From the NCBI GenBank assembly GCA_009929485.1, contig SAAJ01000015.1:1-64000 (forward strand): a stretch of 64,000 nt of DNA, written 5' to 3'. Positions 1 through 64,000 of the stretch are shown one piece after another; position 1 is the stretch's first letter, and the number at the start of each line of letters is the position of its first letter. The DNA is from Negativicutes bacterium. GTDB taxonomy: Bacteria; Bacillota; Negativicutes; Anaeromusales; Anaeromusaceae. A program made the translations under genes and the position numbers. Below the pieces are notes generated by a model. It made no database searches, was not told where the DNA came from, and saw only the letters and a list, made by a program, of their open reading frames with translations.

Positions 1-15
1 GTGTTTTTCTATATT

Positions 16-333
16 TCAAGGCCTATATTGAAAATAAGATGACCTTAGAAGCAGCAAGGATTCAAAGCTGTTTTTGAGGTGCGAAAGTTGAGTTAGTAAT
101 TTCACGAGATTATCAGATTTACTCTGACTTGTGTCTTTGACCTCTTTCCCATGAGGAACTTTTGATTTTATGGCAGTAATCTGGTCAAGATATGGAGTTG
201 CCACAATATAACGCTTGTGCTCATATTCATCAGTAAAGCCGTTGCGCTCGTTTTCCTCATGGCTCTTGTTTAGTCTCTGGATAATATAACTGGTTTTACC
301 GCTACCCATAATTGAATCAATGACGTGTATCAT
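16..333 (-). CDS. truncated P-loop ATPase/helicase-like protein of the integrated element
   Basis: The 105-residue product begins with a Walker A motif (GSGKT, residues 10-14), the usual start of DEAD-like ATPases found on plasmids and prophages. Those are normally several hundred residues long, whereas this frame stops after about 85 plausible residues and a low-complexity tail, so it is probably truncated by a frameshift. The start is well supported: GGAGG lies 6-7 bases before the ATG. It is the last gene seen of a minus-strand cluster downstream of the integrase. The exact function is not recognisable. Confidence 0.5.
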   Translation of the reverse strand: MIHVIDSIMGSGKTSYIIQRLNKSHEENERNGFTDEYEHKRYIVATPYLDQITAIKSKVPHGKEVKDTSQSKSDNLVKLLTQLSHLKNSFESLLLLRSSYFQYRP

Positions 334-378
334 TTGGCACCTCCACCCCTTCCATACTTATTTTACCATAAAATCAAA

Positions 379-398
379 GGGACACCCGAAGGCATCCC
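379..398 (-). terminator. hairpin between small element genes
   Basis: An eight-pair stem with a TTCG loop (two wobble pairs) is followed on the minus strand by TTTGATTTTAT. It lies just after the 82-residue gene and before the P-loop gene, so it may end or attenuate the small-gene operon. Confidence 0.45.
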
Positions 399-410
399 TC
401 TGAACCACCA

Positions 411-659
411 TTATCCTGCAATAACTTGAGATTCTTCACCGTTCACAAAGCCAGCATAAAACATATCCCTAGACTCTATGTACCTCAAGTCCCCTTGTTC
501 ATCCTCTAGTGCTTCCAGTAGATACCGTTGTTCTTCGCTTAGGCTGTCCTTCAGGGCCTTTCGTTTCTCCATGACCGCTACTTGTTGAATCTGATACTCT
601 TCTGATGCACCACGATTGATCTCCTCACAAAACCCCAGTTCAATTTTTTCGTTTGTCAT
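411..659 (-). CDS. hypothetical acidic protein (82 aa), DUF6809-like
   Basis: A charged helical protein with a central stretch typical of small mobile-element proteins (SLSEEQRYLLEALEDEQ) and a C-terminal segment ending FYAGFVNG. It resembles small DUF6809-type proteins near Firmicute integrases, but that is only a resemblance. A GGGGG ribosome site lies about 8 bases before the ATG. It is the fourth gene of the element operon and lies 21 bases after a 32-residue frame. Confidence 0.5.
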   Translation of the reverse strand: MTNEKIELGFCEEINRGASEEYQIQQVAVMEKRKALKDSLSEEQRYLLEALEDEQGDLRYIESRDMFYAGFVNGEESQVIAG

Positions 660-680
660 GCTAATGTCCCCCTTTTATTT

Positions 681-779
681 TTATTGGGCGGGATCATGGT
701 TATCTTGGAACCCTTGGATGGAGTCCGTACTACTGACTCCTTTCATTTGTTTCGCCACAGTCCCGCCCGGTGAAACCAT
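681..779 (-). CDS. very small protein (32 aa), TAATG-coupled
   Basis: The frame starts at an ATG that overlaps the stop of the upstream 47-residue gene (TAATG), a typical translational-coupling junction. The product is polar, rich in Gly, Ser and Gln, with no recognisable domain. It ends 21 bases before the start of the 82-residue gene. The case rests on the junction and the consistent gene order rather than on homology. Confidence 0.3.
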   Translation of the reverse strand: MVSPGGTVAKQMKGVSSTDSIQGFQDNHDPAQ

Positions 780-922
780 TAGAAATGCTTACGCAACCAC
801 AGGACAAGAAATACTTGCAACAACACAAATAATACTGCTGACCTAATAACTGCATGAGTTGTAGTCCTGCCGATCATCTTTTGCCACATCGCAAATACCA
901 AACAGAAGATTGCTGTTTCCAT
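779..922 (-). CDS. small single-pass membrane protein (47 aa), TAATG-coupled
   Basis: The ATG overlaps the stop of the 62-residue gene by one base (TAATG). The product has a hydrophobic N-terminus, a short basic polar middle (residues about 15-28) and a strongly hydrophobic segment (about 29-43) ending in WLRKHF, as in small holin-like or membrane-anchor proteins of mobile elements. No family is recognised. Confidence 0.4.
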   Translation of the reverse strand: METAIFCLVFAMWQKMIGRTTTHAVIRSAVLFVLLQVFLVLWLRKHF

Positions 923-1110
923 TAGTTCACCACAGCCTTTCTCTGGAACAATTGAATCATGGTGTTCACAGAAGCATGTTCAGTTCCAGCGAGCCACAAG
1001 AGAAACTTTTGTTCACGTTCATTCACTGGTTTGATGACAGTCTCCAGACGATTATAGTTTTCCTTTTGATACTCTCTGGCATCATTCCACAAGCGTTCAA
1101 ATGTGTCCAT
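922..1110 (-). CDS. hypothetical protein (62 aa) of the integrated element
   Basis: A small charged protein, mostly helical (starts MDTFERLWNDAREYQ). AAAGGAGG lies about 12 bases before the ATG. It is the first of the minus-strand small genes after the integrase and its stop is shared with the start of the next gene, so it heads a coupled cassette. No domain is recognised. Confidence 0.45.
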   Translation of the reverse strand: MDTFERLWNDAREYQKENYNRLETVIKPVNEREQKFLLWLAGTEHASVNTMIQLFQRKAVVN

Positions 1111-1182
1111 AGTGTTCTGTTGCCTCCTTTGTGAGTAAACCCATGTACCGCCATAATTCGTTTGTTACAGGGCATTTGTGGG

Positions 1183-2094
1183 CTAATAGAGCCAATCTTT
1201 GTTGTCTAGTGGGTTAAACTTCGCCATTTGAGTTTTGAGTTCGTTCTGGTTCAATGCAATGTAGCCTCTTGTTGTCTCAATGTTCGAATGTCCAAGTATT
1301 GTTTGGAGACTAAAAACATCGCCGCCATTCAACAGATAATTCTTGGCAAACGTATGCCTCCATGTGTGTGCTGAAATCTTTTCCCCTGTCATTCCTAGTT
1401 CTTTCTTGACCTTCTGAAACAAAACTCCTAAACCGCTTGAAGTTATTTGTTCTTTGGTCTTGCTAGGGAATAACCAAAGGCACTTGTCATCATCTACATA
1501 TTCTTCACGCATCTTTAGATATTGAATTAAGGAGCGTCTTAATGTTTTTCCAATTGGTATATAGCGTTCCTTTTGCCCTTTTCCGTTTCGGATTCTGATT
1601 AAATCGTTAATGATGTTCAAGTCTGCCAGTGTTAAACTTGCAAGTTCCATTTTGCGAATCCCTGTACTAAAGAACATGCACATAATCACATAATTTCGCA
1701 TCCCGAAAAACTCCAGCTTATTAAAGGCATTGAGTAGTTTATTGATTTCTTCAATCGTGAAAGTCCGCATAGCTTTCTTTTCAATTTTAGGAGGCTTAAT
1801 GTTCTTCATAGGATTATTGGGAATATAGTCATCACGATAAAGAAACAGAAAAAATGTCCTCAACACTCTGAAATAGCGATGAACAGTAATTCCTTTGAGT
1901 CCTTTGGCCTTGAAGGTTCCTAAAAACTCACGAATCAAATCACTTTTCACTTCAGCAATGTCATAGATATTTCGCTCCACAATATAAACCAAAAATTTCT
2001 TCAACACTTCATCATAAGTTTCTATGGTTCTCCCTGTGACATTCTCAGCTTTCTTTGCTGTGAAAAAAATTCTCTTGGCTTGTCCAATTTCCAC
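1183..2094 (-). CDS. tyrosine recombinase / phage-type integrase
   Basis: A 303-residue site-specific recombinase of the XerC/D-phage integrase family. The N-terminal SAM-like core-binding domain spans about residues 1-95 and the catalytic domain about 110-295. The catalytic set is visible: Arg147 (in GIRKMEL), His243 and Arg246 (HTWRH), His269 (LGHS) and nucleophile Tyr278. The start is GTG, set by AGGAGG nine bases upstream. Its 5' end faces tRNA-Arg about 240 bases away, the usual arrangement for elements inserted at a tRNA 3' end. The coding sequence is visibly more AT-rich than the genes at 2466 onward, which fits acquisition by transfer. Confidence 0.93.
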   Translation of the reverse strand: MEIGQAKRIFFTAKKAENVTGRTIETYDEVLKKFLVYIVERNIYDIAEVKSDLIREFLGTFKAKGLKGITVHRYFRVLRTFFLFLYRDDYIPNNPMKNIKPPKIEKKAMRTFTIEEINKLLNAFNKLEFFGMRNYVIMCMFFSTGIRKMELASLTLADLNIINDLIRIRNGKGQKERYIPIGKTLRRSLIQYLKMREEYVDDDKCLWLFPSKTKEQITSSGLGVLFQKVKKELGMTGEKISAHTWRHTFAKNYLLNGGDVFSLQTILGHSNIETTRGYIALNQNELKTQMAKFNPLDNKDWLY

Positions 2095-2132
2095 AAAAAA
2101 TCACCTCCTGACCTATTTTTCTCAAAGACAGG

Positions 2133-2161
2133 AGTATAAGACTTTTGAAAATCAACTACAA
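2133..2161 (-). promoter_or_regulatory. candidate integrase promoter
   Basis: TATACT (-10) and TTGTAG (-35) are separated by 17 bases, about 40 bases upstream of the integrase start. The -35 match is weak. Confidence 0.35.
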
Positions 2162-2222
2162 ATAATAGTAATTAATAAACAATGACGAACGCGCAATCAC
2201 CAAGGACTATACTCTAGGTAAC

Positions 2223-2268
2223 AAAAAAAAGACCAATATCCATAGAATTAACTATAGACATTGGTCTT
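2223..2268 (-). terminator. strong terminator between tRNA-Arg and the integrase
   Basis: A stem of about 19 pairs (two G-T mismatches at DNA level, tolerable as G-U in RNA) is followed on the minus strand by eight T. It should stop tRNA transcription from entering the integrase gene. Confidence 0.8.
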
Positions 2269-2330
2269 CTACAAACGCTTAAAACCCCTTGATTTCATTA
2301 GCGAAATCTCTAGAAGGCTTGATTTTACTA

Positions 2331-2405
2331 TGGTGCGCCCGGCAGGAATCGAACCTGCGCTCCCGGCTCCGGAGGCCGATGCTCTATCCCCTGAGCTACG
2401 GGCGC
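2331..2405 (-). tRNA. tRNA-Arg (anticodon CCG), probable attachment site
   Basis: A full cloverleaf can be folded: acceptor GCGCCCG/CGGGCGC, a D arm, a five-pair anticodon stem with loop CTCCGGA (anticodon CCG), a T arm with GGTTCGATTCC, and an encoded CCA end at 2331-2333. The 3' end points at the integrase, so the 3' half of this gene is the likely att site of the element to its left (inference; the other att copy is outside the window). Confidence 0.95.
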
Positions 2406-2465
2406 GTATGCTTGAGTCACGAGAGGAATTATATCATACTCTGGTTATAATGTCCATCCTTTTCA

Positions 2466-3785
2466 CTATTCATTCGCATCTAGCCGCAGACCGCGCGTTT
2501 CTTCTCCCCAAAGCCAAATCACTGCCGCCGTGACAAGCATGACCAACGTAAACATGCCAAATACCTGCGCGATAGAGCCGCCTAACGATAAGCTCCAGCC
2601 TACTACAGACGGCGCTAAGATGCCTCCAACGCGGCCTACGGCAGCAGCCCAGCCGGAACCAAAAGCGCGCATCCGCGTCGGATACAGTTCCGGCGTATAC
2701 GTATAGACCACGCCCCAGGCTCCGAGGTTGAAGAAGGACATGAAACTCCCCCAGAAGAGCAGTTCGCTGCTGGAGCCGCCTTGTCCAAAAAAGTAAGCAC
2801 ATACCGCGCTCAAGGATAAGAAGGAAGCCAAGGTGCCCTTTCTACCCAACCGATCCACCAAGAAGGCGGCACAGAAGTAACCTGGCAGCTGCGCCAAGGT
2901 CATCAGCAGCACATATTCAAAGGTCTTCACCACCGTATGCCCCTGGCCTACCATTAGCGAAGGCAGCCAGGTAAAAATACCATAATACGAATATACGATG
3001 CCAAACCAGATCACCCAAAGCACAAGAGTCCGCTTCATAAATTGAGGCGTCCATAGCTCCCGAAAAGCAATACGAGTCATTGTTGCAGACTGTTGGGGCG
3101 CTACCGCTTCTTCGCAAACCGCAAGTCCGCTGCGCCGCTCCATATCGCTTACAATCGCGTGGGCTTCCGCCAAGCGTCCCTGTGCCGTCAAATAACGTAC
3201 TGATTCCGGTACCCAACGCCAGATCCAAAAAACGTACAGAGCCGGAACCGCTCCCAGCAAAAAGGCCACATGCCAGCCATAATAAGGGATTACCAAGTAT
3301 GCTACCAAGGCGGCAATCAGCCAGCCGCAGCCCCAAAAGCTTTCCAGCAGAACAATCATCTTGCCACGGTCTTTAGGAGGCGAAAATTCACTAACCAGCG
3401 TTACCGCCACAGGCAGCTGCCCGCCCAACCCAAAGCCCACTAAAAAGCGAAATACCAATAAAGATTCGTAATTCCAGGCAATACCGCACAAGCCGGTGGC
3501 GACACTATACAAAACAAGTGTTGCCGCGAAAAGCTTACGCCGCCCAAAACGATCCGCTGCTCCACCGGCTAAAACAGCTCCCAACGCCATACCAACTAAG
3601 CCCATGCTGCCGATATAGCCCATTTGCGCCGTTGACAGCCCCCACGCTTTGGCTAGGGCCGGCAGCACAAACGCAATCAACCCTGTATCCATAGCGTCAA
3701 ACATCCAGCCCAAGCCAGTTAAAGCCAGCAAGCGATAATGAAACGCCCCTGTAGGTATGCGCTCCATGCGACTAATTACATCCAT
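2466..3785 (-). CDS. niaP: niacin permease NiaP (MFS transporter)
   Basis: A 12-TM major facilitator protein of the NiaP/metabolite:H+ symporter group, predicted to import nicotinate or nicotinamide. The N-terminal family motif LGWMFDAMDTGLIAF and the loop motif DRFGRRKLF are visible. An upstream in-frame ATG at 3815 has no ribosome site, whereas AAGGTGG lies eight bases before the ATG at 3785, giving 439 residues. Assignment to niacin rather than another aromatic acid rests on the adjacent NiaR gene and on a candidate operator in the promoter. It has its own promoter after the niaR terminator. Confidence 0.8.
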   Translation of the reverse strand: MDVISRMERIPTGAFHYRLLALTGLGWMFDAMDTGLIAFVLPALAKAWGLSTAQMGYIGSMGLVGMALGAVLAGGAADRFGRRKLFAATLVLYSVATGLCGIAWNYESLLVFRFLVGFGLGGQLPVAVTLVSEFSPPKDRGKMIVLLESFWGCGWLIAALVAYLVIPYYGWHVAFLLGAVPALYVFWIWRWVPESVRYLTAQGRLAEAHAIVSDMERRSGLAVCEEAVAPQQSATMTRIAFRELWTPQFMKRTLVLWVIWFGIVYSYYGIFTWLPSLMVGQGHTVVKTFEYVLLMTLAQLPGYFCAAFLVDRLGRKGTLASFLSLSAVCAYFFGQGGSSSELLFWGSFMSFFNLGAWGVVYTYTPELYPTRMRAFGSGWAAAVGRVGGILAPSVVGWSLSLGGSIAQVFGMFTLVMLVTAAVIWLWGEETRGLRLDANE

Positions 3786-3865
3786 TTCTCCAACCACCTT
3801 CTTAGATATGTTCATTCATTTCATAGTATGTACCCTTACGCTTACACTATTCCCCTTCTAAGTCT

Positions 3866-3920
3866 TTACAGCTGTCTTGTCATTAATTGCTATTATAAAA
3901 GCTTGCTTTCCCAAAAGCAA
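3866..3920 (-). promoter_or_regulatory. niaP promoter with candidate NiaR operator
   Basis: A perfect -10 (TATAAT, 3892-3897) lies 17 bases from a weak -35 (TTGCTT, 3915-3920) that is inside the niaR terminator hairpin. Just downstream, 3866-3887 reads TTACAGCTGTCTTGTCATTA on the plus strand, which resembles the ACAGGTGTC-type NiaR half-sites as I remember them; the second half is poor. It would cover the transcription start. Confidence 0.4.
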
Positions 3921-3925
3921 GCTTT
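3893..3925 (-). terminator. niaR terminator
   Basis: A perfect 12-pair stem (AAAGCTTGCTTT and its complement) with a four-base loop, followed on the minus strand by TTTTATAAT. It lies 11 bases after the niaR stop. Confidence 0.75.
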
Positions 3926-3935
3926 CTCTGTACTT

Positions 3936-4451
3936 TTAGCGCACCAAAATTCCCATTTTGGCTAATTCGGCTTCTATTTCGTGCAAGGTTTCCTTGTCAG
4001 GCACTTCTATCGTGTGCAAATGCACGCCGCCAGTCAGTAACGATAATGGCTCCGCTTGCGCTTCGCCCAAGTTGTGCAAAAAACGTTCCACATCACGTCG
4101 TGAAGAAAGACGCAAAGCCCCTTTTAGTTCTCCATATAGAGGATGTTCCACCGCCACATCCAGTACGCAGCCGCCTCGGTCCACCACAGCAAAAAGTTCA
4201 GCTGCCAATTGCGCATTGTCGTGCCGACAAACCAGTGTAGCTTGAATGGTTTGCTTTACATTTTCCTTAGGTATCCAATATCCTTGCGGTGTCGCTACGA
4301 TTCGACCGCCTGCAGCGCGCAAGATGGCAATATCACCGACAATTACCTGCCGGCTTACGCCGAATTCCTGCGCCAACGCCGTACCTGTTACCGCTTCCGG
4401 GGACGCTTGCAATCGTTCCTGCAAGGCCGCCCTACGCTCTTTCGTTTCCAT
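3936..4451 (-). CDS. niaR: niacin-responsive repressor NiaR
   Basis: A 171-residue regulator with an N-terminal winged helix of the HTH_11 type (about residues 5-60, ALAQEFGVSRQVIVGDIAIL) and a C-terminal 3H domain, named for its three conserved histidines, here in VCRHD, EHPLYG and VHLHTIE. NiaR proteins bind nicotinic acid and repress NAD-precursor genes. AGGAGG precedes the ATG. It sits eight bases after the potassium channel gene, suggesting co-transcription, and is followed by niaP, its likely target. Confidence 0.92.
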   Translation of the reverse strand: METKERRAALQERLQASPEAVTGTALAQEFGVSRQVIVGDIAILRAAGGRIVATPQGYWIPKENVKQTIQATLVCRHDNAQLAAELFAVVDRGGCVLDVAVEHPLYGELKGALRLSSRRDVERFLHNLGEAQAEPLSLLTGGVHLHTIEVPDKETLHEIEAELAKMGILVR

Positions 4452-4459
4452 AGGTCCTC

Positions 4460-5458
4460 CTATTTTTCGCTGCTTTGCGCGAAATGCTGCAGCTCTCCTA
4501 AATACTCTGTCGGCCCTAGGACCAGCAGAACATCGCCCACTTGAATGCGCTCCTGCGCATGAGGATTGCTCATAAGCTCTTCCCCCCTGCGCAAGGCGAT
4601 AACAATCGAATGAAAACGTTCTTTAATCTGGCTTTCTGCAAAGCGCTTGCCCACAAAAGAAGAGGTTTCATTTATCGTTACTTCGGAAAAGTCCATAGGC
4701 AGCTCTTCGTTATGTAAGACATTTTCAACAAAATCAACAAACACCGGTCGCGTCATAGAAGCCACCATCTGGCGCGCGCCCATCACCGACGGCACAATAA
4801 CCTGGTTAGCCCCGGCGATGCGCAGTTTATTCTCCGCCTCCAGCCGCTCGGCTCTCGCTACAATATGTGCGGTAGGGTTTAAGCTTCTCGCAGTTAACGT
4901 CACATAAACATTATCAGCATCATCCGACAAGGCGGCAATGACTCCTTTGGCCTCAGCCACGCCCGCCTGCAGCAAAACGCTATCTAAAGTTGCGTCGCCA
5001 TGCAATACCAATATTTTTTCTTCACGCAGGGCTTGATAAACGATATCGTCTTTTTCGATAACCACAAAGGATTCCTTTTTTTCCAATAACGACTGCACCA
5101 CATTACTGCCGACTTTCCCTGCGCCGCACACAATAATATGATCTTGCATTTTGCTAATACTGCGCTCCATGCCCCGCCTCCCCAGCAAATCACGTATTTG
5201 GCCTTCTAATAGTAAAGATACAACCATAATCAATGTATAGTAGGTTACGGAAAAACCGGCAACGATAAAGAAGATAACAAAAATACGTCCTTCCGGGGTA
5301 ACCGGCGTGATATCGCCATATCCCACTGTCGCCAGCGTCACAATGGTCACATAAAGGGCATCCAAAAAAGAGAGCTCTTCAAAGATCATAAAGCCCCAAA
5401 TGCCAATAATCAAGATGATTAAAAAAGCGCCGATGGACTTTTTTAAGCGTTGCACCAT
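4460..5458 (-). CDS. two-TM potassium channel with RCK domain
   Basis: A 332-residue MthK-like channel. TM1 (about 10-27), a pore loop with selectivity filter TVGYGD (residues 44-49) and TM2 (about 58-82) are followed by an RCK N-terminal Rossmann domain (GAGKVG, 112-117; acidic strand end VVIEKDD) and a TrkA-C domain to the C-terminus. It should pass K+ across the inner membrane, gated by a cytosolic ligand bound to the RCK ring. GAGGTGG precedes the ATG. No separate antiporter or Trk partner is adjacent, and niaR follows directly. Confidence 0.92.
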   Translation of the reverse strand: MVQRLKKSIGAFLIILIIGIWGFMIFEELSFLDALYVTIVTLATVGYGDITPVTPEGRIFVIFFIVAGFSVTYYTLIMVVSLLLEGQIRDLLGRRGMERSISKMQDHIIVCGAGKVGSNVVQSLLEKKESFVVIEKDDIVYQALREEKILVLHGDATLDSVLLQAGVAEAKGVIAALSDDADNVYVTLTARSLNPTAHIVARAERLEAENKLRIAGANQVIVPSVMGARQMVASMTRPVFVDFVENVLHNEELPMDFSEVTINETSSFVGKRFAESQIKERFHSIVIALRRGEELMSNPHAQERIQVGDVLLVLGPTEYLGELQHFAQSSEK

Positions 5459-5564
5459 ATAACTTCCACCTCGTTTTTCTACATTCGGTATTATTTCGTC
5501 TTATTCCGTCCATTTCCTGCCAATTTATTCATCTTCACTGATTATGAGAAAAGTTTTAGTTATA

Positions 5565-5596
5565 CAAAAAAGCCACCGCATTGCGATGGCTTTTCT
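5565..5596 (-). terminator. terminator of the tRNA-Asn/tRNA-Glu transcript
   Basis: The stem AAAGCCATCGC/GCGGTGGCTTTT is followed on the minus strand by six T, immediately after tRNA-Glu. Confidence 0.8.
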
Positions 5597-5603
5597 TTAC
5601 AAA

Positions 5604-5678
5604 TGGTGACCCGTAAGGGAATCGAACCCTTGTTCCCGCCGTGAAAGGGCGGTGTCTTAACCGCTTGACCAACGGGCC
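5604..5678 (-). tRNA. tRNA-Glu (anticodon TTC)
   Basis: The acceptor GGCCCGT/ACGGGTC, anticodon loop CTTTCAC and T arm GGTTCGATTCC are all present, with an encoded CCA at 5604-5606. It closely matches the Bacillus-type tRNA-Glu sequence. Confidence 0.96.
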
Positions 5679-5682
5679 AAAA

Positions 5683-5758
5683 TGGCTCCTCGAGTAGGAC
5701 TCGAACCTACAACCCCGCGGTTAACAGCCGCGTGCTCTACCGATTGAGCTATCGAGGA
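5683..5758 (-). tRNA. tRNA-Asn (anticodon GTT)
   Basis: The acceptor TCCTCGA/TCGAGGA, anticodon stem GCGGC/CCGCG region with loop CTGTTAA, T arm GGTTCGAGTCC, discriminator G and encoded CCA. It lies four bases upstream of tRNA-Glu in the same transcript. Confidence 0.96.
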
Positions 5759-5850
5759 ATAGTGCCGAATCATCGGCGACGTTTGTTATTATATAGCAGG
5801 ATGAACCGCTTGGCAATAGGGAATTTATATTTTCTTTGTTGCTGTTTTAC

Positions 5851-6693
5851 TTATTTCGTCTTTGCGGTCAATAATTCTTGCACAAAATTCGGCAACGCAA
5901 AACAGCTGCGGTAAATCGATTCATTAAAATACTTTGTACTAAAAGGCAACGGACGCAAGTCTGCCTCCAAGGGATCCGTCTTTTTAGACCCCATAGTGAA
6001 GGAATGCATCCCCCCCGGATACAGAGGAATATAAGCCAGATACATTCTCGCCACAGGGAACAAATCATCCACATCCAACCACAGCCGCCGAATCAGCTCC
6101 TGGTGATAAAAAGGAGACTCCGTCTGTTGCACAAAAAGGCCGTCCGCTTTTAAAGCCCGGTATACGTCCCGATAAAACGCCTTAGTAAACAAACCCTCGC
6201 CAGGACCGATTGGGTCCGAGCAATCCACGATAATAACGTCGTACTCGTTTTCCGCTTGGCTCATATGCTGTATACCGTCGCCGATCTTCACTTCCAAGCG
6301 CGCTGAATCGGCAATAAGAGCTGCGCTGATTTCCGGTAAAAATTCTTTACAGACATCCACTACCATGCCGTCGATTTCTATCATTTCTACCTTTTCCACG
6401 CTTGGATGACGCAACACTTCTCGCGCCGTACCGCCGTCTCCGCCGCCAATAATCAAGATGCGTTTGGGGTTAGGATGTGTGCTCAACGAGACGTGAGCCA
6501 TCATCTCATGATAAATAAATTCATCAAACAAGCTGGTCTGAAATACGCCGTCCAAAACTAACATCCGTCCGAACGGTTCTGATTCCACCACGGCAATCTC
6601 TTGAAACGAAGAACGCCCAGAAAACAATGTTTCCTTTATGCGCACCGACATTCCCAGGTGCTGGGTTTGCCACTCTGTCATCCATAAATCCAT
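5851..6693 (-). CDS. speE: spermidine synthase (polyamine aminopropyltransferase)
   Basis: It transfers an aminopropyl group from decarboxylated S-adenosylmethionine to putrescine. The beta N-terminal domain is followed by a Rossmann-like methyltransferase-fold core with the family motif IGGGDGGTAREVLRH and the catalytic-site segment VDCSDPIGPGEGLF; YHEMMAHV is also typical. GGGAGGGG precedes two adjacent ATGs; the second (6693) has the better spacing and gives 280 residues, the normal family length. No speD or speA gene is in the window. Confidence 0.94.
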   Translation of the reverse strand: MDLWMTEWQTQHLGMSVRIKETLFSGRSSFQEIAVVESEPFGRMLVLDGVFQTSLFDEFIYHEMMAHVSLSTHPNPKRILIIGGGDGGTAREVLRHPSVEKVEMIEIDGMVVDVCKEFLPEISAALIADSARLEVKIGDGIQHMSQAENEYDVIIVDCSDPIGPGEGLFTKAFYRDVYRALKADGLFVQQTESPFYHQELIRRLWLDVDDLFPVARMYLAYIPLYPGGMHSFTMGSKKTDPLEADLRPLPFSTKYFNESIYRSCFALPNFVQELLTAKTK

Positions 6694-6822
6694 CATAATC
6701 CCCTCCCGCATCGATCATTTAAAATAGAATGCATATAAGTCAAGAGGGGCGCCGCGCACGGTCCCCTCTTGCTAATCGTTTCTATATATAATGATACCGC
6801 AATTTGCGGCGCCAGGCTAGCC

Positions 6823-8220
6823 CTAGAGAGCCTTTTTCCAGCGCGATAAAATCGTCCGCGCCACATAAACCCCGCTAGCGCTGGCTTGAGACAAGCCTCT
6901 AGTTACCCCTGCGCCATCTCCGATAGCAAACATGCCTGGTAACTTTGTTTCTAAAAGATTGCTTAGTTCCAGCCTAGAACTGTAAAATTTGACTTCTACG
7001 CCGTAGAGCAAAGTGTCATTGTTCGCCATGCCGGGGGCAACTTTGTCCAAGGCGTAAATCATTTCAATAATATTGTCCAAATGACGCTTAGGAAGTACTA
7101 GACTCAAATCGCCTGGAACTGCATCTAAGGTAGGCCGCGTAAAGCTTTGACCCAGACGGTGTTCATTCGTCCGTCTTCCTTTAATTAAATCTCCGAAGCG
7201 TTGTACCAGCACGCCGCCTCCCAACATATTGGAAAACGAGGCAATGCGTTTGCCATACTGGTGGGGCTCATTAAACGGTTCTGTAAAGCGGTTGCTTACA
7301 AGCAGCGCAAAATTGGTATTTTTACTATGCAGCGCTTCGTCGCGGTAGCTGTGGCCGTTCACGGTGATGATCCCATCCGTGTTTTCCGCTACCACATAGC
7401 CTTTGGGGTTCATGCAGAAGGTGCGTACCAAATCACCATATTGTTTCGTGCGATATACTAGCTTTGCTTCATATACTTCATCCGTAATCTGTTGGAATAC
7501 TTCTGCAGGAATCTCTACACGCACCCCTACGTCAACCTGATTGTTGAACACAGGCAAATTCAATACATTACATTGTTTTGAAAACCATTCAGCTCCCGCC
7601 CGTCCAGGCGCAGCGATTAAAGTATCGCAGCAAAGCTCTTCTATTTCGCCTTTCGCTTTGAGCACAAAGCCTTTATTTTCTCCTTGCGGCAAAATTTCTT
7701 CCACTTGCGTGCGAAAGAAAAAGGATACTTTGCCTTTGAGCTCTTCGTAAACATTTTTCAAAATCTGTAGATTGTTTTCGGTCCCCAAGTGCCGTACCGT
7801 GCCTTCGAGCAAATGCAGATCATACGCCAAAGCCCGCCGCTTTAAATGACTGTTCTGCGTAGTAAAGCACTCAGAAGGCGCTCCATAGGAGCAATTGACG
7901 GCATCAATATAGTAAATCAAGTCCATGACTTCTTCATCATCAAGATACTCATGCAGCCAACCGCCAAACTCGGTCGTCAAATTGTATTTACCGTCGGAAA
8001 AAGCTCCCGCGCCGCCAAAGCCGCGCATAATGCTGCAGGGTTTGCAATTGATACACTGCGAAACTTTTTTCTCGGCTATCGGACAGCGACGATTATAAAT
8101 GTCCTGTCCTGCTTCCACCAGCGCCACCTTCGGGCATGGATTTTTTAAAGTCAGCTCATACGCTGCAAAAATAGCAGCAGGACCACCACCGATAATAGCA
8201 ACATCAAATTGACTAGACAT
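6823..8220 (-). CDS. FAD-dependent dehydrogenase-like protein (COG2509 type)
   Basis: A 465-residue flavoprotein with an N-terminal dinucleotide-binding motif (AIIGGGPAAIFAAYEL) and a C-terminal FAD motif (GMFAIGDGAGVTRGLSQA). A cysteine group near the N-terminus (QCINCKPCSIMRGFGGAGAFSDGK) is typical of these uncharacterised dehydrogenases. The start is placed at the ATG at 8220, six bases after GGGAGG; the longer frame has no ribosome site. It is preceded by a strong promoter and a folded leader of about 100 bases. The substrate is unknown. Confidence 0.82.
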   Translation of the reverse strand: MSSQFDVAIIGGGPAAIFAAYELTLKNPCPKVALVEAGQDIYNRRCPIAEKKVSQCINCKPCSIMRGFGGAGAFSDGKYNLTTEFGGWLHEYLDDEEVMDLIYYIDAVNCSYGAPSECFTTQNSHLKRRALAYDLHLLEGTVRHLGTENNLQILKNVYEELKGKVSFFFRTQVEEILPQGENKGFVLKAKGEIEELCCDTLIAAPGRAGAEWFSKQCNVLNLPVFNNQVDVGVRVEIPAEVFQQITDEVYEAKLVYRTKQYGDLVRTFCMNPKGYVVAENTDGIITVNGHSYRDEALHSKNTNFALLVSNRFTEPFNEPHQYGKRIASFSNMLGGGVLVQRFGDLIKGRRTNEHRLGQSFTRPTLDAVPGDLSLVLPKRHLDNIIEMIYALDKVAPGMANNDTLLYGVEVKFYSSRLELSNLLETKLPGMFAIGDGAGVTRGLSQASASGVYVARTILSRWKKAL

Positions 8221-8238
8221 GGCAGCCTCCCTTCCTTT

Positions 8239-8343
8239 GGTTGCACGCTTACTAAGAAACATCCAAACTGCTTCGGCTTCGTCGCCATAGCATCAGCATA
8301 CGTCCGATTTTACGTATGTATCGGCAGTTTCTTAACGCAACCC
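8239..8343 (-). ncRNA. structured 5' leader of the FAD gene, possible cis-regulatory RNA
   Basis: From the predicted transcription start the RNA can form a long closing stem: GGTTGC with GCAACC, and TTAAGAAAC with GTTTCTTA. Inside are a second option, AAACTGC/GCAGTTT, and two small hairpins, CATACGT/ACGTATG and GGC/GCC around GACGAA. The closing stem ends four bases before the ribosome site, which would suit translational control. It matches no riboswitch class I can name. Confidence 0.45.
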
Positions 8344-8348
8344 GATAT

Positions 8349-8377
8349 ATTATACAGAAAGCCACTTTTTAATGCAA
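8349..8377 (-). promoter_or_regulatory. sigma-A promoter of the FAD gene
   Basis: TTGCAT and TATAAT are separated by 17 bases. The predicted start (near 8342) falls on the first bases of the leader stem. Confidence 0.75.
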
Positions 8378-8536
8378 GGGGTTTACGTTAGAAACAAGTT
8401 TCTCGTAAGTACTTCATAAAAAAGTCAAACTTTTAATAGGCCCATTGTCTTTTCAAAGGTATTTATGTCCTATTACCGAGCAGGATTTTCCTAAAATACT
8501 GCGAATTAATTATGTTTAGTATAAGGAGGTGACACC

Positions 8537-11089
8537 ATGAACTGGCGCGATGCCATTGCATACCTGCTCAACAGACTGCGTTTAGATGATATGCAGTCAA
8601 GACTGCTTTTTAGCTCCGCTTTACTGGTTTTTACCCCGTTATTGCTGTTACTGCCCTTACAAGAGCGCACCTCTTCTCCCATCTCCGATCCTTCCGTTTA
8701 TCGGGAATTACAATATATCACAGATATCCAGAACGCCAACGTACAACGTTGGTTCACAGAACAGTCCAGCTTCGTTGAACTCTTAAGCAATCTTCCTTCC
8801 GTAAGACAAGGAACCTCTGCAGATATTCAATTAGTTCTGGATGAGACGTTTCGCGTCCAGAGCAACTTTACCGCCTTGACCTTTATCGATGCCAGCGGTA
8901 TCGCCAGAGCTTCCGTGAATGGCCCTTTAAACCTGTACCTTGGCGACCGCGATTATTTTCAACAAGCCAAGCAAGGCAAAGTTACCTTAAGCAATGTTTT
9001 AGTTGATCGCTCCACAGGACGGCCCGTTCTTGTGTTTGCGTCTCCTGTCCATGGCGAAGACGGAACCATTCGCGGCGTTATTACCAGCACAACACAGCTT
9101 AGCCGCTTGCAAAACATTTTAACCTCCGTTCATTTTGGGACAACCGGAAAAATGTATATTGCCGCTCCGGACGGTACGGTAATCGCTGGAGCCGCCCTAG
9201 ACATGCCCAGTTCTCTGATTCGACGCCTAGATGGCTTCAAACAGGCGCAGCAATCCCAACAAGGCATTGGTACATATACCGACTACTTGGGCCAAAATGT
9301 CGTAGCCGTATTTAAACCGCTAGAAATCCATGATTGGATCCTATTTTGCGAAATGGATCTAAAGGAAGCGTATCAGCACCATGAAAACAAGCTGCGCTTG
9401 CTGCTCATCGGCTTGGGGCTTGTGACAATCCTCGCGCTACTGCTGCTCTTTTTAGGCCAAGAGATGTTTCTTCGTCCCTTGCGACATTTAATGCATTTAG
9501 CAGAAGAATACCGCAAAGGAAATTATATGGCCCGTCTTTCTAAGCAAAATTTGCTTCTGGCTCCTACGGAGCTGCGTCATTTAGGGGAAACACTCAACGC
9601 CAATGCGGAAAAGCTTTCTACCATGCTAGAAACCATGGATATTGTCAACAAAGTAGTTACGGAAACAGAAGCGCGCTATCGCACACTGGTAGAAAAATCC
9701 ATGGTCGGTGTTTACGGTATCTTAGACAATCGCATTATGTACGCAAATCCTCGCCTTGCAGAATTGCTTGGCTATGAGCTCGGCGAACTCAGCGGCGGCA
9801 TGCCTGTGCATGACATTATTCACCCGGATCACCTCCTTGAAGTGCAGCAACGCATGAAGGACCGCCTCGCAGGCGAACTTGTCGATGAAAATTACGAAGT
9901 AAAGCTGATCCGCCGCGACGGCCAGGTTATTTTCGCCGAAATTTACGCCTCTCTCGGCACACTTGGCGGGCAGCCGGCTCTGATCGGCACTATTTTGGAT
10001 ATCAGCGAACGCAAGAAAATGGAAGATGAGTTGCGTCATCTCAGCATGCACGATCAACTTACAGGCCTCTTTAACCGCACCTTCTTTGAAGGAGAAATGC
10101 AGCGTTTAAGCAGCAGCCGTCATCCTATCGGCATTGTCATCATTGATGTCAATGGACTCAAATTGATTAACGATACCCTGGGACACGCCAGCGGCGACGC
10201 CCTGATCTGCAACGTAGCGTCTCTCTTGCGTCTGCATTTCCGCGGCGACGACATTGTCTCCCGCATTGGCGGCGATGAGTTTGCCGCCCTCTTGCCCAAC
10301 AGCACCGATCAGCAGCTAGGCAATCTCCTTAAGCGTCTTCGTACAGCAGCCTCAGCCTATAATCAAGAGCATCCGGAACTTCCTTTGAGCATAGCCACAG
10401 GGTATGCCATTGCCACTCCGGAGATTACTTCTTTAGAAGATGCTTTCCGCCAAGCGGATAATCACATGTATAACGATAAAAGTCAACATCGCGAATCTGC
10501 GCGCCGCCTTATTCTCAACAGCTTCTTACGCAAAGTCCAGGGACGCGAAGGAACACAGCAAAAAGATATTCAGCATATGCAAATGCTGATCACTAAACTG
10601 GCGCAGAAGCTTCAACTTCCGGATACTTTAATTCCGCAGCTGCAAGCAGCCGTACGTTATTACGACATCGGCCTCTTGAGCGTCAGCGAGAGCATCCTCT
10701 CCTCCAAAGCTTCCCTTAGCGAAGAAGACCGCCGACACATTCGCCGGCATCCAGAGGTAGGGCAACGTTTGGTCGAAAGCATCCCCGAACTTTCCGGCAT
10801 CGGCGACTGGATTCTAAAACACCACGAGCGCTGGGATGGCTCCGGTTACCCCATGGGCTTAAGCGGCGCTAATATCCCGATTGGCGTACGCATGCTCAGT
10901 CTGATTGACAGCTATGAAGCAATGCGCCATGACCGCCCTTACCGCCCAGCACTTTCCTTTGAAGAGACAATTGCGGAACTCAAAAGCCAAGCGGGGCGCC
11001 AATTTGACCCGCAAATCACAGAAAGTTTTATTACCCTTCTTTACGAGTTGCACGAAAAACTCGTTGAAGCAACTGCGAAAACAAAATAA
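8537..11089 (+). CDS. Cache-HAMP-PAS-GGDEF-HD-GYP cyclic-di-GMP protein
   Basis: An 850-residue membrane sensor. TM1 (about 23-42) and TM2 (about 286-310) enclose a periplasmic Cache-type sensor; HAMP, PAS (about 385-500), GGDEF (active site GGDEF near 577, with an RGDD I-site five residues before it) and HD-GYP (about 690-845) follow. The GGDEF half should make cyclic-di-GMP. The HD-GYP half keeps HHERWDGSGYP but reads YDIGLL where HDIGK is expected, so its phosphodiesterase activity is doubtful. AAGGAGGTG lies seven bases before the ATG. It is monocistronic and divergent from the FAD gene. Confidence 0.93.
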   Translation: MNWRDAIAYLLNRLRLDDMQSRLLFSSALLVFTPLLLLLPLQERTSSPISDPSVYRELQYITDIQNANVQRWFTEQSSFVELLSNLPSVRQGTSADIQLVLDETFRVQSNFTALTFIDASGIARASVNGPLNLYLGDRDYFQQAKQGKVTLSNVLVDRSTGRPVLVFASPVHGEDGTIRGVITSTTQLSRLQNILTSVHFGTTGKMYIAAPDGTVIAGAALDMPSSLIRRLDGFKQAQQSQQGIGTYTDYLGQNVVAVFKPLEIHDWILFCEMDLKEAYQHHENKLRLLLIGLGLVTILALLLLFLGQEMFLRPLRHLMHLAEEYRKGNYMARLSKQNLLLAPTELRHLGETLNANAEKLSTMLETMDIVNKVVTETEARYRTLVEKSMVGVYGILDNRIMYANPRLAELLGYELGELSGGMPVHDIIHPDHLLEVQQRMKDRLAGELVDENYEVKLIRRDGQVIFAEIYASLGTLGGQPALIGTILDISERKKMEDELRHLSMHDQLTGLFNRTFFEGEMQRLSSSRHPIGIVIIDVNGLKLINDTLGHASGDALICNVASLLRLHFRGDDIVSRIGGDEFAALLPNSTDQQLGNLLKRLRTAASAYNQEHPELPLSIATGYAIATPEITSLEDAFRQADNHMYNDKSQHRESARRLILNSFLRKVQGREGTQQKDIQHMQMLITKLAQKLQLPDTLIPQLQAAVRYYDIGLLSVSESILSSKASLSEEDRRHIRRHPEVGQRLVESIPELSGIGDWILKHHERWDGSGYPMGLSGANIPIGVRMLSLIDSYEAMRHDRPYRPALSFEETIAELKSQAGRQFDPQITESFITLLYELHEKLVEATAKTK

Positions 11090-11116
11090 AGCTCAGCGCA
11101 TACGCATATGCGCAGC

Positions 11117-11153
11117 AAAAAGCTCCAAGACCAAAACTGTCTTGGAGCTTTTT
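11117..11153. terminator. bidirectional terminator between GGDEF gene and ftsZ
   Basis: A perfect 15-pair stem (AAAAAGCTCCAAGAC and its complement) with a seven-base loop and T runs on both strands, lying between two convergent genes. Confidence 0.85.
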
Positions 11154-11184
11154 AGATTCAATTTCTATTTAATCCATCCCTCAA

Positions 11185-12231
11185 TTAACCTCGGCGCATA
11201 AATTGAGGAATTTCCATTCCTCCGGACAAACTAAAGTCCGTTTTTGCTTCAGGCGCTTTTACCGAAGCAGCCGGACCAGCTTCTGCACCAAAACGAGTCG
11301 CAATAATCGTAATCCGCACGTCATCGCCCATCGTCTCATCGATATCAGCGCCAAAAATGATATTAGCGTCTTCGTCTACCGCATCCGTCAATATCCCTAC
11401 AGCTTCATTCACTTCGAGCAAGCTCATATCCTGGCTGCCAGTCACATTAACCAATACCGCCCGTGCGCCTTCGACAGAGATCCCCAAAAGAGGACTATGC
11501 ATCGCTTTTTGCATAGCATCCATCGCCCGATCTTCGCCTTTGCCCATGCCAATGCCCATAAACGCCTGGCCGGAAGAGGACATGACCGACTGCACGTCGG
11601 CAAAGTCCAAATTGATCATCGCCGGCTTGGAGATCAAACCCGCAATGCTGTGCACGCCCTGCTTCAAGACGTCATCAGCCATGCAGAACGCATCCAGCAA
11701 GCTGGTTTGACGCGAAGCAATTTTTAACAATCGATCATTAGAAATCGTAATCAATGTATCCACATGTTCACGCAGCTTCGCTACGCCTTGTTCCGCCTTG
11801 ACCATACGCCGTTTTCCTTCAAAAGAAAACGGGTAGGTTACAACCCCTACGGTCAATGCGCCTACTTCTCTGGCGCACTGCGCAACGATCGGCGCTGCCC
11901 CTGTTCCCGTACCACCGCCCATGCCGGCCGTAACAAAAACCATATCTGCTCCATCCAGCGCTTTAAGAATATCCGCCCTGCTTTCTAATGCAGCCTGTTC
12001 GCCAACGCCCGGATTAGCGCCCGCTCCAAGTCCCTTAGTCACCTTATCGCCTAGCTGCAGACGCTGATTGGCAGGCGAAGATTGCACCGCCTGAGCGTCG
12101 GTATTCATCACAATAAAGTCAGCGGCCAACCCCATATCCATCATGCGGTTGACTGCATTGCTGCCGCCGCCTCCGACGCCAGCCACCTTTATTTTTGCGA
12201 AGTTCAGCATTGTTTCGTCAAAACCGATCAT
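11185..12231 (-). CDS. ftsZ: cell-division GTPase FtsZ (solitary copy)
   Basis: A tubulin-like GTPase that forms the division ring. Visible features are the N-terminal GVGGGGSNAVNRM, the tubulin signature GGGTGTGAAP, the C-terminal FtsZ domain and the terminal peptide IPQFMRR that binds FtsA/SepF-type partners. The linker between core and peptide is only about 20 residues, shorter than usual (348 residues in all, against about 380 in Bacillus). The start at 12231 matches the family N-terminus (FAKIKV...); the upstream extension to a TTG has no good site. No dcw-cluster genes flank it, so it is either a relocated or an additional ftsZ. Confidence 0.93.
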   Translation of the reverse strand: MIGFDETMLNFAKIKVAGVGGGGSNAVNRMMDMGLAADFIVMNTDAQAVQSSPANQRLQLGDKVTKGLGAGANPGVGEQAALESRADILKALDGADMVFVTAGMGGGTGTGAAPIVAQCAREVGALTVGVVTYPFSFEGKRRMVKAEQGVAKLREHVDTLITISNDRLLKIASRQTSLLDAFCMADDVLKQGVHSIAGLISKPAMINLDFADVQSVMSSSGQAFMGIGMGKGEDRAMDAMQKAMHSPLLGISVEGARAVLVNVTGSQDMSLLEVNEAVGILTDAVDEDANIIFGADIDETMGDDVRITIIATRFGAEAGPAASVKAPEAKTDFSLSGGMEIPQFMRRG

Positions 12232-12359
12232 ATCCTTCCCCCATTCCGGCATCATTCGCCCCAGGGGACGAAGGACGACCAACTTCTCCAAAATAATCCA
12301 TATATATCATAGTAGCAAAGGATGAGCTGCAACTCAAGTAAGAATCTAACATTCTTGCT

Positions 12360-13511
12360 TCATTTTTTTAGAATTCTCTGCAGCCGATCTATGCGAAACC
12401 GCTGAAACATGGCTTGAAAGCTTTTTTGTTTCTGCGGTTCCTGCTCAAAATAAAACAAATGGCTCCCGCAATGACAGTCTGAGGCGCCAAAGCCGGCAAT
12501 CTCTCCTGCCGCCAGCTCACGCACTGCTTTGGCCAAAGAGCATTCCAGCCGTTCTTGGGTACGAATGGGCAGCGCCCCTTTCCAAAGCGCGGCTTGCCGC
12601 AAATAATCAAAATGCCAATGCATCTTTTTGCGCAGCCGCCCATGTCTGGCAACGCGAGCCTCCAAGCCTCTCGCCGCAGAGCCAACATACACATAATGAC
12701 CCGCCCGAAACTCACGCTCTCCCAAAGAGCCAATTTGCAGCCTGCAATCGGCAAGTACTTCTAAAAAAGCCATATATACACCGCCATCGGCGCCTTCCTG
12801 CTCATATACATTCCAAGGAATATCCAATTTTTTCGCAGCACCTAGAATAAACCCAGGCTTCCAGGAAATACTCATGGCTCGAATATCCACGTACGGTCTT
12901 GCTGCCGCCAGGGCCGCGGCGAAAACAGGATCTGTATGGTATTCCGGCAAAAACCATTGGGTCTGCGCAGCATGGACGATAAACAATACCCCGCAGCGCC
13001 GCCCATTTTGAGCCAACTCGGTCAACGTCCGTACATGGCTGCTGCCTCGAGCCGTCACCGCATCGGGAAACATGGCTCCAGTTTCTCCAAAAAGAGTGCA
13101 GGATTTCACTTCCAGCAGCATGGTTTCACCCTTGCTATTCTCTAACAGAAAATCAAAGCGGTGCGCTCCTTCCTTGACTTCCGCCGCTGCTACCTGCCAG
13201 TCTTCCCAGCCAGGAACAGCTCGGCGCGTCAACAGTTCCCGAGCAATCCGATTGGAAGCCAGCGTTTCCAAAACCACCGGCTGATTGTCCCTCTCCACCG
13301 CCACTACCGAATAAGCGGTAGTTCGTTTCGCTTCGTTTCCTTCTGCCAGCCACATGGTTACGCCAGGAAAAAGCAACTCCCTCATGCGCCCCGGGTTGGG
13401 CATGTGCGCCCGCACCGTCTTGCCTTCCAGCAAACATTCCGCTACAAACCGATTGGGACGACGCAAAAATACCCCTTGCTTAGTCGGTGCAAAAAAAGAA
13501 AGTGAATTCAT
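12360..13511 (-). CDS. sfsA: SfsA nuclease fused to a DUF123/GIY-YIG-like domain
   Basis: Residues about 1-230 form SfsA, a putative DNA/RNA nuclease: MPNPGRMRELLFPG, a nuclease-type core with LLEVKSCTL, and FPDAVTARGSSH. Residues about 240-365 form a second domain with GVYMAFLEVLAD, GHYVYVGSAARGLEARVARH and CHCGSHLFYF, which is the DUF123 (GIY-YIG-related) family. Standalone SfsA is about 230 residues, so this is a fusion. The start is the ATG at 13511 after GCAGGAG; the longer frame begins with an unsupported TTG. Neighbouring ftsZ reads in the same direction but is separated by about 130 bases. Confidence 0.9.
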   Translation of the reverse strand: MNSLSFFAPTKQGVFLRRPNRFVAECLLEGKTVRAHMPNPGRMRELLFPGVTMWLAEGNEAKRTTAYSVVAVERDNQPVVLETLASNRIARELLTRRAVPGWEDWQVAAAEVKEGAHRFDFLLENSKGETMLLEVKSCTLFGETGAMFPDAVTARGSSHVRTLTELAQNGRRCGVLFIVHAAQTQWFLPEYHTDPVFAAALAAARPYVDIRAMSISWKPGFILGAAKKLDIPWNVYEQEGADGGVYMAFLEVLADCRLQIGSLGEREFRAGHYVYVGSAARGLEARVARHGRLRKKMHWHFDYLRQAALWKGALPIRTQERLECSLAKAVRELAAGEIAGFGASDCHCGSHLFYFEQEPQKQKSFQAMFQRFRIDRLQRILKK

Positions 13512-13570
13512 TTTGTTCGGCTCCTGCAATCATCAACTTCCTCTATATTGTACCGCACTTTTCTTGCCGC

Positions 13571-13598
13571 AAAAAGAAAAAACCGCTTGCGCGGTTTT
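13571..13598 (-). terminator. trp-aroF operon terminator
   Basis: AAAACCGC and its complement with a four-base loop, overlapping the aroF stop and followed on the minus strand by TTCTTTTT. Near-identical copies occur at 34485 and 37226. Confidence 0.8.
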
Positions 13599-14424
13599 AT
13601 ACTGCTTTCTCCAGGCCGCGGCGGCCTCGTTTATGAAGCCTGCCGAAAAAGCGCACATCATCCATCAGCTCCAGATACTCCATAGGCGGCAAAGACTGCG
13701 GTCCATCGCACAACGCCTCCTCTGGGCAAGGATGTACTTCAATCAGCGCGCCATCCGCTCCGGCCGCCAGCGCCGCCAGCGTCATAGAGTGCACAAGCTC
13801 TCGCCGTCCGGTTCCATGGCTGGGGTCGACAATCACAGGCAGATGACTCAGCCCTTTAACGGCCGCCACCGCTCCCAAGTCCAGGGTATTGCGCGTATGC
13901 GTCTCAAAGGTGCGGATGCCCCTCTCGCAAAGGACGACTTGATTGTTGCCGGCTTCCAAAATATATTCCGCCGCGTAAAGCCATTCTTCAATGGTTGCCG
14001 ATAGCCCTCGCTTCAGCAGCACCGGCTTGCCAGCCTTGCCCAGCGTCTTTAAAAGGGCAAAGTTCTGCATATTGCGCGCCCCCACCTGCAGCATGTCCGC
14101 ATAGGAAGCCACTAACGGCACTGCCGCCGCCTCCATAACTTCCGTAACTATCGCTAAGCCGGTTTCTTCTCGGGCTTCAGCCAATAGCTGCAGCCCTTGC
14201 TCTTCTAACCCTTGAAACGCATAGGGAGATGTGCGCGGTTTAAACGCGCCGCCGCGCAGCATCTGCGCGCCGCCAGCCTTAACCAAACGAGCTGCCGCCA
14301 GCAACTGCTCTCTTGATTCCACGGCGCAGGGTCCCGCCATAACCGCTGGCTGAGCGCCGCCAATGCGAGCATTTCCTACGCGCACGATGGTGGTTACTTG
14401 TCCTGTTTTTCTTTGTGTCAACAT
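13597..14424 (-). CDS. aroF: DAHP synthase (3-deoxy-7-phosphoheptulonate synthase, KDPS-like type)
   Basis: The first shikimate-pathway enzyme, condensing PEP with erythrose-4-phosphate. The 275-residue barrel carries the family motifs [37 protein letters not shown] and VDPSHGTG. It belongs to the I-beta (AroA-beta) group and lacks the N-terminal ferredoxin-like regulatory domain of the Thermotoga-type enzyme, so Trp or Tyr feedback through that domain is not expected. GGAGG lies six bases before the ATG. It is the last gene of the trp operon, which would link precursor supply to tryptophan starvation. Confidence 0.92.
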
Positions 14425-14437
14425 GGCGCTGCCTCCC

Positions 14438-15046
14438 TTATCCTAGTTGCTGCTCTTTTCCGGCAGCTGCACTTCGTACGGTCCCGTGGCTTTCTAAAAA
14501 CTTCTGCAATAAGGCTTCGCCTTGGGGCGTCAAAATAGATTCCGGATGAAACTGAATGCCTGTAACCGCATAGTTCTTATGCTGCACCGCCATAATCAGC
14601 CCGTCTTCCGTCGTGGCCGTCACTTCCAAGCAGTCCGGTATGGACGAGGCTTCCAGCACTAAGGAATGGTAGCGGCCTACTTCTAAGCCTTGGGGCATAC
14701 CCGCGAACATCCCCTTCGCGTTATGCCGAATTTTACTGACCTTGCCGTGAATGGGCTGCGGCGCTCGCACTACTTTAGCGCCAAAAACCTCACCAATGGT
14801 CTGATGCCCCAGGCATACGCCTAAAATCGGCACTTTTCCTGCAAAAAGCCGCACCGCTTCGGCGCAGATACCGGCATCCGCCGGCGTTCCCGGACCAGGC
14901 GAAAGAATAATTCCTTCGCTGCCCTCGCCAGCCTGAGCGGCCGTCATTACATCATTGCGTACTACCCGCACCTCAGCGCCCAATTTACACAGCGCCTGGT
15001 ACAGATTGTACGTAAAGGAATCATAGTTATCAATTAGCGTCCACAT
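14438..15046 (-). CDS. trpG: anthranilate synthase glutamine amidotransferase subunit
   Basis: Supplies ammonia from glutamine to TrpE. The class I amidotransferase triad is visible: Cys78 in GVCLGHQ, then His and Glu in GIQFHPES. The oxyanion segment LSPGPGTP is intact. It may also serve folate synthesis as PabA, since no separate pabA is in the window. It overlaps the trpE end by 17 bases. Confidence 0.94.
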
Positions 15047-16496
15047 CGTGCTCCACCTCCCTTAGCACCCGCAGCAAGGCTTCCGCCTTGTGCCGCACTT
15101 CTTCCAGCTCGCCTTCCGGCGTCGAGTCAGCTACAAGGCCAGCACCGGCCCGTACCGTTACAATGCCATCCTCCACTACCATGGTGCGAATGGCAATGCA
15201 AGTATCCATAGAACCGCGGAAGTCAAAATATCCTACCGCCCCAGCGTAAACGCCTCGCGGCTCTTCTTCCAGCTCGGCAATGATCTCCATGGCCCGCACC
15301 TTCGGCGCGCCGCTGACCGTACCGGCGGGAAAACAAGCCTGCAAAGCCGCAATGGCGTCTTTATCCGCCGCCAGTTTGCCTTGGACTTCCGACACCATAT
15401 GCATAACATGGGAAAAATACTCCACTTGCATCAGCCGGGTCACTTCTACCGTTCCTGGCGTGCTTACGCGCCCCAGATCATTGCGTCCCAAATCGACAAG
15501 CATGGCGTGCTCCGCCCGCTCTTTAGGATCAGCTACAAGCTCCGCTTCCAGCGCCGCATCTTCCCGGCGGTCTGCGCCGCGGCGTCTTGTACCTGCAATC
15601 GGATAGGTGCTCACCCTATCGTCTTCCACCCGCACCAGCATCTCCGGCGAAGCGCCTACAAGCTGTTTACGGCCAAACTGCAGATAAAACATGTACGGCG
15701 AAGGATTCACTCGCCGCAAGCGACGATACAACTGAAAGGGATGACAGCGCTGCGGCCGGTGAAACGGCAAGGATAACACCGTCTGAAAGGTATCGCCCGC
15801 GACAATATGCTCCTTGACCTTGCGCACTCCTTCCAGAAAGGTTTCCGCCTTGGCTTCGCGAGTCAGCGCTACGCCTGGCAAAGTCTGCTGCAGCTCTTTC
15901 CCAGGTGCATTCAGCGCCGCCTGCATGGTCTCCAGACGCGAGCAAGCCTGCTCATAAGCTTCCGCCAGTTCGCTGCCGCCGCGGCTCCAGGTAATCAGAG
16001 CCACCGAATGAGTCAAATGATCCAGCACAGCCATATCCCGGCAAAAGAATGCTTCCAGCAGCACCATATCGTCAGGCACGTTCATGCCCCTCACCCGTTC
16101 CCACGTCGTTACGCCTTCGAAGGCTAAGTAGCCGACAAAGCCGCCTCGCAGCGGAGGAAGTCCCGCAATATCAGGCACGCGGCAGCGTCCCAGTACTTCG
16201 CGCAACGCCTCTAGCGGCGGCAAGGCAAGGATCTCCTCGCCCTGCTGCGTCTCCACTACTGTTTCCTTGGCTCGGCCGGTCAAGCGCCATTCCGGGTGAA
16301 ACCCTAAAAAGGAATACCGTCCGAAGGTACGGTTGGCTTCCGCGCTTTCCAGCAAGAAGCCTTGGCCGTCGCCAACCAATTTTTCATATAAAGAGATCGG
16401 CGTTTCCCGGTCTCCCGGCAGCAATACATGCACAGGCACGTAATCGTACTGCCCGGCCAGCTCGCAAAACTCCGCCTCGCTCATCATCTTGTTCAT
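15030..16496 (-). CDS. trpE: anthranilate synthase component I
   Basis: Converts chorismate to anthranilate with TrpG. The 488-residue chain has the N-terminal domain with the LLES tryptophan-binding motif (FLLESAEANRTFGRYSFLG), suggesting feedback inhibition by tryptophan, and the C-terminal chorismate-binding domain with PIAGTRRRG, DLGRNDLGRV, FPAGTVSGAPK and RAGAGLVADS. It starts 44 bases after trpC and overlaps trpG. Confidence 0.95.
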   Translation of the reverse strand: MNKMMSEAEFCELAGQYDYVPVHVLLPGDRETPISLYEKLVGDGQGFLLESAEANRTFGRYSFLGFHPEWRLTGRAKETVVETQQGEEILALPPLEALREVLGRCRVPDIAGLPPLRGGFVGYLAFEGVTTWERVRGMNVPDDMVLLEAFFCRDMAVLDHLTHSVALITWSRGGSELAEAYEQACSRLETMQAALNAPGKELQQTLPGVALTREAKAETFLEGVRKVKEHIVAGDTFQTVLSLPFHRPQRCHPFQLYRRLRRVNPSPYMFYLQFGRKQLVGASPEMLVRVEDDRVSTYPIAGTRRRGADRREDAALEAELVADPKERAEHAMLVDLGRNDLGRVSTPGTVEVTRLMQVEYFSHVMHMVSEVQGKLAADKDAIAALQACFPAGTVSGAPKVRAMEIIAELEEEPRGVYAGAVGYFDFRGSMDTCIAIRTMVVEDGIVTVRAGAGLVADSTPEGELEEVRHKAEALLRVLREVEHDVDAN

Positions 16497-16540
16497 CGCA
16501 CATCCATCCTATCCAGCCAGCCGCCTTCGCGGCAAAGCTT

Positions 16541-17299
16541 TTATTCCATCAAAGCCATTTCCCGGGTCATAGCTGCCACATCGTCCGCCACTACTAACCC
16601 CTCGCCCACTAGAATTCCTCTTACGCCAGCCTGGCGCAACAGTCTGGCAGCCGCGCCATTTTTGATGCCGCTTTCGCTGATAACTAAGCGCCCAGCGCAC
16701 TGCGGCAACAGTTGAAAGGTATGCTCCACATCGGTGTGAAAGGTCGTTAAATCCCGATTATTAATGCCTAAAAGCGGCGCCTGCGCTGCCAAAGCCGCTG
16801 GTAGTTCTGCTGCTCCGTGCACTTCTACCAGGCAATCCAGCCCCAAGTCTTCCGCAATCTCTTGATACCGTTTTAATTCCTCCGCTTGCAGCACCGCCGC
16901 AATCAAAAGCACGCCGTCAGCCCCAGCCAAAGCTGTTTCATAGAGTTGATACTCATCAACAATGAATTCTTTGCGCAGCACCGGCAGCGAAGTGGCGGCT
17001 TTGACTGCCGCAATATCTTCTAAGCGGCCTAAAAAATGCGCATCTGTATGGACTGAAAGAGCCGCCGCGCCGTTTTGCTCATAAAGCTTCGCCAATTCCA
17101 CCACACTATGACGCGTCGTCAACCGCCCCTTAGCCGGCGAAGCCAGCTTGCACTCGGCAATCAGCGACCACTCTTTTTCCGCAATCGCCTGACGCAAACG
17201 AAAGCCGCCTTTGGTTTTTATATCCTCACGCCGTAATGGCCGTTTACGTTTCGCTTCGGCCACTACCAGGCGTTTGTTCTCCACAATATGGTTCAGCAA
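16541..17299 (-). CDS. trpC: indole-3-glycerol phosphate synthase
   Basis: Closes the indole ring from CdRP. The barrel carries the family motifs AECKLASPAKG, VLRKEFIVDEYQ, GINNRDLTTF and VISESGI. The best start is TTG at 17299, four to five bases after GGAGGAG, giving LNHIVENKR at the N-terminus as in other TrpC proteins (252 residues); the longer frame to 17332 has no site. It therefore overlaps trpF by 56 bases, an unusually long overlap. Confidence 0.93.
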   Translation of the reverse strand: MLNHIVENKRLVVAEAKRKRPLRREDIKTKGGFRLRQAIAEKEWSLIAECKLASPAKGRLTTRHSVVELAKLYEQNGAAALSVHTDAHFLGRLEDIAAVKAATSLPVLRKEFIVDEYQLYETALAGADGVLLIAAVLQAEELKRYQEIAEDLGLDCLVEVHGAAELPAALAAQAPLLGINNRDLTTFHTDVEHTFQLLPQCAGRLVISESGIKNGAAARLLRQAGVRGILVGEGLVVADDVAAMTREMALME

Positions 17300-17924
17300 G
17301 ATACTCCTCCTCCGCTTGACGCGCCGCAGCAATGAAAGCCGCTATAGCCGCGCAATCTTTTACTCCCCTACTGCTCTCTACGCCGCCGGACACGTCCACG
17401 CCGTCCGGCCGCAAGAGTTGAATGGCTTCCGCCACGTTCGCCGTGGTCAAACCTCCCGCTACCCAGAGCGGCGACTTGGCTTCCCGCCGCAACGCCTGCA
17501 GCTCTGCCCAAGCAAAGGTCTTTCCCGTACCGCCGCTTTGCCCCGGTAATTTCGTATCCAGCAGCAAGCCGGCATAGCCGCTGCGCTGCAGCAATGCCTT
17601 CGCCAACGCCTCGCCAGGAGTTACAGGAACACTGCGCAGTACCGGCCTCCCCACCGCACGAGCATAGGCTTCGTTTTCTTCGCCGTGCAGTTGAACTAAA
17701 TCCAACTGACAGGCCTGCGCAATTTCTTGCACCTGAGCCAACGGTGCGTTTTGAAAAACCCCGACTCGCCCCACGCTTCCCGCTGCCGCAAAAAGGGACT
17801 GCGCTTGCAACACGTCTACCTGTCGAGGGCTTAGTGCAAATACAGCGCCAAGATAATCACCGCCGCAGGCGCGAACCACATCCGCCTCTTCGGGACGTCG
17901 CAAACCGCAGATTTTGATTTTCAT
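17244..17924 (-). CDS. trpF: phosphoribosylanthranilate isomerase
   Basis: Isomerises PRA to CdRP. Motifs KICGLRRPEEA, VGVFQN, LVQLHGEE, LLLDTK, WVAGGLTTANV and DGVDVSGGVESS-RGVKD are all present, including the N-terminal catalytic Cys. Its ATG overlaps the trpD stop (ATGA). The C-terminus is some 20 residues longer than usual, with a low-complexity tail over the trpC start. Confidence 0.93.
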   Translation of the reverse strand: MKIKICGLRRPEEADVVRACGGDYLGAVFALSPRQVDVLQAQSLFAAAGSVGRVGVFQNAPLAQVQEIAQACQLDLVQLHGEENEAYARAVGRPVLRSVPVTPGEALAKALLQRSGYAGLLLDTKLPGQSGGTGKTFAWAELQALRREAKSPLWVAGGLTTANVAEAIQLLRPDGVDVSGGVESSRGVKDCAAIAAFIAAARQAEEEYLAEPYCGEQTPGSGRSET

Positions 17925-18946
17925 GCCGAAAGCTCCTTAACCTTTTGACTGACTCGACGCAATTCTTCCAGCTTAGCCACGGCAGCTCCCGACTCCAAGA
18001 TACGCCGTCCCATCTCAACACCTTCTTGCAGCGTTTCCGCTTTGCCGGTCACCAATAGGGCCGCCGCCGCGTTCAGGAGTACCACATCCTGCTTTGGCCC
18101 TTTTTCGCCTCGCAGAATGGCTTCCGTAATGGCCGCGTTTTCTAACGGCGTACCACCGCTGTAATCTTCTATCTTGGCCGGAGCAAATCCTAAATCTGCC
18201 GCGTCCAGTAAATACGAGGTTACTTTACCGCCCACCACTTCCGTCACTTGATTCGGCGCCGCTGTCGAAAGCTCGTCCAAGCCGTCTAAGCTATGCACCA
18301 CCATTGCACGCTTAGTTCCCAACGCCGCCAACGCTTCGCCAACCACTCGGGTCAAAGAGCGCTGGTACACTCCCAACAGCTGGTATTCCGCCCCGGCTGG
18401 ATTGGTTAAGGGACCCAGGAGATTAAATACGGTGCGAAAACCAAGTTCTCGCCTCGTCTTGGCCGCATGGCGCATCGCCAGATGGAACTGCGGCGCAAAC
18501 AAAAAGCCAATGCCGGTTTCTTCTATACACTTAGCCACCGCTGCCGGAGCCAATTCCACTTCCACCCCCAAGGCCTGCAGCACATCGGCGCTGCCGCTCT
18601 TACTGGAAACGCCGCGATTGCCATGTTTAGCTACTTTCACGCCAGCCCCAGCCAAAACAAAGGCCACCGTCGTCGATATATTGAAAGTTCCTGCGCCATC
18701 TCCGCCGGTGCCGCAGGTGTCTAGCGTACCGCCCTCCACCTGCAGCGGCTGCGCCAATTGCCGCATAGCCGCCGCAAAGCCGGCAACTTCTTCGGGCGTT
18801 TCCTGCTTCATGCGCAGGGCCGTCAGAAAAGCAGCCAACGCTGTTTCTCCCACCTCGCCGCTCATAATAGCCCGCATGGCTTCCTGCGCTTGTTGACGAT
18901 TCAAATCTTCTCCGGCCACTACACGTTGCAACAGTTCTTTAAACAT
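17921..18946 (-). CDS. trpD: anthranilate phosphoribosyltransferase
   Basis: Joins anthranilate to PRPP. The 341-residue protein has the typical CGTGGDGAGTFNIST, VAKHGNRGVSSKSGSADVL, FAPQFHLAMRHAA and FNLLGPLTNPA motifs, with PRPP and Mg sites intact. AAGGAGG lies seven bases before the ATG. It is the first gene of an operon in the unusual order D-F-C-E-G-aroF; trpA and trpB are absent. Confidence 0.95.
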   Translation of the reverse strand: MFKELLQRVVAGEDLNRQQAQEAMRAIMSGEVGETALAAFLTALRMKQETPEEVAGFAAAMRQLAQPLQVEGGTLDTCGTGGDGAGTFNISTTVAFVLAGAGVKVAKHGNRGVSSKSGSADVLQALGVEVELAPAAVAKCIEETGIGFLFAPQFHLAMRHAAKTRRELGFRTVFNLLGPLTNPAGAEYQLLGVYQRSLTRVVGEALAALGTKRAMVVHSLDGLDELSTAAPNQVTEVVGGKVTSYLLDAADLGFAPAKIEDYSGGTPLENAAITEAILRGEKGPKQDVVLLNAAAALLVTGKAETLQEGVEMGRRILESGAAVAKLEELRRVSQKVKELSA

Positions 18947-18993
18947 AATTGCGCCTCCTTTTATTACTGGCCATGCCTGCTTTTAGGTAAAAT

Positions 18994-19028
18994 AAAAAAG
19001 CCTCCCGTCCTTAAAGGGACGAAAGGCT
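18994..19028 (-). terminator. second (proximal) T-box terminator
   Basis: AGCCT..CGTCC pairs with GGACG..AGGCT and is followed by six T. It would be disrupted when the second T-box motif forms an antiterminator. Confidence 0.8.
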
Positions 19029-19075
19029 CGTGGTGCCACCCTCTTTTGGAAAACTATCTGCTTCTGCCAGGATAC

Positions 19076-19115
19076 AAAAAAACCATTTCATCCCTCTATA
19101 GGGGCGAAATGGTTT
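19076..19115 (-). terminator. first (distal) T-box terminator
   Basis: AAACCATTTC pairs with GAAATGGTTT, with CCCCTATAGAGGG as a further stem-loop on top, followed by seven T. Confidence 0.82.
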
Positions 19116-19374
19116 CGCGTTACCACCCTGGTTCAGAAAGCGCTGCTTTCCCTTTTTTTAGATACGGGCTCTAAGAACCGATATCCTAGCCTGCGATAAC
19201 GGGGGCTTCCGGTGCCGCCTACTTGCAACCGTTCAGCGGACAGCTCCTGGGACCATTCATTGCGTTCTGTCAGGCCGATCCTCACACCTCCGGTTGCCCG
19301 GTCATCGGCTCGCTGTACTGTAGATTACACAATTACTTTTCCCATTCAATGCTTTTGTTTTATGTGTTAACCAA

Positions 19375-19403
19375 ATCATACCGTTCCCTTGTCTTCTTGT
19401 CAA
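19375..19403 (-). promoter_or_regulatory. trp operon sigma-A promoter
   Basis: A consensus -35 (TTGACA, 19398-19403), a 17-base spacer and -10 TATGAT (19375-19380). The start would be near 19368, at the head of the T-box leader. Confidence 0.88.
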
Positions 19404-19516
19404 TACCTTAGGCTGGATTTTTTTACAAAATCCTGGCAATCGACTTCTGCTTCTCTCTGTGTTAAAATGAAAGAATCTGTTTTAATATATCGTGAAAAGG
19501 ATAGGATGCAACCAAC

Positions 19517-21139
19517 ATGATCAGTACAAGCAACATTGAATTGCAATTCGGCAAGCGCGTTCTTTTTAAGGACGTCTCTGTCAAGTTTACCCCAGGCAAC
19601 TGTTACGGTCTCATCGGAGCCAACGGCGCTGGCAAATCGACCTTTCTCAAGGTGCTTTCCGGCGAAATCGAGCCCTCTAAAGGCGATGTCATTATCACTC
19701 CGGGCGAACGTCTGGCGGTGCTCAAACAGAACCATTACGAGTTTGACGAGTTCCCTGTTCTGCAGACCGTCATCATGGGCCATAGCCGCCTGTACGCTAT
19801 TATGGAAGAAAAAGACGCGCTATATGCGAAACCGGAATTTTCCGACGAAGACGGTATGCGCGTATCCGAGCTGGAATGCGAATTTGCCGAATTAAACGGC
19901 TGGGACGCAGACACGGAAGCCGCTCGTCTTCTCAACGGCCTCGGCATCAGCGAAGATTTGCATGAGAAGCTCATGTCCGAACTAGACGGCGCGGAAAAAG
20001 TACGGGTCCTCCTGGCGCAGGCTCTCTTCGGCAACCCTGACATTCTGCTCCTAGACGAGCCTACCAACCATTTGGACATTGAGTCCATCAACTGGCTTGA
20101 AAACTTCCTTTATGATTTTCCCAACACGGTCATTGTAGTTTCCCATGACCGCCACTTTCTCAATCAAGTCTGCACGCATATTGCTGATTTGGATTTCGAA
20201 GGTCTTCAGATTTATGTAGGCAACTACGATTTCTGGCTGGAATCCAGCCAATTGGCTCTGCAACTGGCTAAAGACGCCAACAAGAAAAAGGAAGATAAAA
20301 TGAAGGACTTGCAAACCTTCATCCAGCGCTTCAGCGCTAATGCTTCTAAATCGAAGCAGGCCACTTCGCGGAAAAAGCAGCTGGAAAAGCTAACCTTGGA
20401 TGACATCAAACCGTCCTCGCGGCGCTACCCCTACATCGCCTTTAAGCCGGACCGTGAAGCGGGAGCTCAGCTCCTGTCTGTCGACGGCATCAGCGTTACC
20501 ATTGAAGGCGAGAAGATACTGAACGATGTATCCTTCTTGGTGGCCAAAGGCGACAAGATCGCTTTTGTCGGCCCAGATTCCATTGCTAAAACCACCTTGT
20601 TCCGCGTTCTTGCAGGCGAGCTGGAACCGGATCAAGGTGAATTCAAGTGGGGCGTAACCACGACGCAGGCATATTTTCCGAAGGACAACTCCGCCTACTT
20701 CGACGACGTCACCCTCAACCTGGTAGATTGGCTGCGCCAATTCTCCCGCGACCAGGATGAAACCTTCATCCGCGGCTTCTTAGGACGCATGCTTTTCTCC
20801 GGCGAAGAAAGCCAAAAAGAAGCCAACGTCCTCTCTGGCGGCGAAAAAGTCCGCTGCATGCTTTCCCGCATGATGGTCAGCGGCTCCAACGTCCTCATTT
20901 TAGACGAACCTACTAACCATCTTGATCTAGAAACAATCACCTCTTTAAATAGCGGTTTGACGCAGTTTGAAGGCACCATGCTCTTCACCTCGCATGACCA
21001 TCAGTTCGTAGAAACCATTGCTAACCGTATTATCGAAATCACCCCCAACGGCGTCATTGACCGCCGCATGAGCTATGACGAATACCTCCAAGACGGCGAA
21101 GTAAAAAAACAACGCGCCGCTTCCTACCCTAAGGCATAA
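19517..21139 (+). CDS. ABC-F family ATPase (YbiT/YkpA-like)
   Basis: A soluble 540-residue protein with two ABC ATPase domains and no TM segments, of the ribosome-associated ABC-F class. Domain 1 has Walker A GANGAGKST (34-42) and Walker B ILLLDEPTNHLD; the lysine-rich linker is about 245-300; domain 2 has signature LSGGEK (439-444) and VLILDEPTNHLD. Domain 1's signature reads LDGAE (156-160) and domain 2's Walker A reads GPDSIAKTT (352-360), both altered; in a head-to-tail pair they face each other, so one ATP site may be weak. This may be a trait of the subfamily. It is divergent from the trp operon. Confidence 0.92.
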   Translation: MISTSNIELQFGKRVLFKDVSVKFTPGNCYGLIGANGAGKSTFLKVLSGEIEPSKGDVIITPGERLAVLKQNHYEFDEFPVLQTVIMGHSRLYAIMEEKDALYAKPEFSDEDGMRVSELECEFAELNGWDADTEAARLLNGLGISEDLHEKLMSELDGAEKVRVLLAQALFGNPDILLLDEPTNHLDIESINWLENFLYDFPNTVIVVSHDRHFLNQVCTHIADLDFEGLQIYVGNYDFWLESSQLALQLAKDANKKKEDKMKDLQTFIQRFSANASKSKQATSRKKQLEKLTLDDIKPSSRRYPYIAFKPDREAGAQLLSVDGISVTIEGEKILNDVSFLVAKGDKIAFVGPDSIAKTTLFRVLAGELEPDQGEFKWGVTTTQAYFPKDNSAYFDDVTLNLVDWLRQFSRDQDETFIRGFLGRMLFSGEESQKEANVLSGGEKVRCMLSRMMVSGSNVLILDEPTNHLDLETITSLNSGLTQFEGTMLFTSHDHQFVETIANRIIEITPNGVIDRRMSYDEYLQDGEVKKQRAASYPKA

Positions 21140-21276
21140 AGAAAACCAAATAAGAACGAACACAGAGTAAGCAGAGTAACAGAGAACAGCCAGAGGACGG
21201 AGATTATTATATTTTATACTTTTAGCCAAGTCACTGATCTTCTAGTTTTTCATCTTTCGAAGCTCATGCTCTAACG

Positions 21277-21311
21277 CAAAAGAACGCATCACCGCGATGC
21301 GTTCTTTTTTT
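21277..21311. terminator. terminator after the ABC-F gene
   Basis: AAAGAACGCATC and its complement around a five-base loop, followed on the plus strand by seven T. It lies between convergent genes and could also serve the VTT gene. Confidence 0.82.
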
Positions 21312-21354
21312 ATACTCTTATCTTCAGCGCCTCTGTGAAACTCTGTTTCCTCTG

Positions 21355-21948
21355 TTACTCTGCGTTCCGCACTTCCAGGGCGCGTCGTCTCCGCCAACGA
21401 CGCCGCGCATACCAACCAGCTACAGCCAAAACGGTTAACGCTACTGAGCCCCACAACATTTCATCCCCGTACTGGCGCAGCCATTCCACCGCCTGCGGCC
21501 CATACCAGTAAATGAGCAGTGCTTCCAAGAAGAACCGCTTTGTCCGCCCCAGCACGGAAATAGCCATAAAAACAGATAAACGCATGCCCACCGCACCCGC
21601 TGCAATGGTAATGCATTTATAGGGAAACGGTGACATGACCGCCAGCAAAACCGCCCAAAGCGCGTTCCCTTCAACGCCTTCCTTCAGTTTCTGCAGTTGA
21701 CTCTCGGGCAGCAGCTTTCTCGCCGCCTTTACGCCTAAACGTTTTCCCAAGAAATAACCCACAAAACCGCCTGACACAGAAGCTGCCGTAGCGATAAAAC
21801 CGTAAAAAAGCGCCTCTTCCGGCTGCGCTAAAGCCAAGGGAATCAATACCACATCCGGCAAAATCGGCGAACAAAACGCTTCGGTAAACGAAGCCAATAC
21901 CAGCCCCCAAACGCCCCACTCCTGCAGCGCTACAATCCATTCATCCAT
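21355..21948 (-). CDS. VTT/DedA-related membrane protein (YqaA type)
   Basis: A 197-residue integral membrane protein with four to five TM segments and the VTT-domain features: re-entrant F-E/P region (SFTEAFCSPILPDVVLIPLA), the glycine-rich GGFVGYFLGKRLG and a late SPFPYK. Proteins of this superfamily are implicated in lipid flipping or ion homeostasis, but no specific role is known here. It ends with a basic arginine-rich tail. AAGGA lies eight bases before the ATG. Its 3' end overlaps a stretch rich in repeated CAGAG words on the other strand. Confidence 0.82.
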   Translation of the reverse strand: MDEWIVALQEWGVWGLVLASFTEAFCSPILPDVVLIPLALAQPEEALFYGFIATAASVSGGFVGYFLGKRLGVKAARKLLPESQLQKLKEGVEGNALWAVLLAVMSPFPYKCITIAAGAVGMRLSVFMAISVLGRTKRFFLEALLIYWYGPQAVEWLRQYGDEMLWGSVALTVLAVAGWYARRRWRRRRALEVRNAE

Positions 21949-22044
21949 TCATCGTATCCTTCCGGTAAAAAACCAACTTGTTTCAAAGAGAGTTCTCTCA
22001 GTGTAGCGTCAAATAGGCATACAGTCAAGTCTCTATAGAAAGAA

Positions 22045-22090
22045 CTAACAAGAGAACTGGAGTGACCGGAGGGCGCGACTGAGAATTGCA
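22045..22090. repeat. dispersed intergenic repeat, copy A
   Basis: Shares the AACAAGAGAAC, GGAGT and GACTGAG words in the same order with copies at 23210 and 34525. All three lie in intergenic DNA next to terminators or gene starts and point the same way in this window. Confidence 0.45.
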
Positions 22091-22126
22091 AAAAACAGGC
22101 CACCGAAAGCTCCGGCAGCCTGTTTT
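22091..22126 (-). terminator. dapA terminator
   Basis: AAAACAGGC pairs with GCCTGTTTT around an inner CCGG-type helix, followed on the minus strand by six T. It lies ten bases after the dapA stop. Confidence 0.82.
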
Positions 22127-22136
22127 CGATATAACT

Positions 22137-23027
22137 TTAATTTTTGATTAAGCAGTGTGCAGCCAACGCTTTTTTGAGCTGCGCCAGAGTGTTCGGCTCC
22201 ATATCGGTCAGCGGGCGCCGCAGTTCTCCTACAGGATAGCCCATCAGCCGCAAAGCGGTTTTGACAGGAATGGGATTGACTTCGACAAACAGCGCGTCAA
22301 TGATATCCGCCAGGCGAATTTGCAAGGCACTGCTTTCCTGCATACGCCCTTCAAAAAAGAGCTTGCAGATTTCATGCGTTTCTTTAGGCATGATATTGGA
22401 AAGCACCGAAATAACCCCCATGCCGCCCATCGCCAAAATCGGTACGATCTGATCATCGTTGCCGGAATACATATGCAGATCGTCGCCGCACAAAGCCCTT
22501 GTCTTTAAAATGGCGGAAAAATCACCGCTAGCCTCTTTGGTAGCCACGATATTCTGGTGTTTGGACAAAGCCTGATATGTTTCCGGCTTAATCGTCACGC
22601 CAGTACGCGAAGGTACATTGTACAAGATAATCGGGATGTTCACGCGATCAGCAATGTAGTTAAAATGCTCTACAAGGCCTTTCTGTGAAGTTTTGTTGTA
22701 ATAGGGCGATACCAGCAAGAGCGCATCAGCTCCCGCTTCTTCTGCATGCTGCGACAGCTGCGCCGCATAGATCGTATCATTGGAGCCGGTCCCTGCGATC
22801 ACAGGCACCCGTTTGTTGACATGTTTAATGGTAAATTCAATGGCTTCTTTGTGTTCTTCATCGGTCATCGTAGCCGACTCTCCGGTCGTACCGCAAATAA
22901 TGATGGCATCCGTACCATTATCAATATTGAAGTCGATCAGCTGCGCCAGCGCCTTGTAGTCAATGCCTGTTTCCGTATACGGCGTGACTACTGCCACCCC
23001 AGCGCCTTTAAATACTACCTTTTTCAC
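22137..23027 (-). CDS. dapA: 4-hydroxy-tetrahydrodipicolinate synthase
   Basis: Condenses pyruvate with aspartate semialdehyde, the first step of the lysine/diaminopimelate branch. With the GTG at 23027 as start (GGTGG five bases upstream) it has 296 residues and begins KKVVFKGAGVAVVTPY, as usual; a TTG-started extension to 23123 is open but not supported. Schiff-base Lys164 (VATKEASGD), catalytic Tyr136 (YNVPSRTG) and the GTTGESAT phosphate-like motif are present. No lysine riboswitch is seen upstream. It is alone, with no other dap gene in the window. Confidence 0.94.
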   Translation of the reverse strand: MKKVVFKGAGVAVVTPYTETGIDYKALAQLIDFNIDNGTDAIIICGTTGESATMTDEEHKEAIEFTIKHVNKRVPVIAGTGSNDTIYAAQLSQHAEEAGADALLLVSPYYNKTSQKGLVEHFNYIADRVNIPIILYNVPSRTGVTIKPETYQALSKHQNIVATKEASGDFSAILKTRALCGDDLHMYSGNDDQIVPILAMGGMGVISVLSNIMPKETHEICKLFFEGRMQESSALQIRLADIIDALFVEVNPIPVKTALRLMGYPVGELRRPLTDMEPNTLAQLKKALAAHCLIKN

Positions 23028-23209
23028 CGTTTCCACCGCCCCTAAGTATTTCCGTCTAAACTTTTCATTCAGACTATGGCTTAGTTTGGTAACTTCTTCA
23101 CGCACCCTGTGTTTTCCTGCCAAGACAATTAAGAAAAATGCTAATCTGCCGATTTAAGAAAAATCGCTACGCGGTCCTTAGAAGAGAACGTCACACAGAG
23201 AAAGCACGG

Positions 23210-23262
23210 AGATTGAACAAGAGAACCGGAGTCGCGAGAGGGTTCGACTGAGGGTTACGGAA
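23210..23262. repeat. dispersed intergenic repeat, copy B
   Basis: Contains AACAAGAGAACCGGAGT, then GAGGG and GACTGAGGGTTAC, closely similar to copies A (22045) and C (34525). It lies upstream of dapA and just before the long palindrome. Confidence 0.45.
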
Positions 23263-23306
23263 TTTAACAGGAGTTGATGAAGTAAAGTGAGGGATTAATG
23301 AGTCTG

Positions 23307-23484
23307 CGGCGGTCGTGACTATATTTGAGACTTTTTGGAGCAAGACGGTCCGCAGGACACAAAAACAGGAGACGACGGATAAAAGTTCCGTATGTCTGAG
23401 CGCCAGCGAGTTCGCGGAACTGCCGTCGACTCCTGTTTTTGCGAGGCGCGCGGAAATTTTGTCTCAAATACAGTTATGCCGCCG
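23307..23484. repeat. long imperfect palindrome (about 180 bases), possible structured RNA or MITE-like element
   Basis: Nested arms pair along the whole element: CGGCGG (23307) with CCGCCG (23479), ATTTGAGAC with GTCTCAAAT (23461), TCCGC with GCGGA, an 18-of-19 match of the arm at 23360-23378 with 23423-23441, and AGTTCCG with CGGAACT near the tip. The left arm runs from 23307 to about 23390. No coding frame is convincing on either strand. Confidence 0.6.
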
Positions 23485-23576
23485 TTTATACAGAAGATCC
23501 TAGCCCTTGAAAACCCCTTTCGCGTCTTTCGTGTATTTCGTGTATTTCGCGGTTCGTTTTATAAATTTCGGCATAT

Positions 23577-23613
23577 GAAAAAAAGCCCATATCACACCAA
23601 AAGTGATATAGGC
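23577..23613 (-). terminator. nuo operon terminator
   Basis: GCC.ATATCAC pairs with GTGATAT.GGC, followed on the minus strand by eight T-rich bases, 27 bases after the nuoN stop. Confidence 0.85.
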
Positions 23614-23639
23614 CTCTTTCTCTAGGAATTTCTAAAAGC

Positions 23640-25061
23640 TTACCACAATACTTTGGCAGCAGCAGCAGCCAGCTGTGATAAAGGCCCTGGGTATACGCCC
23701 AAGAAGATCGTACCAAACAAGCTAAGCACCACCGCCAAGCGCAGGGTACCGCTGAAATACAGCGGCGCAGCCTCTGCCGGTTCCGCCGTCGGACTATACA
23801 TCTCCTTAACCACCAGCATATAGTAATACACTGAGATCATCGACATCACAAAGCCCAGCACCGCCAGCCAAAAGAACCCTTGTTCCGTAATGGCCATAAA
23901 GAGGTACAACTTGCCCACAAAGCCAGCCATCGGAGGCAAGCCGGCCATAGACATCAAGGATAATGTCATCACTAATGCCAAGAGCGGCGACCGCTGCGAC
24001 AATCCCTTAAATGCGCTCCGTTCGTCCGAACCGGTTTCATTGCTGACTGCCGTCACTACGGCAAAAGCGCCTACATTGGCAAACATATACAAAACAACAT
24101 AAAACAGCATGCCTTTAATCCCCGCCACGTCCGCCGCCAGTAAACCGGAAAGAATGTAACCGGCTTGCGCTACCGACGAATACGCCAGCATACGCTTTAC
24201 ATTGGTTTGCCACATAGCGATCACAATACCGACAACCATACTAAGAGCCGCCAGCACGGCTACTACGGTTACCCAGTAAGCCTGCAAGGAACCGAAGGCG
24301 GTGATGAAAATCCGCAGCAGCACTGCAAAGGCGGCCGCTTTCGAGCCCATGGCGAGCATCGCTGTAATCGATACAGGCGCGCCTTCGTATACATCCGGCG
24401 CCCACATATGGAAAGGAACAATCGAAAGCTTAAAGCAAAGTCCCGCCAGCATCAGCCCCATGCCCAGCATCATAGCCGGAGTGGCTGCCGCATTCTGAGC
24501 GATCTCTTTGAGCATCAGCGTCCCGGTAAAGCCATACACCCAGCTCATACCGTACAGCAAGATCGCGCTGGCCGCCGAACCAAGAATCATGTACTTGATG
24601 CCGGCTTCGCTGGAACGCCGGTTCTTAAGATCAAAGCCGACAAGCGCGTAAAAGACGATGGTCATTAATTCCAGGCCCACAAAAAGCGTCAACAAGTCGC
24701 TCGCCGACGCCATCACCATCATCCCCAGCAAAGCGAAGAGCAACAGTGCATAAAATTCCCCGCCGCTACGAGTCATTTTTTCCACATAGTCAAAGGAAAA
24801 AAGAATCGTCAGCAAGGTCGCCGCCAAAAACAACTGTTTAAAGAAGAGCGCAAAGTTATCTACCACGAAAAAGCCGTGATAGACGCTGGCAGCGTCTCCA
24901 TAGCGGGTGGCGGTATAAACAAGAATGGCCGTCACGCCACACACTGCCAGGTAGCCCAGACTACGGCGCGTTTCCTGCTTAGGAAGAAGCAAATCAAACA
25001 CCAGAAGGAATAAGGCAAGGACGACTACGGAAATCTCACTAGCCAATAATGCGATATTCAT
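23640..25061 (-). CDS. nuoN: NADH-quinone oxidoreductase subunit N (complex I)
   Basis: A 473-residue antiporter-like, proton-pumping membrane subunit with about 14 TM helices. The family core is visible in LTLFVGLELMTIVFYALVGF, SAASAILLYGMSWVYG, LCFKLSIVPFHMWAPDVYEGAP and KRMLAYSSVAQAGY, including the buried Glu and Lys residues of the pump. Its ATG overlaps the nuoM stop (TAATG). It is the last gene of the operon. Confidence 0.95.
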   Translation of the reverse strand: MNIALLASEISVVVLALFLLVFDLLLPKQETRRSLGYLAVCGVTAILVYTATRYGDAASVYHGFFVVDNFALFFKQLFLAATLLTILFSFDYVEKMTRSGGEFYALLLFALLGMMVMASASDLLTLFVGLELMTIVFYALVGFDLKNRRSSEAGIKYMILGSAASAILLYGMSWVYGFTGTLMLKEIAQNAAATPAMMLGMGLMLAGLCFKLSIVPFHMWAPDVYEGAPVSITAMLAMGSKAAAFAVLLRIFITAFGSLQAYWVTVVAVLAALSMVVGIVIAMWQTNVKRMLAYSSVAQAGYILSGLLAADVAGIKGMLFYVVLYMFANVGAFAVVTAVSNETGSDERSAFKGLSQRSPLLALVMTLSLMSMAGLPPMAGFVGKLYLFMAITEQGFFWLAVLGFVMSMISVYYYMLVVKEMYSPTAEPAEAAPLYFSGTLRLAVVLSLFGTIFLGVYPGPLSQLAAAAAKVLW

Positions 25062-26584
25062 TACAACAACCCTCCCTGCAGCGCATGCAGCTTCAGGAGC
25101 AGCGCTGCCGCCGGCTCCATGCCGCTATTCACTACGCCCATGAGCATTTGCGGGAAGATGCCGAAAATAACAAGAGCAGCGCCCAGCAAGACCAATGGCA
25201 CCAATTCAACGCCGGAAGCATCCTTGCAGCCGTCAAATTCCGCTCGCCGCGGCCCGAACAATACATTGGCCAACAGCCGCAGGATATACAGCGCCGTAAA
25301 AACAATGCCGGAAACAGCCAAGAAGGTAGAAACAGGATATTCCTTAAAGGCGCCCACAAAAATAGTGAACTCTGGAATAAAGCCCGCCAACCCCGGCAAG
25401 CCTAGAGAACTCATGCCTGCCAGCATAAAGCCCACCGCCACGCGAGGCATTTGATGCGCCAAACCGCCAAGCTCAGAAACTAAGCGCGTATTGGTACGCT
25501 CTTGCACCAGGCCAATCATCGCAAAGAACAAGGCGCACATGACGCCATGAGCAAACATGTTGGCCACCGCACCGTCAATGCTGATCACATTCAGCGCTGC
25601 AAAGCCGATCAGAATATAGCCCATATGGGAAATGGACGAATACCCGATAATATACTTCAAGTCTTTTTCCGCCAAAGCGACCATCGCAGCATAGAGAATA
25701 TTGATAATCGCCACCAAGGCAATTACAGGGGCCCAAAACTTAACGCCCAGAGGCAGCGTCAGCAAACCCAAGCGAATCAAGCCATAGCCGCCAACTTTTT
25801 TCAAGACTCCCGCGTGTAGCATCGACACGCCGCTCGGCGCGGCAGCATACCCGTCCGGCGCCCAGCTGTAAAACGGCCACATGGCTAAGGTAGAGCCAAA
25901 GCCCAAAAGCAAGAGGAAAAAAGCAACAATCTGCACGTTTTCAGACAAATTCCCTAGAACGTGCGCTTGCGCTAAGGCTTCCATGCTGAACGTCCGCAGC
26001 CCTTCCGGATACGCGTTCAAGTACAGCGCCAGCACCCCCGCCAGCATAAAAGCCGAGCCCAACAGCAGATAAATGGTCATCTTCATAGCTGCATGCTCTT
26101 TAGAAACACGCTTTACCGAGCCCCAGACCACTACCATAATATACGTCGGCACAATGCCTAATTCGTAAAATAGCAGGAAGATAAACAAGTCCCGTGAAAT
26201 GAAAACGCCAATAGCGCCTACAATCAACAACAGAAGCTGAATGAAAAACTCTTTGGGCCGTTCTTTTTCATTCCAGGACACAAAGACCGTCGAAAGGCCT
26301 ACCAAGACGGTCAAAAGCAACAGCGGCAAGGAAATGCCGTCTATGCCCAGCGCATAGGTTACGCCTAGTTCGGCAATCCAGGGCACCGTTTCCTGAAACT
26401 GCATACCCCCTTGTACAACATCATACGCCCAGTAAGCATACACAGTCAGGCCAAAAGCCACCGTCATGGATGCAGCCGAAACCATCTTGATCATGCGGTC
26501 CGCTTCCCTTGGCATGCAAAGGAGCACCAAAATTCCCCAGACAGGCGTCAACAGAATCAGCGTTAATAACGGAAAACTCACCAT
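25061..26584 (-). CDS. nuoM: NADH-quinone oxidoreductase subunit M (complex I)
   Basis: A proton-pumping membrane subunit of 507 residues. Motifs include YALGIDGISLPLLLLT, FLLFYELGIVPTYIMVVVWG (pump Glu), WPFYSWAPDGYAAAPSGVSMLHAGVLKKVGGYG and KYIIGYSSISHMGYI. The ATG at 26584, nine bases after GGAGGTG, is preferred over an in-frame TTG at 26602. It is separated from nuoL by one base. Confidence 0.95.
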   Translation of the reverse strand: MVSFPLLTLILLTPVWGILVLLCMPREADRMIKMVSAASMTVAFGLTVYAYWAYDVVQGGMQFQETVPWIAELGVTYALGIDGISLPLLLLTVLVGLSTVFVSWNEKERPKEFFIQLLLLIVGAIGVFISRDLFIFLLFYELGIVPTYIMVVVWGSVKRVSKEHAAMKMTIYLLLGSAFMLAGVLALYLNAYPEGLRTFSMEALAQAHVLGNLSENVQIVAFFLLLLGFGSTLAMWPFYSWAPDGYAAAPSGVSMLHAGVLKKVGGYGLIRLGLLTLPLGVKFWAPVIALVAIINILYAAMVALAEKDLKYIIGYSSISHMGYILIGFAALNVISIDGAVANMFAHGVMCALFFAMIGLVQERTNTRLVSELGGLAHQMPRVAVGFMLAGMSSLGLPGLAGFIPEFTIFVGAFKEYPVSTFLAVSGIVFTALYILRLLANVLFGPRRAEFDGCKDASGVELVPLVLLGAALVIFGIFPQMLMGVVNSGMEPAAALLLKLHALQGGLL

Positions 26585-26585
26585 T

Positions 26586-28496
26586 TTAACACGCACCTCC
26601 AAACCAGACGCCTTTTAGCAAGGGATTCAACACCAGCAAACTGGCAGCAATCAAAAGCGCCGCACAGAACATAACGACGCCGTAACGCTGCAAGCTGCCG
26701 GTCTGCATCTTGCGCAGCCGATCTCCCATGAAGAGAGGCACCGCAGCGATACCGTTGATAACCGAGTCAATGATATTGCGCTCCATCCAATGCATGTTGC
26801 GAGCAAATTCTCCCAAATAGGACTCATTGAACCATTGATACCATTCATCCAGATAGTACTTATGAAAACTGAGGTTATAGGCATTCCGAAAACGCCACGT
26901 CAGTTGTTCCGCCGGTTTCCTTGAACCGCTGCCGTAAATTTTCCAGGCAATACCGAAGGCCGCCAGCGCCAACAGCGTGGAAGTTCCAGCAATACCCCAG
27001 TGAATGCCGGCATGGGAAGCCGCGCCAAAACGCACCCACTCGCCAAAATGCCCGGCATAACCTGCATAGCCTCCTACAACCGCTAATGCGCCAAGCACAA
27101 ATAAAGGAATGCGCATGGAAAGAGGCGCCTCGTGAGGATGGTTGCCGCTTTTCTCGGGGCCGCAAAAGACGACAATAAGCAGCCTAGCCATGTAGAAGGA
27201 TGTCATACATGACGTAACGAGCGCTACCGTAAAGAGCGGCAGGCTGACGTCAAAAGCCGCCAAGAGAATTTCGTCCTTAGAAAAGAACCCCGCAAAAGGC
27301 GGAATGCCCGATATGGCCAGCACCCCGATGGTCATAGCCGCAAAGGTAATCGGCATCTTATGCCGCAAACCGCCCATTTCAAAAATATCATTTCGGTTAG
27401 GCAAGCCGTGCAGTACCGCACCCGCCGCCAAGAACATCAAGGCCTTAAAGAAAGCATGCGTCATCAGATGAAACATGGAAGCCGTCAGGCTGCCCACGCC
27501 GAGAGCCAGCATCATATAACCAAGCTGGCTAACCGTAGAGTAAGCCAAAATGCGTTTGATGTCGCGTTGCGTAAAGGCAATGCTTGCTGCAAAAATCGCC
27601 GTAAAAGCGCCTGTCCAAGCGACAGCGTCCATCACCGACGGCAGCAGATTAAACAAGAAAAACGACCTAGCCACCAAATATACGCCAGCTACCACCATGG
27701 TAGCCGCGTGAATCAAAGCCGAAACCGGCGTAGGTCCTTCCATGGCGTCCGGCAGCCACACATGCAGCGGAAACTGACCGGATTTGCCGACAGGTCCCAA
27801 AAAGATTAAGAGCGCCACTCCGGTCAACAGCACCGTACCATTTTGCGCCACATACGTCGGCACCGCCAAGCCCAATTGCTGAAAATCAAGAGTTCCAAAG
27901 AGAATTTGCAAAAACAAAATGCCCATTAAAAGACCGAAATCGCCAATTCGAGTTGTAATAAAGGCCTTCTTGGCCGCCTCTCTGGCGGAAATCTTGTGGA
28001 AATAGTAACCGATCAGTAAGTACGAACAAAGACCAACCAATTCCCAAAAAACAAACATCTGCACAAAATTCACCGCCAGCACCAACCCCAGCATGGAGGC
28101 GGCAAACAGCGACAGATACGCGAAAAAGCGTCCGAATCCCTCTTCGCCGTGCATATAGCCGATAGAATACATCTGCACCAAAAACGACACCAAGGTCACT
28201 ACCACCAGCATCATAGCGGAAATCGGGTCAATGTAGACCCCCATATCCACGGAAAGCCCCGGCAGCGAAAGCCAAGATACTTTTTGAAGCAACGGCTGCT
28301 CCACGCTAATACCCCGGCTGATTACGCCACCGGCGACGCCTAGCGCTAATACAAGGCTCAGACCGTTTAACAAGAGTGATACCGTTGCCGCCACGGCCGG
28401 CAGCCGACGCAAGAAAAAGCCGACAAGCACGAACGCGACGGCCGGCAGCAGCGGTATCAGCCAGGCATGATGCAACGCATATTGAATAAACAACAT
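26586..28496 (-). CDS. nuoL: NADH-quinone oxidoreductase subunit L (complex I)
   Basis: The distal pump subunit, 636 residues, with the typical long C-terminal lateral helix region. Visible motifs are VDMGVYIDPISAMMLVVVT, FVFWELVGLCSYLLIGYYF, KSGQFPLHVWLPDAMEGPTPVSALIHAATMV and KRILAYSTVSQLGYM. The C-terminal part (FHKYYLDEWYQWFNESYL) is also typical. AGGTGAGGA lies immediately before the ATG. Confidence 0.96.
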   Translation of the reverse strand: MLFIQYALHHAWLIPLLPAVAFVLVGFFLRRLPAVAATVSLLLNGLSLVLALGVAGGVISRGISVEQPLLQKVSWLSLPGLSVDMGVYIDPISAMMLVVVTLVSFLVQMYSIGYMHGEEGFGRFFAYLSLFAASMLGLVLAVNFVQMFVFWELVGLCSYLLIGYYFHKISAREAAKKAFITTRIGDFGLLMGILFLQILFGTLDFQQLGLAVPTYVAQNGTVLLTGVALLIFLGPVGKSGQFPLHVWLPDAMEGPTPVSALIHAATMVVAGVYLVARSFFLFNLLPSVMDAVAWTGAFTAIFAASIAFTQRDIKRILAYSTVSQLGYMMLALGVGSLTASMFHLMTHAFFKALMFLAAGAVLHGLPNRNDIFEMGGLRHKMPITFAAMTIGVLAISGIPPFAGFFSKDEILLAAFDVSLPLFTVALVTSCMTSFYMARLLIVVFCGPEKSGNHPHEAPLSMRIPLFVLGALAVVGGYAGYAGHFGEWVRFGAASHAGIHWGIAGTSTLLALAAFGIAWKIYGSGSRKPAEQLTWRFRNAYNLSFHKYYLDEWYQWFNESYLGEFARNMHWMERNIIDSVINGIAAVPLFMGDRLRKMQTGSLQRYGVVMFCAALLIAASLLVLNPLLKGVWFGGAC

Positions 28497-28521
28497 TCCT
28501 CACCTACTCTCTGATACTCGC

Positions 28522-28830
28522 TTACCAGCGCATCTCGTCCAATCTGGCGGCATGCACCGTATTGCGGTCATGATACACACGGAAGACCATGGCCAAACCC
28601 ACCGCCACCTCCGCAGCCGCAACGGTAATGGTAAAAATAGCAAACACCTGCCCTGTCAGGGCATCGGGCGTAATAAAACGCGAAAAAGCGATTAAATTGA
28701 TGTTCACCGCATTGAGCATCAACTCAATGCTCATCAAGAGACCGATAATCGTCCGTTTCGTCAGCAATCCATAGAGGCCAATGGCAAACACCATGGCTGC
28801 CACTACCAAAAAGTGCGTTAAGCCTATCAT
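28522..28830 (-). CDS. nuoK: NADH-quinone oxidoreductase subunit K (complex I)
   Basis: A 102-residue subunit with three TM helices, starting MIGLTHFLVVAAMVF and containing LLMSIELMLNAVNINLIAF with the two conserved buried Glu residues of the proton path (one here, one in VAAAEVAVGLA). The ATG overlaps the nuoJ stop (ATGA); an upstream extension in the same frame runs through nuoJ and is not real. Confidence 0.95.
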   Translation of the reverse strand: MIGLTHFLVVAAMVFAIGLYGLLTKRTIIGLLMSIELMLNAVNINLIAFSRFITPDALTGQVFAIFTITVAAAEVAVGLAMVFRVYHDRNTVHAARLDEMRW

Positions 28831-29342
28831 TCTTCCTCCACTCCTTTTGCCAGAACAATGGAGCCGATCATCGCCGCCAGCAAAAGCACGGCCGCCACTT
28901 CCATAGCCACCATATAGTCCGTAAGGATCAACTGCCCTAAAAGCGAAGGCGTATCCTCCACCGGCGGCGCGCTGGAGTAGCGCCACGGCGTCGTCGCAAT
29001 CACCGCCATCGTAATCACGACAAACAGAGAGCTGACCGCCAACACCAGCCGCGAAGGAATATCCCGGTCTGTTGCATTGGTGCCGTGATAACTGCTGCGC
29101 CTTGTCAGCATGGTTCCCAACACGAACACAATGGCAATAGCGCCGTTATAAATCAAAATTTGCACGGCTGCCATAAAGTCCGCCTGCAGCAGCACGTACA
29201 AGCCGCTGACGCCGATAAAGCACAAAGCCAAAAACAGCGCGCTGTGCACCAGATTTGTTTTGCTTACAGCCGCAAACGCCGCAGCCACGGTAATGGAGGC
29301 AAAGACAAAAAAGGCAATCGTATAAGCCCATTCGCTCATCAA
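28827..29342 (-). CDS. nuoJ: NADH-quinone oxidoreductase subunit J (complex I)
   Basis: A 171-residue membrane subunit with five TM helices; NLVHSALFLALCFIGVSGLYVLLQADFMAAVQILIYNGAIAIVFVLGTML-type region (residues about 29-79) is typical of NuoJ, including the pi-bulge segment. It overlaps nuoI and nuoK by four bases each. Confidence 0.93.
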   Translation of the reverse strand: MMSEWAYTIAFFVFASITVAAAFAAVSKTNLVHSALFLALCFIGVSGLYVLLQADFMAAVQILIYNGAIAIVFVLGTMLTRRSSYHGTNATDRDIPSRLVLAVSSLFVVITMAVIATTPWRYSSAPPVEDTPSLLGQLILTDYMVAMEVAAVLLLAAMIGSIVLAKGVEEE

Positions 29343-29794
29343 GCATCCCTCCCTTGACTAGCCGACGTTCCATCTTCCGCTGGTTGCGCAACCTCATCCG
29401 GCTGCTTAGCCCGCGAAAGAGCCAAGCAATCCACATCCAGCTCCGCCTTTGTATAACGAGAGTTTTCATAATTCTTGTCCCAACGAATGGCTTTCGTCGG
29501 GCAGGCTTCAATACAGTAATTGCAGTATAGACAAAGGCCAGACTGGTAGACATAGGTCTCTAAATGGCGCTTTTTCTGCTCATCCATCTTCGTCGTCAGC
29601 TTGATTACATGATTGGGGCAAGCCATCGCGCACAGCCCGCAGGCAATGCATTTTTTGTGGTCCAATTCCAGTTCGCCGCCCCGAAAGCGTTCCGGCATCA
29701 CTAATTTAGCTTCGGGATATTGCAGTGTTTCCTTTTTGGCGAAAAACGCCTTCAAGGTGATGCCCATCCCTTGTAGCAAGCCTTTACCAAGCAT
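29339..29794 (-). CDS. nuoI: NADH-quinone oxidoreductase subunit I, 2x[4Fe-4S]
   Basis: The peripheral-arm ferredoxin-like subunit carrying clusters N6a and N6b, ligated by CIACGLCAMACP and CLYCNYCIEACP. At 151 residues it is near normal length, with a short amphipathic N-terminus (LLQGMGITLKAFFAKK) and an Asp/Ala-rich tail. With NuoEFG absent, it may be where electrons enter from an alternative donor such as ferredoxin (inference). Confidence 0.95.
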   Translation of the reverse strand: MLGKGLLQGMGITLKAFFAKKETLQYPEAKLVMPERFRGGELELDHKKCIACGLCAMACPNHVIKLTTKMDEQKKRHLETYVYQSGLCLYCNYCIEACPTKAIRWDKNYENSRYTKAELDVDCLALSRAKQPDEVAQPAEDGTSASQGRDA

Positions 29795-29806
29795 AAGAGG
29801 TTCCTC

Positions 29807-30847
29807 CTAAATGAAAAACTCGGAAAGATAAATGCCGATCCCTGTAATAATGACATTCAATAACGCCAGCGGCAGCAAGAGCTTCCACCCGAAAGCCAAT
29901 AGCTGATCAATACGCAGCCGCGGGAACGTCCAGCGAAACCACATAAAGAGGAAAATCATAGCCGCCACTTTCAGCAAAAACCAAATCCACCCAGGAAGCC
30001 ATGGACCGCTCCAACCGCCTAAAAACAGCGTAGTCGCAATAACGGAAACCGCCAGCAAATTGGCATACTCCGCCAAGAAAAACAGCGCCCAGCGCATGCC
30101 CGTGTACTCCGTAAAAGGTCCTGCCACAAGCTCGGATTCCCCTTCGACCAAGTCAAAAGGCGCGCGGTTGATTTCTGCCGTGGCAGTGATGACATACACC
30201 ACAAATGCAATAGGCTGCAGCACCACAAACCAGACATCTTGCTGCGCCGCTACAATGGAGCTCATCTTCATGGAGCCGGTCAACATAACGATGCCCAAAA
30301 TTGACAGCACCATCGGCACCTCATAGCTCAGCATCTGCGCCACCGTACGCATGCCGCCAACGAGCGAATATTTATTGTTGGAAGCCCAGCCTGCCATCAA
30401 AAACGGCAGTACCGATTGAGAAGAAATAGCAATGAAATAAAAAATACCAATATTCAGGTCCGCAAAAATAACCTGAGCATCAAAGGGAAATACCACATAG
30501 CCCATGGCTGCCGGCAAAAACAACAGTATTGGCGCCAACATCCACATCCATTTATCAGCGCCCGTGGGCATAATGTCTTCCTTCGCCATCAGCTTGATCA
30601 TATCCGCCGTTGTCTGCAGCAAGCCCTTAGGGCCCACGCGATTCGGACCGGAGCGCCGCTGCATAAAGGCGCTGATCTTGCGCTCCGCATACACTAGCAC
30701 AACCGCAGACAGGGAAATAACGCCGAAAATAGCGCCAATTTCCACCAAGCTCATGCACAAATCCACCCATTGCGGCCCTGGCAGATACATTGCTAAAATT
30801 TGTCGCAGCCACGCCGCGATTACATACAAACCGGTTACTTCTTGCAT
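29807..30847 (-). CDS. nuoH: NADH-quinone oxidoreductase subunit H (complex I)
   Basis: The 346-residue membrane subunit next to the quinone site, with eight TM helices. Diagnostic motifs are YAERKISAFMQRRSGPNRVGPKG-type loop (residues about 49-71), TAEINRAPFDLVEGESELVAG and the late FRWTFPRLRIDQLL. GGAGAGG lies six bases before the ATG. Confidence 0.96.
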   Translation of the reverse strand: MQEVTGLYVIAAWLRQILAMYLPGPQWVDLCMSLVEIGAIFGVISLSAVVLVYAERKISAFMQRRSGPNRVGPKGLLQTTADMIKLMAKEDIMPTGADKWMWMLAPILLFLPAAMGYVVFPFDAQVIFADLNIGIFYFIAISSQSVLPFLMAGWASNNKYSLVGGMRTVAQMLSYEVPMVLSILGIVMLTGSMKMSSIVAAQQDVWFVVLQPIAFVVYVITATAEINRAPFDLVEGESELVAGPFTEYTGMRWALFFLAEYANLLAVSVIATTLFLGGWSGPWLPGWIWFLLKVAAMIFLFMWFRWTFPRLRIDQLLAFGWKLLLPLALLNVIITGIGIYLSEFFI

Positions 30848-30889
30848 GCCTTGCCTCTCCTTTACGTGCTTCTCTCCTTATGGAACCAA

Positions 30890-31987
30890 CTAGCAGTCCA
30901 CTTCTCCCATTAGCGAATCCAGCGTAGCCAGCACAGCAACCACATCGGCAATCAGCAAGCCCTGGCAGGTTTCGTTCAGCATCTGCAAATTAATGAATGA
31001 AGGCCGGCGCACATGAATGCGATACGGCTTTGGAGAACCATCGCTAACAATGTAGTAGCCCAATTCGCCGCGGGGATTTTCTACGGCATGATACACTTCG
31101 CCCACCGGCGGTTTCAGCACTTTCGGCACTTTGCCCATTACAGGCCCTTCCGGCAGTTGCTCCAGCGCTTGTTCCACAATTCGCATGCTTTGTTTTACTT
31201 CTTCCATTCGCACCACATAACGGTCCCAGCTGTCCCCTACTTCTCCCAAAGGAACCTCAAAATCAAAGCGGTCATAAATGCTGTACGGCTCTACTTTGCG
31301 CAAATCATACGCCACACCGGACGCACGCAGCGCCGGTCCGGTCAGCCCCATGGCAATCGCCCGCTCGCCGGAAATAACAGCCGTGTTTTTTAAGCGTTCG
31401 TAGAGAATTTCATTGCCTGTCAAAAGGCCGTGATATTCCTCCAGCATCGCCGGAAAATCCGCCAGAAAACGCCGCAGTTCCGGCACAAAAGCGTCCGGAA
31501 TGTCTGCCGATACGCCGCCGAAGCGAATATAGCTATAGGTCTGACGCGCCCCGCAAGCCATGTCGAACAAGTCCAAAATGCGTTCGCGCCCGCGGAAGCC
31601 AAACATCATGCCGGTCGAAGCCCCCAGATCAATCGCCAAAGAGCCCATGCAGATCAAATGGCTGGCAATCCGGTTGAGCTCCACCATGATAATGCGCAAA
31701 TACTCGGCGCGCTCCGGAATTTCAATACCCATCAATTTTTCCACAGTCTGGCAGTACCCCAGGTTGTTACACATAGAAGAAACGTAATCCAAACGGTCTG
31801 TATAAGGAATAAACTGCGCATAAGTGCGGCTTTCCGCCAGTTTTTCAATGCCGCGATGCAAATACCCCATATGCGGCACCGCCTGCACCACTTCTTCGCC
31901 GTCCAGCTCCAGCACCACCTGCAGCACTCCGTGCGTACTGGGATGCTGCGGTCCCATATTGAGCGTGTATGTTTCTGTTTTTACCAT
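30890..31987 (-). CDS. nuoD: NADH-quinone oxidoreductase subunit D (complex I)
   Basis: The 49-kDa-type, hydrogenase-derived subunit that forms the quinone pocket with NuoB. It begins with the conserved [13 protein letters not shown] (quinone-site His) and has [23 protein letters not shown] and a C-terminal [19 protein letters not shown] region; 365 residues. Its ATG overlaps the nuoC stop (TGATG); C and D are separate genes here. Confidence 0.96.
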
Positions 31988-32463
31988 CAGTTACACCCTC
32001 TCTGTACCACTGCGGCACTACCAGCGCCCAGCTTGAAAGATTTACGCAACGGATGCTCGGTATACTCTTCCGGCATCAAAATGCGCCGCAAATCAGGATG
32101 TCCAGTAAAGCGGATGCCCATTAAGTCATACACTTCGCGCTCCTGAAAATCAGCAGCCGGCCATATGGACGTCACTGACGGCACTTCAGACCCCTCTGCC
32201 GGACAACAAGTCTTCACCACAATCGTCTGCCGCAATGCCATGGAATACACATGATAAATCACGTCCAAATGCTCTTCATAGTCCACTGCCGTCAAGTTGC
32301 GCAGCATGATAAACTGATATTCCTCATGATTGCGCAGCCATTGCATTAACTCCACTAACCGCCCGGCTTCCACCCGCAATGCCTGTTGGCTTTCTTCGCC
32401 AATGATTTCGCTGTAGTCGCTATGACACGCTTGAATCGCTGTCAGCAGTTCTGTCGTCGTCAT
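31987..32463 (-). CDS. nuoC: NADH-quinone oxidoreductase subunit C (complex I)
   Basis: The 30-kDa subunit, 158 residues, with the signature [22 protein letters not shown] near the C-terminus ([12 protein letters not shown]). ATGA overlap with nuoB. Confidence 0.94.
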
Positions 32464-32975
32464 GCTTTGTCCCTCACAATTTCTCCGTCCTGGATTTTAC
32501 GCTTCAGTTCCAACATGCCATGAATCAGTGCTTCCGGCCGAGGCGGGCAGCCGGGAATATAAATGTCTACCGGCAAAATTTGATCCACGCCCGGTACTAC
32601 GGAATACGAATCCACAAAAGGACCGCCGGAATTAGCGCAGCTGCCCATGGCAATAACATATTTAGGCTCTGGCATCTGTTCGTAAAGGCGCTTCAACGGC
32701 CCAGCCATAGCCCAAGTCAACGTACCGGCAACGATCAGCAAGTCCGCCTGTCGCGGCGATGCCCGAAACACTTCATAGCCAAAGCGAGACAGGTCAAAGC
32801 GCGCCGCAGCGGCCGACATCATCTCAATAGCACAGCAGGCAAGCCCTGAAGACAGCGGCCATAACGAATTGCTTCGCGCCCATTTCAACACCATATCCAT
32901 ACTGGCAACAATTATATTTTTATGCAAGAGCTCCTGATCCCGCTCCGCCTGCGTCTGCAATTTGGTCATTTCCAT
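32460..32975 (-). CDS. nuoB: NADH-quinone oxidoreductase subunit B (complex I)
   Basis: The subunit holding terminal cluster N2, ligated by the adjacent cysteines in [11 protein letters not shown] and by those in [11 protein letters not shown] and PGCPPRPEA. 171 residues, cytoplasmic face of the membrane. It overlaps nuoA by ten bases. Confidence 0.96.
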
Positions 32976-33322
32976 TCCAAAGCCCCTTTCCTCCAGGCAT
33001 ATCCCAAACCCACCAGCAAAATGCTCAGAAAAATAAACATTTCTACAAAGGCAAAAACGCCTAGCTGCTGAAATTTAATAGCCCAGAGATACAAGAATAC
33101 AGTTTCAATGTCAAAAGCGACAAATACAAGTGCATAAAGGAAATAACTGGCCCGAAACTGAATCCAAGTCTCCCCTACCGTATCAACGCCACACTCATAC
33201 GGCAAGGACTTCTCCACTCCTGGATTTTTGGGGCGAATGAAAAATGCAGTTACCAAGGCCATCAAGGGAAACACCAAAGCAACCGCTAATAGCAAACCGA
33301 TATTCCCAAAATCCTGCAACAT
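32966..33322 (-). CDS. nuoA: NADH-quinone oxidoreductase subunit A (complex I)
   Basis: The first gene of the operon; a 118-residue subunit with three TM helices and the conserved loop [12 protein letters not shown] plus [24 protein letters not shown] lies before the ATG. About 115 bases of leader separate it from the predicted promoter. Confidence 0.95.
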
Positions 33323-33445
33323 CTTACCATCCTCCTTTTGCTTTTCCGCAAATGCTCACCATGAAACGATACCGCTCACATTGCTACATTTGCGTATTAA
33401 TTTAAATTAAATAAAAGTATTCTGTATACATTTATTGATATTTAT

Positions 33446-33474
33446 ATTTTAGACTTCCTTTTTCACACTGTCAA
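33446..33474 (-). promoter_or_regulatory. nuo operon sigma-A promoter
   Basis: TTGACA (33469-33474), a 17-base spacer and TAAAAT (33446-33451), within a very AT-rich intergenic stretch of about 300 bases (33400-33780) that holds no gene. Confidence 0.82.
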
Positions 33475-33615
33475 TTTTAATTAGTTTTCAATAATAATTC
33501 TGAAAATAACACTTTTTAAGCAAATATTGCCATTTTTCAAGTTGAATACACAATATAATGTAATGTTCTACTGCATTTTCTTTTATTGCAAAACATTTCA
33601 CTGCCTTATAAAACT

Positions 33616-33645
33616 AAAAAACGATGCCTAAAAATAGCATCGTTT
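33616..33645 (-). terminator. ubiX terminator
   Basis: AAACGATGC and its complement around a nine-base loop, followed on the minus strand by a T run. It lies about 150 bases beyond the ubiX stop in the AT-rich region upstream of nuo. Confidence 0.7.
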
Positions 33646-33796
33646 CGCAGTGCAACTTCATGCGAATGCCTCTATTTTTAGAAAAATTCGCTTCAGTTTT
33701 CAGTATCCGATTGTACAGCAACTATTACGATTATAGTATATCATCAAGAACAGAATTTTCCAATAAATCAATTTAATTCGTAGCAGTTTTTCCGAT

Positions 33797-34384
33797 TTAA
33801 AGTGTGTCTTCTTCACCCCACCGACGAAAACCTGGTGTTTCAATCCCCAATTTGTCGAGAATTTTCCCAGCAATCTGCCGGTTCATATCTTCCAAACTCA
33901 CCGGCTTCTGGTAATAAGAAATTACCGGCGGCAAAAGCAGTGCGCCCGCCTCCGCTACCGCCAATAAATTTCGCAAATGAATGATCCCCAGCGGACTTTC
34001 CCGCGGCGCCAAGATCAGCGGCCGCCGCTCCTTGAGAGTGACATCCGCCGCACGCAAAAGCAGATTATCCGAATAGCCGCTGGCAATACCGGCTACGGTT
34101 TTCATACTGCAAGGCACTACCAGCATGCCCTCCGTCTTAAAGGTGCCGCTGGCAATGCGCGCCCCTACATTGTTATTATCATATACATGATCCGCCCATT
34201 GCAGTACTTCTTCTACCGTATGCTCCGTCTCCGCGGCAATGGTCAGCTCCGCTCCCCGCGAAAGCACCACATGCGTCTCATACGCAGGATTCGCCCGCAG
34301 CACCCGCAGAATTTCAATTCCCAGAACCACCCCGCTGGCGCCGCTCATGGCTACAACGACTCTCTTTTTTTCCGGCACTGACAT
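33797..34384 (-). CDS. ubiX: flavin prenyltransferase UbiX
   Basis: Makes prenylated FMN, the cofactor of UbiD-type decarboxylases. The 195-residue flavoprotein has VVVAMSGASGVVLGIE at the N-terminus, VPCSMKTVAGIASGYSDNLLLRAADVTLKERRPL and LRNLLAVAEAGALLLPP, all typical. The ATG at 34384 follows AGAGGAAGC; 60 further in-frame codons upstream have no start signal. No ubiD partner is adjacent. Confidence 0.94.
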   Translation of the reverse strand: MSVPEKKRVVVAMSGASGVVLGIEILRVLRANPAYETHVVLSRGAELTIAAETEHTVEEVLQWADHVYDNNNVGARIASGTFKTEGMLVVPCSMKTVAGIASGYSDNLLLRAADVTLKERRPLILAPRESPLGIIHLRNLLAVAEAGALLLPPVISYYQKPVSLEDMNRQIAGKILDKLGIETPGFRRWGEEDTL

Positions 34385-34484
34385 GCACGCTTCCTCTTTT
34401 CGTCGATTTCTAAAGTTGTTCTTAGTTACTTCTTCAAAACGGCGCAGGATTCCTGCCAGCTCCTGCTGGTCACTGCGCAAGCGC

Positions 34485-34515
34485 CAAAAAGAAAAGACCG
34501 CCTGCGCGGTCTTCG
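34485..34515 (-). terminator. terminator downstream of bioB
   Basis: AAGACCGC and GCGGTCTT with a four-base loop, followed on the minus strand by TTCTTTTTGG. It is almost identical to the terminators at 13571 and 37226. Confidence 0.75.
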
Positions 34516-34524
34516 AGATACAGA

Positions 34525-34576
34525 AGGAACAAGAGTCGCGATGAGAACCAGAGGATACGAATGAGGGTTGCAAAGC
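34525..34576. repeat. dispersed intergenic repeat, copy C
   Basis: Contains GGAACAAGAG, GAGAACCAGAGGA and GAATGAGGGTTGC in the order seen at 22045 and 23210. It sits between the bioB stop and its terminator. Confidence 0.4.
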
Positions 34577-34580
34577 TTAA

Positions 34581-35576
34581 TCAGCGCTCTCCCACCGATA
34601 AAAGGCGAAGACCCAAATCAGTCACAGTTTGCAGATCCTCTGCAGGTCCGCGTCCTGATGTGGTCAGGTAATTCCCCAGCAGCATGCCATTGATACCGGA
34701 TAAAAAGCCTAGCGGCGCTAATTCTCCCAAAGCATGCTCTCTGCCACCTGCATAGCGAATACTTTTACGAGGAAGAATCATCCTAAAGACAGCAAATGCT
34801 TGCAAAATTTCTAAAGGTCTTATTTTCTTTTGCTCAGCTAATGCCGTTCCCGGTATCGCGTTCAATATATTAATCGGCACCGCATCTACATCCAATTCTT
34901 TCAGCGCAAAGGCCAGTTCCACCCGCTGCTTCCAAGACTCACCCATGCCAAGAATACCGCCAGAGCAAATTTGCATTCCTGCAGCTTTAACGCTTTTTAC
35001 CGTTTCAACCCGTTCCTCATAGGTATGGGTCGTACAAATTTCCGAAAAATAACTTGCGCTAGCTTCTAAATTATGATGGTACCTTGTCGCTCCCGCTTCT
35101 TTTAGGGCTGCTGCGTGTTCCTGACGCAAAAGTCCTAAAGAGCAACAACAGTGCAGCTTTGTATCTTTGACGATCCGCCGCACCGCCTTAAGAATACTAT
35201 CAAAATCCTTATCTTGATCCATGCCGCAGCCAGCTGTAACGATGGAAAAACGGTAGGCTCCTTCTTTTTGAGCTTTTTGAGCCGCAGCCACAATATCTTC
35301 TTCTTTCATTAATGGATAGGCGTCAAACTTCACTTCATGGTGTACAGATTGAGCGCAAAATTTACAGTCCTCCGAACAATTTCCTGAACGGGCATTTACG
35401 ATTTCACACGTATCCACGGTTTTGCCTGTAAATTTTTCTCGCACCTTATTTGCCACCGCTAACAACAATGGAACATCTTCTTCTGCTATTTGCGTTAGTG
35501 AAAGCGCCTCTTCAAATGTTAACTCGCCTCCAGACAACACTTTTTTCCCTAATGAAAAAATCAAATCATAGCTCAT
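34581..35576 (-). CDS. bioB: biotin synthase
   Basis: Radical SAM enzyme that inserts sulfur into dethiobiotin. The 331-residue protein has the radical SAM triad CSEDCKFC, the auxiliary-cluster cysteines in KLHCCCSLG and AGMQICSGGILGMGES, and YHHNLEAS; the C-terminal GINGMLLGNYLTT is typical. AAGGAGTGG lies before the ATG. It is monocistronic, with a BirA-type box in its leader, suggesting biotin repression; no other bio gene is in the window. Confidence 0.96.
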   Translation of the reverse strand: MSYDLIFSLGKKVLSGGELTFEEALSLTQIAEEDVPLLLAVANKVREKFTGKTVDTCEIVNARSGNCSEDCKFCAQSVHHEVKFDAYPLMKEEDIVAAAQKAQKEGAYRFSIVTAGCGMDQDKDFDSILKAVRRIVKDTKLHCCCSLGLLRQEHAAALKEAGATRYHHNLEASASYFSEICTTHTYEERVETVKSVKAAGMQICSGGILGMGESWKQRVELAFALKELDVDAVPINILNAIPGTALAEQKKIRPLEILQAFAVFRMILPRKSIRYAGGREHALGELAPLGFLSGINGMLLGNYLTTSGRGPAEDLQTVTDLGLRLLSVGER

Positions 35577-35630
35577 TTTCCACCACTCCTTATTGTACTT
35601 AGCAATAAACTTTCTTCATTTCCCGCTTCC

Positions 35631-35661
35631 TCGTTAACCTCGTTCCAATACAAGTTAACTA
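35631..35661 (-). promoter_or_regulatory. candidate BirA operator upstream of bioB
   Basis: GTTAAC at 35633-35638 and 35654-35659, separated by 15 bases, is the half-site and spacing of Bacillus-type BirA boxes. A second weaker pair, GTAAAC (35725) and GTTAAC (35747) with 16 bases between, overlaps the -35 of the promoter. Confidence 0.6.
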
Positions 35662-35681
35662 TGTATGCAAAAAAATAACGT

Positions 35682-35729
35682 CCTATTGACGTTTGTCTTT
35701 ATCATATCGCATCTCTCATTAAAAGTAAA
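35682..35729 (-). promoter_or_regulatory. bioB promoter and early-transcript hairpin
   Basis: TTTACT (35724-35729) and TATGAT (35701-35706) with a 17-base spacer. Soon after the predicted start the RNA reads AACGTCAATAGGACGTT followed by ATTTTTTT, a short terminator-like hairpin that could attenuate transcription. Confidence 0.6.
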
Positions 35730-35776
35730 CCACGTGCACATTTCAAGTTAACAATCGTAGAAGGAAACAAACAACA

Positions 35777-35803
35777 ACGCCCAGCTCATTTAGAACCGGG
35801 CGC
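35777..35803 (-). terminator. hairpin downstream of MFS gene
   Basis: A GGGCG/CGCCC stem with a long loop and a T-rich but interrupted tail on the minus strand (TTGTTGTTTGTTT), 16 bases after the MFS stop. Confidence 0.45.
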
Positions 35804-35818
35804 TGTTGCAATCGTTCT

Positions 35819-37102
35819 TTAATATTTTTGATATGCCAGCACAGCTGCGCAGCAAGCCGCTAACAATCCCAAGCCAACCAAGAACATCAACCCTCCAACA
35901 TAGCTGCCTGAAGCGCTGATAAAGAATCCAATAAGCACCGGCGAAAAAGCCGAACCTCCGTTGGAAACGCCGTTCATCATACCGGCGCCAGCTCCAATAG
36001 CCTTGCCGGGCACAATGTGCTGCACCATAGCCCAAGCCGGAGCAATCCCAAGGCCAATCGAAGCAATGCCTACGGAAATCAATAAAGCGGCTGTTGTGTT
36101 ATCCGGTGCATAAGCACCAAAATAAATTCCCGCTGCCGCGCCAAGCATGGACACGAAACACAGCGGCGCACGGCGACCGATTTTGTCGGAAATATAGCCA
36201 GACGCCAAAACACTGACAATACCGAGGACATAGGGAAGCGACGACCAAGCGCCCATAGCGGCCCAAGAAAACCCTCGCGCCACTTTTAGGTACGAAGGCA
36301 GCCAAGCCATGGTTCCCCAGAAGATCGAGGCCAAGCAAAAATAGTACAGAGTGACCAGCCAAAAGCGATAATCGAAAATAAAAGCTTTCATATTATCCCA
36401 CAACGTACTGTGGCCCGCCTGCGCCTCCAGCTCTTTTTCAGCTTTTTGGCCTTCTTCAATCAAATCGCGTTCCGCCTGATTGGCCCCTTTATGCTGATGC
36501 GGATGATCAGTCGTATAAAACCATAATAGAATCAGAGGCAGCAATCCAAAGCCAACAAGGATGAAAAAGCTGGTGCGCCAGCCAAAGGACTGAATGGCCC
36601 AAGTCAAAAACGGCATAGCCAACGCTGGTCCAGCCATCAGACCGACCACCCACACAGCGTTCGCCTTGCCCCTTTCGTGGGGCGGGAACCAGTTCTTGAC
36701 ATACTTGCTCTGCATAGGCCAATGCATGCCCTCCCCGATACCAAGGATGACACGAGCGGCCAGCATGATGGTGAAGGTCGATGCAATGCCGCCGATAAAG
36801 AGCGACAGACACCACAAGAAGATGGAAAGGCACATAGCTTTCCTTGGTCCTAAGTAGTCTCCAATGGGGCTGAGAAAAACGTTGGAAATACCATAAGCAA
36901 TTAAAAATAAGGTCATAAGCAGGCCCATCTGCACCGGCTGTCCTTTGATGCCCATGTCGCTAAGAAACGTGTTATCCGCCAACAGCACGGAAACATTGAC
37001 TCGGTCTAAGTAGGCAATCAGCAGGGTAACCAATAAAATCAAGACAAGAATGACCCTCTGTTTTGTGGGCTTTTCGCCCATTACAGCACCCATGTTTTCC
37101 AT
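35819..37102 (-). CDS. MFS transporter, anion:cation symporter (ACS) type
   Basis: A 427-residue, 12-TM permease. The first helix contains LIAYLDRVNVSVLL, and RVILGIGEGMHWP-MQSKYVKNWFPPHERGKANA is the hallmark of the ACS family (hexuronate, galactonate, phthalate and related organic anions). A cytoplasmic loop of about 35 charged residues lies between TM6 and TM7. AAAGGAGGGTG precedes the ATG. It has no catabolic genes next to it, so the substrate is unknown. Confidence 0.85.
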   Translation of the reverse strand: MENMGAVMGEKPTKQRVILVLILLVTLLIAYLDRVNVSVLLADNTFLSDMGIKGQPVQMGLLMTLFLIAYGISNVFLSPIGDYLGPRKAMCLSIFLWCLSLFIGGIASTFTIMLAARVILGIGEGMHWPMQSKYVKNWFPPHERGKANAVWVVGLMAGPALAMPFLTWAIQSFGWRTSFFILVGFGLLPLILLWFYTTDHPHQHKGANQAERDLIEEGQKAEKELEAQAGHSTLWDNMKAFIFDYRFWLVTLYYFCLASIFWGTMAWLPSYLKVARGFSWAAMGAWSSLPYVLGIVSVLASGYISDKIGRRAPLCFVSMLGAAAGIYFGAYAPDNTTAALLISVGIASIGLGIAPAWAMVQHIVPGKAIGAGAGMMNGVSNGGSAFSPVLIGFFISASGSYVGGLMFLVGLGLLAACCAAVLAYQKY

Positions 37103-37225
37103 TCCTTCACCCTCCTTTGTTTGGTTTGTGATTCCGCCAAATATAACATAACATTAGGATGTTGTACTTATTCGCAGTATCTTTCCCAAATCCTTTCGTT
37201 TTTGTCACAAGTTTCAAATTTATTT

Positions 37226-37256
37226 GCAAAAAGAAAAAACCGCTTGCGCGGTCTTG
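37226..37256 (-). terminator. terminator after the DNA-repair pair
   Basis: ACCGC and GCGGT with a four-base loop, followed on the minus strand by TTTTCTTTTTGC. The flanks match the terminators at 13571 and 34485. Confidence 0.65.
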
Positions 37257-37265
37257 GGGAGAAAA

Positions 37266-38087
37266 CTATTTTAGTTTCCACAGAGGTTCTTGAAGAAGCT
37301 TATCTTTCTTGCCGCCTCCCGGCAGCCTGGCAACCTCGGAAGCCACTTCCGTCATGTTTTTCCAATAGCGTTGCGGCATTTGCGTCCTGCGACAAAGCGG
37401 ATTATGACGCGCCTTAATTTCAATGCTTTTGTAAAACAGTTTCCATAACTCTTGGTAGGTTTGCTCCTCTGCATCCGGCGCAGGCAGCTCCAGTTCTTCT
37501 ACCGGACAAATCCGGTACTGATAGGGCTGATATACCAAAGCCACGCCATGACTTTGATCATGAATCAGAAAGCGCTCTTCTGGAAAACGCTGGCAAAAAT
37601 GTTCCGCCAGCAACGGCAAGACAAAGTTCTTCGGCTCAATTTGGGCCGCTAATACACCGTTACCAGCCACAAAGCGAACAAAGCCTTTAAATAGATGGCT
37701 TTCTCTTTCTAAATGGCGCACCGCCTTAAACAAAGTATGCACCGTATCATCCGCCAGCATCTGCATTACTTCCGAACCATGCCGATAGCCTAAGCGCAAA
37801 AAAAGCAGCAAGTATACTTCCTTACGAGGCAGGCAGGTAAGAAACGCTTTTTGCACAAACTCCCAAGCTTCCGGGCAAATTTTCTGAGGAATCGATACTC
37901 GAACCCGCCGCGCTTTTTCCTGGTCAGTCGGAATCGCTTTTCCTTCAAAAAGCAGCGTTTCCACCGCTTCCCCTTGTATCACAATATCTCCTGGCAGTTC
38001 TTTATGGGCATAGCTTTCAAATACGCAGCACAGCAATCCGTCTAGCGTACCGTCATAGCGATAAATCAGCTCAGAGCGCGCATGCAT
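37266..38087 (-). CDS. putative DNA repair protein, TIGR03915/DUF4130 family
   Basis: A 273-residue protein with no catalytic motif that I can name; the YRYDGTLDGLLCCVFESY start, KAFLTCLPRKEVYLLLFLRLGYRHG and the C-terminal MPQRYWKNMTEV identify the DUF4130 family. Members are nearly always paired with the radical SAM protein encoded upstream, as here with a 22-base overlap, which implies a joint role in DNA or nucleic-acid repair or modification. The biochemical reaction is unknown. Confidence 0.85.
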   Translation of the reverse strand: MHARSELIYRYDGTLDGLLCCVFESYAHKELPGDIVIQGEAVETLLFEGKAIPTDQEKARRVRVSIPQKICPEAWEFVQKAFLTCLPRKEVYLLLFLRLGYRHGSEVMQMLADDTVHTLFKAVRHLERESHLFKGFVRFVAGNGVLAAQIEPKNFVLPLLAEHFCQRFPEERFLIHDQSHGVALVYQPYQYRICPVEELELPAPDAEEQTYQELWKLFYKSIEIKARHNPLCRRTQMPQRYWKNMTEVASEVARLPGGGKKDKLLQEPLWKLK

Positions 38088-39409
38088 GATAAGAATGCCT
38101 CCTCTCTGGCCTCTCCCGCGCCAAGACCTTCCGGCTCACCAAACAACGACATTTGCTGTTCTCCTAAAGCCGTTTCCCGCCGCACGCTTCTTCCTTCCGA
38201 ATCGGTCAGCAGCGCTTGCACCACTTGAGAGCGCTTAGTTCGCAGCTCTGCTGCTCCTATCCCGCCGCAGGTAATAAAATATCGCGCGCGCTTTAACACA
38301 ACCCCTAATTTTTTTAGACCGTCAAGACGCAACACCACCATGCGGCGCGATGCCACAATCCGTTTCGCGCTGATCACGCCGATACCCGGCACGCGCAAAA
38401 GTTCCTTATAACTCGCCCGATTAACGTCTATGGGGAAACATTCCGGATGCTGCAGCGCCCATTGGCATTTGGGATCTAGGAAGGGATTAAAGTTAGGATT
38501 CTTCTCGTCCAGAAGTTCTTGCGCCGTAAAATTGTAAAACCGCAATAGCCAGTCCGCCTGGTACAACCGGTGCTCCCGCCACAGCGGCGGTTTCGTATCT
38601 AACGCCGGCAGCAAAGCTGTTTCATTTACCGGCGTATAGGCGGAAAAAAATACGCGTTTCAACTGATAAGACTTATACAGTCCTTCCGTCAAATTAAGAA
38701 TCTGTCGATCCGTATCCGGCGTCGCTCCAACAATCATCTGGGTACTCTGCCCTGCTGGCGCAAACTTGGGTGCATGACGATATTTGACAATGTCAGTAGT
38801 GTTTTCTAGAATTCTCTCTTTGATATGCTTCATAGGCGCTAAAATCGCCTGTTTTGACTTGTTGGGAGCCAACAGTTCCAGGCTGCGCTGCGAAGGAAGC
38901 TCTATATTAATGCTCATTCGGTCCGCCAACAATCCCAATTGATCCGTTAGCCGATGATCGGCGCCTGGAATGGCTTTGGCGTGGATATACCCGTGAAAGC
39001 GATACTCCTCCCGCAAAATACGCAGCGTGGCAATCAATTGCTCGCAGGTATAGTCCGGGCTTTTGATTACGCCCGAACTGACAAACAAGCCTTCAATATA
39101 ATTGCGCCGGTAAAAGTTAATCGTCAATTCCGCCAGCTCCCGCGGCGTAAAAAAAGTGCGCGCCGTATCGTTCGAGCAGCGGTTGACGCAATATTGGCAG
39201 TCGTAGATACATACATTGGTCTGCAGCACCTTTAAAAGAGAAATACAGCGCCCATCTGCGGAAAAACTATGACAGATGCCAGCGGCGGCAGCGCTCCCTA
39301 TTTGCCCGGCTTGCGCCCGCTTGTTCACGCCGCTGGACGTGCAGGCCACATCATACTTGGCTGCATCTGTTAAAATTTTCAGCTTCTCGAACACATCCAC
39401 TACGGCCAC
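38066..39409 (-). CDS. putative DNA modification/repair radical SAM protein (TIGR03916 type)
   Basis: A 447-residue radical SAM protein with the cluster motif CIYDCQYC after VLQTN, a TIM-barrel core, and a C-terminal helix-hairpin-helix (LLRVPGIGVISAKRIVASRR) of the DNA-binding kind. It is the known partner of DUF4130 proteins, which follow immediately. The first codon is uncertain: GTG at 39409 is close to its ribosome site and the GTG three codons on is better spaced. Confidence 0.9.
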   Translation of the reverse strand: MAVVDVFEKLKILTDAAKYDVACTSSGVNKRAQAGQIGSAAAAGICHSFSADGRCISLLKVLQTNVCIYDCQYCVNRCSNDTARTFFTPRELAELTINFYRRNYIEGLFVSSGVIKSPDYTCEQLIATLRILREEYRFHGYIHAKAIPGADHRLTDQLGLLADRMSINIELPSQRSLELLAPNKSKQAILAPMKHIKERILENTTDIVKYRHAPKFAPAGQSTQMIVGATPDTDRQILNLTEGLYKSYQLKRVFFSAYTPVNETALLPALDTKPPLWREHRLYQADWLLRFYNFTAQELLDEKNPNFNPFLDPKCQWALQHPECFPIDVNRASYKELLRVPGIGVISAKRIVASRRMVVLRLDGLKKLGVVLKRARYFITCGGIGAAELRTKRSQVVQALLTDSEGRSVRRETALGEQQMSLFGEPEGLGAGEAREEAFLSCMRALS

Positions 39410-39476
39410 TTCCTTTTTACACTCACATCCTTATCTGCATTGTATCACGGAACATACGTTCGTTTCAAGGTTTTTG

Positions 39477-40886
39477 TTACTTTCTTCGAACGCAATTCCG
39501 CCCGGCATTTTTTGCCTCGTATAAGGCGCTATCCGCTCTTTTATAAACCGAATCCAAGGATATATCCGCCTCTTCAACGCTGGCCACGCCAAAGCTCGCG
39601 GTTATATGCAGAGACGTTTCGCCTATGTTGATGGCAACACTTTCAATAATTTCCCGGATGCGCTCCGCCAGCACTACCGCCTCAGAAATTGATGTTTCCG
39701 GCAGCAAAATAGCAAATTCTTCGCCCCCTACACGCCCCTCTAGATCATTCTTGCGCAACTGCGCATGTACAAGCTTGGCAAGTTCTCGCAAAACGATATC
39801 TCCTGCTTGATGCCCAAAAGTATCATTTACTTTTTTAAAATGATCAATATCATATAGAAGCAAGGCCAATTCTCTACTATAGCGGCGCGAACGCTCTACC
39901 TCCTGCTCGCCTAAGACAAAGAACTGACGTCGATTCAAAATGCCTGTCAAGGTATCGGTCGTTGCCAAACGCTGCAATTCTTCTTCCATCTTTTTTCTGG
40001 CGCTGATATCATTAATCGCCACCATAACTACCGGATTGCCAAACCATTCCATTTTTACCGCCGATGCGATTACCCAGAAAATTTGGCCCTCACGATTCTT
40101 AAGCTGCAGCTCCCGCCCTAATACCTTCCCTTTCTTTCGCAGTTCAGCAAACAATTTCAGGCGTTCCTTCTGTACCACATAAAAATCCGTAATTTTTAAA
40201 AGCATCGCTTCTTCTTGCGATATGTTAAAAAAACTTGCAGCCAACTGATTGCAATAGAGAATCGAATATTCCTCCAACCCACAGACAACAATTGGAAAGG
40301 GAGCGCCTTCGATCATAAGGCGAAAACGTTCTTCGCTATGACGCAGCTCATTCTCCTGCTGCTTGTTATGGAGCACAATGGCATATACTTTCTCTATTTT
40401 AGAAATTATCTCAAGGTCTTCTTGCGTATAATCTCGGGAAGAATTAGCCAAGGCGATTTGCCCCAGTAATTCCCCCGCAAACAGGACGGGTACCGATAAA
40501 AAATTAATCAACGGAACATGCCCTTCCGGCAAGCCTCGCGCCGACGGATGCTCCCCAGGATTATTCGTAAAATAGGCTGCTCTCGTATTCAAGGAATGCC
40601 CCCACAGCCCCTGATAAAGGTGATGCGGCCCCTCTGGCAGTGCATATAAAGCTGAACTCACGGAGCAAACATCCTTACGCATTTCTGTCAATGTATCACT
40701 AACATGCGCATTGGTATTAGGATCAATAGAGGAAACAAAGCCATGCTGGCTTTCGGTCAAGGCCTGTGATTTTTGCAAGACAATTTGGTACATTTCAGCA
40801 AAGGTAATACCCGGCCGAATAATGGCCGATACTAATTCCGCCAGTGTCGCATTCAGATCAATTTCTTTACCGGCTTCATCTATCAT
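39477..40886 (-). CDS. GAF-PAS-GGDEF diguanylate cyclase
   Basis: A soluble 469-residue cyclase. A GAF-like domain (about 20-175) is followed by a PAS domain (about 185-305) and GGDEF (about 310-465) with active site GGEEF (387-391) and an intact RKND I-site five residues before it. It should make cyclic-di-GMP with product inhibition. No TM segment or signal peptide is seen, so it senses a cytoplasmic cue. Monocistronic. Confidence 0.93.
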   Translation of the reverse strand: MIDEAGKEIDLNATLAELVSAIIRPGITFAEMYQIVLQKSQALTESQHGFVSSIDPNTNAHVSDTLTEMRKDVCSVSSALYALPEGPHHLYQGLWGHSLNTRAAYFTNNPGEHPSARGLPEGHVPLINFLSVPVLFAGELLGQIALANSSRDYTQEDLEIISKIEKVYAIVLHNKQQENELRHSEERFRLMIEGAPFPIVVCGLEEYSILYCNQLAASFFNISQEEAMLLKITDFYVVQKERLKLFAELRKKGKVLGRELQLKNREGQIFWVIASAVKMEWFGNPVVMVAINDISARKKMEEELQRLATTDTLTGILNRRQFFVLGEQEVERSRRYSRELALLLYDIDHFKKVNDTFGHQAGDIVLRELAKLVHAQLRKNDLEGRVGGEEFAILLPETSISEAVVLAERIREIIESVAINIGETSLHITASFGVASVEEADISLDSVYKRADSALYEAKNAGRNCVRRK

Positions 40887-41065
40887 ACGCGGTGTCCCTC
40901 TCTATAATAAAATTGCCTGCTGCCGTACGCAGCCGTCTCTGCTTCGCCTTCATTCCAGCACGATCTATATTTTCTTTAATAATAATTATTCGCGCATTAG
41001 CAAATCATTTCCTTTAATTTTTCTGCTGTCGCACTCCTTTGCCAACAAAACGCGGCCCTACGCAC

Positions 41066-41100
41066 AAAAGTCCTTGAAGCAGCTAGCTCCAAGGACTTTT
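41066..41100. terminator. hairpin after the 52-residue gene
   Basis: A perfect 11-pair stem (AAAAGTCCTTG and its complement) around 13 bases, with TTTT on either side. It lies 26 bases beyond the small gene's stop. The rest of 40887-41126 holds nothing I can recognise. Confidence 0.65.
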
Positions 41101-41126
41101 GCATTATACAATATGTTTTTCTCAAC

Positions 41127-41285
41127 TTACCCGGCTGTATGAACGGATTGCATTGCCTGTCTCATCCGCGTTAATCGACGAGTTTCCGCTTCCTGTTTTT
41201 GTGAAACTTCAAGAGCCTCCCAAACAAACACGCGAAAAGCGACGTACACACTCAGCATTAATAATGCGCTTACTACCACACCCAT
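41127..41285 (-). CDS. small membrane protein (52 aa)
   Basis: A hydrophobic N-terminal helix (residues 2-20, VVVSALLMLSVYVAFRVFVW) is followed by a charged helix rich in Glu, Gln and Arg. GGGAGGG lies seven bases before the ATG, one of the best ribosome sites of the region, and a hairpin follows the stop. It is divergent from the LysR gene 250 bases away. No family is recognised. Confidence 0.6.
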   Translation of the reverse strand: MGVVVSALLMLSVYVAFRVFVWEALEVSQKQEAETRRLTRMRQAMQSVHTAG

Positions 41286-41536
41286 GGAAAATCCCTCCCT
41301 TTGCAAAACCCATCATCCATTGTTCCTGGTTCACTCATAGTGTAACTCTTGATGCTTGTTTTGTGAAATCGGCAGTAATTATCATATCCATAAGCATTCC
41401 TTATAAGCACTCAAGGAAGGCCTAAACAACAGAATCCGACTTTCTTGCTTATAATATAATCTTAGCAGAAGGAATACACCCAGATCATTGCGTATATTAA
41501 GCTTAGAGTACGTTCATTATACCTAGGAGGCGCCCT

Positions 41537-42406
41537 ATGGACATTCAGCTTTTCCAGACCTTTTTGGCGGTCGCTAAATTGGGCAACATGACCCAGGCAG
41601 CATCCCGTCTAAATTTTACCCAGCCAGCAGTCACCGGACAAATCCGTGCCTTGGAACAACATTTTGGCGTTCTCCTCTTCGAACGAGTTGGCAAAAAGCT
41701 TTTTATTACAGCAGCCGGCCGCGAACTAATTTCCTATGCTGAAAAGCTGATGAGCGCCTATGCCGAAGCCGAACAAGCCTTGAGCCTTCATCCCAGTCAA
41801 ATTAATTTGGGAATTTCCGCCGCCATGATCAATCACTTGATGCTGCCCTTCCTCAAAAAATTCCAGCAACAGTCCCCCCAATGCTCCGTATCGTTGGAGC
41901 TTTGCGCTAATGCTTCCGAAGTAGAAGAAGGCATCCTTGAAAACCGCTTCGACTTGGGTTTCATTCAAAACGAAAACACCGCTCCCGCACTAACTGGATT
42001 CAAGTTGTCTGAAGAAGAACTGGTCTGGGTTATACACCCCAAGCTGCTGGAAGAACATCAGCATAGTTCCCGCCTTGCCGATTATCCCTTGCTCTCCTAT
42101 CGCGCCGGCGGACTGTTTTATCAGCTCTATGAGAAAACCTTGGGACAAAAAGGAATCAAAGCCACCATTGAATACAGCGAATCGGAAGCTATGAAAAACG
42201 CCATCCTTCAAGGTCTCGGCTGCGGCGCTATGCCTTTGCTTCTAGTGCGAGAATTGCTGGAAGCAGGGACGCTTCTAGAATTTGCCAATGTGCCCCGTTC
42301 CACCTTCAGCATCTGGACGGCCTTCCATAAAAATAAAAAGCAGTCCCGCGCGGTTGCGAGCCTGCTTTCACTTCTCCAAGACGGAGCAAAAACTTCCTTG
42401 TCTTAG
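41537..42406 (+). CDS. LysR family transcriptional regulator
   Basis: A 289-residue regulator with an N-terminal winged helix (MDIQLFQTFLAVAKLGNMTQAASRLNFTQPAVTGQIRALE region, residues 1-40) and a periplasmic-binding-like effector domain. AGGAGG precedes the ATG. It is divergent from the 52-residue membrane protein gene, which is its only obvious candidate target. The effector is unknown. Confidence 0.9.
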   Translation: MDIQLFQTFLAVAKLGNMTQAASRLNFTQPAVTGQIRALEQHFGVLLFERVGKKLFITAAGRELISYAEKLMSAYAEAEQALSLHPSQINLGISAAMINHLMLPFLKKFQQQSPQCSVSLELCANASEVEEGILENRFDLGFIQNENTAPALTGFKLSEEELVWVIHPKLLEEHQHSSRLADYPLLSYRAGGLFYQLYEKTLGQKGIKATIEYSESEAMKNAILQGLGCGAMPLLLVRELLEAGTLLEFANVPRSTFSIWTAFHKNKKQSRAVASLLSLLQDGAKTSLS

Positions 42407-42419
42407 GTATCTGTACATT

Positions 42420-43097
42420 TTATTCATTGCTTCGCCCATAGCTTCCAATGACTGCTGCAGTCATAATACCCGCCCAAAAAATCAATAACTGCGGACGATC
42501 AATAGCCAGTTGCGGCGTCTTACGGCTCGAATCCATTCTTTCATCTCCAACATAAGCAACCAAAGGTACTTCCTGCAAATATCCGTCATGAGGCTTTGCC
42601 CACCAGGGATGCGTAACTGGAGGAAACAGCTCAGTGCCAATAAGCAATAGCGCTGCCGCCAGCCATACATAAAAATGCTGTTGCTTGACAGGCCAGTTTT
42701 CCCGGTTTCGCCGCCAATAAAGAAAAGCAGTTCCTGCAGCACAGACCACCTGCAAAATCGCTATGCACCAGATTGCAAAAAAACCAAACCAACAGAACAA
42801 GCCATACCAGCCCAACATAAGCAACCAGATGGCAAAAAAAGTTCCCCAGTCGCTTCGCTTCAGGTTACGCCCGGAATCCGCAAGCAAGCGCCAAAAGCCA
42901 ATAACCCCTCCCATAAGAAAGCCAAGGGGTCCCGTTATAAAGATGCCCAGCAGCGGTCCCAAATTGCTGGTAGAAAATAAGATGGGCCCAATAAACCCCA
43001 CTAAAAAGGAAATAGCTCCAATAAACCATGCAGTGCCTAAGATGTCCATCATAGCACGCCAGCTCCATTTCACTGTTTTTCCCATTTCAGCAAACAA
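42420..43097 (-). CDS. unknown multi-pass membrane protein
   Basis: An unrecognised protein of up to 225 residues with about six TM segments, rich in Trp, Gly and Phe (e.g. GFIGPILFSTSNLGPLLGIF and WYGLFCWFGFFAIWCIAI). A hydrophilic loop near the C-terminus contains PPVTHPWWAKPHDGYLQEVP. The start is unclear: the longest frame begins with TTG, and ATG at 43085 or 43052 are alternatives. It ends convergently with the LysR gene, 13 bases away. Confidence 0.65.
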   Translation of the reverse strand: MFAEMGKTVKWSWRAMMDILGTAWFIGAISFLVGFIGPILFSTSNLGPLLGIFITGPLGFLMGGVIGFWRLLADSGRNLKRSDWGTFFAIWLLMLGWYGLFCWFGFFAIWCIAILQVVCAAGTAFLYWRRNRENWPVKQQHFYVWLAAALLLIGTELFPPVTHPWWAKPHDGYLQEVPLVAYVGDERMDSSRKTPQLAIDRPQLLIFWAGIMTAAVIGSYGRSNE

Positions 43098-43161
43098 GAT
43101 TCGCGACCAAAAGTTGCAAATTCCGCCCTAGGCAACTATCTGCCTAGGCTAGGCAAATCCC

Positions 43162-43536
43162 CTAGCGCAACGCCAACACCCCGCAAGGGCATACATGGGT
43201 GCAGAGAGAACAGCCATCGCAACGCTGCCGATCAATGGTCACTTTCTGATTAACAAAGCAAATCGCCGCCTTGCCGCTCTCCTGACAAGCCACCATACAT
43301 TTTGCGCACTGCACGCAAGCTTCGGGAGCAACAACCGTCGAGCGCACAGCCCAGTTCATATTTAATTGTTCACGAGCAACTAGTTTCGGTACCGCCGCCC
43401 CAGTAATTTCCTGCAGCCTATGCAGGCCTTTTTTTTGCATATATTCTTCCAGGCCACGAAGCAACGGCGTAATAATAGAATACCCTTCCAGCATTACCGC
43501 CGTACACACCTGGACGCAGCTAGCCCCTACCGCCAT
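43162..43536 (-). CDS. C-terminal part of split PreA: ferredoxin domain
   Basis: The frame continues the PreA sequence exactly where the upstream frame stops: it begins MAVGASCVQVCTAVM, which belongs after GIATWRDVIE in intact PreA proteins, and ends with two [4Fe-4S] motifs, CVQCAKCMVACQ and CDGCSLCTHVCP. Its ATG shares TAATG with the upstream stop, so coupled translation of a two-part protein is possible. It lacks a ribosome site of its own, favouring a frameshifted gene. Confidence 0.75.
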   Translation of the reverse strand: MAVGASCVQVCTAVMLEGYSIITPLLRGLEEYMQKKGLHRLQEITGAAVPKLVAREQLNMNWAVRSTVVAPEACVQCAKCMVACQESGKAAICFVNQKVTIDRQRCDGCSLCTHVCPCGVLALR

Positions 43537-44348
43537 TACTCTATGACATCCCGCCAGGTTGCAATTCCTCCTACGCCATGAATCGGAACATCGGTTGCTT
43601 GAGAAATTTGCGCCACACAGCGCAAGCCGATTGGTTTAACCGCACTACCCGAATAACCGCCAAATGCGCTGTATCCGCTAACGGCAGGCAGCGGCTCCAA
43701 AGTATCAACATCTACGCCCAGAAGGGCCTGCACTGTATTAATTGCCACTATGCCGTCCGCACCGGCTTTGACCACCGCCATTGCCACATCCTGAATACTG
43801 CTGACATTCGGCGTCAACTTAGCCAGAACCGGAATGGTTACTTCTCTTTTTACACAAGCGACAATAGCAGCTGCCTTCTCTTCGTTTTTGCCTACAACCG
43901 CTCCCATCTGATCCTCTAACCGAAAATGCGGGCAAGATAGATTTAGCTCCAAAGCGTCCGCCCCCGCATGTTCCAAACGTCGCGCTAGTTTTCGCCATGA
44001 TTCCAGATTTGCATCCGCCATCATACTGGCAATAATAACTTTAGAAGGAAATTCTTCCTTCAACTCGCATATAGCGCGCTCCCAATACGCTACCGGTTTT
44101 TGCGTCATTCCTTCGAGATTTTCAAAGCCTGCAATCTCTCGGTTCTTGTTCCGCAATACTTCAAAGCGATTCGGAGCGTCAGGACTGCTCAGCTCTTCAG
44201 GAACACAGGTCTTAGTTACCGCCCCCGCCCAACCCAGCTTAAACGCTTTCGCAATCCCTTCTTTGCTTTGCGTCGGCGAAGCCGAAGAGAGCAGACAAGG
44301 ATTTTCCAGCTGAATCCCGCAAAATTGAACTTGCAAGCTTGTGTTCAT
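43536..44348 (-). CDS. preA: N-terminal part of split PreA: dihydropyrimidine dehydrogenase-like FMN domain
   Basis: A dihydroorotate-dehydrogenase-type FMN barrel of 270 residues: VQFCGIQLENPCLLSSASPT, AGAVTKT, LELNLSCPH, VPVLAKLTPN, GADGIVAINTV and HGVGGIATWRDVIE. In PreA, which reduces pyrimidines with PreT, the chain continues into a ferredoxin domain. Here the reading frame stops at GAG-TAATG; restoring one base (TAT-ATG) would fuse it to the next frame. GGGAGG lies six bases before the ATG at 44348. No preT gene is nearby. Confidence 0.8.
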   Translation of the reverse strand: MNTSLQVQFCGIQLENPCLLSSASPTQSKEGIAKAFKLGWAGAVTKTCVPEELSSPDAPNRFEVLRNKNREIAGFENLEGMTQKPVAYWERAICELKEEFPSKVIIASMMADANLESWRKLARRLEHAGADALELNLSCPHFRLEDQMGAVVGKNEEKAAAIVACVKREVTIPVLAKLTPNVSSIQDVAMAVVKAGADGIVAINTVQALLGVDVDTLEPLPAVSGYSAFGGYSGSAVKPIGLRCVAQISQATDVPIHGVGGIATWRDVIE

Positions 44349-44431
44349 TATTTTCCTCCCGTTTTCTACGCAATCCAAAAATTACTTTCCTCTGCCTACT
44401 ACTGTAACATCTTTTTTCGTCGAAGAGTAAT

Positions 44432-44477
44432 AAAAAACCGCTTGTTGTAGACTATAAAGCAACATCAAGCGGTTTTT
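44432..44477 (-). terminator. terminator after the C1 peptidase gene
   Basis: AAAAACCGCTTG and its complement with an additional TTGTTG/CAACA inner pairing, followed on the minus strand by TTATTA. Lies 33 bases beyond the peptidase stop. Confidence 0.8.
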
Positions 44478-44510
44478 CAATTCGTTTTTATTCCCTAAGT
44501 CTAACTAAGA

Positions 44511-45788
44511 TCACTTAGGGAAATTAGCCCTTTGAAGTACTTGTACCATTTCATTAGCAAAATAATACTTCACCGTAGATTGTGCGCCAATAACCATGTT
44601 GCTTTCGGGATATTTTTGAAGTTTAGTAGCGGTGGTTCCGTCTGCATTCTTGACCAGACGAGCCAAAGTCAACTCTTTAACTTTTATTGGGCTGTTGCCA
44701 TGATTGGTTATATCAACATACCACCGCGCGGCATTTTCTTTTACTGAAAACACAAATTGAGGCATAGGAACGTCAATTTTGAGCGTATTGCTATTATCCA
44801 CGCAGTTTACTTTGTTAGGTGTATCCCACACCGTCTTGGACCCTTGACCTTCGCGCCCGATTGCCACGGTAAGATTCCGACGGCCAACGCCCTGACTATC
44901 GATCCAGATGCGAGCAGTGAAAGCATCCTTGGTTCCCAAACGCTCCGCCGCACCGCTTTCAATATACCGGATTGCCGTAAAATTAGTCGCTACTTCATCA
45001 TAACCGATGTCAAAATAACCATTTCCATGCGGCCCCCAAGTATCGCCCCAACTATTAAGGCATTTAAAGCTCTTCGTCAAGTCATTGTAGCCCACTACGG
45101 TTATACAGTGACCTTCCGTTGGATTGGGGCCTTGAATCTTAACAATCTTACCTTCAGCAAGAATCGGTCCTTTATCCAAAAGATATTTCATAGTCTCGAC
45201 CGAAGGGGTAATCGGGTCACTGAAAAGATTTATTTTATAGATGCGGGCTTCAGCATCTATAGTAGCGTTGGGCATTGGCATATTGCCCCACCCGAAAACA
45301 CCGTTAACAATAGCAGCTTTATCGTAGTCCGAGGGAAGCGTAGCTTCTGGACACAAGCCGTAATTTTCCAATAAATACTTGGTATTTACCGGCCCGCCAT
45401 TAGCTAATTGCTCTTGTCGAACGTGCAGATACCAAAACGAAAGATCTGGCGTATAGGGGTGTTTCATTTCATTTAAAATATTCATAGTATGAACGATGGA
45501 ACGCCCGATGCATCCGCCCCAGCCGTCTTGATTGCCCGTCAACGTTACATAGGAAGAATAGTCGACAATCCCTTTGAGCGGTATCTTCTGAAACTGCAAA
45601 GGTTTAGCCAGCTTGGCATCATTGTTAATAAAATCAGAATCGATTTTTTGGTAAACAGTCGGCTGGTTAGCACTGGCCCCTGTCACCGCAGCTGCGAAAC
45701 CAGTCGTGAGGGTAAAGACAGCCATAAACAAAAAAATGGTTCCCATGATAATGAGTAAATTACGCAATGAAACTAATAATTTTCTCAT
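44511..45788 (-). CDS. secreted papain-like (C1 family) cysteine peptidase
   Basis: A 425-residue protein with an N-terminal signal or anchor segment (residues about 8-34), a short propeptide-like stretch, a C1 catalytic domain (about 70-275) and a C-terminal beta-rich domain (about 290-420). The catalytic residues are visible: Cys93 in GGCIG, His227 in EGHCITVVGYN and Asn245 in LNSWGDTWG. It should act outside the cytoplasmic membrane. GAAGG lies seven bases before the ATG. It follows a guanidine-I riboswitch by about 155 bases, and that gap also carries a consensus TATAAT, so a private promoter is possible. Confidence 0.85.
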   Translation of the reverse strand: MRKLLVSLRNLLIIMGTIFLFMAVFTLTTGFAAAVTGASANQPTVYQKIDSDFINNDAKLAKPLQFQKIPLKGIVDYSSYVTLTGNQDGWGGCIGRSIVHTMNILNEMKHPYTPDLSFWYLHVRQEQLANGGPVNTKYLLENYGLCPEATLPSDYDKAAIVNGVFGWGNMPMPNATIDAEARIYKINLFSDPITPSVETMKYLLDKGPILAEGKIVKIQGPNPTEGHCITVVGYNDLTKSFKCLNSWGDTWGPHGNGYFDIGYDEVATNFTAIRYIESGAAERLGTKDAFTARIWIDSQGVGRRNLTVAIGREGQGSKTVWDTPNKVNCVDNSNTLKIDVPMPQFVFSVKENAARWYVDITNHGNSPIKVKELTLARLVKNADGTTATKLQKYPESNMVIGAQSTVKYYFANEMVQVLQRANFPK

Positions 45789-45944
45789 AACGAAACCTTC
45801 ATTTTTTTATTATTACACCACTCTCCTGGAATTTTATTACAATTACATTATATCCTACGTCGCCTCTTTTCAAAAGGCGGAAAATTCTTTCATTTGTTGC
45901 GGTTTATTCATATTTTATTACCGCCCCCATTCCTTAATGCAACT

Positions 45945-46090
45945 AAAAAATAAAGCCCGGAAAAATAACTGCCATTAGCAGCTACTCGCCCGGGCTTTTG
46001 TCCCTCCGTGTTACAATCGCTAGACCGTCCTTTCCTCTCGGGCCAGGCTAGCTTACGCTACGGAACCTTAGAAAACTATCTCTCTAGGCC
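45945..46090 (-). promoter_or_regulatory. guanidine-I (ykkC) riboswitch with terminator platform
   Basis: The minus strand carries the ykkC hallmark segments in order: CTAAGGTTCCG, a TAGC/GCTA hairpin, CCTGGCCCGAGAG, ACACGGAGGGACAAAAGCCCGGG. The last bases, AAAGCCCGG (45990-45998), can instead pair with CCGGGCTTT (45952-45960), followed by ATTTTTT, giving a terminator that excludes the aptamer 3' strand: an on-switch. Subtype 1 (guanidine) fits best; the ppGpp or PRPP subtypes cannot be fully excluded by eye. It starts 23 bases after the ric stop, and the next gene is the C1 peptidase. Confidence 0.85.
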
Positions 46091-46112
46091 GTCACCATCC
46101 ACTTTAGCGGCT

Positions 46113-46811
46113 TTATTGATAACGCTTAAAAAGAACACTATTTTCCTTAGCAATATGCAGAAATATATCATCTGCTAATTCATGGAGTTTAAGATAGACG
46201 GCCTTCATCGTAGGGCATGCATACTCTGGTGGCCTGAAATCATTGGTCTCTTTTATGATACGCTTAATAATTTGTCCAGCAACTTCATGTTCGCCTTCTA
46301 ATTCAAGAATTAACGAGCTTATCGCGGCCCTCTCCTCAGAAGTCTTATTCATTTTACGTATTGCCACGAATAATTCTTCTTCCTCTTTGGCAAAATGCTC
46401 CTCCAACTCCAACTTCAACTCGCTAAAGCTGCGATGCAGCTTCATAAGCAGTTCTTTGCCATGTTTGTAGTGAACAAGCAAAAGCTTATTTACAAGCTGG
46501 TCCAATTCCTTCCACAAAGCACGCTCTAGTTGATGATGGGTTTCAAGGATAAGGTCAATGAGTTGTTCATCCGACAACTCTGCTACAGGTATCTCCTTGT
46601 CGGTTCTGGCTAAATAATCACGGTAAGCGTCCTGGATTTCCGTAATAAAATCCAAAGTAAGCTTCGCTTCTTTTATTGCCGCCTCAAGTGTCCGGTCCCC
46701 CTGACAGCAGTAATCTATATGGAATTCGTTAAGACGCGAAGTAATGGGCGGAAAATAGGTTACAAGTTCTCCCAAAGGGGTCTGACCATTGACAGTAATT
46801 GTTTGCTTCAT
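46113..46811 (-). CDS. ric: iron-sulfur cluster repair di-iron protein (Ric/ScdA/YtfE)
   Basis: A 232-residue hemerythrin-like protein that repairs Fe-S clusters damaged by NO or oxidants. The N-terminal ScdA domain has FHIDYCCQGDRTL; the four-helix bundle supplies di-iron ligands in ETHHQLERAL, LLLVHYKHGKEL, EEHFAKEEEELF, ELEGEHEVAG and LHIAKENSVLF. The ATG at 46811 follows AGGAGG; an ATG six codons earlier has no site. It follows a ferredoxin gene, and a riboswitch begins just after its stop. Confidence 0.94.
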   Translation of the reverse strand: MKQTITVNGQTPLGELVTYFPPITSRLNEFHIDYCCQGDRTLEAAIKEAKLTLDFITEIQDAYRDYLARTDKEIPVAELSDEQLIDLILETHHQLERALWKELDQLVNKLLLVHYKHGKELLMKLHRSFSELKLELEEHFAKEEEELFVAIRKMNKTSEERAAISSLILELEGEHEVAGQIIKRIIKETNDFRPPEYACPTMKAVYLKLHELADDIFLHIAKENSVLFKRYQ

Positions 46812-46851
46812 GAGAATACCTCCTACCATCGATCCACAAGCTGCCCCAAAA

Positions 46852-47076
46852 CTAGGTTACGGAGATTACGCTGACCGGACAAACATTGGCTCCTTCACGC
46901 GCACATTCAGCTAGCTCTTCTCCGACGCTACCCTCCGCAGGATTTCCCGCAACCTGCCAAGACGATAAAATCTGGCTTTGGGAGTCTGCTGCGTTTTGTT
47001 CATAGACTTCAGGGCAAGTGTCCCAGCACATCCCGCAACTAATGCAATTGTCCCGATCAATGGTAATTGTAGTCAT
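46852..47076 (-). CDS. ferredoxin, single [4Fe-4S] cluster
   Basis: A 74-residue ferredoxin with ITIDRDNCISCGMCWDTCPE and a distant fourth-position-type Cys pair (C-ARE-GANVCPVSVI), the layout of monocluster ferredoxins of the Fer4_13 kind. The ATG at 47076 lies ten bases after AAGGAG; a TTG two codons earlier is too close. It sits between a lipoprotein gene and ric, which it may serve as electron donor (inference). Confidence 0.9.
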   Translation of the reverse strand: MTTITIDRDNCISCGMCWDTCPEVYEQNAADSQSQILSSWQVAGNPAEGSVGEELAECAREGANVCPVSVISVT

Positions 47077-47119
47077 CGTCAAACATCTCCTTCTACTTTA
47101 AATTTTAGTTTATAAGCCA

Positions 47120-47803
47120 CTACGGCTTCACCGGTATTTGCTTCATCATTTCGCCCATATCAATAACCGGAACGCCTTGAGGCAATGCGAATGTTTCCGG
47201 CGGCACGGAACCGACTTTTATATTTTTGTACTCAGCAGTCATCTGAAGTACTCCAGCTTCCATCACTTCAACTTTTGCGGGAATGCCGTAGTCCTCGCGC
47301 ACCCACATTTTGACCTGACTTTGACCGGATTTTTCCTCCCTCAGCACGACCTTGCACGTCACGCCGTCATAGTTGACGGTTTCCAAAATTTTCGCCTTGG
47401 TCGCATCTGTCTCTTGGCTGTACTGATCAGGCGATTTGGCAGCTTTCGTCGGGTCAAAAGGAATTTTCATAATCTTAGCTTGGCTGGGCATGTAATTATA
47501 GATTACATTGGCTTCCCCATCAAGAAATGTAATTATCTTTTGATTTTCCATCGTGGCTTCTGTTTTCATTTTCTTGCCAGATAGCCAGACCTTGCCGGTC
47601 ATAGCAGGGCCTTCCTTTACTTTCATCGTGTAATCATAGGTAAGTCCGGGAAGGTTCTTTCCTTTAGCTAAAAGATCCGCTGCCGACTCCTGTTTGGCCG
47701 TCGGCTGGTTGGATGAAGACGTGCTCGTTTTGTCGGTTCCGCCGCAGCCCGCCAGAGTGAATACCAGCAAGGCGATTCCGACCAGGATCATGATTTTTTT
47801 CAT
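47120..47803 (-). CDS. LolA-like lipoprotein
   Basis: A 227-residue exported protein with a lipobox, LAGC (Cys20), after a hydrophobic signal, a Ser/Thr linker, and a beta-rich domain resembling the outer-membrane lipoprotein-sorting fold (GKVWLSGKKMKTEATM, ANVIYNYMPSQAKIMKIPF, VTCKVVLREE). Such proteins in Negativicutes are largely uncharacterised. AAGGAGG lies before the ATG. First gene of a group with ferredoxin and ric. Confidence 0.8.
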   Translation of the reverse strand: MKKIMILVGIALLVFTLAGCGGTDKTSTSSSNQPTAKQESAADLLAKGKNLPGLTYDYTMKVKEGPAMTGKVWLSGKKMKTEATMENQKIITFLDGEANVIYNYMPSQAKIMKIPFDPTKAAKSPDQYSQETDATKAKILETVNYDGVTCKVVLREEKSGQSQVKMWVREDYGIPAKVEVMEAGVLQMTAEYKNIKVGSVPPETFALPQGVPVIDMGEMMKQIPVKP

Positions 47804-47969
47804 ACTACTACCTCCTTGTCGTTATAGGACTCGTTTCTGAGCAATTTAAAATAGCCGATCCACTGTATCCCTACGCTAGCAAGAAGTTTCTGTGTACCCT
47901 GTCCTTTTTTACAATTATTTCTAATTTACTTTGCAAAATTCCTTCTTACACAGGTCCTCAATTTCCGTA

Positions 47970-48015
47970 AAAAAGAAGAACCGCAACACATGGTGCTGCA
48001 GTTCTTCTTTTTTAC
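47970..48015. terminator. terminator between tauE and lipoprotein promoter region
   Basis: AAAAAAGAAGAAC and its complement, with further pairing GCA/TGC and CAC/GTG inside, and T runs on both strands; it lies 27 bases beyond the tauE stop. Confidence 0.8.
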
Positions 48016-48041
48016 ATTACTCCCATGATTCGAGGCGTCTT

Positions 48042-48782
48042 CTAGAGAAAATGCTTAACTACTTCCGGCCCCACGCTCATCAAGCCACAGCTAATAAGCA
48101 CCATAATAACAACCTGGCGAAAGACAGCCGGAGAAACACGATGAAATGCCTTTTCCCCCAGCCAGGTACCAATAAGAACTCCGGGCACAATATAGCTAAT
48201 CAAAGGTAATACGGCAACATCCATAACTCCCATAAAATACATAGTTCCTAGAATAACAATATTATTTAGGCAAAAAAACCGCACTAAATTGGCCCGAAAA
48301 GCTACTTTATCCTGCTTTTGATTCATGAGAAACATCGCCACTACAGGCCCGCTCATGCTTGTCGCCCCGCCCATAAATCCGCCGATGCCTCCGGCGATAA
48401 TGGAAGCCAAGCGTTGACGACGAATCTGCACAGAAAAATTAGCAGCCAGTGCAATCGACATGAGAATTACAATGGTCCCCACCACTATTTTAAGCATTGC
48501 TCCGTCCACCAAATTCAGGAAATATACGCCCGGCAAAACCCCCACTATGCTGGCGGCAAACATAGGCAAAATCAAATAGAAATCTCCCTGACCCCTTGTC
48601 TTATGAATCACCATGAGATTTAAGATAAGGGCGCCGAAAATCGTTAAACTAATTACCTGCTTAGGAGCAATAAATAACATCAACAGAGGTGCGCCAACGA
48701 TATTAAAGCCGAAGCCGCTAACCGCCTGTACCGTCGAAGCAAAGATCACAGTCAAACACAAATAAATCGCTGTCATCGTCAA
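48042..48782 (-). CDS. TauE/SafE family sulfite/anion exporter
   Basis: An eight-TM membrane protein of about 246 residues with the paired DUF81 repeats: AVSGFGFNIVGAPLLMLF in the first half and GGIGGFMGGATSMSGPVVAMFLM in the second. It probably exports sulfite or an organosulfur anion. The start is likely TTG at 48782 (GGGGG seven bases upstream) or the ATG two codons later; the longer frame to 48839 adds a hydrophilic stretch without a site. Confidence 0.87.
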   Translation of the reverse strand: MTMTAIYLCLTVIFASTVQAVSGFGFNIVGAPLLMLFIAPKQVISLTIFGALILNLMVIHKTRGQGDFYLILPMFAASIVGVLPGVYFLNLVDGAMLKIVVGTIVILMSIALAANFSVQIRRQRLASIIAGGIGGFMGGATSMSGPVVAMFLMNQKQDKVAFRANLVRFFCLNNIVILGTMYFMGVMDVAVLPLISYIVPGVLIGTWLGEKAFHRVSPAVFRQVVIMVLISCGLMSVGPEVVKHFL

Positions 48783-48917
48783 AGTGCATCCCCCTTCCGT
48801 ACTGTTGCCAGTATACTTCTCCAAGGCAGGAGTTGACAATACTGATAATAAATCATTGTGCTTGGCTTGCCTAGCCGCTCACCATACCGTTAGGAAAAAA
48901 ATCTCCCTTTATCTCCA

Positions 48918-49262
48918 TTACTTTGCTAGATTAAGCTCATATCGTTCAAAATAACCGATTAACTTGCCCTGCTCATCACGAACCGGATTCATATAGATTC
49001 TTTGGTTTTTTATGCCTACGCCAATAAAAACCTCATTTCCATGGTTTTTAATTTTTTCAAAGGCTTCCAATATTTTTTGTTTTGACTTTTCATTATGACA
49101 AGCAAATAACGACTTGCCCAGCAAATTTTCATAGCCTCGCTCTTTATGATAATGATATTGGGCGGCATCGTTCATATACATTATGATATGGTCGCAATTA
49201 ACAAATAAAATCGGATAGGGGATGCTGTTCAAAATACAGGTCTTAATGTTTTCGAGTTCCAT
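48918..49262 (-). CDS. single PAS-domain protein
   Basis: A 114-residue protein consisting of one PAS domain (ILNSIPYPILFVNCDHIIMYMNDAA, then FEKIKNHGNEVFIGVGIKNQRIYMNPV). No output domain is present, so it may be a stand-alone sensor acting by protein contact. GGGAGG lies seven bases before the ATG at 49262; an ATG six codons earlier overlaps that site. Confidence 0.82.
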   Translation of the reverse strand: MELENIKTCILNSIPYPILFVNCDHIIMYMNDAAQYHYHKERGYENLLGKSLFACHNEKSKQKILEAFEKIKNHGNEVFIGVGIKNQRIYMNPVRDEQGKLIGYFERYELNLAK

Positions 49263-49455
49263 GTTTCTTCCTCCCATCAAAATTGCAAAAACGCAGTTCT
49301 TCAGCTACTCATTCCTGTAAGCAAAACAAAAAGGCTGGTAATCCGCTATGTTTAAAATTATCATTAATAATGACGCCGGTCAAATTTTTCAATAGAAGAC
49401 AAAAAAAGAAGCTCTCATTATTTCTTGCTACGCAAGCTAGAAAGGCGGTTTCACC

Positions 49456-50445
49456 ATGAAGATTCTCATCGTCGGCCATTTTAGCGATACCTCAAAAGCA
49501 ACCGTTACAAATCACTTTCCCGAAAACTGGGATGTTGTGATCGTCCCTCCAGGAGAAGATGTACTGCAGCACATAAAAGACTGCCAGGTACTCATACCGG
49601 AGCATCTCAAAGTAGACCACAGTCTGCTTTCTGCCGCCCCCCATTTAAAGCTGGTACAAACAGGCGCAGGCTATGACAATGTAGATGTTGACGCCTGCAC
49701 AAAGCTTGGTATTTGGGCCGCCAACGCCGCTGGCGTAAACGCGCAGGCCGTAGCTGAGCATGTCCTGGCACTGCTATTGTCTTACTATAAAAACATACCG
49801 TTTCTTGATACGTTCATGAAAAACAAACTGGATGAAAATCAACTGAACTATACCGGAAGCGAACTAGCTGGCAAAACGATAGGAATTGTCGGTTTGGGCG
49901 CCATCGGCAAAAAAGTGGCTGCATTTTGCAAAGCCTTAGATATGAACGTGCTGGCTTGTGTTAGAAATCCATCTGTAATCTCTGATGACTTGGTAAAAAC
50001 AACGGACTTTGATACCCTCGTCAGCACAGCGGACATCATAAGCGTACACGTACCCTTGACGCAGCAAACCAAGCAGTTGTTCAACAAAGCCGTCTTCCAG
50101 CAAATGAAGCAAACGGCTCTTTTTATCAATACTGCCCGCGGGGGAATCGTCAAGGAAAGCGACCTAATCGACGCATTAAAAAACAGAGACATACTGGGCG
50201 CATGCCTCGATGTGTTTGAATCGGAGCCGCTCCCAATGTCCAGCGAGCTTCGAACTTTGGATAATGTGATTCTTACGCCCCATACGGCAGGTCTTCCCGA
50301 TGGCCGCAAGTTTCACAAAAAGCGCTATGACTTCTTTATACAAAATATAAACCGCATAGCCAACGGCGAAGAGCCGAATAGCAAGCTCAATCAAATCGTG
50401 TCCGTTGAAACACGTCCAACGAATGCATCGGAGGAACTCCCATGA
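49456..50445 (+). CDS. D-isomer 2-hydroxyacid dehydrogenase
   Basis: A 329-residue NAD-dependent dehydrogenase. The substrate domain is split around a Rossmann domain with GKTIGIVGLGAIGKKV; catalytic Arg (NTARGG), Glu (DVFESEPLP) and His (LTPHTAG) are in place. AAGGCGG precedes the ATG. Its stop overlaps the fosX start (ATGA), so the two are translated together; the substrate is not predictable, though a link to phosphonate or hydroxyacid chemistry is suggested by the pairing. Confidence 0.9.
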   Translation: MKILIVGHFSDTSKATVTNHFPENWDVVIVPPGEDVLQHIKDCQVLIPEHLKVDHSLLSAAPHLKLVQTGAGYDNVDVDACTKLGIWAANAAGVNAQAVAEHVLALLLSYYKNIPFLDTFMKNKLDENQLNYTGSELAGKTIGIVGLGAIGKKVAAFCKALDMNVLACVRNPSVISDDLVKTTDFDTLVSTADIISVHVPLTQQTKQLFNKAVFQQMKQTALFINTARGGIVKESDLIDALKNRDILGACLDVFESEPLPMSSELRTLDNVILTPHTAGLPDGRKFHKKRYDFFIQNINRIANGEEPNSKLNQIVSVETRPTNASEELP

Positions 50446-50843
50446 TCGAAGGCATCAGCCATATCACGTTTATTGTTAAAGACCTGGAACTTGCGACAAC
50501 TTTTTTCAAAGAAATCTTTAGCGCCAAAGAAGTGTATACCAGCGGAGATGCCACCTTCTCCGTAGCAAAAGAAAAATTCTTCATGGCTGGCAACCAATGG
50601 ATCGCCGTTATGGAGGGAGAATCTCTTCCCACTCGTACCTACAACCATGTCGCCTTTAAAATATCGGAAGCTGATTTCGAGCCCTATCAAGAACGTATTC
50701 GCAAGCTGGGACTTGATTTCAAACCGCCCCGTCCGCGAGTAGACGGCGAAGGACGTTCCTTATATTTTTACGACTTCGACAATCATTTGTTTGAGCTGCA
50801 TACCGGCACCCTTTCGCAACGCTTGGATCGATATAACCAATAA
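50442..50843 (+). CDS. fosX: fosfomycin resistance hydrolase FosX
   Basis: A 133-residue glyoxalase-fold Mn-dependent enzyme that opens the fosfomycin epoxide with water. Metal ligands His7 (ISHITF), His69 (TYNHVAF) and Glu118 (HLFELH) and the FosX general base Glu44 (VAKEKFF) are all present, distinguishing it from thiol-using FosA/FosB. The region RPRVDGEGRSLYFYDFDNH is the family signature. It is coupled to the dehydrogenase upstream. Confidence 0.92.
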   Translation: MIEGISHITFIVKDLELATTFFKEIFSAKEVYTSGDATFSVAKEKFFMAGNQWIAVMEGESLPTRTYNHVAFKISEADFEPYQERIRKLGLDFKPPRPRVDGEGRSLYFYDFDNHLFELHTGTLSQRLDRYNQ

Positions 50844-50961
50844 TCTATATTTTGATCCATGCATTCAAGAAAACGCCCGCATAAATCAACATGGTAAACC
50901 ATTATAGTTCATGTTATACTATAAAAAATTGCTTTTCACTTTTGAAATCAGAGGCTATGAT

Positions 50962-50991
50962 GCCCTAACCGAGTTTTTTCGGTTAGGGCAT
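50962..50991 (+). terminator. terminator downstream of fosX
   Basis: GCCCTAACCGA and its complement, followed by CATTTTTATTTTT on the plus strand. A TATACT box at about 50917 lies between fosX and this hairpin, so it could also end a short separate transcript. Confidence 0.82.
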
Positions 50992-51056
50992 TTTTATTTT
51001 TCACCAATTATTACAATATGCCAATTTATAGTAACCATTAAAAGGAGGTTTTTCTC

Positions 51057-51602
51057 ATGTCTACGCCAAGCTCTCCACGCCTTTATTTTGCCTACGGCAT
51101 ACACCTTCACCAACCTTCAATGCGCTCTATTTTAAAAGGTGCTCGCATGGTAGGTCTTGCTCGCCTAAAAAATCACGTCATAAGCTTTCATGGACATTCT
51201 GCCGTCTGGGACGGCGCTATAGAAACGGTCGTTCCCGACAAAACTTCCGAAGTTTGGGGAGTCCTATATCAACTTACGGCCTATGAATGGGACCAGTTAG
51301 ATACCTTTCAAGACGTTCGCTTGGACGGAACCGGAGAATATTTTCATTATCCAGTTGAAGTATTTACCGAAAAGAATGAATGCATAGAGACAACCTTGTA
51401 CAAAAAAGCCGAACTTAGAGAACCAAAAAAGCCCAGCTTCGAATACCTGGATCTTATTATTCAAGGCGCCATCGCTCACAAACTCCCCCAACACTATATT
51501 GAGGAATTACGTCAAATTGAGACGGTTCCCGCCTCATACCCGGTGCCTCGTTTGCGAAAAAAAGAAATTCCCCTCACGAGTGATTGCTCCAGTTGCTCGT
51601 AA
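51057..51602 (+). CDS. gamma-glutamylcyclotransferase-like (AIG2 fold) protein
   Basis: A 181-residue protein with the AIG2/GGCT fold: YFAYGIHLH where YGSNL is usual, then MVGLARLKNH, VWGVLYQLT and LDTFQDV. The position of the usual catalytic Glu (LD..EG) holds Gln, so classical cyclotransferase activity is doubtful. The C-terminus ends with a Ser/Cys-rich tail. AAAGGAGG lies before the ATG. Monocistronic between two hairpin terminators. Confidence 0.8.
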   Translation: MSTPSSPRLYFAYGIHLHQPSMRSILKGARMVGLARLKNHVISFHGHSAVWDGAIETVVPDKTSEVWGVLYQLTAYEWDQLDTFQDVRLDGTGEYFHYPVEVFTEKNECIETTLYKKAELREPKKPSFEYLDLIIQGAIAHKLPQHYIEELRQIETVPASYPVPRLRKKEIPLTSDCSSCS

Positions 51603-51664
51603 AACAAACATTATTTTCTTCTCTTGTTTTCTAAAATCGCCTGCTTTTTTCTTCCAAATTATAC

Positions 51665-51712
51665 AAAAAGCGTCAATGCATACGAATTCTTTTCGTGCAC
51701 ATTGACGCTTTC
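51665..51712 (+). terminator. hairpin terminator, copy 1 of a paired element
   Basis: AAAAAGCGTCAATG and CATTGACGCTTT around a long loop containing GCATACGAATTCTTTTCG. The same hairpin with compensatory base changes occurs at 54569-54618. Confidence 0.75.
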
Positions 51713-51776
51713 TTGCGTTCTTTATGAAAATTTTCAAGCGGTTCGCGAGTTCATACCGACTTTGCCAAAATACAAC

Positions 51777-53267
51777 TTATGGATTTACGATGGCCTGGTT
51801 AAGTATCTTGCAAAGTATATCCAGTGCTTTGGGTAGGTCTGCATCGGAAAGATTCGTCCAGCAAATTCGTAAATGATTGAGTTCCGGCTCCCCAGGATAA
51901 AAAATAGAACCTGGCAAATAGTGAATCCCCTGGTTATGAGCCGTACTAAGCAAGTCATCGGCAGATATTTCAGGCGGCAACGTGAGCCAAAGATACATGC
52001 CCCCACAGATTTTTTTAAATTTAAAGCCCGGATGAAGCTTCTCAGTAAGACTCTTACTAACCAAGCTGCTTCGAGCCGTTAATTTCTGATTCAAGTTTTT
52101 TATAAAAGTAACCAGCTGTGGATTGGCAAAGAGCGGAATAAGCGCTTTTTGAAGCCACAAGGGCGATCCCAAATCAGAAATCGATTTTGCCGCCAATAAG
52201 CGATTGAATATAGTCCCATGGGCCACCATAACTCCCAATCTAAGTCCGGGAAAAAGAAATTTGCTAAATCCTTTAAGGTAGATTACTCGTCCAGAGCGAT
52301 CCAATGATGTAAGTGTCGGAGGTGTTTTCATGGCGGAAAGACTATTGGAAAACGCTAGCTCTCTATGGGGATCGTCTTCGAGGATCAGAATGTTATTATT
52401 TTCCGCAAACTCAAGCAGGTCTTTGCGACGTCGAAGCGACATGATTGCACCGGTTGGGTTTTGGTACGTTGGTACTGTGTATATGGCTTTAATTTTTGTT
52501 TGTGTTGCAAGTTCTTCCAGTATGTCAATTCGGATTCCCTCGTCGTCAATGGGTATTGGCTGAATTACGGCGTGACTGAAGCGAAATGCATCAATAGCTC
52601 CGGAAAAACAAGGAGTTTCCATAGCAACAACATCCTTAGGCCCTAAAAACGTCCTGGCAAATAAATCAATTCCTTGTTGGGTCCCATTCGTAACCAGCAG
52701 TTGATGCGGTTGAGTTGGTATTCCCTGGTTTGATAAATAGTTGCAAATTTGCTTTAGCAGCTCCGGGTCGCCTTGGTATGGAGAGCGGCTTCCAAGTGCT
52801 TGAGGATATTTCTGTAGCGCTTCTTGTATGGATTCTTGCAACATGGTGACGGGAAATAAGGAATGATGTATAGAAGCGGTCGCCATATCAAGAAATTGAG
52901 AAGGAAGTCTTACGCTGCTCTGGCTCCAAAAGCTTGCCCTCGGAAGATAATCTTGAATCGATACATGCCAATTGTACGGGGAAACACCGTTTTGGTCATT
53001 ATCGTGCGGAGCTCCATTTTGTATAGCGCTATGGCATTTTACAAAAGTTCCTTTTCCGCGAATGGTTTTAATTAGTCCATCTTTTTCAAGTGATTTATAT
53101 ACCCTATGTGCGGTAACTAAGCTTATCTCCAAACCGTGTGCTAGCTCTCGAACCGACGGGAGCGCACAACCTTCTTCCAACAGGCCCGAACGAATGCGCT
53201 GGGCAATTTCGAGCTTAACCTGTTCTTGAATAGACGTTTTTGAATGTCGATCAATCGATATATTCAA
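51777..53267 (-). CDS. MocR/GabR-type regulator (GntR winged helix plus aminotransferase domain)
   Basis: A 496-residue regulator: GntR winged helix (about 10-75, CALPSVRELAHGLEISLVTAH) and a fold-type I aminotransferase domain (about 120-490) with the PLP-Lys segment YLKGFSKFLFPGLRLG and AIYTVPTYQNPTG. Such proteins bind PLP and control a divergent gene for amino-acid or PLP metabolism; the gene at 53473 fits. The start is TTG, six bases after GGAGG. Two GTTATACA repeats lie 20 bases upstream. Confidence 0.92.
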   Translation of the reverse strand: MNISIDRHSKTSIQEQVKLEIAQRIRSGLLEEGCALPSVRELAHGLEISLVTAHRVYKSLEKDGLIKTIRGKGTFVKCHSAIQNGAPHDNDQNGVSPYNWHVSIQDYLPRASFWSQSSVRLPSQFLDMATASIHHSLFPVTMLQESIQEALQKYPQALGSRSPYQGDPELLKQICNYLSNQGIPTQPHQLLVTNGTQQGIDLFARTFLGPKDVVAMETPCFSGAIDAFRFSHAVIQPIPIDDEGIRIDILEELATQTKIKAIYTVPTYQNPTGAIMSLRRRKDLLEFAENNNILILEDDPHRELAFSNSLSAMKTPPTLTSLDRSGRVIYLKGFSKFLFPGLRLGVMVAHGTIFNRLLAAKSISDLGSPLWLQKALIPLFANPQLVTFIKNLNQKLTARSSLVSKSLTEKLHPGFKFKKICGGMYLWLTLPPEISADDLLSTAHNQGIHYLPGSIFYPGEPELNHLRICWTNLSDADLPKALDILCKILNQAIVNP

Positions 53268-53290
53268 CGCTTTCCTCCATACGTCTTAGT

Positions 53291-53343
53291 GTTATACACT
53301 AATATTGACTGTTATACATATAGCGGCCTTATTATTATACTAT
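53291..53343 (+). promoter_or_regulatory. divergent regulatory region with GTTATACA direct repeats
   Basis: GTTATACA occurs at 53291-53298 and 53311-53318, exactly 20 bases apart, in the MocR/aldolase intergenic region. The second repeat overlaps a candidate -35 (TATACA) placed 17 bases before TATACT, reading toward the aldolase. This is the repeat geometry expected of GabR-type operators. Confidence 0.6.
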
Positions 53344-53472
53344 GCCAAAGCTGATAACAATTCAATCATTATCAGATTCAGGGAGAGTAACTTCAGACAC
53401 AGGAGGTTATGGCGTTACAGCAATAAAACAGTTTGCCCATCCAATAACTTAATTTCGAAGGGGGATTATCCA

Positions 53473-54525
53473 ATGTATAGTTTCAAAAACGATTATAGTG
53501 AAAGTGCTCATCCCAATATCCTAAAAGCGATTGTTGCTTCCGGTCTAGAGCAAAACGACGGATACGGCATGGATTCGCATTGCGAAAATGCAAAAGCCTT
53601 GATTCGAAATGCTATTCAATACGAAAATGCTGATATCCACTTTCTCCCTGGAGGAACAATTGCTAATTTGACGTTTCTTTCCCATTCTCTGAGACCCTAT
53701 CAAGCTGTCATCTCTGCAGATGTTGGTCATATTAACATTCATGAAACGGGAGCCATCGAAGCCAGCGGGCATAAAATCCTCGATATTGTAACCCCTAATG
53801 GCAAACTAACGCCGGAACTAATTCAACCCGTTCTTGACCAGCATCAAGATGAACATTGGGTACAACCTAAGATTGTCTTTATTTCCAATCCAACAGAGGT
53901 TGGCACCATCTACTTTAAAGCAGAGCTCGAAGCGCTTTCTACATATTGCAAGGAAAACGATCTGTTGCTCTATTTAGATGGGGCTAGGCTAGCAATGGGC
54001 TTAACCGCTCGAGAAAATGACATTACCATTGCCGATTTGCCAACCCTTGTCGATGCGTTCTATATTGGCGGAACAAAAGTGGGAGCTTTATTCGGAGAGG
54101 CTTTGGTCATTATTAATGATTTTTTGAAAAAAGATTTCCGCTTCAATATGAAACAGCGTGGCGCCATTTCAGCCAAAGGATGGCTTCTTGGTATGCAATT
54201 CGAAGAGCTATTTAAGGATGATTTATATTTCAAATTGGGAGCGCACACAAATAAAATGGCCTATTTGCTGAAGGAAATTTTCGAGGATGCAGGTTTCAAT
54301 TTTATTGCCGAAACTCATTCTAACCAACTATTCCCGATACTTCCCAACTGGTTAGTGAACGAGATATCTCAAAAATATATTACCTCTATCTGGAGCAAGC
54401 CGGATAGTGAACATACCTGTATTCGTTTTTGTACGTCATGGGCTACCAAGGAAGAAGCCATTCGCTCTTTCATAGAAGATTTCACTAAAATAATAAACCA
54501 GCATAACTCTTGTTCTTCAGACTGA
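53473..54525 (+). CDS. threonine aldolase / beta-eliminating lyase family enzyme
   Basis: A 350-residue PLP enzyme: FKNDYSESAHPNILKAI start, GTIANLTFLS, DVGHINIHETGAIEASGHK, LLLYLDGARL and the PLP-Lys segment YIGGTKVGALFGE. It probably cleaves threonine or a related beta-hydroxy amino acid to glycine and an aldehyde. GGGGG lies eight bases before the ATG at 53473; 56 further upstream codons have no start signal and cover the promoter. Likely under control of the divergent MocR gene. Confidence 0.9.
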   Translation: MYSFKNDYSESAHPNILKAIVASGLEQNDGYGMDSHCENAKALIRNAIQYENADIHFLPGGTIANLTFLSHSLRPYQAVISADVGHINIHETGAIEASGHKILDIVTPNGKLTPELIQPVLDQHQDEHWVQPKIVFISNPTEVGTIYFKAELEALSTYCKENDLLLYLDGARLAMGLTARENDITIADLPTLVDAFYIGGTKVGALFGEALVIINDFLKKDFRFNMKQRGAISAKGWLLGMQFEELFKDDLYFKLGAHTNKMAYLLKEIFEDAGFNFIAETHSNQLFPILPNWLVNEISQKYITSIWSKPDSEHTCIRFCTSWATKEEAIRSFIEDFTKIINQHNSCSSD

Positions 54526-54568
54526 CTTACGCCAGAACCATATCACCTTGTTTCTCTTTGCGAACGAA

Positions 54569-54618
54569 CAAAAAGCGCCAGTGCATACGAATTCTTCTCG
54601 TACACACTGGCGCTTTTT
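54569..54618 (+). terminator. hairpin terminator, copy 2 of a paired element
   Basis: AAAAAGCGCCAGTG and CACTGGCGCTTTTT around a loop nearly identical to that at 51665. The stem differs from copy 1 at two positions on each arm, and pairing is kept. Confidence 0.8.
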
Positions 54619-54668
54619 ATTCCGCATGTGCAACTTTTTGCAACAGCCTGGATAAAGCTCTGTTTCTT

Positions 54669-54989
54669 TTATTGTTTCTTCTTTCTCGGTTTTGGCACTG
54701 TCGTTATGGGTTCCAAAATGGCAATCACGGCTTTGCTAAGACTTGCATTATCAATGTCCAAAATATAGCGCTCCTTGGCTCCCTTATACGGAATTCCCTT
54801 ATCCGCATCGCGCATGACTTCATCCAAGCAGGGAAGAATCTTCACAAATACCGCATCATCGCACACCAGCAGGATCGGCTTATTATTCACATACACCATG
54901 TATTCTCCGAACATCTTGCGATAGCGAATTGGGCCTACTCCTGCAATTTGCTCACAAACGTATTCAATAAAATCCAAAGAAGTGCTCAT
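54669..54989 (-). CDS. TfoX/Sxy N-terminal domain protein
   Basis: A 106-residue protein with the TfoX N-terminal fold: YRKMFGEYMVYVNNKPILLVCDDAVFVK. In proteobacteria TfoX regulates competence; single-domain versions like this are widespread and their role is not established. It ends with a basic KPRKKK tail. AAGGAG lies six bases before the ATG. Confidence 0.88.
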   Translation of the reverse strand: MSTSLDFIEYVCEQIAGVGPIRYRKMFGEYMVYVNNKPILLVCDDAVFVKILPCLDEVMRDADKGIPYKGAKERYILDIDNASLSKAVIAILEPITTVPKPRKKKQ

Positions 54990-55096
54990 GCTGTTCTCCT
55001 TCCTAATAAATACTATCTTCTCTCAGCCGACAATCTGCAAAGAGAGCCGACTGTGCGAAAACAGTATTGGAGTTAATCGTGTAAGCCCTTCCTATT

Positions 55097-55864
55097 CTAC
55101 ATCTTTTTCCCAATATAAAATACATCACCGTAATACTGTTTATACTTCAAATACAACTCCGCCTCGCGTCTCATAAAGGCAATCATATTTTCAACCGTTT
55201 TATTGCCTGCATGGGTTTTTAAGAATTCCTCTTGTCTCGCTTTTTGCGGAATAAAATAATGGTCCAGCCAACAAGATTCCGGCAGTGCAAAGGCGGCCAC
55301 CGGAATATATCCCGTTTTTTGCATAATGGAAATAGCATGGCTTATGGTTCCGATTTCTGGAACCGCGTCCACCCACCACTTTTCAATTTCAGCGGGACGT
55401 TCATCCGTAAACCAGGACTCATAGGATACGGCTAGATAACCATCTTTTTTAAGGAACTTCTTCCAATGATTCAATCCTTTTTCAAAACCGATATTCCCAA
55501 TCGCCCCTTCAGACCAGATAAGATCAAACTCTTCTTTCTGAAATGGCAAATTATCCATTGAGCCGACTATGCCTTTGACCCGGTTTTGCAAACCGAGCTT
55601 TCCGGCTTTTGCGTTTAGCTTATCAATGGATCCGGCGTACAGATCCAACGCGGTAATCTCCGCTTGTGTATGTTGCGCCAACACCATTGTTTGAAATCCT
55701 GTGCCACAACCCAAATCGGCTATTTTTGCTTTGCTGGAAAGAGGGCCGATAAAGCCTAATGCCTTAATGGTTTCCTCCGCGCTGCCCGGGCCTTGCCGCT
55801 CTAATCCTGTAAAAAATTCATTAATAAGGGTAAAGTCAAATTCGTGAATGCTTCCGTCTTCCAT
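55097..55864 (-). CDS. class I SAM-dependent methyltransferase
   Basis: A 255-residue methyltransferase with a motif I of [16 protein letters not shown], motif II-type [14 protein letters not shown] and [19 protein letters not shown]. The substrate is unknown. AAGGAG lies before the ATG. It follows the TetR gene by 20 bases in the same operon, so it is probably the regulator's target. Confidence 0.9.
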
Positions 55865-55884
55865 GGTTTCTGCTCCTTATCCGT

Positions 55885-56550
55885 TCAATTTTCTTGGGGT
55901 TCATTCGTTTGCTCATATAGCAGCTTCCAGCCGCACCTTTCAGGGAAGTTGTTTTCTATAAATCGTTCTATGTGCGCTGCTAATAGTGCAGCTGCTTCTT
56001 TTTTATCAGATGTTGCATCAGACATACTTAGTAATAAATAAAATGGCGCATAAAAAGCAAGGGCCAGCTGTTTAGGATCGCTTTTACTCCAAACATTTTG
56101 TTCCATCATTTCTCGGAATACGTCTTCCATATAGCTAATAGGTCCGCTTAGAAGACATTTTTGATACAGTTCCATTATCTCCGAATTTCTATATTGTTCT
56201 AGGATCAGCATCTTCCGAAAACTACTGGCAAATTCATCCTCCGTCCAAAAATGAAACTGCGCTTTGATAAAAATTTTGATTTTATCCATGGCAACCTGGC
56301 TATAAGCATACGGCGATTGAGCAAATGTTTCTTCCGGCACTTCATATTTTTTCGCTCTCTCTGCATCCACTTGATACATACGCTCCACAATGCTGTTGAA
56401 TATTTCCCGCTTATTCTTATAATGCTTGTACAAGGCGCCTTTGGTCATACCAAGCTCTCCAGCAATATCGCTGACTGAAGCAGCCTCATAGCCATTCCGT
56501 GCAAACAAACGAAGCGCCGTATGCAAAATCTTTTCTTTTGTATCGGCCAT
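55885..56550 (-). CDS. TetR family transcriptional regulator
   Basis: A 221-residue repressor with a TetR winged-type HTH (ILHTALRLFARNGYEAASVSDIAGELGMTKGALYKHYKNK region, residues 9-48) and a helical ligand-binding domain. GGAGGG precedes the ATG. Two near-identical palindromes in its own promoter suggest autoregulation, and the methyltransferase gene is downstream. Confidence 0.92.
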   Translation of the reverse strand: MADTKEKILHTALRLFARNGYEAASVSDIAGELGMTKGALYKHYKNKREIFNSIVERMYQVDAERAKKYEVPEETFAQSPYAYSQVAMDKIKIFIKAQFHFWTEDEFASSFRKMLILEQYRNSEIMELYQKCLLSGPISYMEDVFREMMEQNVWSKSDPKQLALAFYAPFYLLLSMSDATSDKKEAAALLAAHIERFIENNFPERCGWKLLYEQTNEPQEN

Positions 56551-56570
56551 CTAAAAGCCCTCCTGGTTTA

Positions 56571-56619
56571 GTAAACGATCGTCTACTTTTATTCTAGTTA
56601 ACGATCGTTTACTTGTCAA
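56571..56619 (-). promoter_or_regulatory. TetR promoter with two palindromic operators
   Basis: TTGACA (56614-56619), a 17-base spacer and TAGAAT (56591-56596). GTTAACGATCGTTTAC (56597-56612) fills the spacer and GTAAACGATCGTCTAC (56571-56586) lies over the start region, 26 bases away. Confidence 0.8.
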
Positions 56620-56678
56620 TGCCTTATTGCCCCCCATAAGAATTGGTTTAGTGAACACTCTCTCACTAAGTGGCAAAG

Positions 56679-56715
56679 AAAAAAGAGGCTACAGAACGTT
56701 CTGTTGCCCCTTTTT
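56679..56715. terminator. terminator beyond the fumC fragment
   Basis: AAAAGAGGC and GCC-CCTTTTT with an inner perfect ACAGAAC/GTTCTGT, and T runs on both strands. It lies 17 bases after the fumC fragment and would end the MerR operon. Confidence 0.78.
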
Positions 56716-56731
56716 GATAGTTTCTAGCTAC

Positions 56732-56925
56732 GAGCCGTTATTAAATTAGAAGGGTCGCAAAGCGCAAGCGGCTTCACTCACAGAGCCCGTTTCCATGACC
56801 GCTTCTTTCAGAATCATATTCGAAGAAACGCCTTCTTGGCGATTTCAGCAGCGTTATCATATCCACGCAGAGGAACTACGCCGGTAATCAAGATTAAGGA
56901 TTGATTTAGGTTATGGTTAATTTTT
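56732..56925 (-). pseudogene. decayed 3' fragment of a class II fumarase gene
   Basis: Over about 195 bases the minus strand matches the 3' end of the fumC gene at 62852: [23 protein letters not shown] can be read, followed by AEIAKKAF, then a frameshift, then ILKEAVMETGSVSEA and scrambled codons to the stop region. No upstream part of the gene is present, and the cupin stop lies in the first bases of the matching segment. Confidence 0.85.
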
Positions 56926-57342
56926 AGAATTGAGCTTATTGTACTCGTCATCGGTGATAGGTTCTAACCATTCTGCTGAGCCAGCCTGACTATTTGTTTC
57001 AACGGAAAGGTGCGCAAGCCAGCTGTCTATCGCAGCACCGTGCCAATGTTTCACATTAGCCGCGATCTTTACTACGTCGCCCGCCTTAATTTCGCAAGCC
57101 GTTTTCCCCGCTTCCTGGTACCAGCCTCTGCCACCTGTAACTAAGAGAATCTGACCGCCTGGATGCTTGTGCCAGTTATTCCGGCAGCCCGGCTCAAACG
57201 TGACATTGCCAATCGGGCAGTTGAATTCCTTATCACCGGGTACAAGCATCTCCAGATATGCTTGCCCGACAAAGTATTTATTGTATGGCTCCGGCATTTT
57301 ATTACCTTTTGGGAAAATTACACTATTACTTAAATCACTCAT
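56917..57342 (-). CDS. cupin domain protein
   Basis: A 141-residue single cupin with the metal motif NNWHKHPGGQILLVTGGRGWYQ and the second motif KHWHGAAIDSWLAHLSVE. Related proteins are often fused to or beside carboxymuconolactone-decarboxylase-like or oxidoreductase genes; here a flavodoxin-like reductase precedes it. The ATG at 57342 follows GGGAGAG. Last intact gene of the MerR operon; a fumC fragment abuts its stop. Confidence 0.87.
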   Translation of the reverse strand: MSDLSNSVIFPKGNKMPEPYNKYFVGQAYLEMLVPGDKEFNCPIGNVTFEPGCRNNWHKHPGGQILLVTGGRGWYQEAGKTACEIKAGDVVKIAANVKHWHGAAIDSWLAHLSVETNSQAGSAEWLEPITDDEYNKLNSKN

Positions 57343-57393
57343 TTTGAATCTCTCCCTTTCTTGTTTTGGCTTAAATTGCAAGGTCTTTTGTAG

Positions 57394-57933
57394 TCAAACG
57401 TTTTTTCCCATTTGATAAGCGTCTTGCAAGATCGACGGTGAATTGCGGATATCTCCCGGCTGAGTTGCTCCAACTCCGCGCACAACCCCTGCCAAATTTG
57501 TTAGACTAAAGCAATCAATCCATCCTTGCAAGCCCTTTACTGCGCCATCCATAGAAGCTGGATCTACATCAGCTGATGCTGCTAGTAAATAAATGTCGCG
57601 AAAAGCATACTTTTGAGGAAAAATGGGATTAGAACGATCCAGCAAGGTTTTCATCTGCCCGCACATTTCGTAATAATATATTGGTGTTGCGAAGACTATC
57701 GCGTCGGCATGAAGCATTTTTTCGCCAATTGCATTTGCATCGTCTTCTATTACGCAGTTCTTAGTAGTCTGACAAACAAGACAACCTTTGCAAAAGCCAA
57801 TATTTTTGTCATACAGACAGATTTTCTCTACGTTATGCCCACTTTCAAGAGCGCCTCGCTTGAACTCATCCACTAGTATTTCAGAATTCCCCCCTTTGCG
57901 CGGGCTGGTGGATATAATTAGGATATTTTTCAT
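57394..57933 (-). CDS. flavodoxin-fold NAD(P)H-dependent FMN reductase
   Basis: A 179-residue FMN reductase-like protein with the phosphate loop STSPRKGGNSEILVDEF, a Cys cluster (GFCKGCLVCQTTKNC) like that of iron-sulfur flavoproteins, and FATPIYYYEMCGQMKTLLDR. It may reduce quinones, nitro or azo compounds. It sits 50 bases upstream of the cupin gene. Confidence 0.9.
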   Translation of the reverse strand: MKNILIISTSPRKGGNSEILVDEFKRGALESGHNVEKICLYDKNIGFCKGCLVCQTTKNCVIEDDANAIGEKMLHADAIVFATPIYYYEMCGQMKTLLDRSNPIFPQKYAFRDIYLLAASADVDPASMDGAVKGLQGWIDCFSLTNLAGVVRGVGATQPGDIRNSPSILQDAYQMGKNV

Positions 57934-57986
57934 TCTAGTTGTCTCCTGTCATGTTTTTTGTAATCAGGCCTTAAAGCACTCACTAA

Positions 57987-58550
57987 TCATTTGCTGATTT
58001 CAAAGGTAACCTGTACAGCTCCCTTTCCCAGGATCTCTTTCAGCCCGGCAATGTCTTCTATATAGCCAAGTCTGACGTATCCACCATACGAATTGGAAAA
58101 CGTATTATAGAATAGTACTAGGCTATTAGATGACCAACACATGATCTCTCCCTCATGGATTGTTGCAGGCGTCTCTGTCTCTTGGACAGGCAGTTTCTCT
58201 GATAAATGATAATATTTCTCCCGGCCATTCAGTTCCGTCATACTAACAGTCATCGGCAGCTTCGCAAGCAAGGCTCTTGTTGTTTCGTTATTATAAAGCT
58301 TCACAGCGAAAACCTTGTCACCAACCGTAATCTTTGCGTTTATCCTTTTCTCACTTTCAACATGGTCGCTTTGTTGGCTCTGGTTACTTTCTGTAAGTGC
58401 TTTAAAGTTTGACGTTGGTGAACCCAAATTTTCAGCATTACTCACTGCTGTTACCCCAGAAGTCTCGGTAAAGCTGCAAGCAGTCAGTAGGAAAGCCAAA
58501 AGAACCGATAACAACAACAGGATGAATCGATTTATCCCTTTTATTTTCAC
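57987..58550 (-). CDS. lipoprotein with cyclophilin-like domain
   Basis: A 187-residue exported protein with a lipobox (LTAC, Cys25), a Ser/Asn-rich linker and a domain (about 70-187) of the bacterial cyclophilin-like fold: INAKITVGDKVFAVKLYNNETTRALLAKLP and GEIMCWSSNSLVLFY. Function unknown; the family often sits beside flavoproteins and regulators as here. It follows merR by about 26 bases. Confidence 0.82.
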   Translation of the reverse strand: MKIKGINRFILLLLSVLLAFLLTACSFTETSGVTAVSNAENLGSPTSNFKALTESNQSQQSDHVESEKRINAKITVGDKVFAVKLYNNETTRALLAKLPMTVSMTELNGREKYYHLSEKLPVQETETPATIHEGEIMCWSSNSLVLFYNTFSNSYGGYVRLGYIEDIAGLKEILGKGAVQVTFEISK

Positions 58551-58576
58551 TTATACTTCTCCAGCTTCAACAAGCC

Positions 58577-58963
58577 TCATGCTTGCTTATCTTTATCCAT
58601 AGTTTCTACCGATTCCTCAAGATGATTGTAATTGTCAATTTTGCACAGCAAACGTTTTTTAATGGCCTGCAATTCAACAATGCGTTCGTCCAAACGACGA
58701 TATTCCCCCAGCAAAAGTCCCTTCCTGGCCTCTTTCGTAGCTGCCCCCTGTTGATAAAGCTGAACATACTCAACAAGAGTTTCTATAGGTAGACCGGCTT
58801 TTCGCATACAGTAAATAAATTCAATCCATCCACAGCTATAGTCATCATATTCGCGAATTCCATTAGGCCTTCGTTTAACCGGAGGAATAAGGCCGATTCG
58901 TTCGTAATAACGCAGTGTATCATGCGTTAACCCGTATTTTTCGCTTACTTCCGAGATGATCAT
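58577..58963 (-). CDS. MerR family transcriptional regulator
   Basis: A 128-residue activator with a MerR winged helix (YGLTHDTLRYYERIGLIPPVKR) and a dimerising coiled coil. No C-terminal metal-ligand Cys pair is present, so it is of the AdhR/YfmP-like stress or small-molecule type. The ATG at 58963 lies eight bases after AAGGAG; a GTG three codons earlier overlaps the site. It heads the operon with the lipoprotein, flavoprotein and cupin genes. Confidence 0.92.
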   Translation of the reverse strand: MIISEVSEKYGLTHDTLRYYERIGLIPPVKRRPNGIREYDDYSCGWIEFIYCMRKAGLPIETLVEYVQLYQQGAATKEARKGLLLGEYRRLDERIVELQAIKKRLLCKIDNYNHLEESVETMDKDKQA

Positions 58964-59056
58964 CTGATTCACTCCTTACAGCAGTTTGTGTAGACAAGGT
59001 AAATCAACTACGTCGCTGTGCCGTTTATAACATTTCCACAACAGCACTTCAAAATC

Positions 59057-59087
59057 AGTCTAACACCTAGAGTTAACACCAGGTCAA
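59057..59087 (-). promoter_or_regulatory. MerR-type promoter with 19-base spacer
   Basis: TTGACC (59082-59087) and TAGACT (59057-59062) are separated by 19 bases, and the spacer holds an imperfect palindrome centred on GTTAAC (ACCTGGTGTTAACTCTAGGT). This is the over-long spacer that MerR activators correct. Confidence 0.82.
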
Positions 59088-59126
59088 GTTCTTTTGGCGA
59101 GCTTTCCATTTTGGGAAACCACTCAA

Positions 59127-60335
59127 TCAATAGGCTACGCTTTTTTCGCACTCTTCCTCAGGCGCTATTTTTCCGCCCGTTGTGGAGCAGTAGAGACGCA
59201 TAAAAATAAAGCCGCTGCTTAGCACGGCAAAAATAATGCCTCCAAGCATAACGAATTCCATGCCAATTTCGGATATGAAATAGCCACATACCGCAGCGCC
59301 AACCGTCACCCCTAAATTAGCGGAGGTGAGAAACAACCCATTAGCAAAATCCGGCGCTTCCGGTGCCGCTGTGGAAACCCAATACTGATTGATATTAGCC
59401 CCGATTCCTCCTAAAACGCCCCAAATAAAGACAATCACTGCCGTAGGCATAGTGAGTTCACCTACTAGAAATAGAATCAGATAGAGCGCTCCCAAGAAAA
59501 ACGGAAAAGCGGCTACCGTTTTATTTGCATTCTTAGTAAGCAAGCGCCCCGCAAGCATACTGCCGAGAATATTGGCCATTCCATACACAAATAGAACCAA
59601 GCTAATTGCACTCCAGGAAAAACGCGTAACCGTTTCTAAATATTTTGCTAGATAGCTAAACACGCCAAATACGGCGCCGTTCAGCAGGAGCACTGCGATC
59701 AAGGATAGCCATGTTACTGATTTTTTCAGTACCCTTACCTGTTCCCCATAAGACAGCCGCTTCTCTACTGGCATAGAAGGCACCCAGAAAAAGGTCGCCA
59801 GCAACGCCAGCGCAGTGACAAGGGCAAAAAACGCCATAGCCATCTCAAGCGAAACCGCAGCGGCAATGAAATTACTAACAGGTACGCCAATAACCATTCC
59901 GGCAGATACGCCAATGAATACTTTTGCTACCGCTTGGGGAGCCTCTTCTGGTTTAACTGAGGCAGCCGCTACCGAAAAGGCCAGTGAGCAATAAATCGGA
60001 TGAAAAAAAGCCGGAATCACTCGCGACAGCAGAGCCGTTTCAAAGTTAGGCGCAAAAACGGCGACAATATTTCCTGCCGTAAAAATCCCAAGCACCAACA
60101 ACATCACTTTCTTACGGTCAAACCCCGAAAATAGAAGTGGCATGGTAGGTCCGGAAATAGCTACAACTAACGCAAACAAACTTACGAGCAAACCAGCTTG
60201 AGATATACTGACATGGAACTTTTCCGCCATAAAAGGAAGTATACCGACCATACCCATTTCCGTGTTTAAAATACCAAAAACTCCTACAGTCAAGATCATT
60301 ATGAGTAAATCATTTTGCTTCTTCAACGGCTGCAT
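59127..60335 (-). CDS. MFS transporter, DHA1 drug-efflux type
   Basis: A 402-residue, 12-TM exporter of the AraJ/YdhP-like group. The helix 1 motif GILNTEMGMVGILPFMAEKFHVS and helix 5 VFIGVSAGMVIGVPVSNF (the motif C of exporters) are visible, and the final cytoplasmic tail is acidic. The ribosome site GAGAGG is close to the ATG. It is co-directional with the esterase gene upstream but a terminator stands between. Confidence 0.88.
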   Translation of the reverse strand: MQPLKKQNDLLIMILTVGVFGILNTEMGMVGILPFMAEKFHVSISQAGLLVSLFALVVAISGPTMPLLFSGFDRKKVMLLVLGIFTAGNIVAVFAPNFETALLSRVIPAFFHPIYCSLAFSVAAASVKPEEAPQAVAKVFIGVSAGMVIGVPVSNFIAAAVSLEMAMAFFALVTALALLATFFWVPSMPVEKRLSYGEQVRVLKKSVTWLSLIAVLLLNGAVFGVFSYLAKYLETVTRFSWSAISLVLFVYGMANILGSMLAGRLLTKNANKTVAAFPFFLGALYLILFLVGELTMPTAVIVFIWGVLGGIGANINQYWVSTAAPEAPDFANGLFLTSANLGVTVGAAVCGYFISEIGMEFVMLGGIIFAVLSSGFIFMRLYCSTTGGKIAPEEECEKSVAY

Positions 60336-60424
60336 ACCTCTCTTGTTTTAACAAATTCTAACGAACCAACTTCTATGCTCCTGCTTTTGCCGCATACCAA
60401 GGGTACTGTTCCTCTTAAATAAAA

Positions 60425-60469
60425 AGGTACAGCCATTGAACAACTCTTGTGCTGCAATGGCTGTACTTT
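60425..60469 (-). terminator. terminator after the esterase gene
   Basis: AGTACAGCCATTG and its complement, followed on the minus strand by CTTTTTATTTAA, 53 bases beyond the esterase stop. Confidence 0.8.
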
Positions 60470-60521
60470 AAAATAGGTTACGATTTGCTTTTACTCTAGT
60501 CGCAAACCATTCTTCAGTATC

Positions 60522-61628
60522 TCATCTCAAGTATTTTCCAAAAAACTCTGCGAGTTTAGCAAAGGGAATAAGCTCTGTACGATCATAAAGGTCTCCGTGC
60601 CCGGCGTTAGGAACCAAATATAGCTCTTTCGGTTCAGCCGCTTTTGCATAAGCATCTTCACTGAATTCACGGGAATGCGCTTCTGTACCCGTTATAAACA
60701 ACAGCGGTCTGGGAGAAATCATTTCGAGGTCATTGAATGGATGAAAATTCAAGAACTTTACGCCACTTGTCATGGTGGGGTGTGTTGTATGGTTTTTAAT
60801 ATCTCCAGCCGAGCCGCGAGAAGTCCGATAGAAATCATAGAATTCTTTTGCTATCGGCGAGGTGGCTTCTGCTTCTGTATCCGCTGTTCCGCCAACATAC
60901 ACTCGTTGCTTTCCGCTATATTCTGCCGTCCTCTGTTTTGAAGCTGCCTCTACCATCTGCTTACGTTGCTCCAGTGTCTGGCTTTGATGCAATGCATTTC
61001 TTGTAGCGGCCCCCATATCATACATACTAACGGTAGCAACCGCCTTCAAGCGAGAGTCTATTTTAGCTTCACTTATAGCGAAACTACCGCTGCCGCAAAT
61101 ACCGATAACGCCAATATTTTCTGTATCAACATACGGCAACGTAGTAAGATAATCTACCGCCGCACTGAAATCATCGGCGTAGATGTCTGGCGACACACTA
61201 TTACGGGGCTGCCCTTCACTGTCTCCCCAAAAAGAAAGATCAAAAGAAATTGTTACATACCCTTGCTCCGCCATTTTCTGCGCATAAAGATTTGCACTTT
61301 GTTCTTTTACCGCGCCCATTGGATGCCCTACAATGATGGCCGGATGTTTTTTGTTTTGATCTAGGGTCTTCGGTACAAATAAGTTTCCAGCCACTTTCAT
61401 ATTATAAATATTGTGGAAGGATACTTGTTGGCTATCAACCTTATCACTCTTGTAGAAATTATCTGCACCATTAGACATATCCCCTGACGGAAGCTTCTTA
61501 TCGGCCTCAATCCTTGCCGGAATTTTTTTCTCTGCCGCTGATACCTCCCCTATCCCGCCTGCAACGCAAAAACCAATGGCCAGGCTGCACACTATCATTC
61601 TCGTCAACTTCCGACTATATCTTCTCAT
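60522..61628 (-). CDS. secreted alpha/beta hydrolase (dienelactone hydrolase-like)
   Basis: A 368-residue hydrolase with a signal peptide (hydrophobic 11-27, cleavage near VSAAEK), HPAIIVGHPMGAVKEQSANLYAQKMAEQGY and the nucleophile elbow GICGSGSF, where Cys occupies the nucleophile position as in dienelactone hydrolases; the acid and His follow in LLFITGTEAHS and NAGHGDLYD. The ATG at 61628 lies ten bases after AAAGGAG. It is divergent from a LysR gene, its likely regulator. Confidence 0.85.
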   Translation of the reverse strand: MRRYSRKLTRMIVCSLAIGFCVAGGIGEVSAAEKKIPARIEADKKLPSGDMSNGADNFYKSDKVDSQQVSFHNIYNMKVAGNLFVPKTLDQNKKHPAIIVGHPMGAVKEQSANLYAQKMAEQGYVTISFDLSFWGDSEGQPRNSVSPDIYADDFSAAVDYLTTLPYVDTENIGVIGICGSGSFAISEAKIDSRLKAVATVSMYDMGAATRNALHQSQTLEQRKQMVEAASKQRTAEYSGKQRVYVGGTADTEAEATSPIAKEFYDFYRTSRGSAGDIKNHTTHPTMTSGVKFLNFHPFNDLEMISPRPLLFITGTEAHSREFSEDAYAKAAEPKELYLVPNAGHGDLYDRTELIPFAKLAEFFGKYLR

Positions 61629-61798
61629 TTCATTCAATCTCCTTTTGATTATTGCTTGAGTTGGTTTATTTGTTTTGCTAATTATACCGCCCGATTATAT
61701 TCATTACCAATACTTATCATGCATCCTTTACGATGCTTAAAAGGCATTGTAAAATTTAAAGAGAGCACACTGCTAATTTATTCAACTGGAGGTTCATT

Positions 61799-62677
61799 AT
61801 GGAATTACGAGTTCTATCGTATTTTTTAACTGTGGCGCGAGAAGAAAATATCTCTCGCGCTGCTGATATCCTTCATATTACTCAGCCAACGCTTTCACGC
61901 CAGCTTTCCGAACTGGAGGAAGAACTCGGCGTACAGCTTCTAAATCGTGGCAAGCGCAAAACTACGCTCACCGAAGCGGGTATGCTATTACGCAAACGAG
62001 CAGAAGAAATCACGACGCTAACCGAAAAAACGAAACAGGAGTTTCAACACGCTACTGCCGTAATGGCTGGCGATATCTATATTGGCTGCGGCGAAACCTA
62101 TGCTATGCAATTTTTAGCAAAAATCGCAAAAAAATTACAAACTAGCTATCCCCAGATACATTATCATTTCTTCAGTGCTAAAGCCGATGATGTAATTGAA
62201 CGTTTAGAAAAAGGGTTGTTAGACTTTGGCGTATTGATTGAGCCTTCCGATATTAAGCGATATCATTCTCTTGAACTTCCGGATACCGACACTTGGGGAG
62301 TACTCATGCGCAAGGACTCTCCGTTAAGTAATAAAAAAACGATCCTGGCCCAAGATCTATGGGACGTTCCTTTACTCGTCTCACAACAATCGCTCTCTAC
62401 TCACGAACTTTACCACTGGTTGGAAAAAGAACCAGAACAGCTGCATATCGTCACCACCTATAATCTTCTTTATAACGCCTCTCTTATGGTGAAAGAAGGC
62501 CTCGGCTATGCACTCTGCTTGGATCGAATTATCTCGACCAACCAAGACAGCCCTTTTTGTTTTCGTCCACTTTATCCAAAGCTTCCCGCACGTGTTTACC
62601 TTATTTGGAAACAACATCGATTCTTTTCTAAAGCAGCCGCCTTATTCCATGAAGAACTTTCCAAGGCCTTACCATGA
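61799..62677 (+). CDS. LysR family transcriptional regulator
   Basis: A 292-residue regulator with N-terminal winged helix (VAREENISRAADILHITQPTLSRQLSELE) and a C-terminal effector domain (GDIYIGCGETYAM). GGAGG lies seven bases before the ATG. It is divergent from the esterase gene; the 160-base intergenic region holds its likely binding sites, among them ATGCAT..ATGC inverted words near 61719. Confidence 0.92.
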   Translation: MELRVLSYFLTVAREENISRAADILHITQPTLSRQLSELEEELGVQLLNRGKRKTTLTEAGMLLRKRAEEITTLTEKTKQEFQHATAVMAGDIYIGCGETYAMQFLAKIAKKLQTSYPQIHYHFFSAKADDVIERLEKGLLDFGVLIEPSDIKRYHSLELPDTDTWGVLMRKDSPLSNKKTILAQDLWDVPLLVSQQSLSTHELYHWLEKEPEQLHIVTTYNLLYNASLMVKEGLGYALCLDRIISTNQDSPFCFRPLYPKLPARVYLIWKQHRFFSKAAALFHEELSKALP

Positions 62678-62754
62678 GCCATCGCCTATAACTTCTCCCC
62701 CATCGTAGCAAGCCACTGACTAATCAGAACCATCTCTCAAAACCCCTATTAAAA

Positions 62755-62788
62755 GAAAAAATTCGCCTAAACATAACGTCTAGGCGAA
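62755..62788 (-). terminator. fumC terminator
   Basis: TTCGCCTA and TAGGCGAA around an eleven-base loop, followed on the minus strand by six T, 64 bases beyond the fumC stop. Confidence 0.82.
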
Positions 62789-62851
62789 CATTGTTTGTAC
62801 TGAGTATATTCCAGTGTAAATCGCTTGGGGAGTGCTAGAAACTTGAAGTTC

Positions 62852-64000
62852 CTAGCCACGAGCCGTTATCAATTTAGAAGGGTCCATATAAAGATCGTAA
62901 TCAGCCTCACTCACATACCCAGTCGCCATAGCCGCCTCTTTTAAGGTGATATTCTCATAAAACGCCTTCTTGGCAATTTCAGCAGCTTTATCATATCCAA
63001 TCAGCGGAACTAAGCCAGTAATCAAGATTAAGGATTGATTCAAATTATGGTCAATTTTTTTCAAGTTAGGCTCGATCCCCACTGCACACTTTTCGTTAAA
63101 TGAATTCATAGCGTCACTAAGCAGCCGGACGGATTGTATAAAATTATACGCAATAACCGGCATAAACACATTCAACTGGAAATTCCCCTGACTCGCCGCA
63201 AAAGACACCGTCGTATCATTGCCAAAAACTTGCGTTACTACCATCGTCAGCGCCTCTGCCTGGGTGGGGTTCACTTTGGAGGGCATTATTGAACTTCCCG
63301 GTTCATTGGACGGTATCGTAATTTCACCAATGCCGCAGCGCGGTCCGCTGGCCAACCATCGGACATCATTCGCAATCTTCATCAAATCCGCGGCCAAGGC
63401 TTTCAATAGGCCATGTACGGCCACCATTTCATCTTTACTGGTAAGAGCATGAAATTTATTGGGTGACGTCTCAAAATGCTCTCCCGTAAGCCGACTAATT
63501 TCGGCTGCAATGGCAACGGCAAAGTCAGGATGAGAATTGATTCCCGTCCCAACCGCCGTCCCGCCCATAGCCAGCTTGCGTAAAAAATCCAGGCCTGTAA
63601 CAAGCATCGTTTGATTTCTCTCCAGCATACCCGCCCAGCCGCTGATTTCCTGTCCGAGTGTCAACGGTGTCGCATCCATTAAGTGCGTCCGCCCTATCTT
63701 TATGATGCTGTTAAACTCTTCCGATTTTCCTTGCAACGTATGCAGTAAGGACTCTAATGCCGGTAACAGTTGCTTCCGAATCAGAGTCAACCCAGCCACG
63801 TGCAAGGAGGTGGGAAAAATATCATTAGAGCTTTGTGAACGGTTCACATGGTCATTAGGGTGAACTTTTATTTCTTGCCCCTTGGCCGCTAAAATTTGCT
63901 CAGCCCGATGGGCCAACACTTCATTAATATTCATATTAAACTGGGTCCCGCTGCCTGTTTGCCATACTGATAAAGGGAAGTTTCCTTCCAGCTTATTTTC
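62852..64000 (-). CDS. fumC: class II fumarate hydratase (5' end outside the window)
   Basis: Interconverts fumarate and malate. The visible 382 codons include [50 protein letters not shown], the signature [16 protein letters not shown] (catalytic Ser in the SS loop) and a terminal [13 protein letters not shown] and the HPNDHVN loop favour fumarase over aspartase. The frame is open to the right edge of the window, so the N-terminus is missing. A decayed copy of its 3' end lies at 56732. Confidence 0.92.

Follow-up and report, generated by a model that had tools for sequence, protein, structure and literature searches.

A stretch of non-coding DNA between the gene ric and a papain-like peptidase gene in a Negativicutes bacterium very probably holds an orphaned guanidine-I riboswitch, which is decaying and has lost its output genes. 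Its terminator would now end a ferredoxin–ric unit, and the peptidase gene would simply be a neighbour with a promoter of its own. This is ordinary and well-documented decay, of which the locus is a clear example. The analysis covered a stretch of 64,000 nucleotides, here called the window, together with related genomes from the same class.

The riboswitch lies within positions 45789-46112, which are exactly the gap between the ric stop codon and the peptidase start codon, and ric, the RNA, and the peptidase gene all lie on the minus strand. Directly upstream of this gap, ric (46113-46811) encodes a ScdA/YtfE-type di-iron Fe-S repair protein with ScdA_N and hemerythrin domains (TIGR03652, E 1e-54). 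Upstream of ric is a small ferredoxin gene (46852-47076, minus strand), an open reading frame with a CISCGMC motif. A second copy of ric and ferredoxin is present on contig C20 (L055, 3401-4162), beside nitrate-reductase-type genes, and its ric protein is 84% identical.

The first-pass annotation had named the gene after the gap as a papain-like C1 peptidase, and this identification stands. The gene (44511-45788, minus strand) encodes a secreted-type protein of 425 amino acids, which matches Pfam PF00112 slightly below threshold (20.0 bits, cut-off 20.7, E 8e-4). In an alignment of seven sequences, with relatives from the class at 24-31% identity, Gln87, Cys93, His227, and Asn245 are invariant, which gives the protein the catalytic Cys-His-Asn and the oxyanion Gln of the C1 (papain) family. 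A search of 380 class genomes returned distant homologues and no close relatives, the nearest being a remnant in the sister genome G001. A pattern scan of the genome_contigs collection found no relatives of the peptidase. The PreA/dihydroorotate-dehydrogenase-like gene at 43162-44378 is read as two overlapping frames in the window and as a single frame in the sister genomes G001 and G002; the split is either a frameshift or an assembly error.

The proposal that the gap contains a ykkC aptamer with a mutually exclusive terminator is borne out. In a permissive scan, positions 46082-45985 matched the Guanidine-I family (RF00442) over the whole model (1-107 of 107) at 61.1 bits, where the gathering score is 63. 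Because of this shortfall, the aptamer was not listed by a whole-window cmscan at gathering thresholds. The E-values of 1.6e-10 for a 501-base stretch and 2.4e-10 for the whole genome exclude a chance match, and homology to RF00442 is not in doubt despite the sub-cut-off score. That the covariance score is sub-threshold is informative in itself.

At the subtype-diagnostic position 46, which we take to be the single A in CCGAG-A-G, the window aptamer carries an A. Guanidine-I RNAs have an adenosine where the ppGpp and PRPP aptamers have a pyrimidine (PMC6031431). To check this placement, about 60 ykkC RNAs of the class were grouped by the base found there, with an additional, spurious-looking A hit (L088) set aside. 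After RNAs with A come gdx pairs, radical-SAM genes, or a small membrane protein, and a few of these RNAs appear to be orphaned; after those with C or T come glutamate synthase, branched-chain, purine, and similar genes. The ppGpp and PRPP subtypes (ykkC 2a/2b) are rejected for the window RNA, which has A instead of a pyrimidine at the equivalent of A46. The diagnostic base supports the guanidine subtype claimed at first pass, subtype 1 of the ykkC family. The only other ykkC RNA in the genome, a ppGpp (subtype 2a) riboswitch at C43:64046, shares the fold of the window RNA and has a similar covariance score (63.2 bits). It differs in carrying C at the diagnostic position and in preceding a glutamate-synthase-type gene, where a glutamate-synthase amidotransferase domain is encoded.

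Although its identity is clear, the aptamer (45985-46082, minus strand) is degenerate at two otherwise invariant positions, a feature that the first-pass annotation had no means of seeing. Two columns that are identical in 30 of 30 subtype 1 relatives are altered in the window, CTAGGG having become CTAAGG and GGGAG having become GGGCG. The first change (G15 to A) breaks a P1a pair, and the second lies near the S-turn of the binding site. Four further departures from the same 30 relatives fall in near-invariant columns. Helix P1 forms five of six pairs and P1a one of two, while all 24 relatives checked form six and two. A working switch needs a near-invariant core together with full P1 and P1a pairing, and the window aptamer lacks this combination. 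It has kept the diagnostic A, the GGAnAAAA loop, and the CACGG core. The window RNA has a mean identity of 74% to the gdx-type group, whose members share 84% on average among themselves. These changes point to an aptamer that is decaying and that probably has little or no affinity left for guanidine; since it is mostly intact, with a score not far below the family cut-off, it may still bind its ligand weakly.

The terminator has fared better. It spans 45945-45998 on the minus strand, and its hairpin (45998-45952), followed by T's, uses the 3′ arm of aptamer helix P3, so that the two structures are mutually exclusive. The fold has a predicted energy of -32.3 kcal/mol (z -6.5), and none of 200 shuffled sequences was as stable. 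It is homologous to the terminators of gdx-type guanidine-I RNAs. The promoter is another matter: a minus-strand scan with the standard 16-18 spacing found no promoter-like site before the window aptamer, whereas the relatives have TTGACA-N17-TATAAT ahead of theirs. The TATAAT noted at first pass does lie between the terminator and the peptidase gene (45852-45847), where it forms part of a promoter-like TTGAAA-N15-TATAAT (45847-45873, minus strand). Its 15-base spacer is shorter than consensus, and the scan with 16-18 spacers did not list it. The ATAGGATATAA of this promoter-like region is partly retained in G001. As these elements lie downstream of the terminator, the peptidase gene is probably transcribed from there, using a promoter of its own.

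Guanidine-I riboswitches usually have a guanidine-related gene downstream, though this is not strictly defining. No such gene follows the window aptamer: the next gene is the papain-like peptidase, and only a candidate gdx start stub is left. The nearest relatives suggest what once stood there. Eleven RNAs of the class share both aptamer and terminator with the window at 68-78% identity, and nine of them lie upstream of a two-gene SMR exporter (the gdx pair). This two-gene arrangement is known as the guanidinium exporter Gdx (PMC12186494). BLAST homology to these relatives starts at the 5′ edge of the aptamer and mostly stops at the edge of the terminator.

Just past the terminator, the window sequence GGGGGCGGTAATAAAATATGAATAAA scores 21.9 bits with a weight matrix built from 10 gdx1 start sites, and the start at 45911 on the minus strand outscores all others among the 6,202 start triplets of the window. 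The putative vestigial start (45870-45911, minus strand) has a ribosome-binding site, GGGGGCGG, just upstream and begins ATGAATAAA; its frame reaches a stop after 13 codons (MNKPQQMKEFSAF). It lies 47 nt after the terminator GGGCTTT, a distance that is 42-58 nt in eight of the 10 relatives. The evidence for a gdx1 remnant is strong but not conclusive, because what the matrix chiefly picks out is ATGAAyAAA behind a good ribosome-binding site, and a chance pairing of ribosome-binding site and ATG could give the same result. A tblastn search of the region found no SMR coding remnants above chance past the candidate start codon. The genus has one single-gene SMR elsewhere, with no guanidine-I RNA beside it in G000, the genome in which its surroundings were read.

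Detailed comparison with the gdx-type loci of the class (L011, L012, L014-L017, L066, L067, and L069) shows both the kinship and the losses. The window shares with them the aptamer architecture, the diagnostic A, a closely similar overlapping terminator, and a ribosome-binding site and ATGAAyAAA start at equal distance. Unlike them, it has no gdx genes after the start codon and no promoter, two of its invariant bases are altered, and an unrelated protease comes next. Two other guanidine-I RNAs in the class, L065 (genome G312) and L068 (genome G318), resemble the window in having an intact terminator and no gdx pair, but their aptamers show no departures from invariant columns and their promoters are kept. 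In L065, the RNA, terminator, and promoter are followed by the oxidase gene that comes after the gdx pair in L014 and L017. L068 has kept a gdx1 start stub, ATGCGCAAAATATGA. Orphaning has therefore occurred more than once in the class. A literature search returned nothing specific on orphaned guanidine-I switches.

Of the sister genomes, G001 has mostly lost the aptamer, and G002 lacks the whole stretch. In G001, where the flanking genes are 85-95% identical to those of the window, ric is deleted between its ribosome-binding site and its stop codon, P1, P1a, and P1b are lost, and the CACGG core is in decay; of the rest, the terminator is retained, while fragments are all that remains of the peptidase. 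In G002, a lipoprotein gene runs directly into the dihydroorotate-dehydrogenase-like gene, and all intervening elements are missing. Genome G060, labelled as the same species, has no match to the region and lacks orthologues of those neighbouring genes that were tested, and therefore gives no comparison. Positions 48042-50445 are likewise about 85-95% identical in G001 and G002 and have no match in G060, which reflects either a regional absence or a mislabelled or contaminant contig.

A sequence of events can be proposed. The ancestor would have been an ON switch, in which the guanidine-bound aptamer blocked the overlapping terminator and allowed polymerase to enter the gdx pair. A deletion running from the start codon of the pair to where the peptidase promoter now lies would then have removed it, so that only the ribosome-binding site, the ATG, and the 13-codon stub remained. 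The riboswitch promoter would have been replaced or lost, hence the present position of the RNA 30 bases behind ric. Most likely, the terminator persists as a plain terminator of the ferredoxin–ric unit, and the peptidase gene is transcribed from its own promoter beyond it.

The first-pass annotation had offered two readings, an orphaned switch or a peptidase that responds to guanidine. The former is strongly supported by the vestigial gdx start, the decayed aptamer, the lost promoter, and the parallel orphans; for the latter we found no positive support, and guanidine control of the peptidase is unlikely. Such control would require a working switch captured by the peptidase gene, with guanidine blocking termination so that transcripts of the ric operon read into it. 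Gene order and strand are compatible with this, the terminator is strong and mutually exclusive with the aptamer, and the aptamer retains the diagnostic A along with most of the bases of its core. However, two invariant bases are altered, one of them disrupting a core pair, no promoter belonging to the switch was found, and a separate promoter-like sequence lies past the terminator. A survey of 110 guanidine-I loci spanning many phyla turned up an SMR gene within 3 kb downstream in 29 and a homologue of the peptidase in none; the fixed consensus pattern used to collect the loci biases this sample to intact switches. No guanidine-I locus examined in the class precedes such a peptidase either, and in G001 decay has affected the aptamer and the peptidase alike but has spared the terminator. 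We consider a captured switch very unlikely, and its more elaborate form, a partly remodelled switch that gates read-through from the nitrosative-stress gene ric, slightly less probable again.

The element might instead be kept for its upstream side, with the aptamer gating the 3′ end, stability, or termination of the ferredoxin–ric mRNA. Both G000 and G001 do retain the terminator immediately after the ferredoxin(–ric) unit. Yet G001 has lost the aptamer half of the element and ric itself and kept the terminator, so aptamer gating is not needed there, and we know of no link between guanidine and ric; this role is highly improbable. Less likely still is a new ykkC variant that regulates the peptidase in response to another ligand. 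A few mutations are known to switch ykkC ligands (PMC6031431), and the substitutions in the window aptamer are unusual, but the diagnostic A is unchanged, the two substitutions occur in none of the 30 aligned subtype 1 relatives, and one of them merely breaks a core pair. An altered specificity thus has barely any likelihood.

If the orphaned switch is the right reading, the locus records the stepwise death of a riboswitch, in which the genes are deleted past the start codon, the promoter is lost, the core is mutated, and the terminator is retained for another use. It would also serve as a warning against guessing ligands from gene context, since the gene next to a riboswitch need not be under its control. 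The locus gives no evidence of a new guanidine-linked function.

Other guanidine-I RNAs of the class stand before different genes. Nine (L003-L006, L009, L013, L062, L063, and L077) precede an unannotated membrane-type protein of about 107 amino acids (MENKW...FAWSATIFMFYARYKMQSQFWFKVAS), which has no Pfam match and is a candidate for an unrecognised guanidine-related gene. L007, L070, and L073-L076 precede a radical-SAM-like protein (LEVNILPEKYCNFDCIFCPIG). Elsewhere in the window, a T-box leader lies at 19097-19358 on the minus strand (119 bits).
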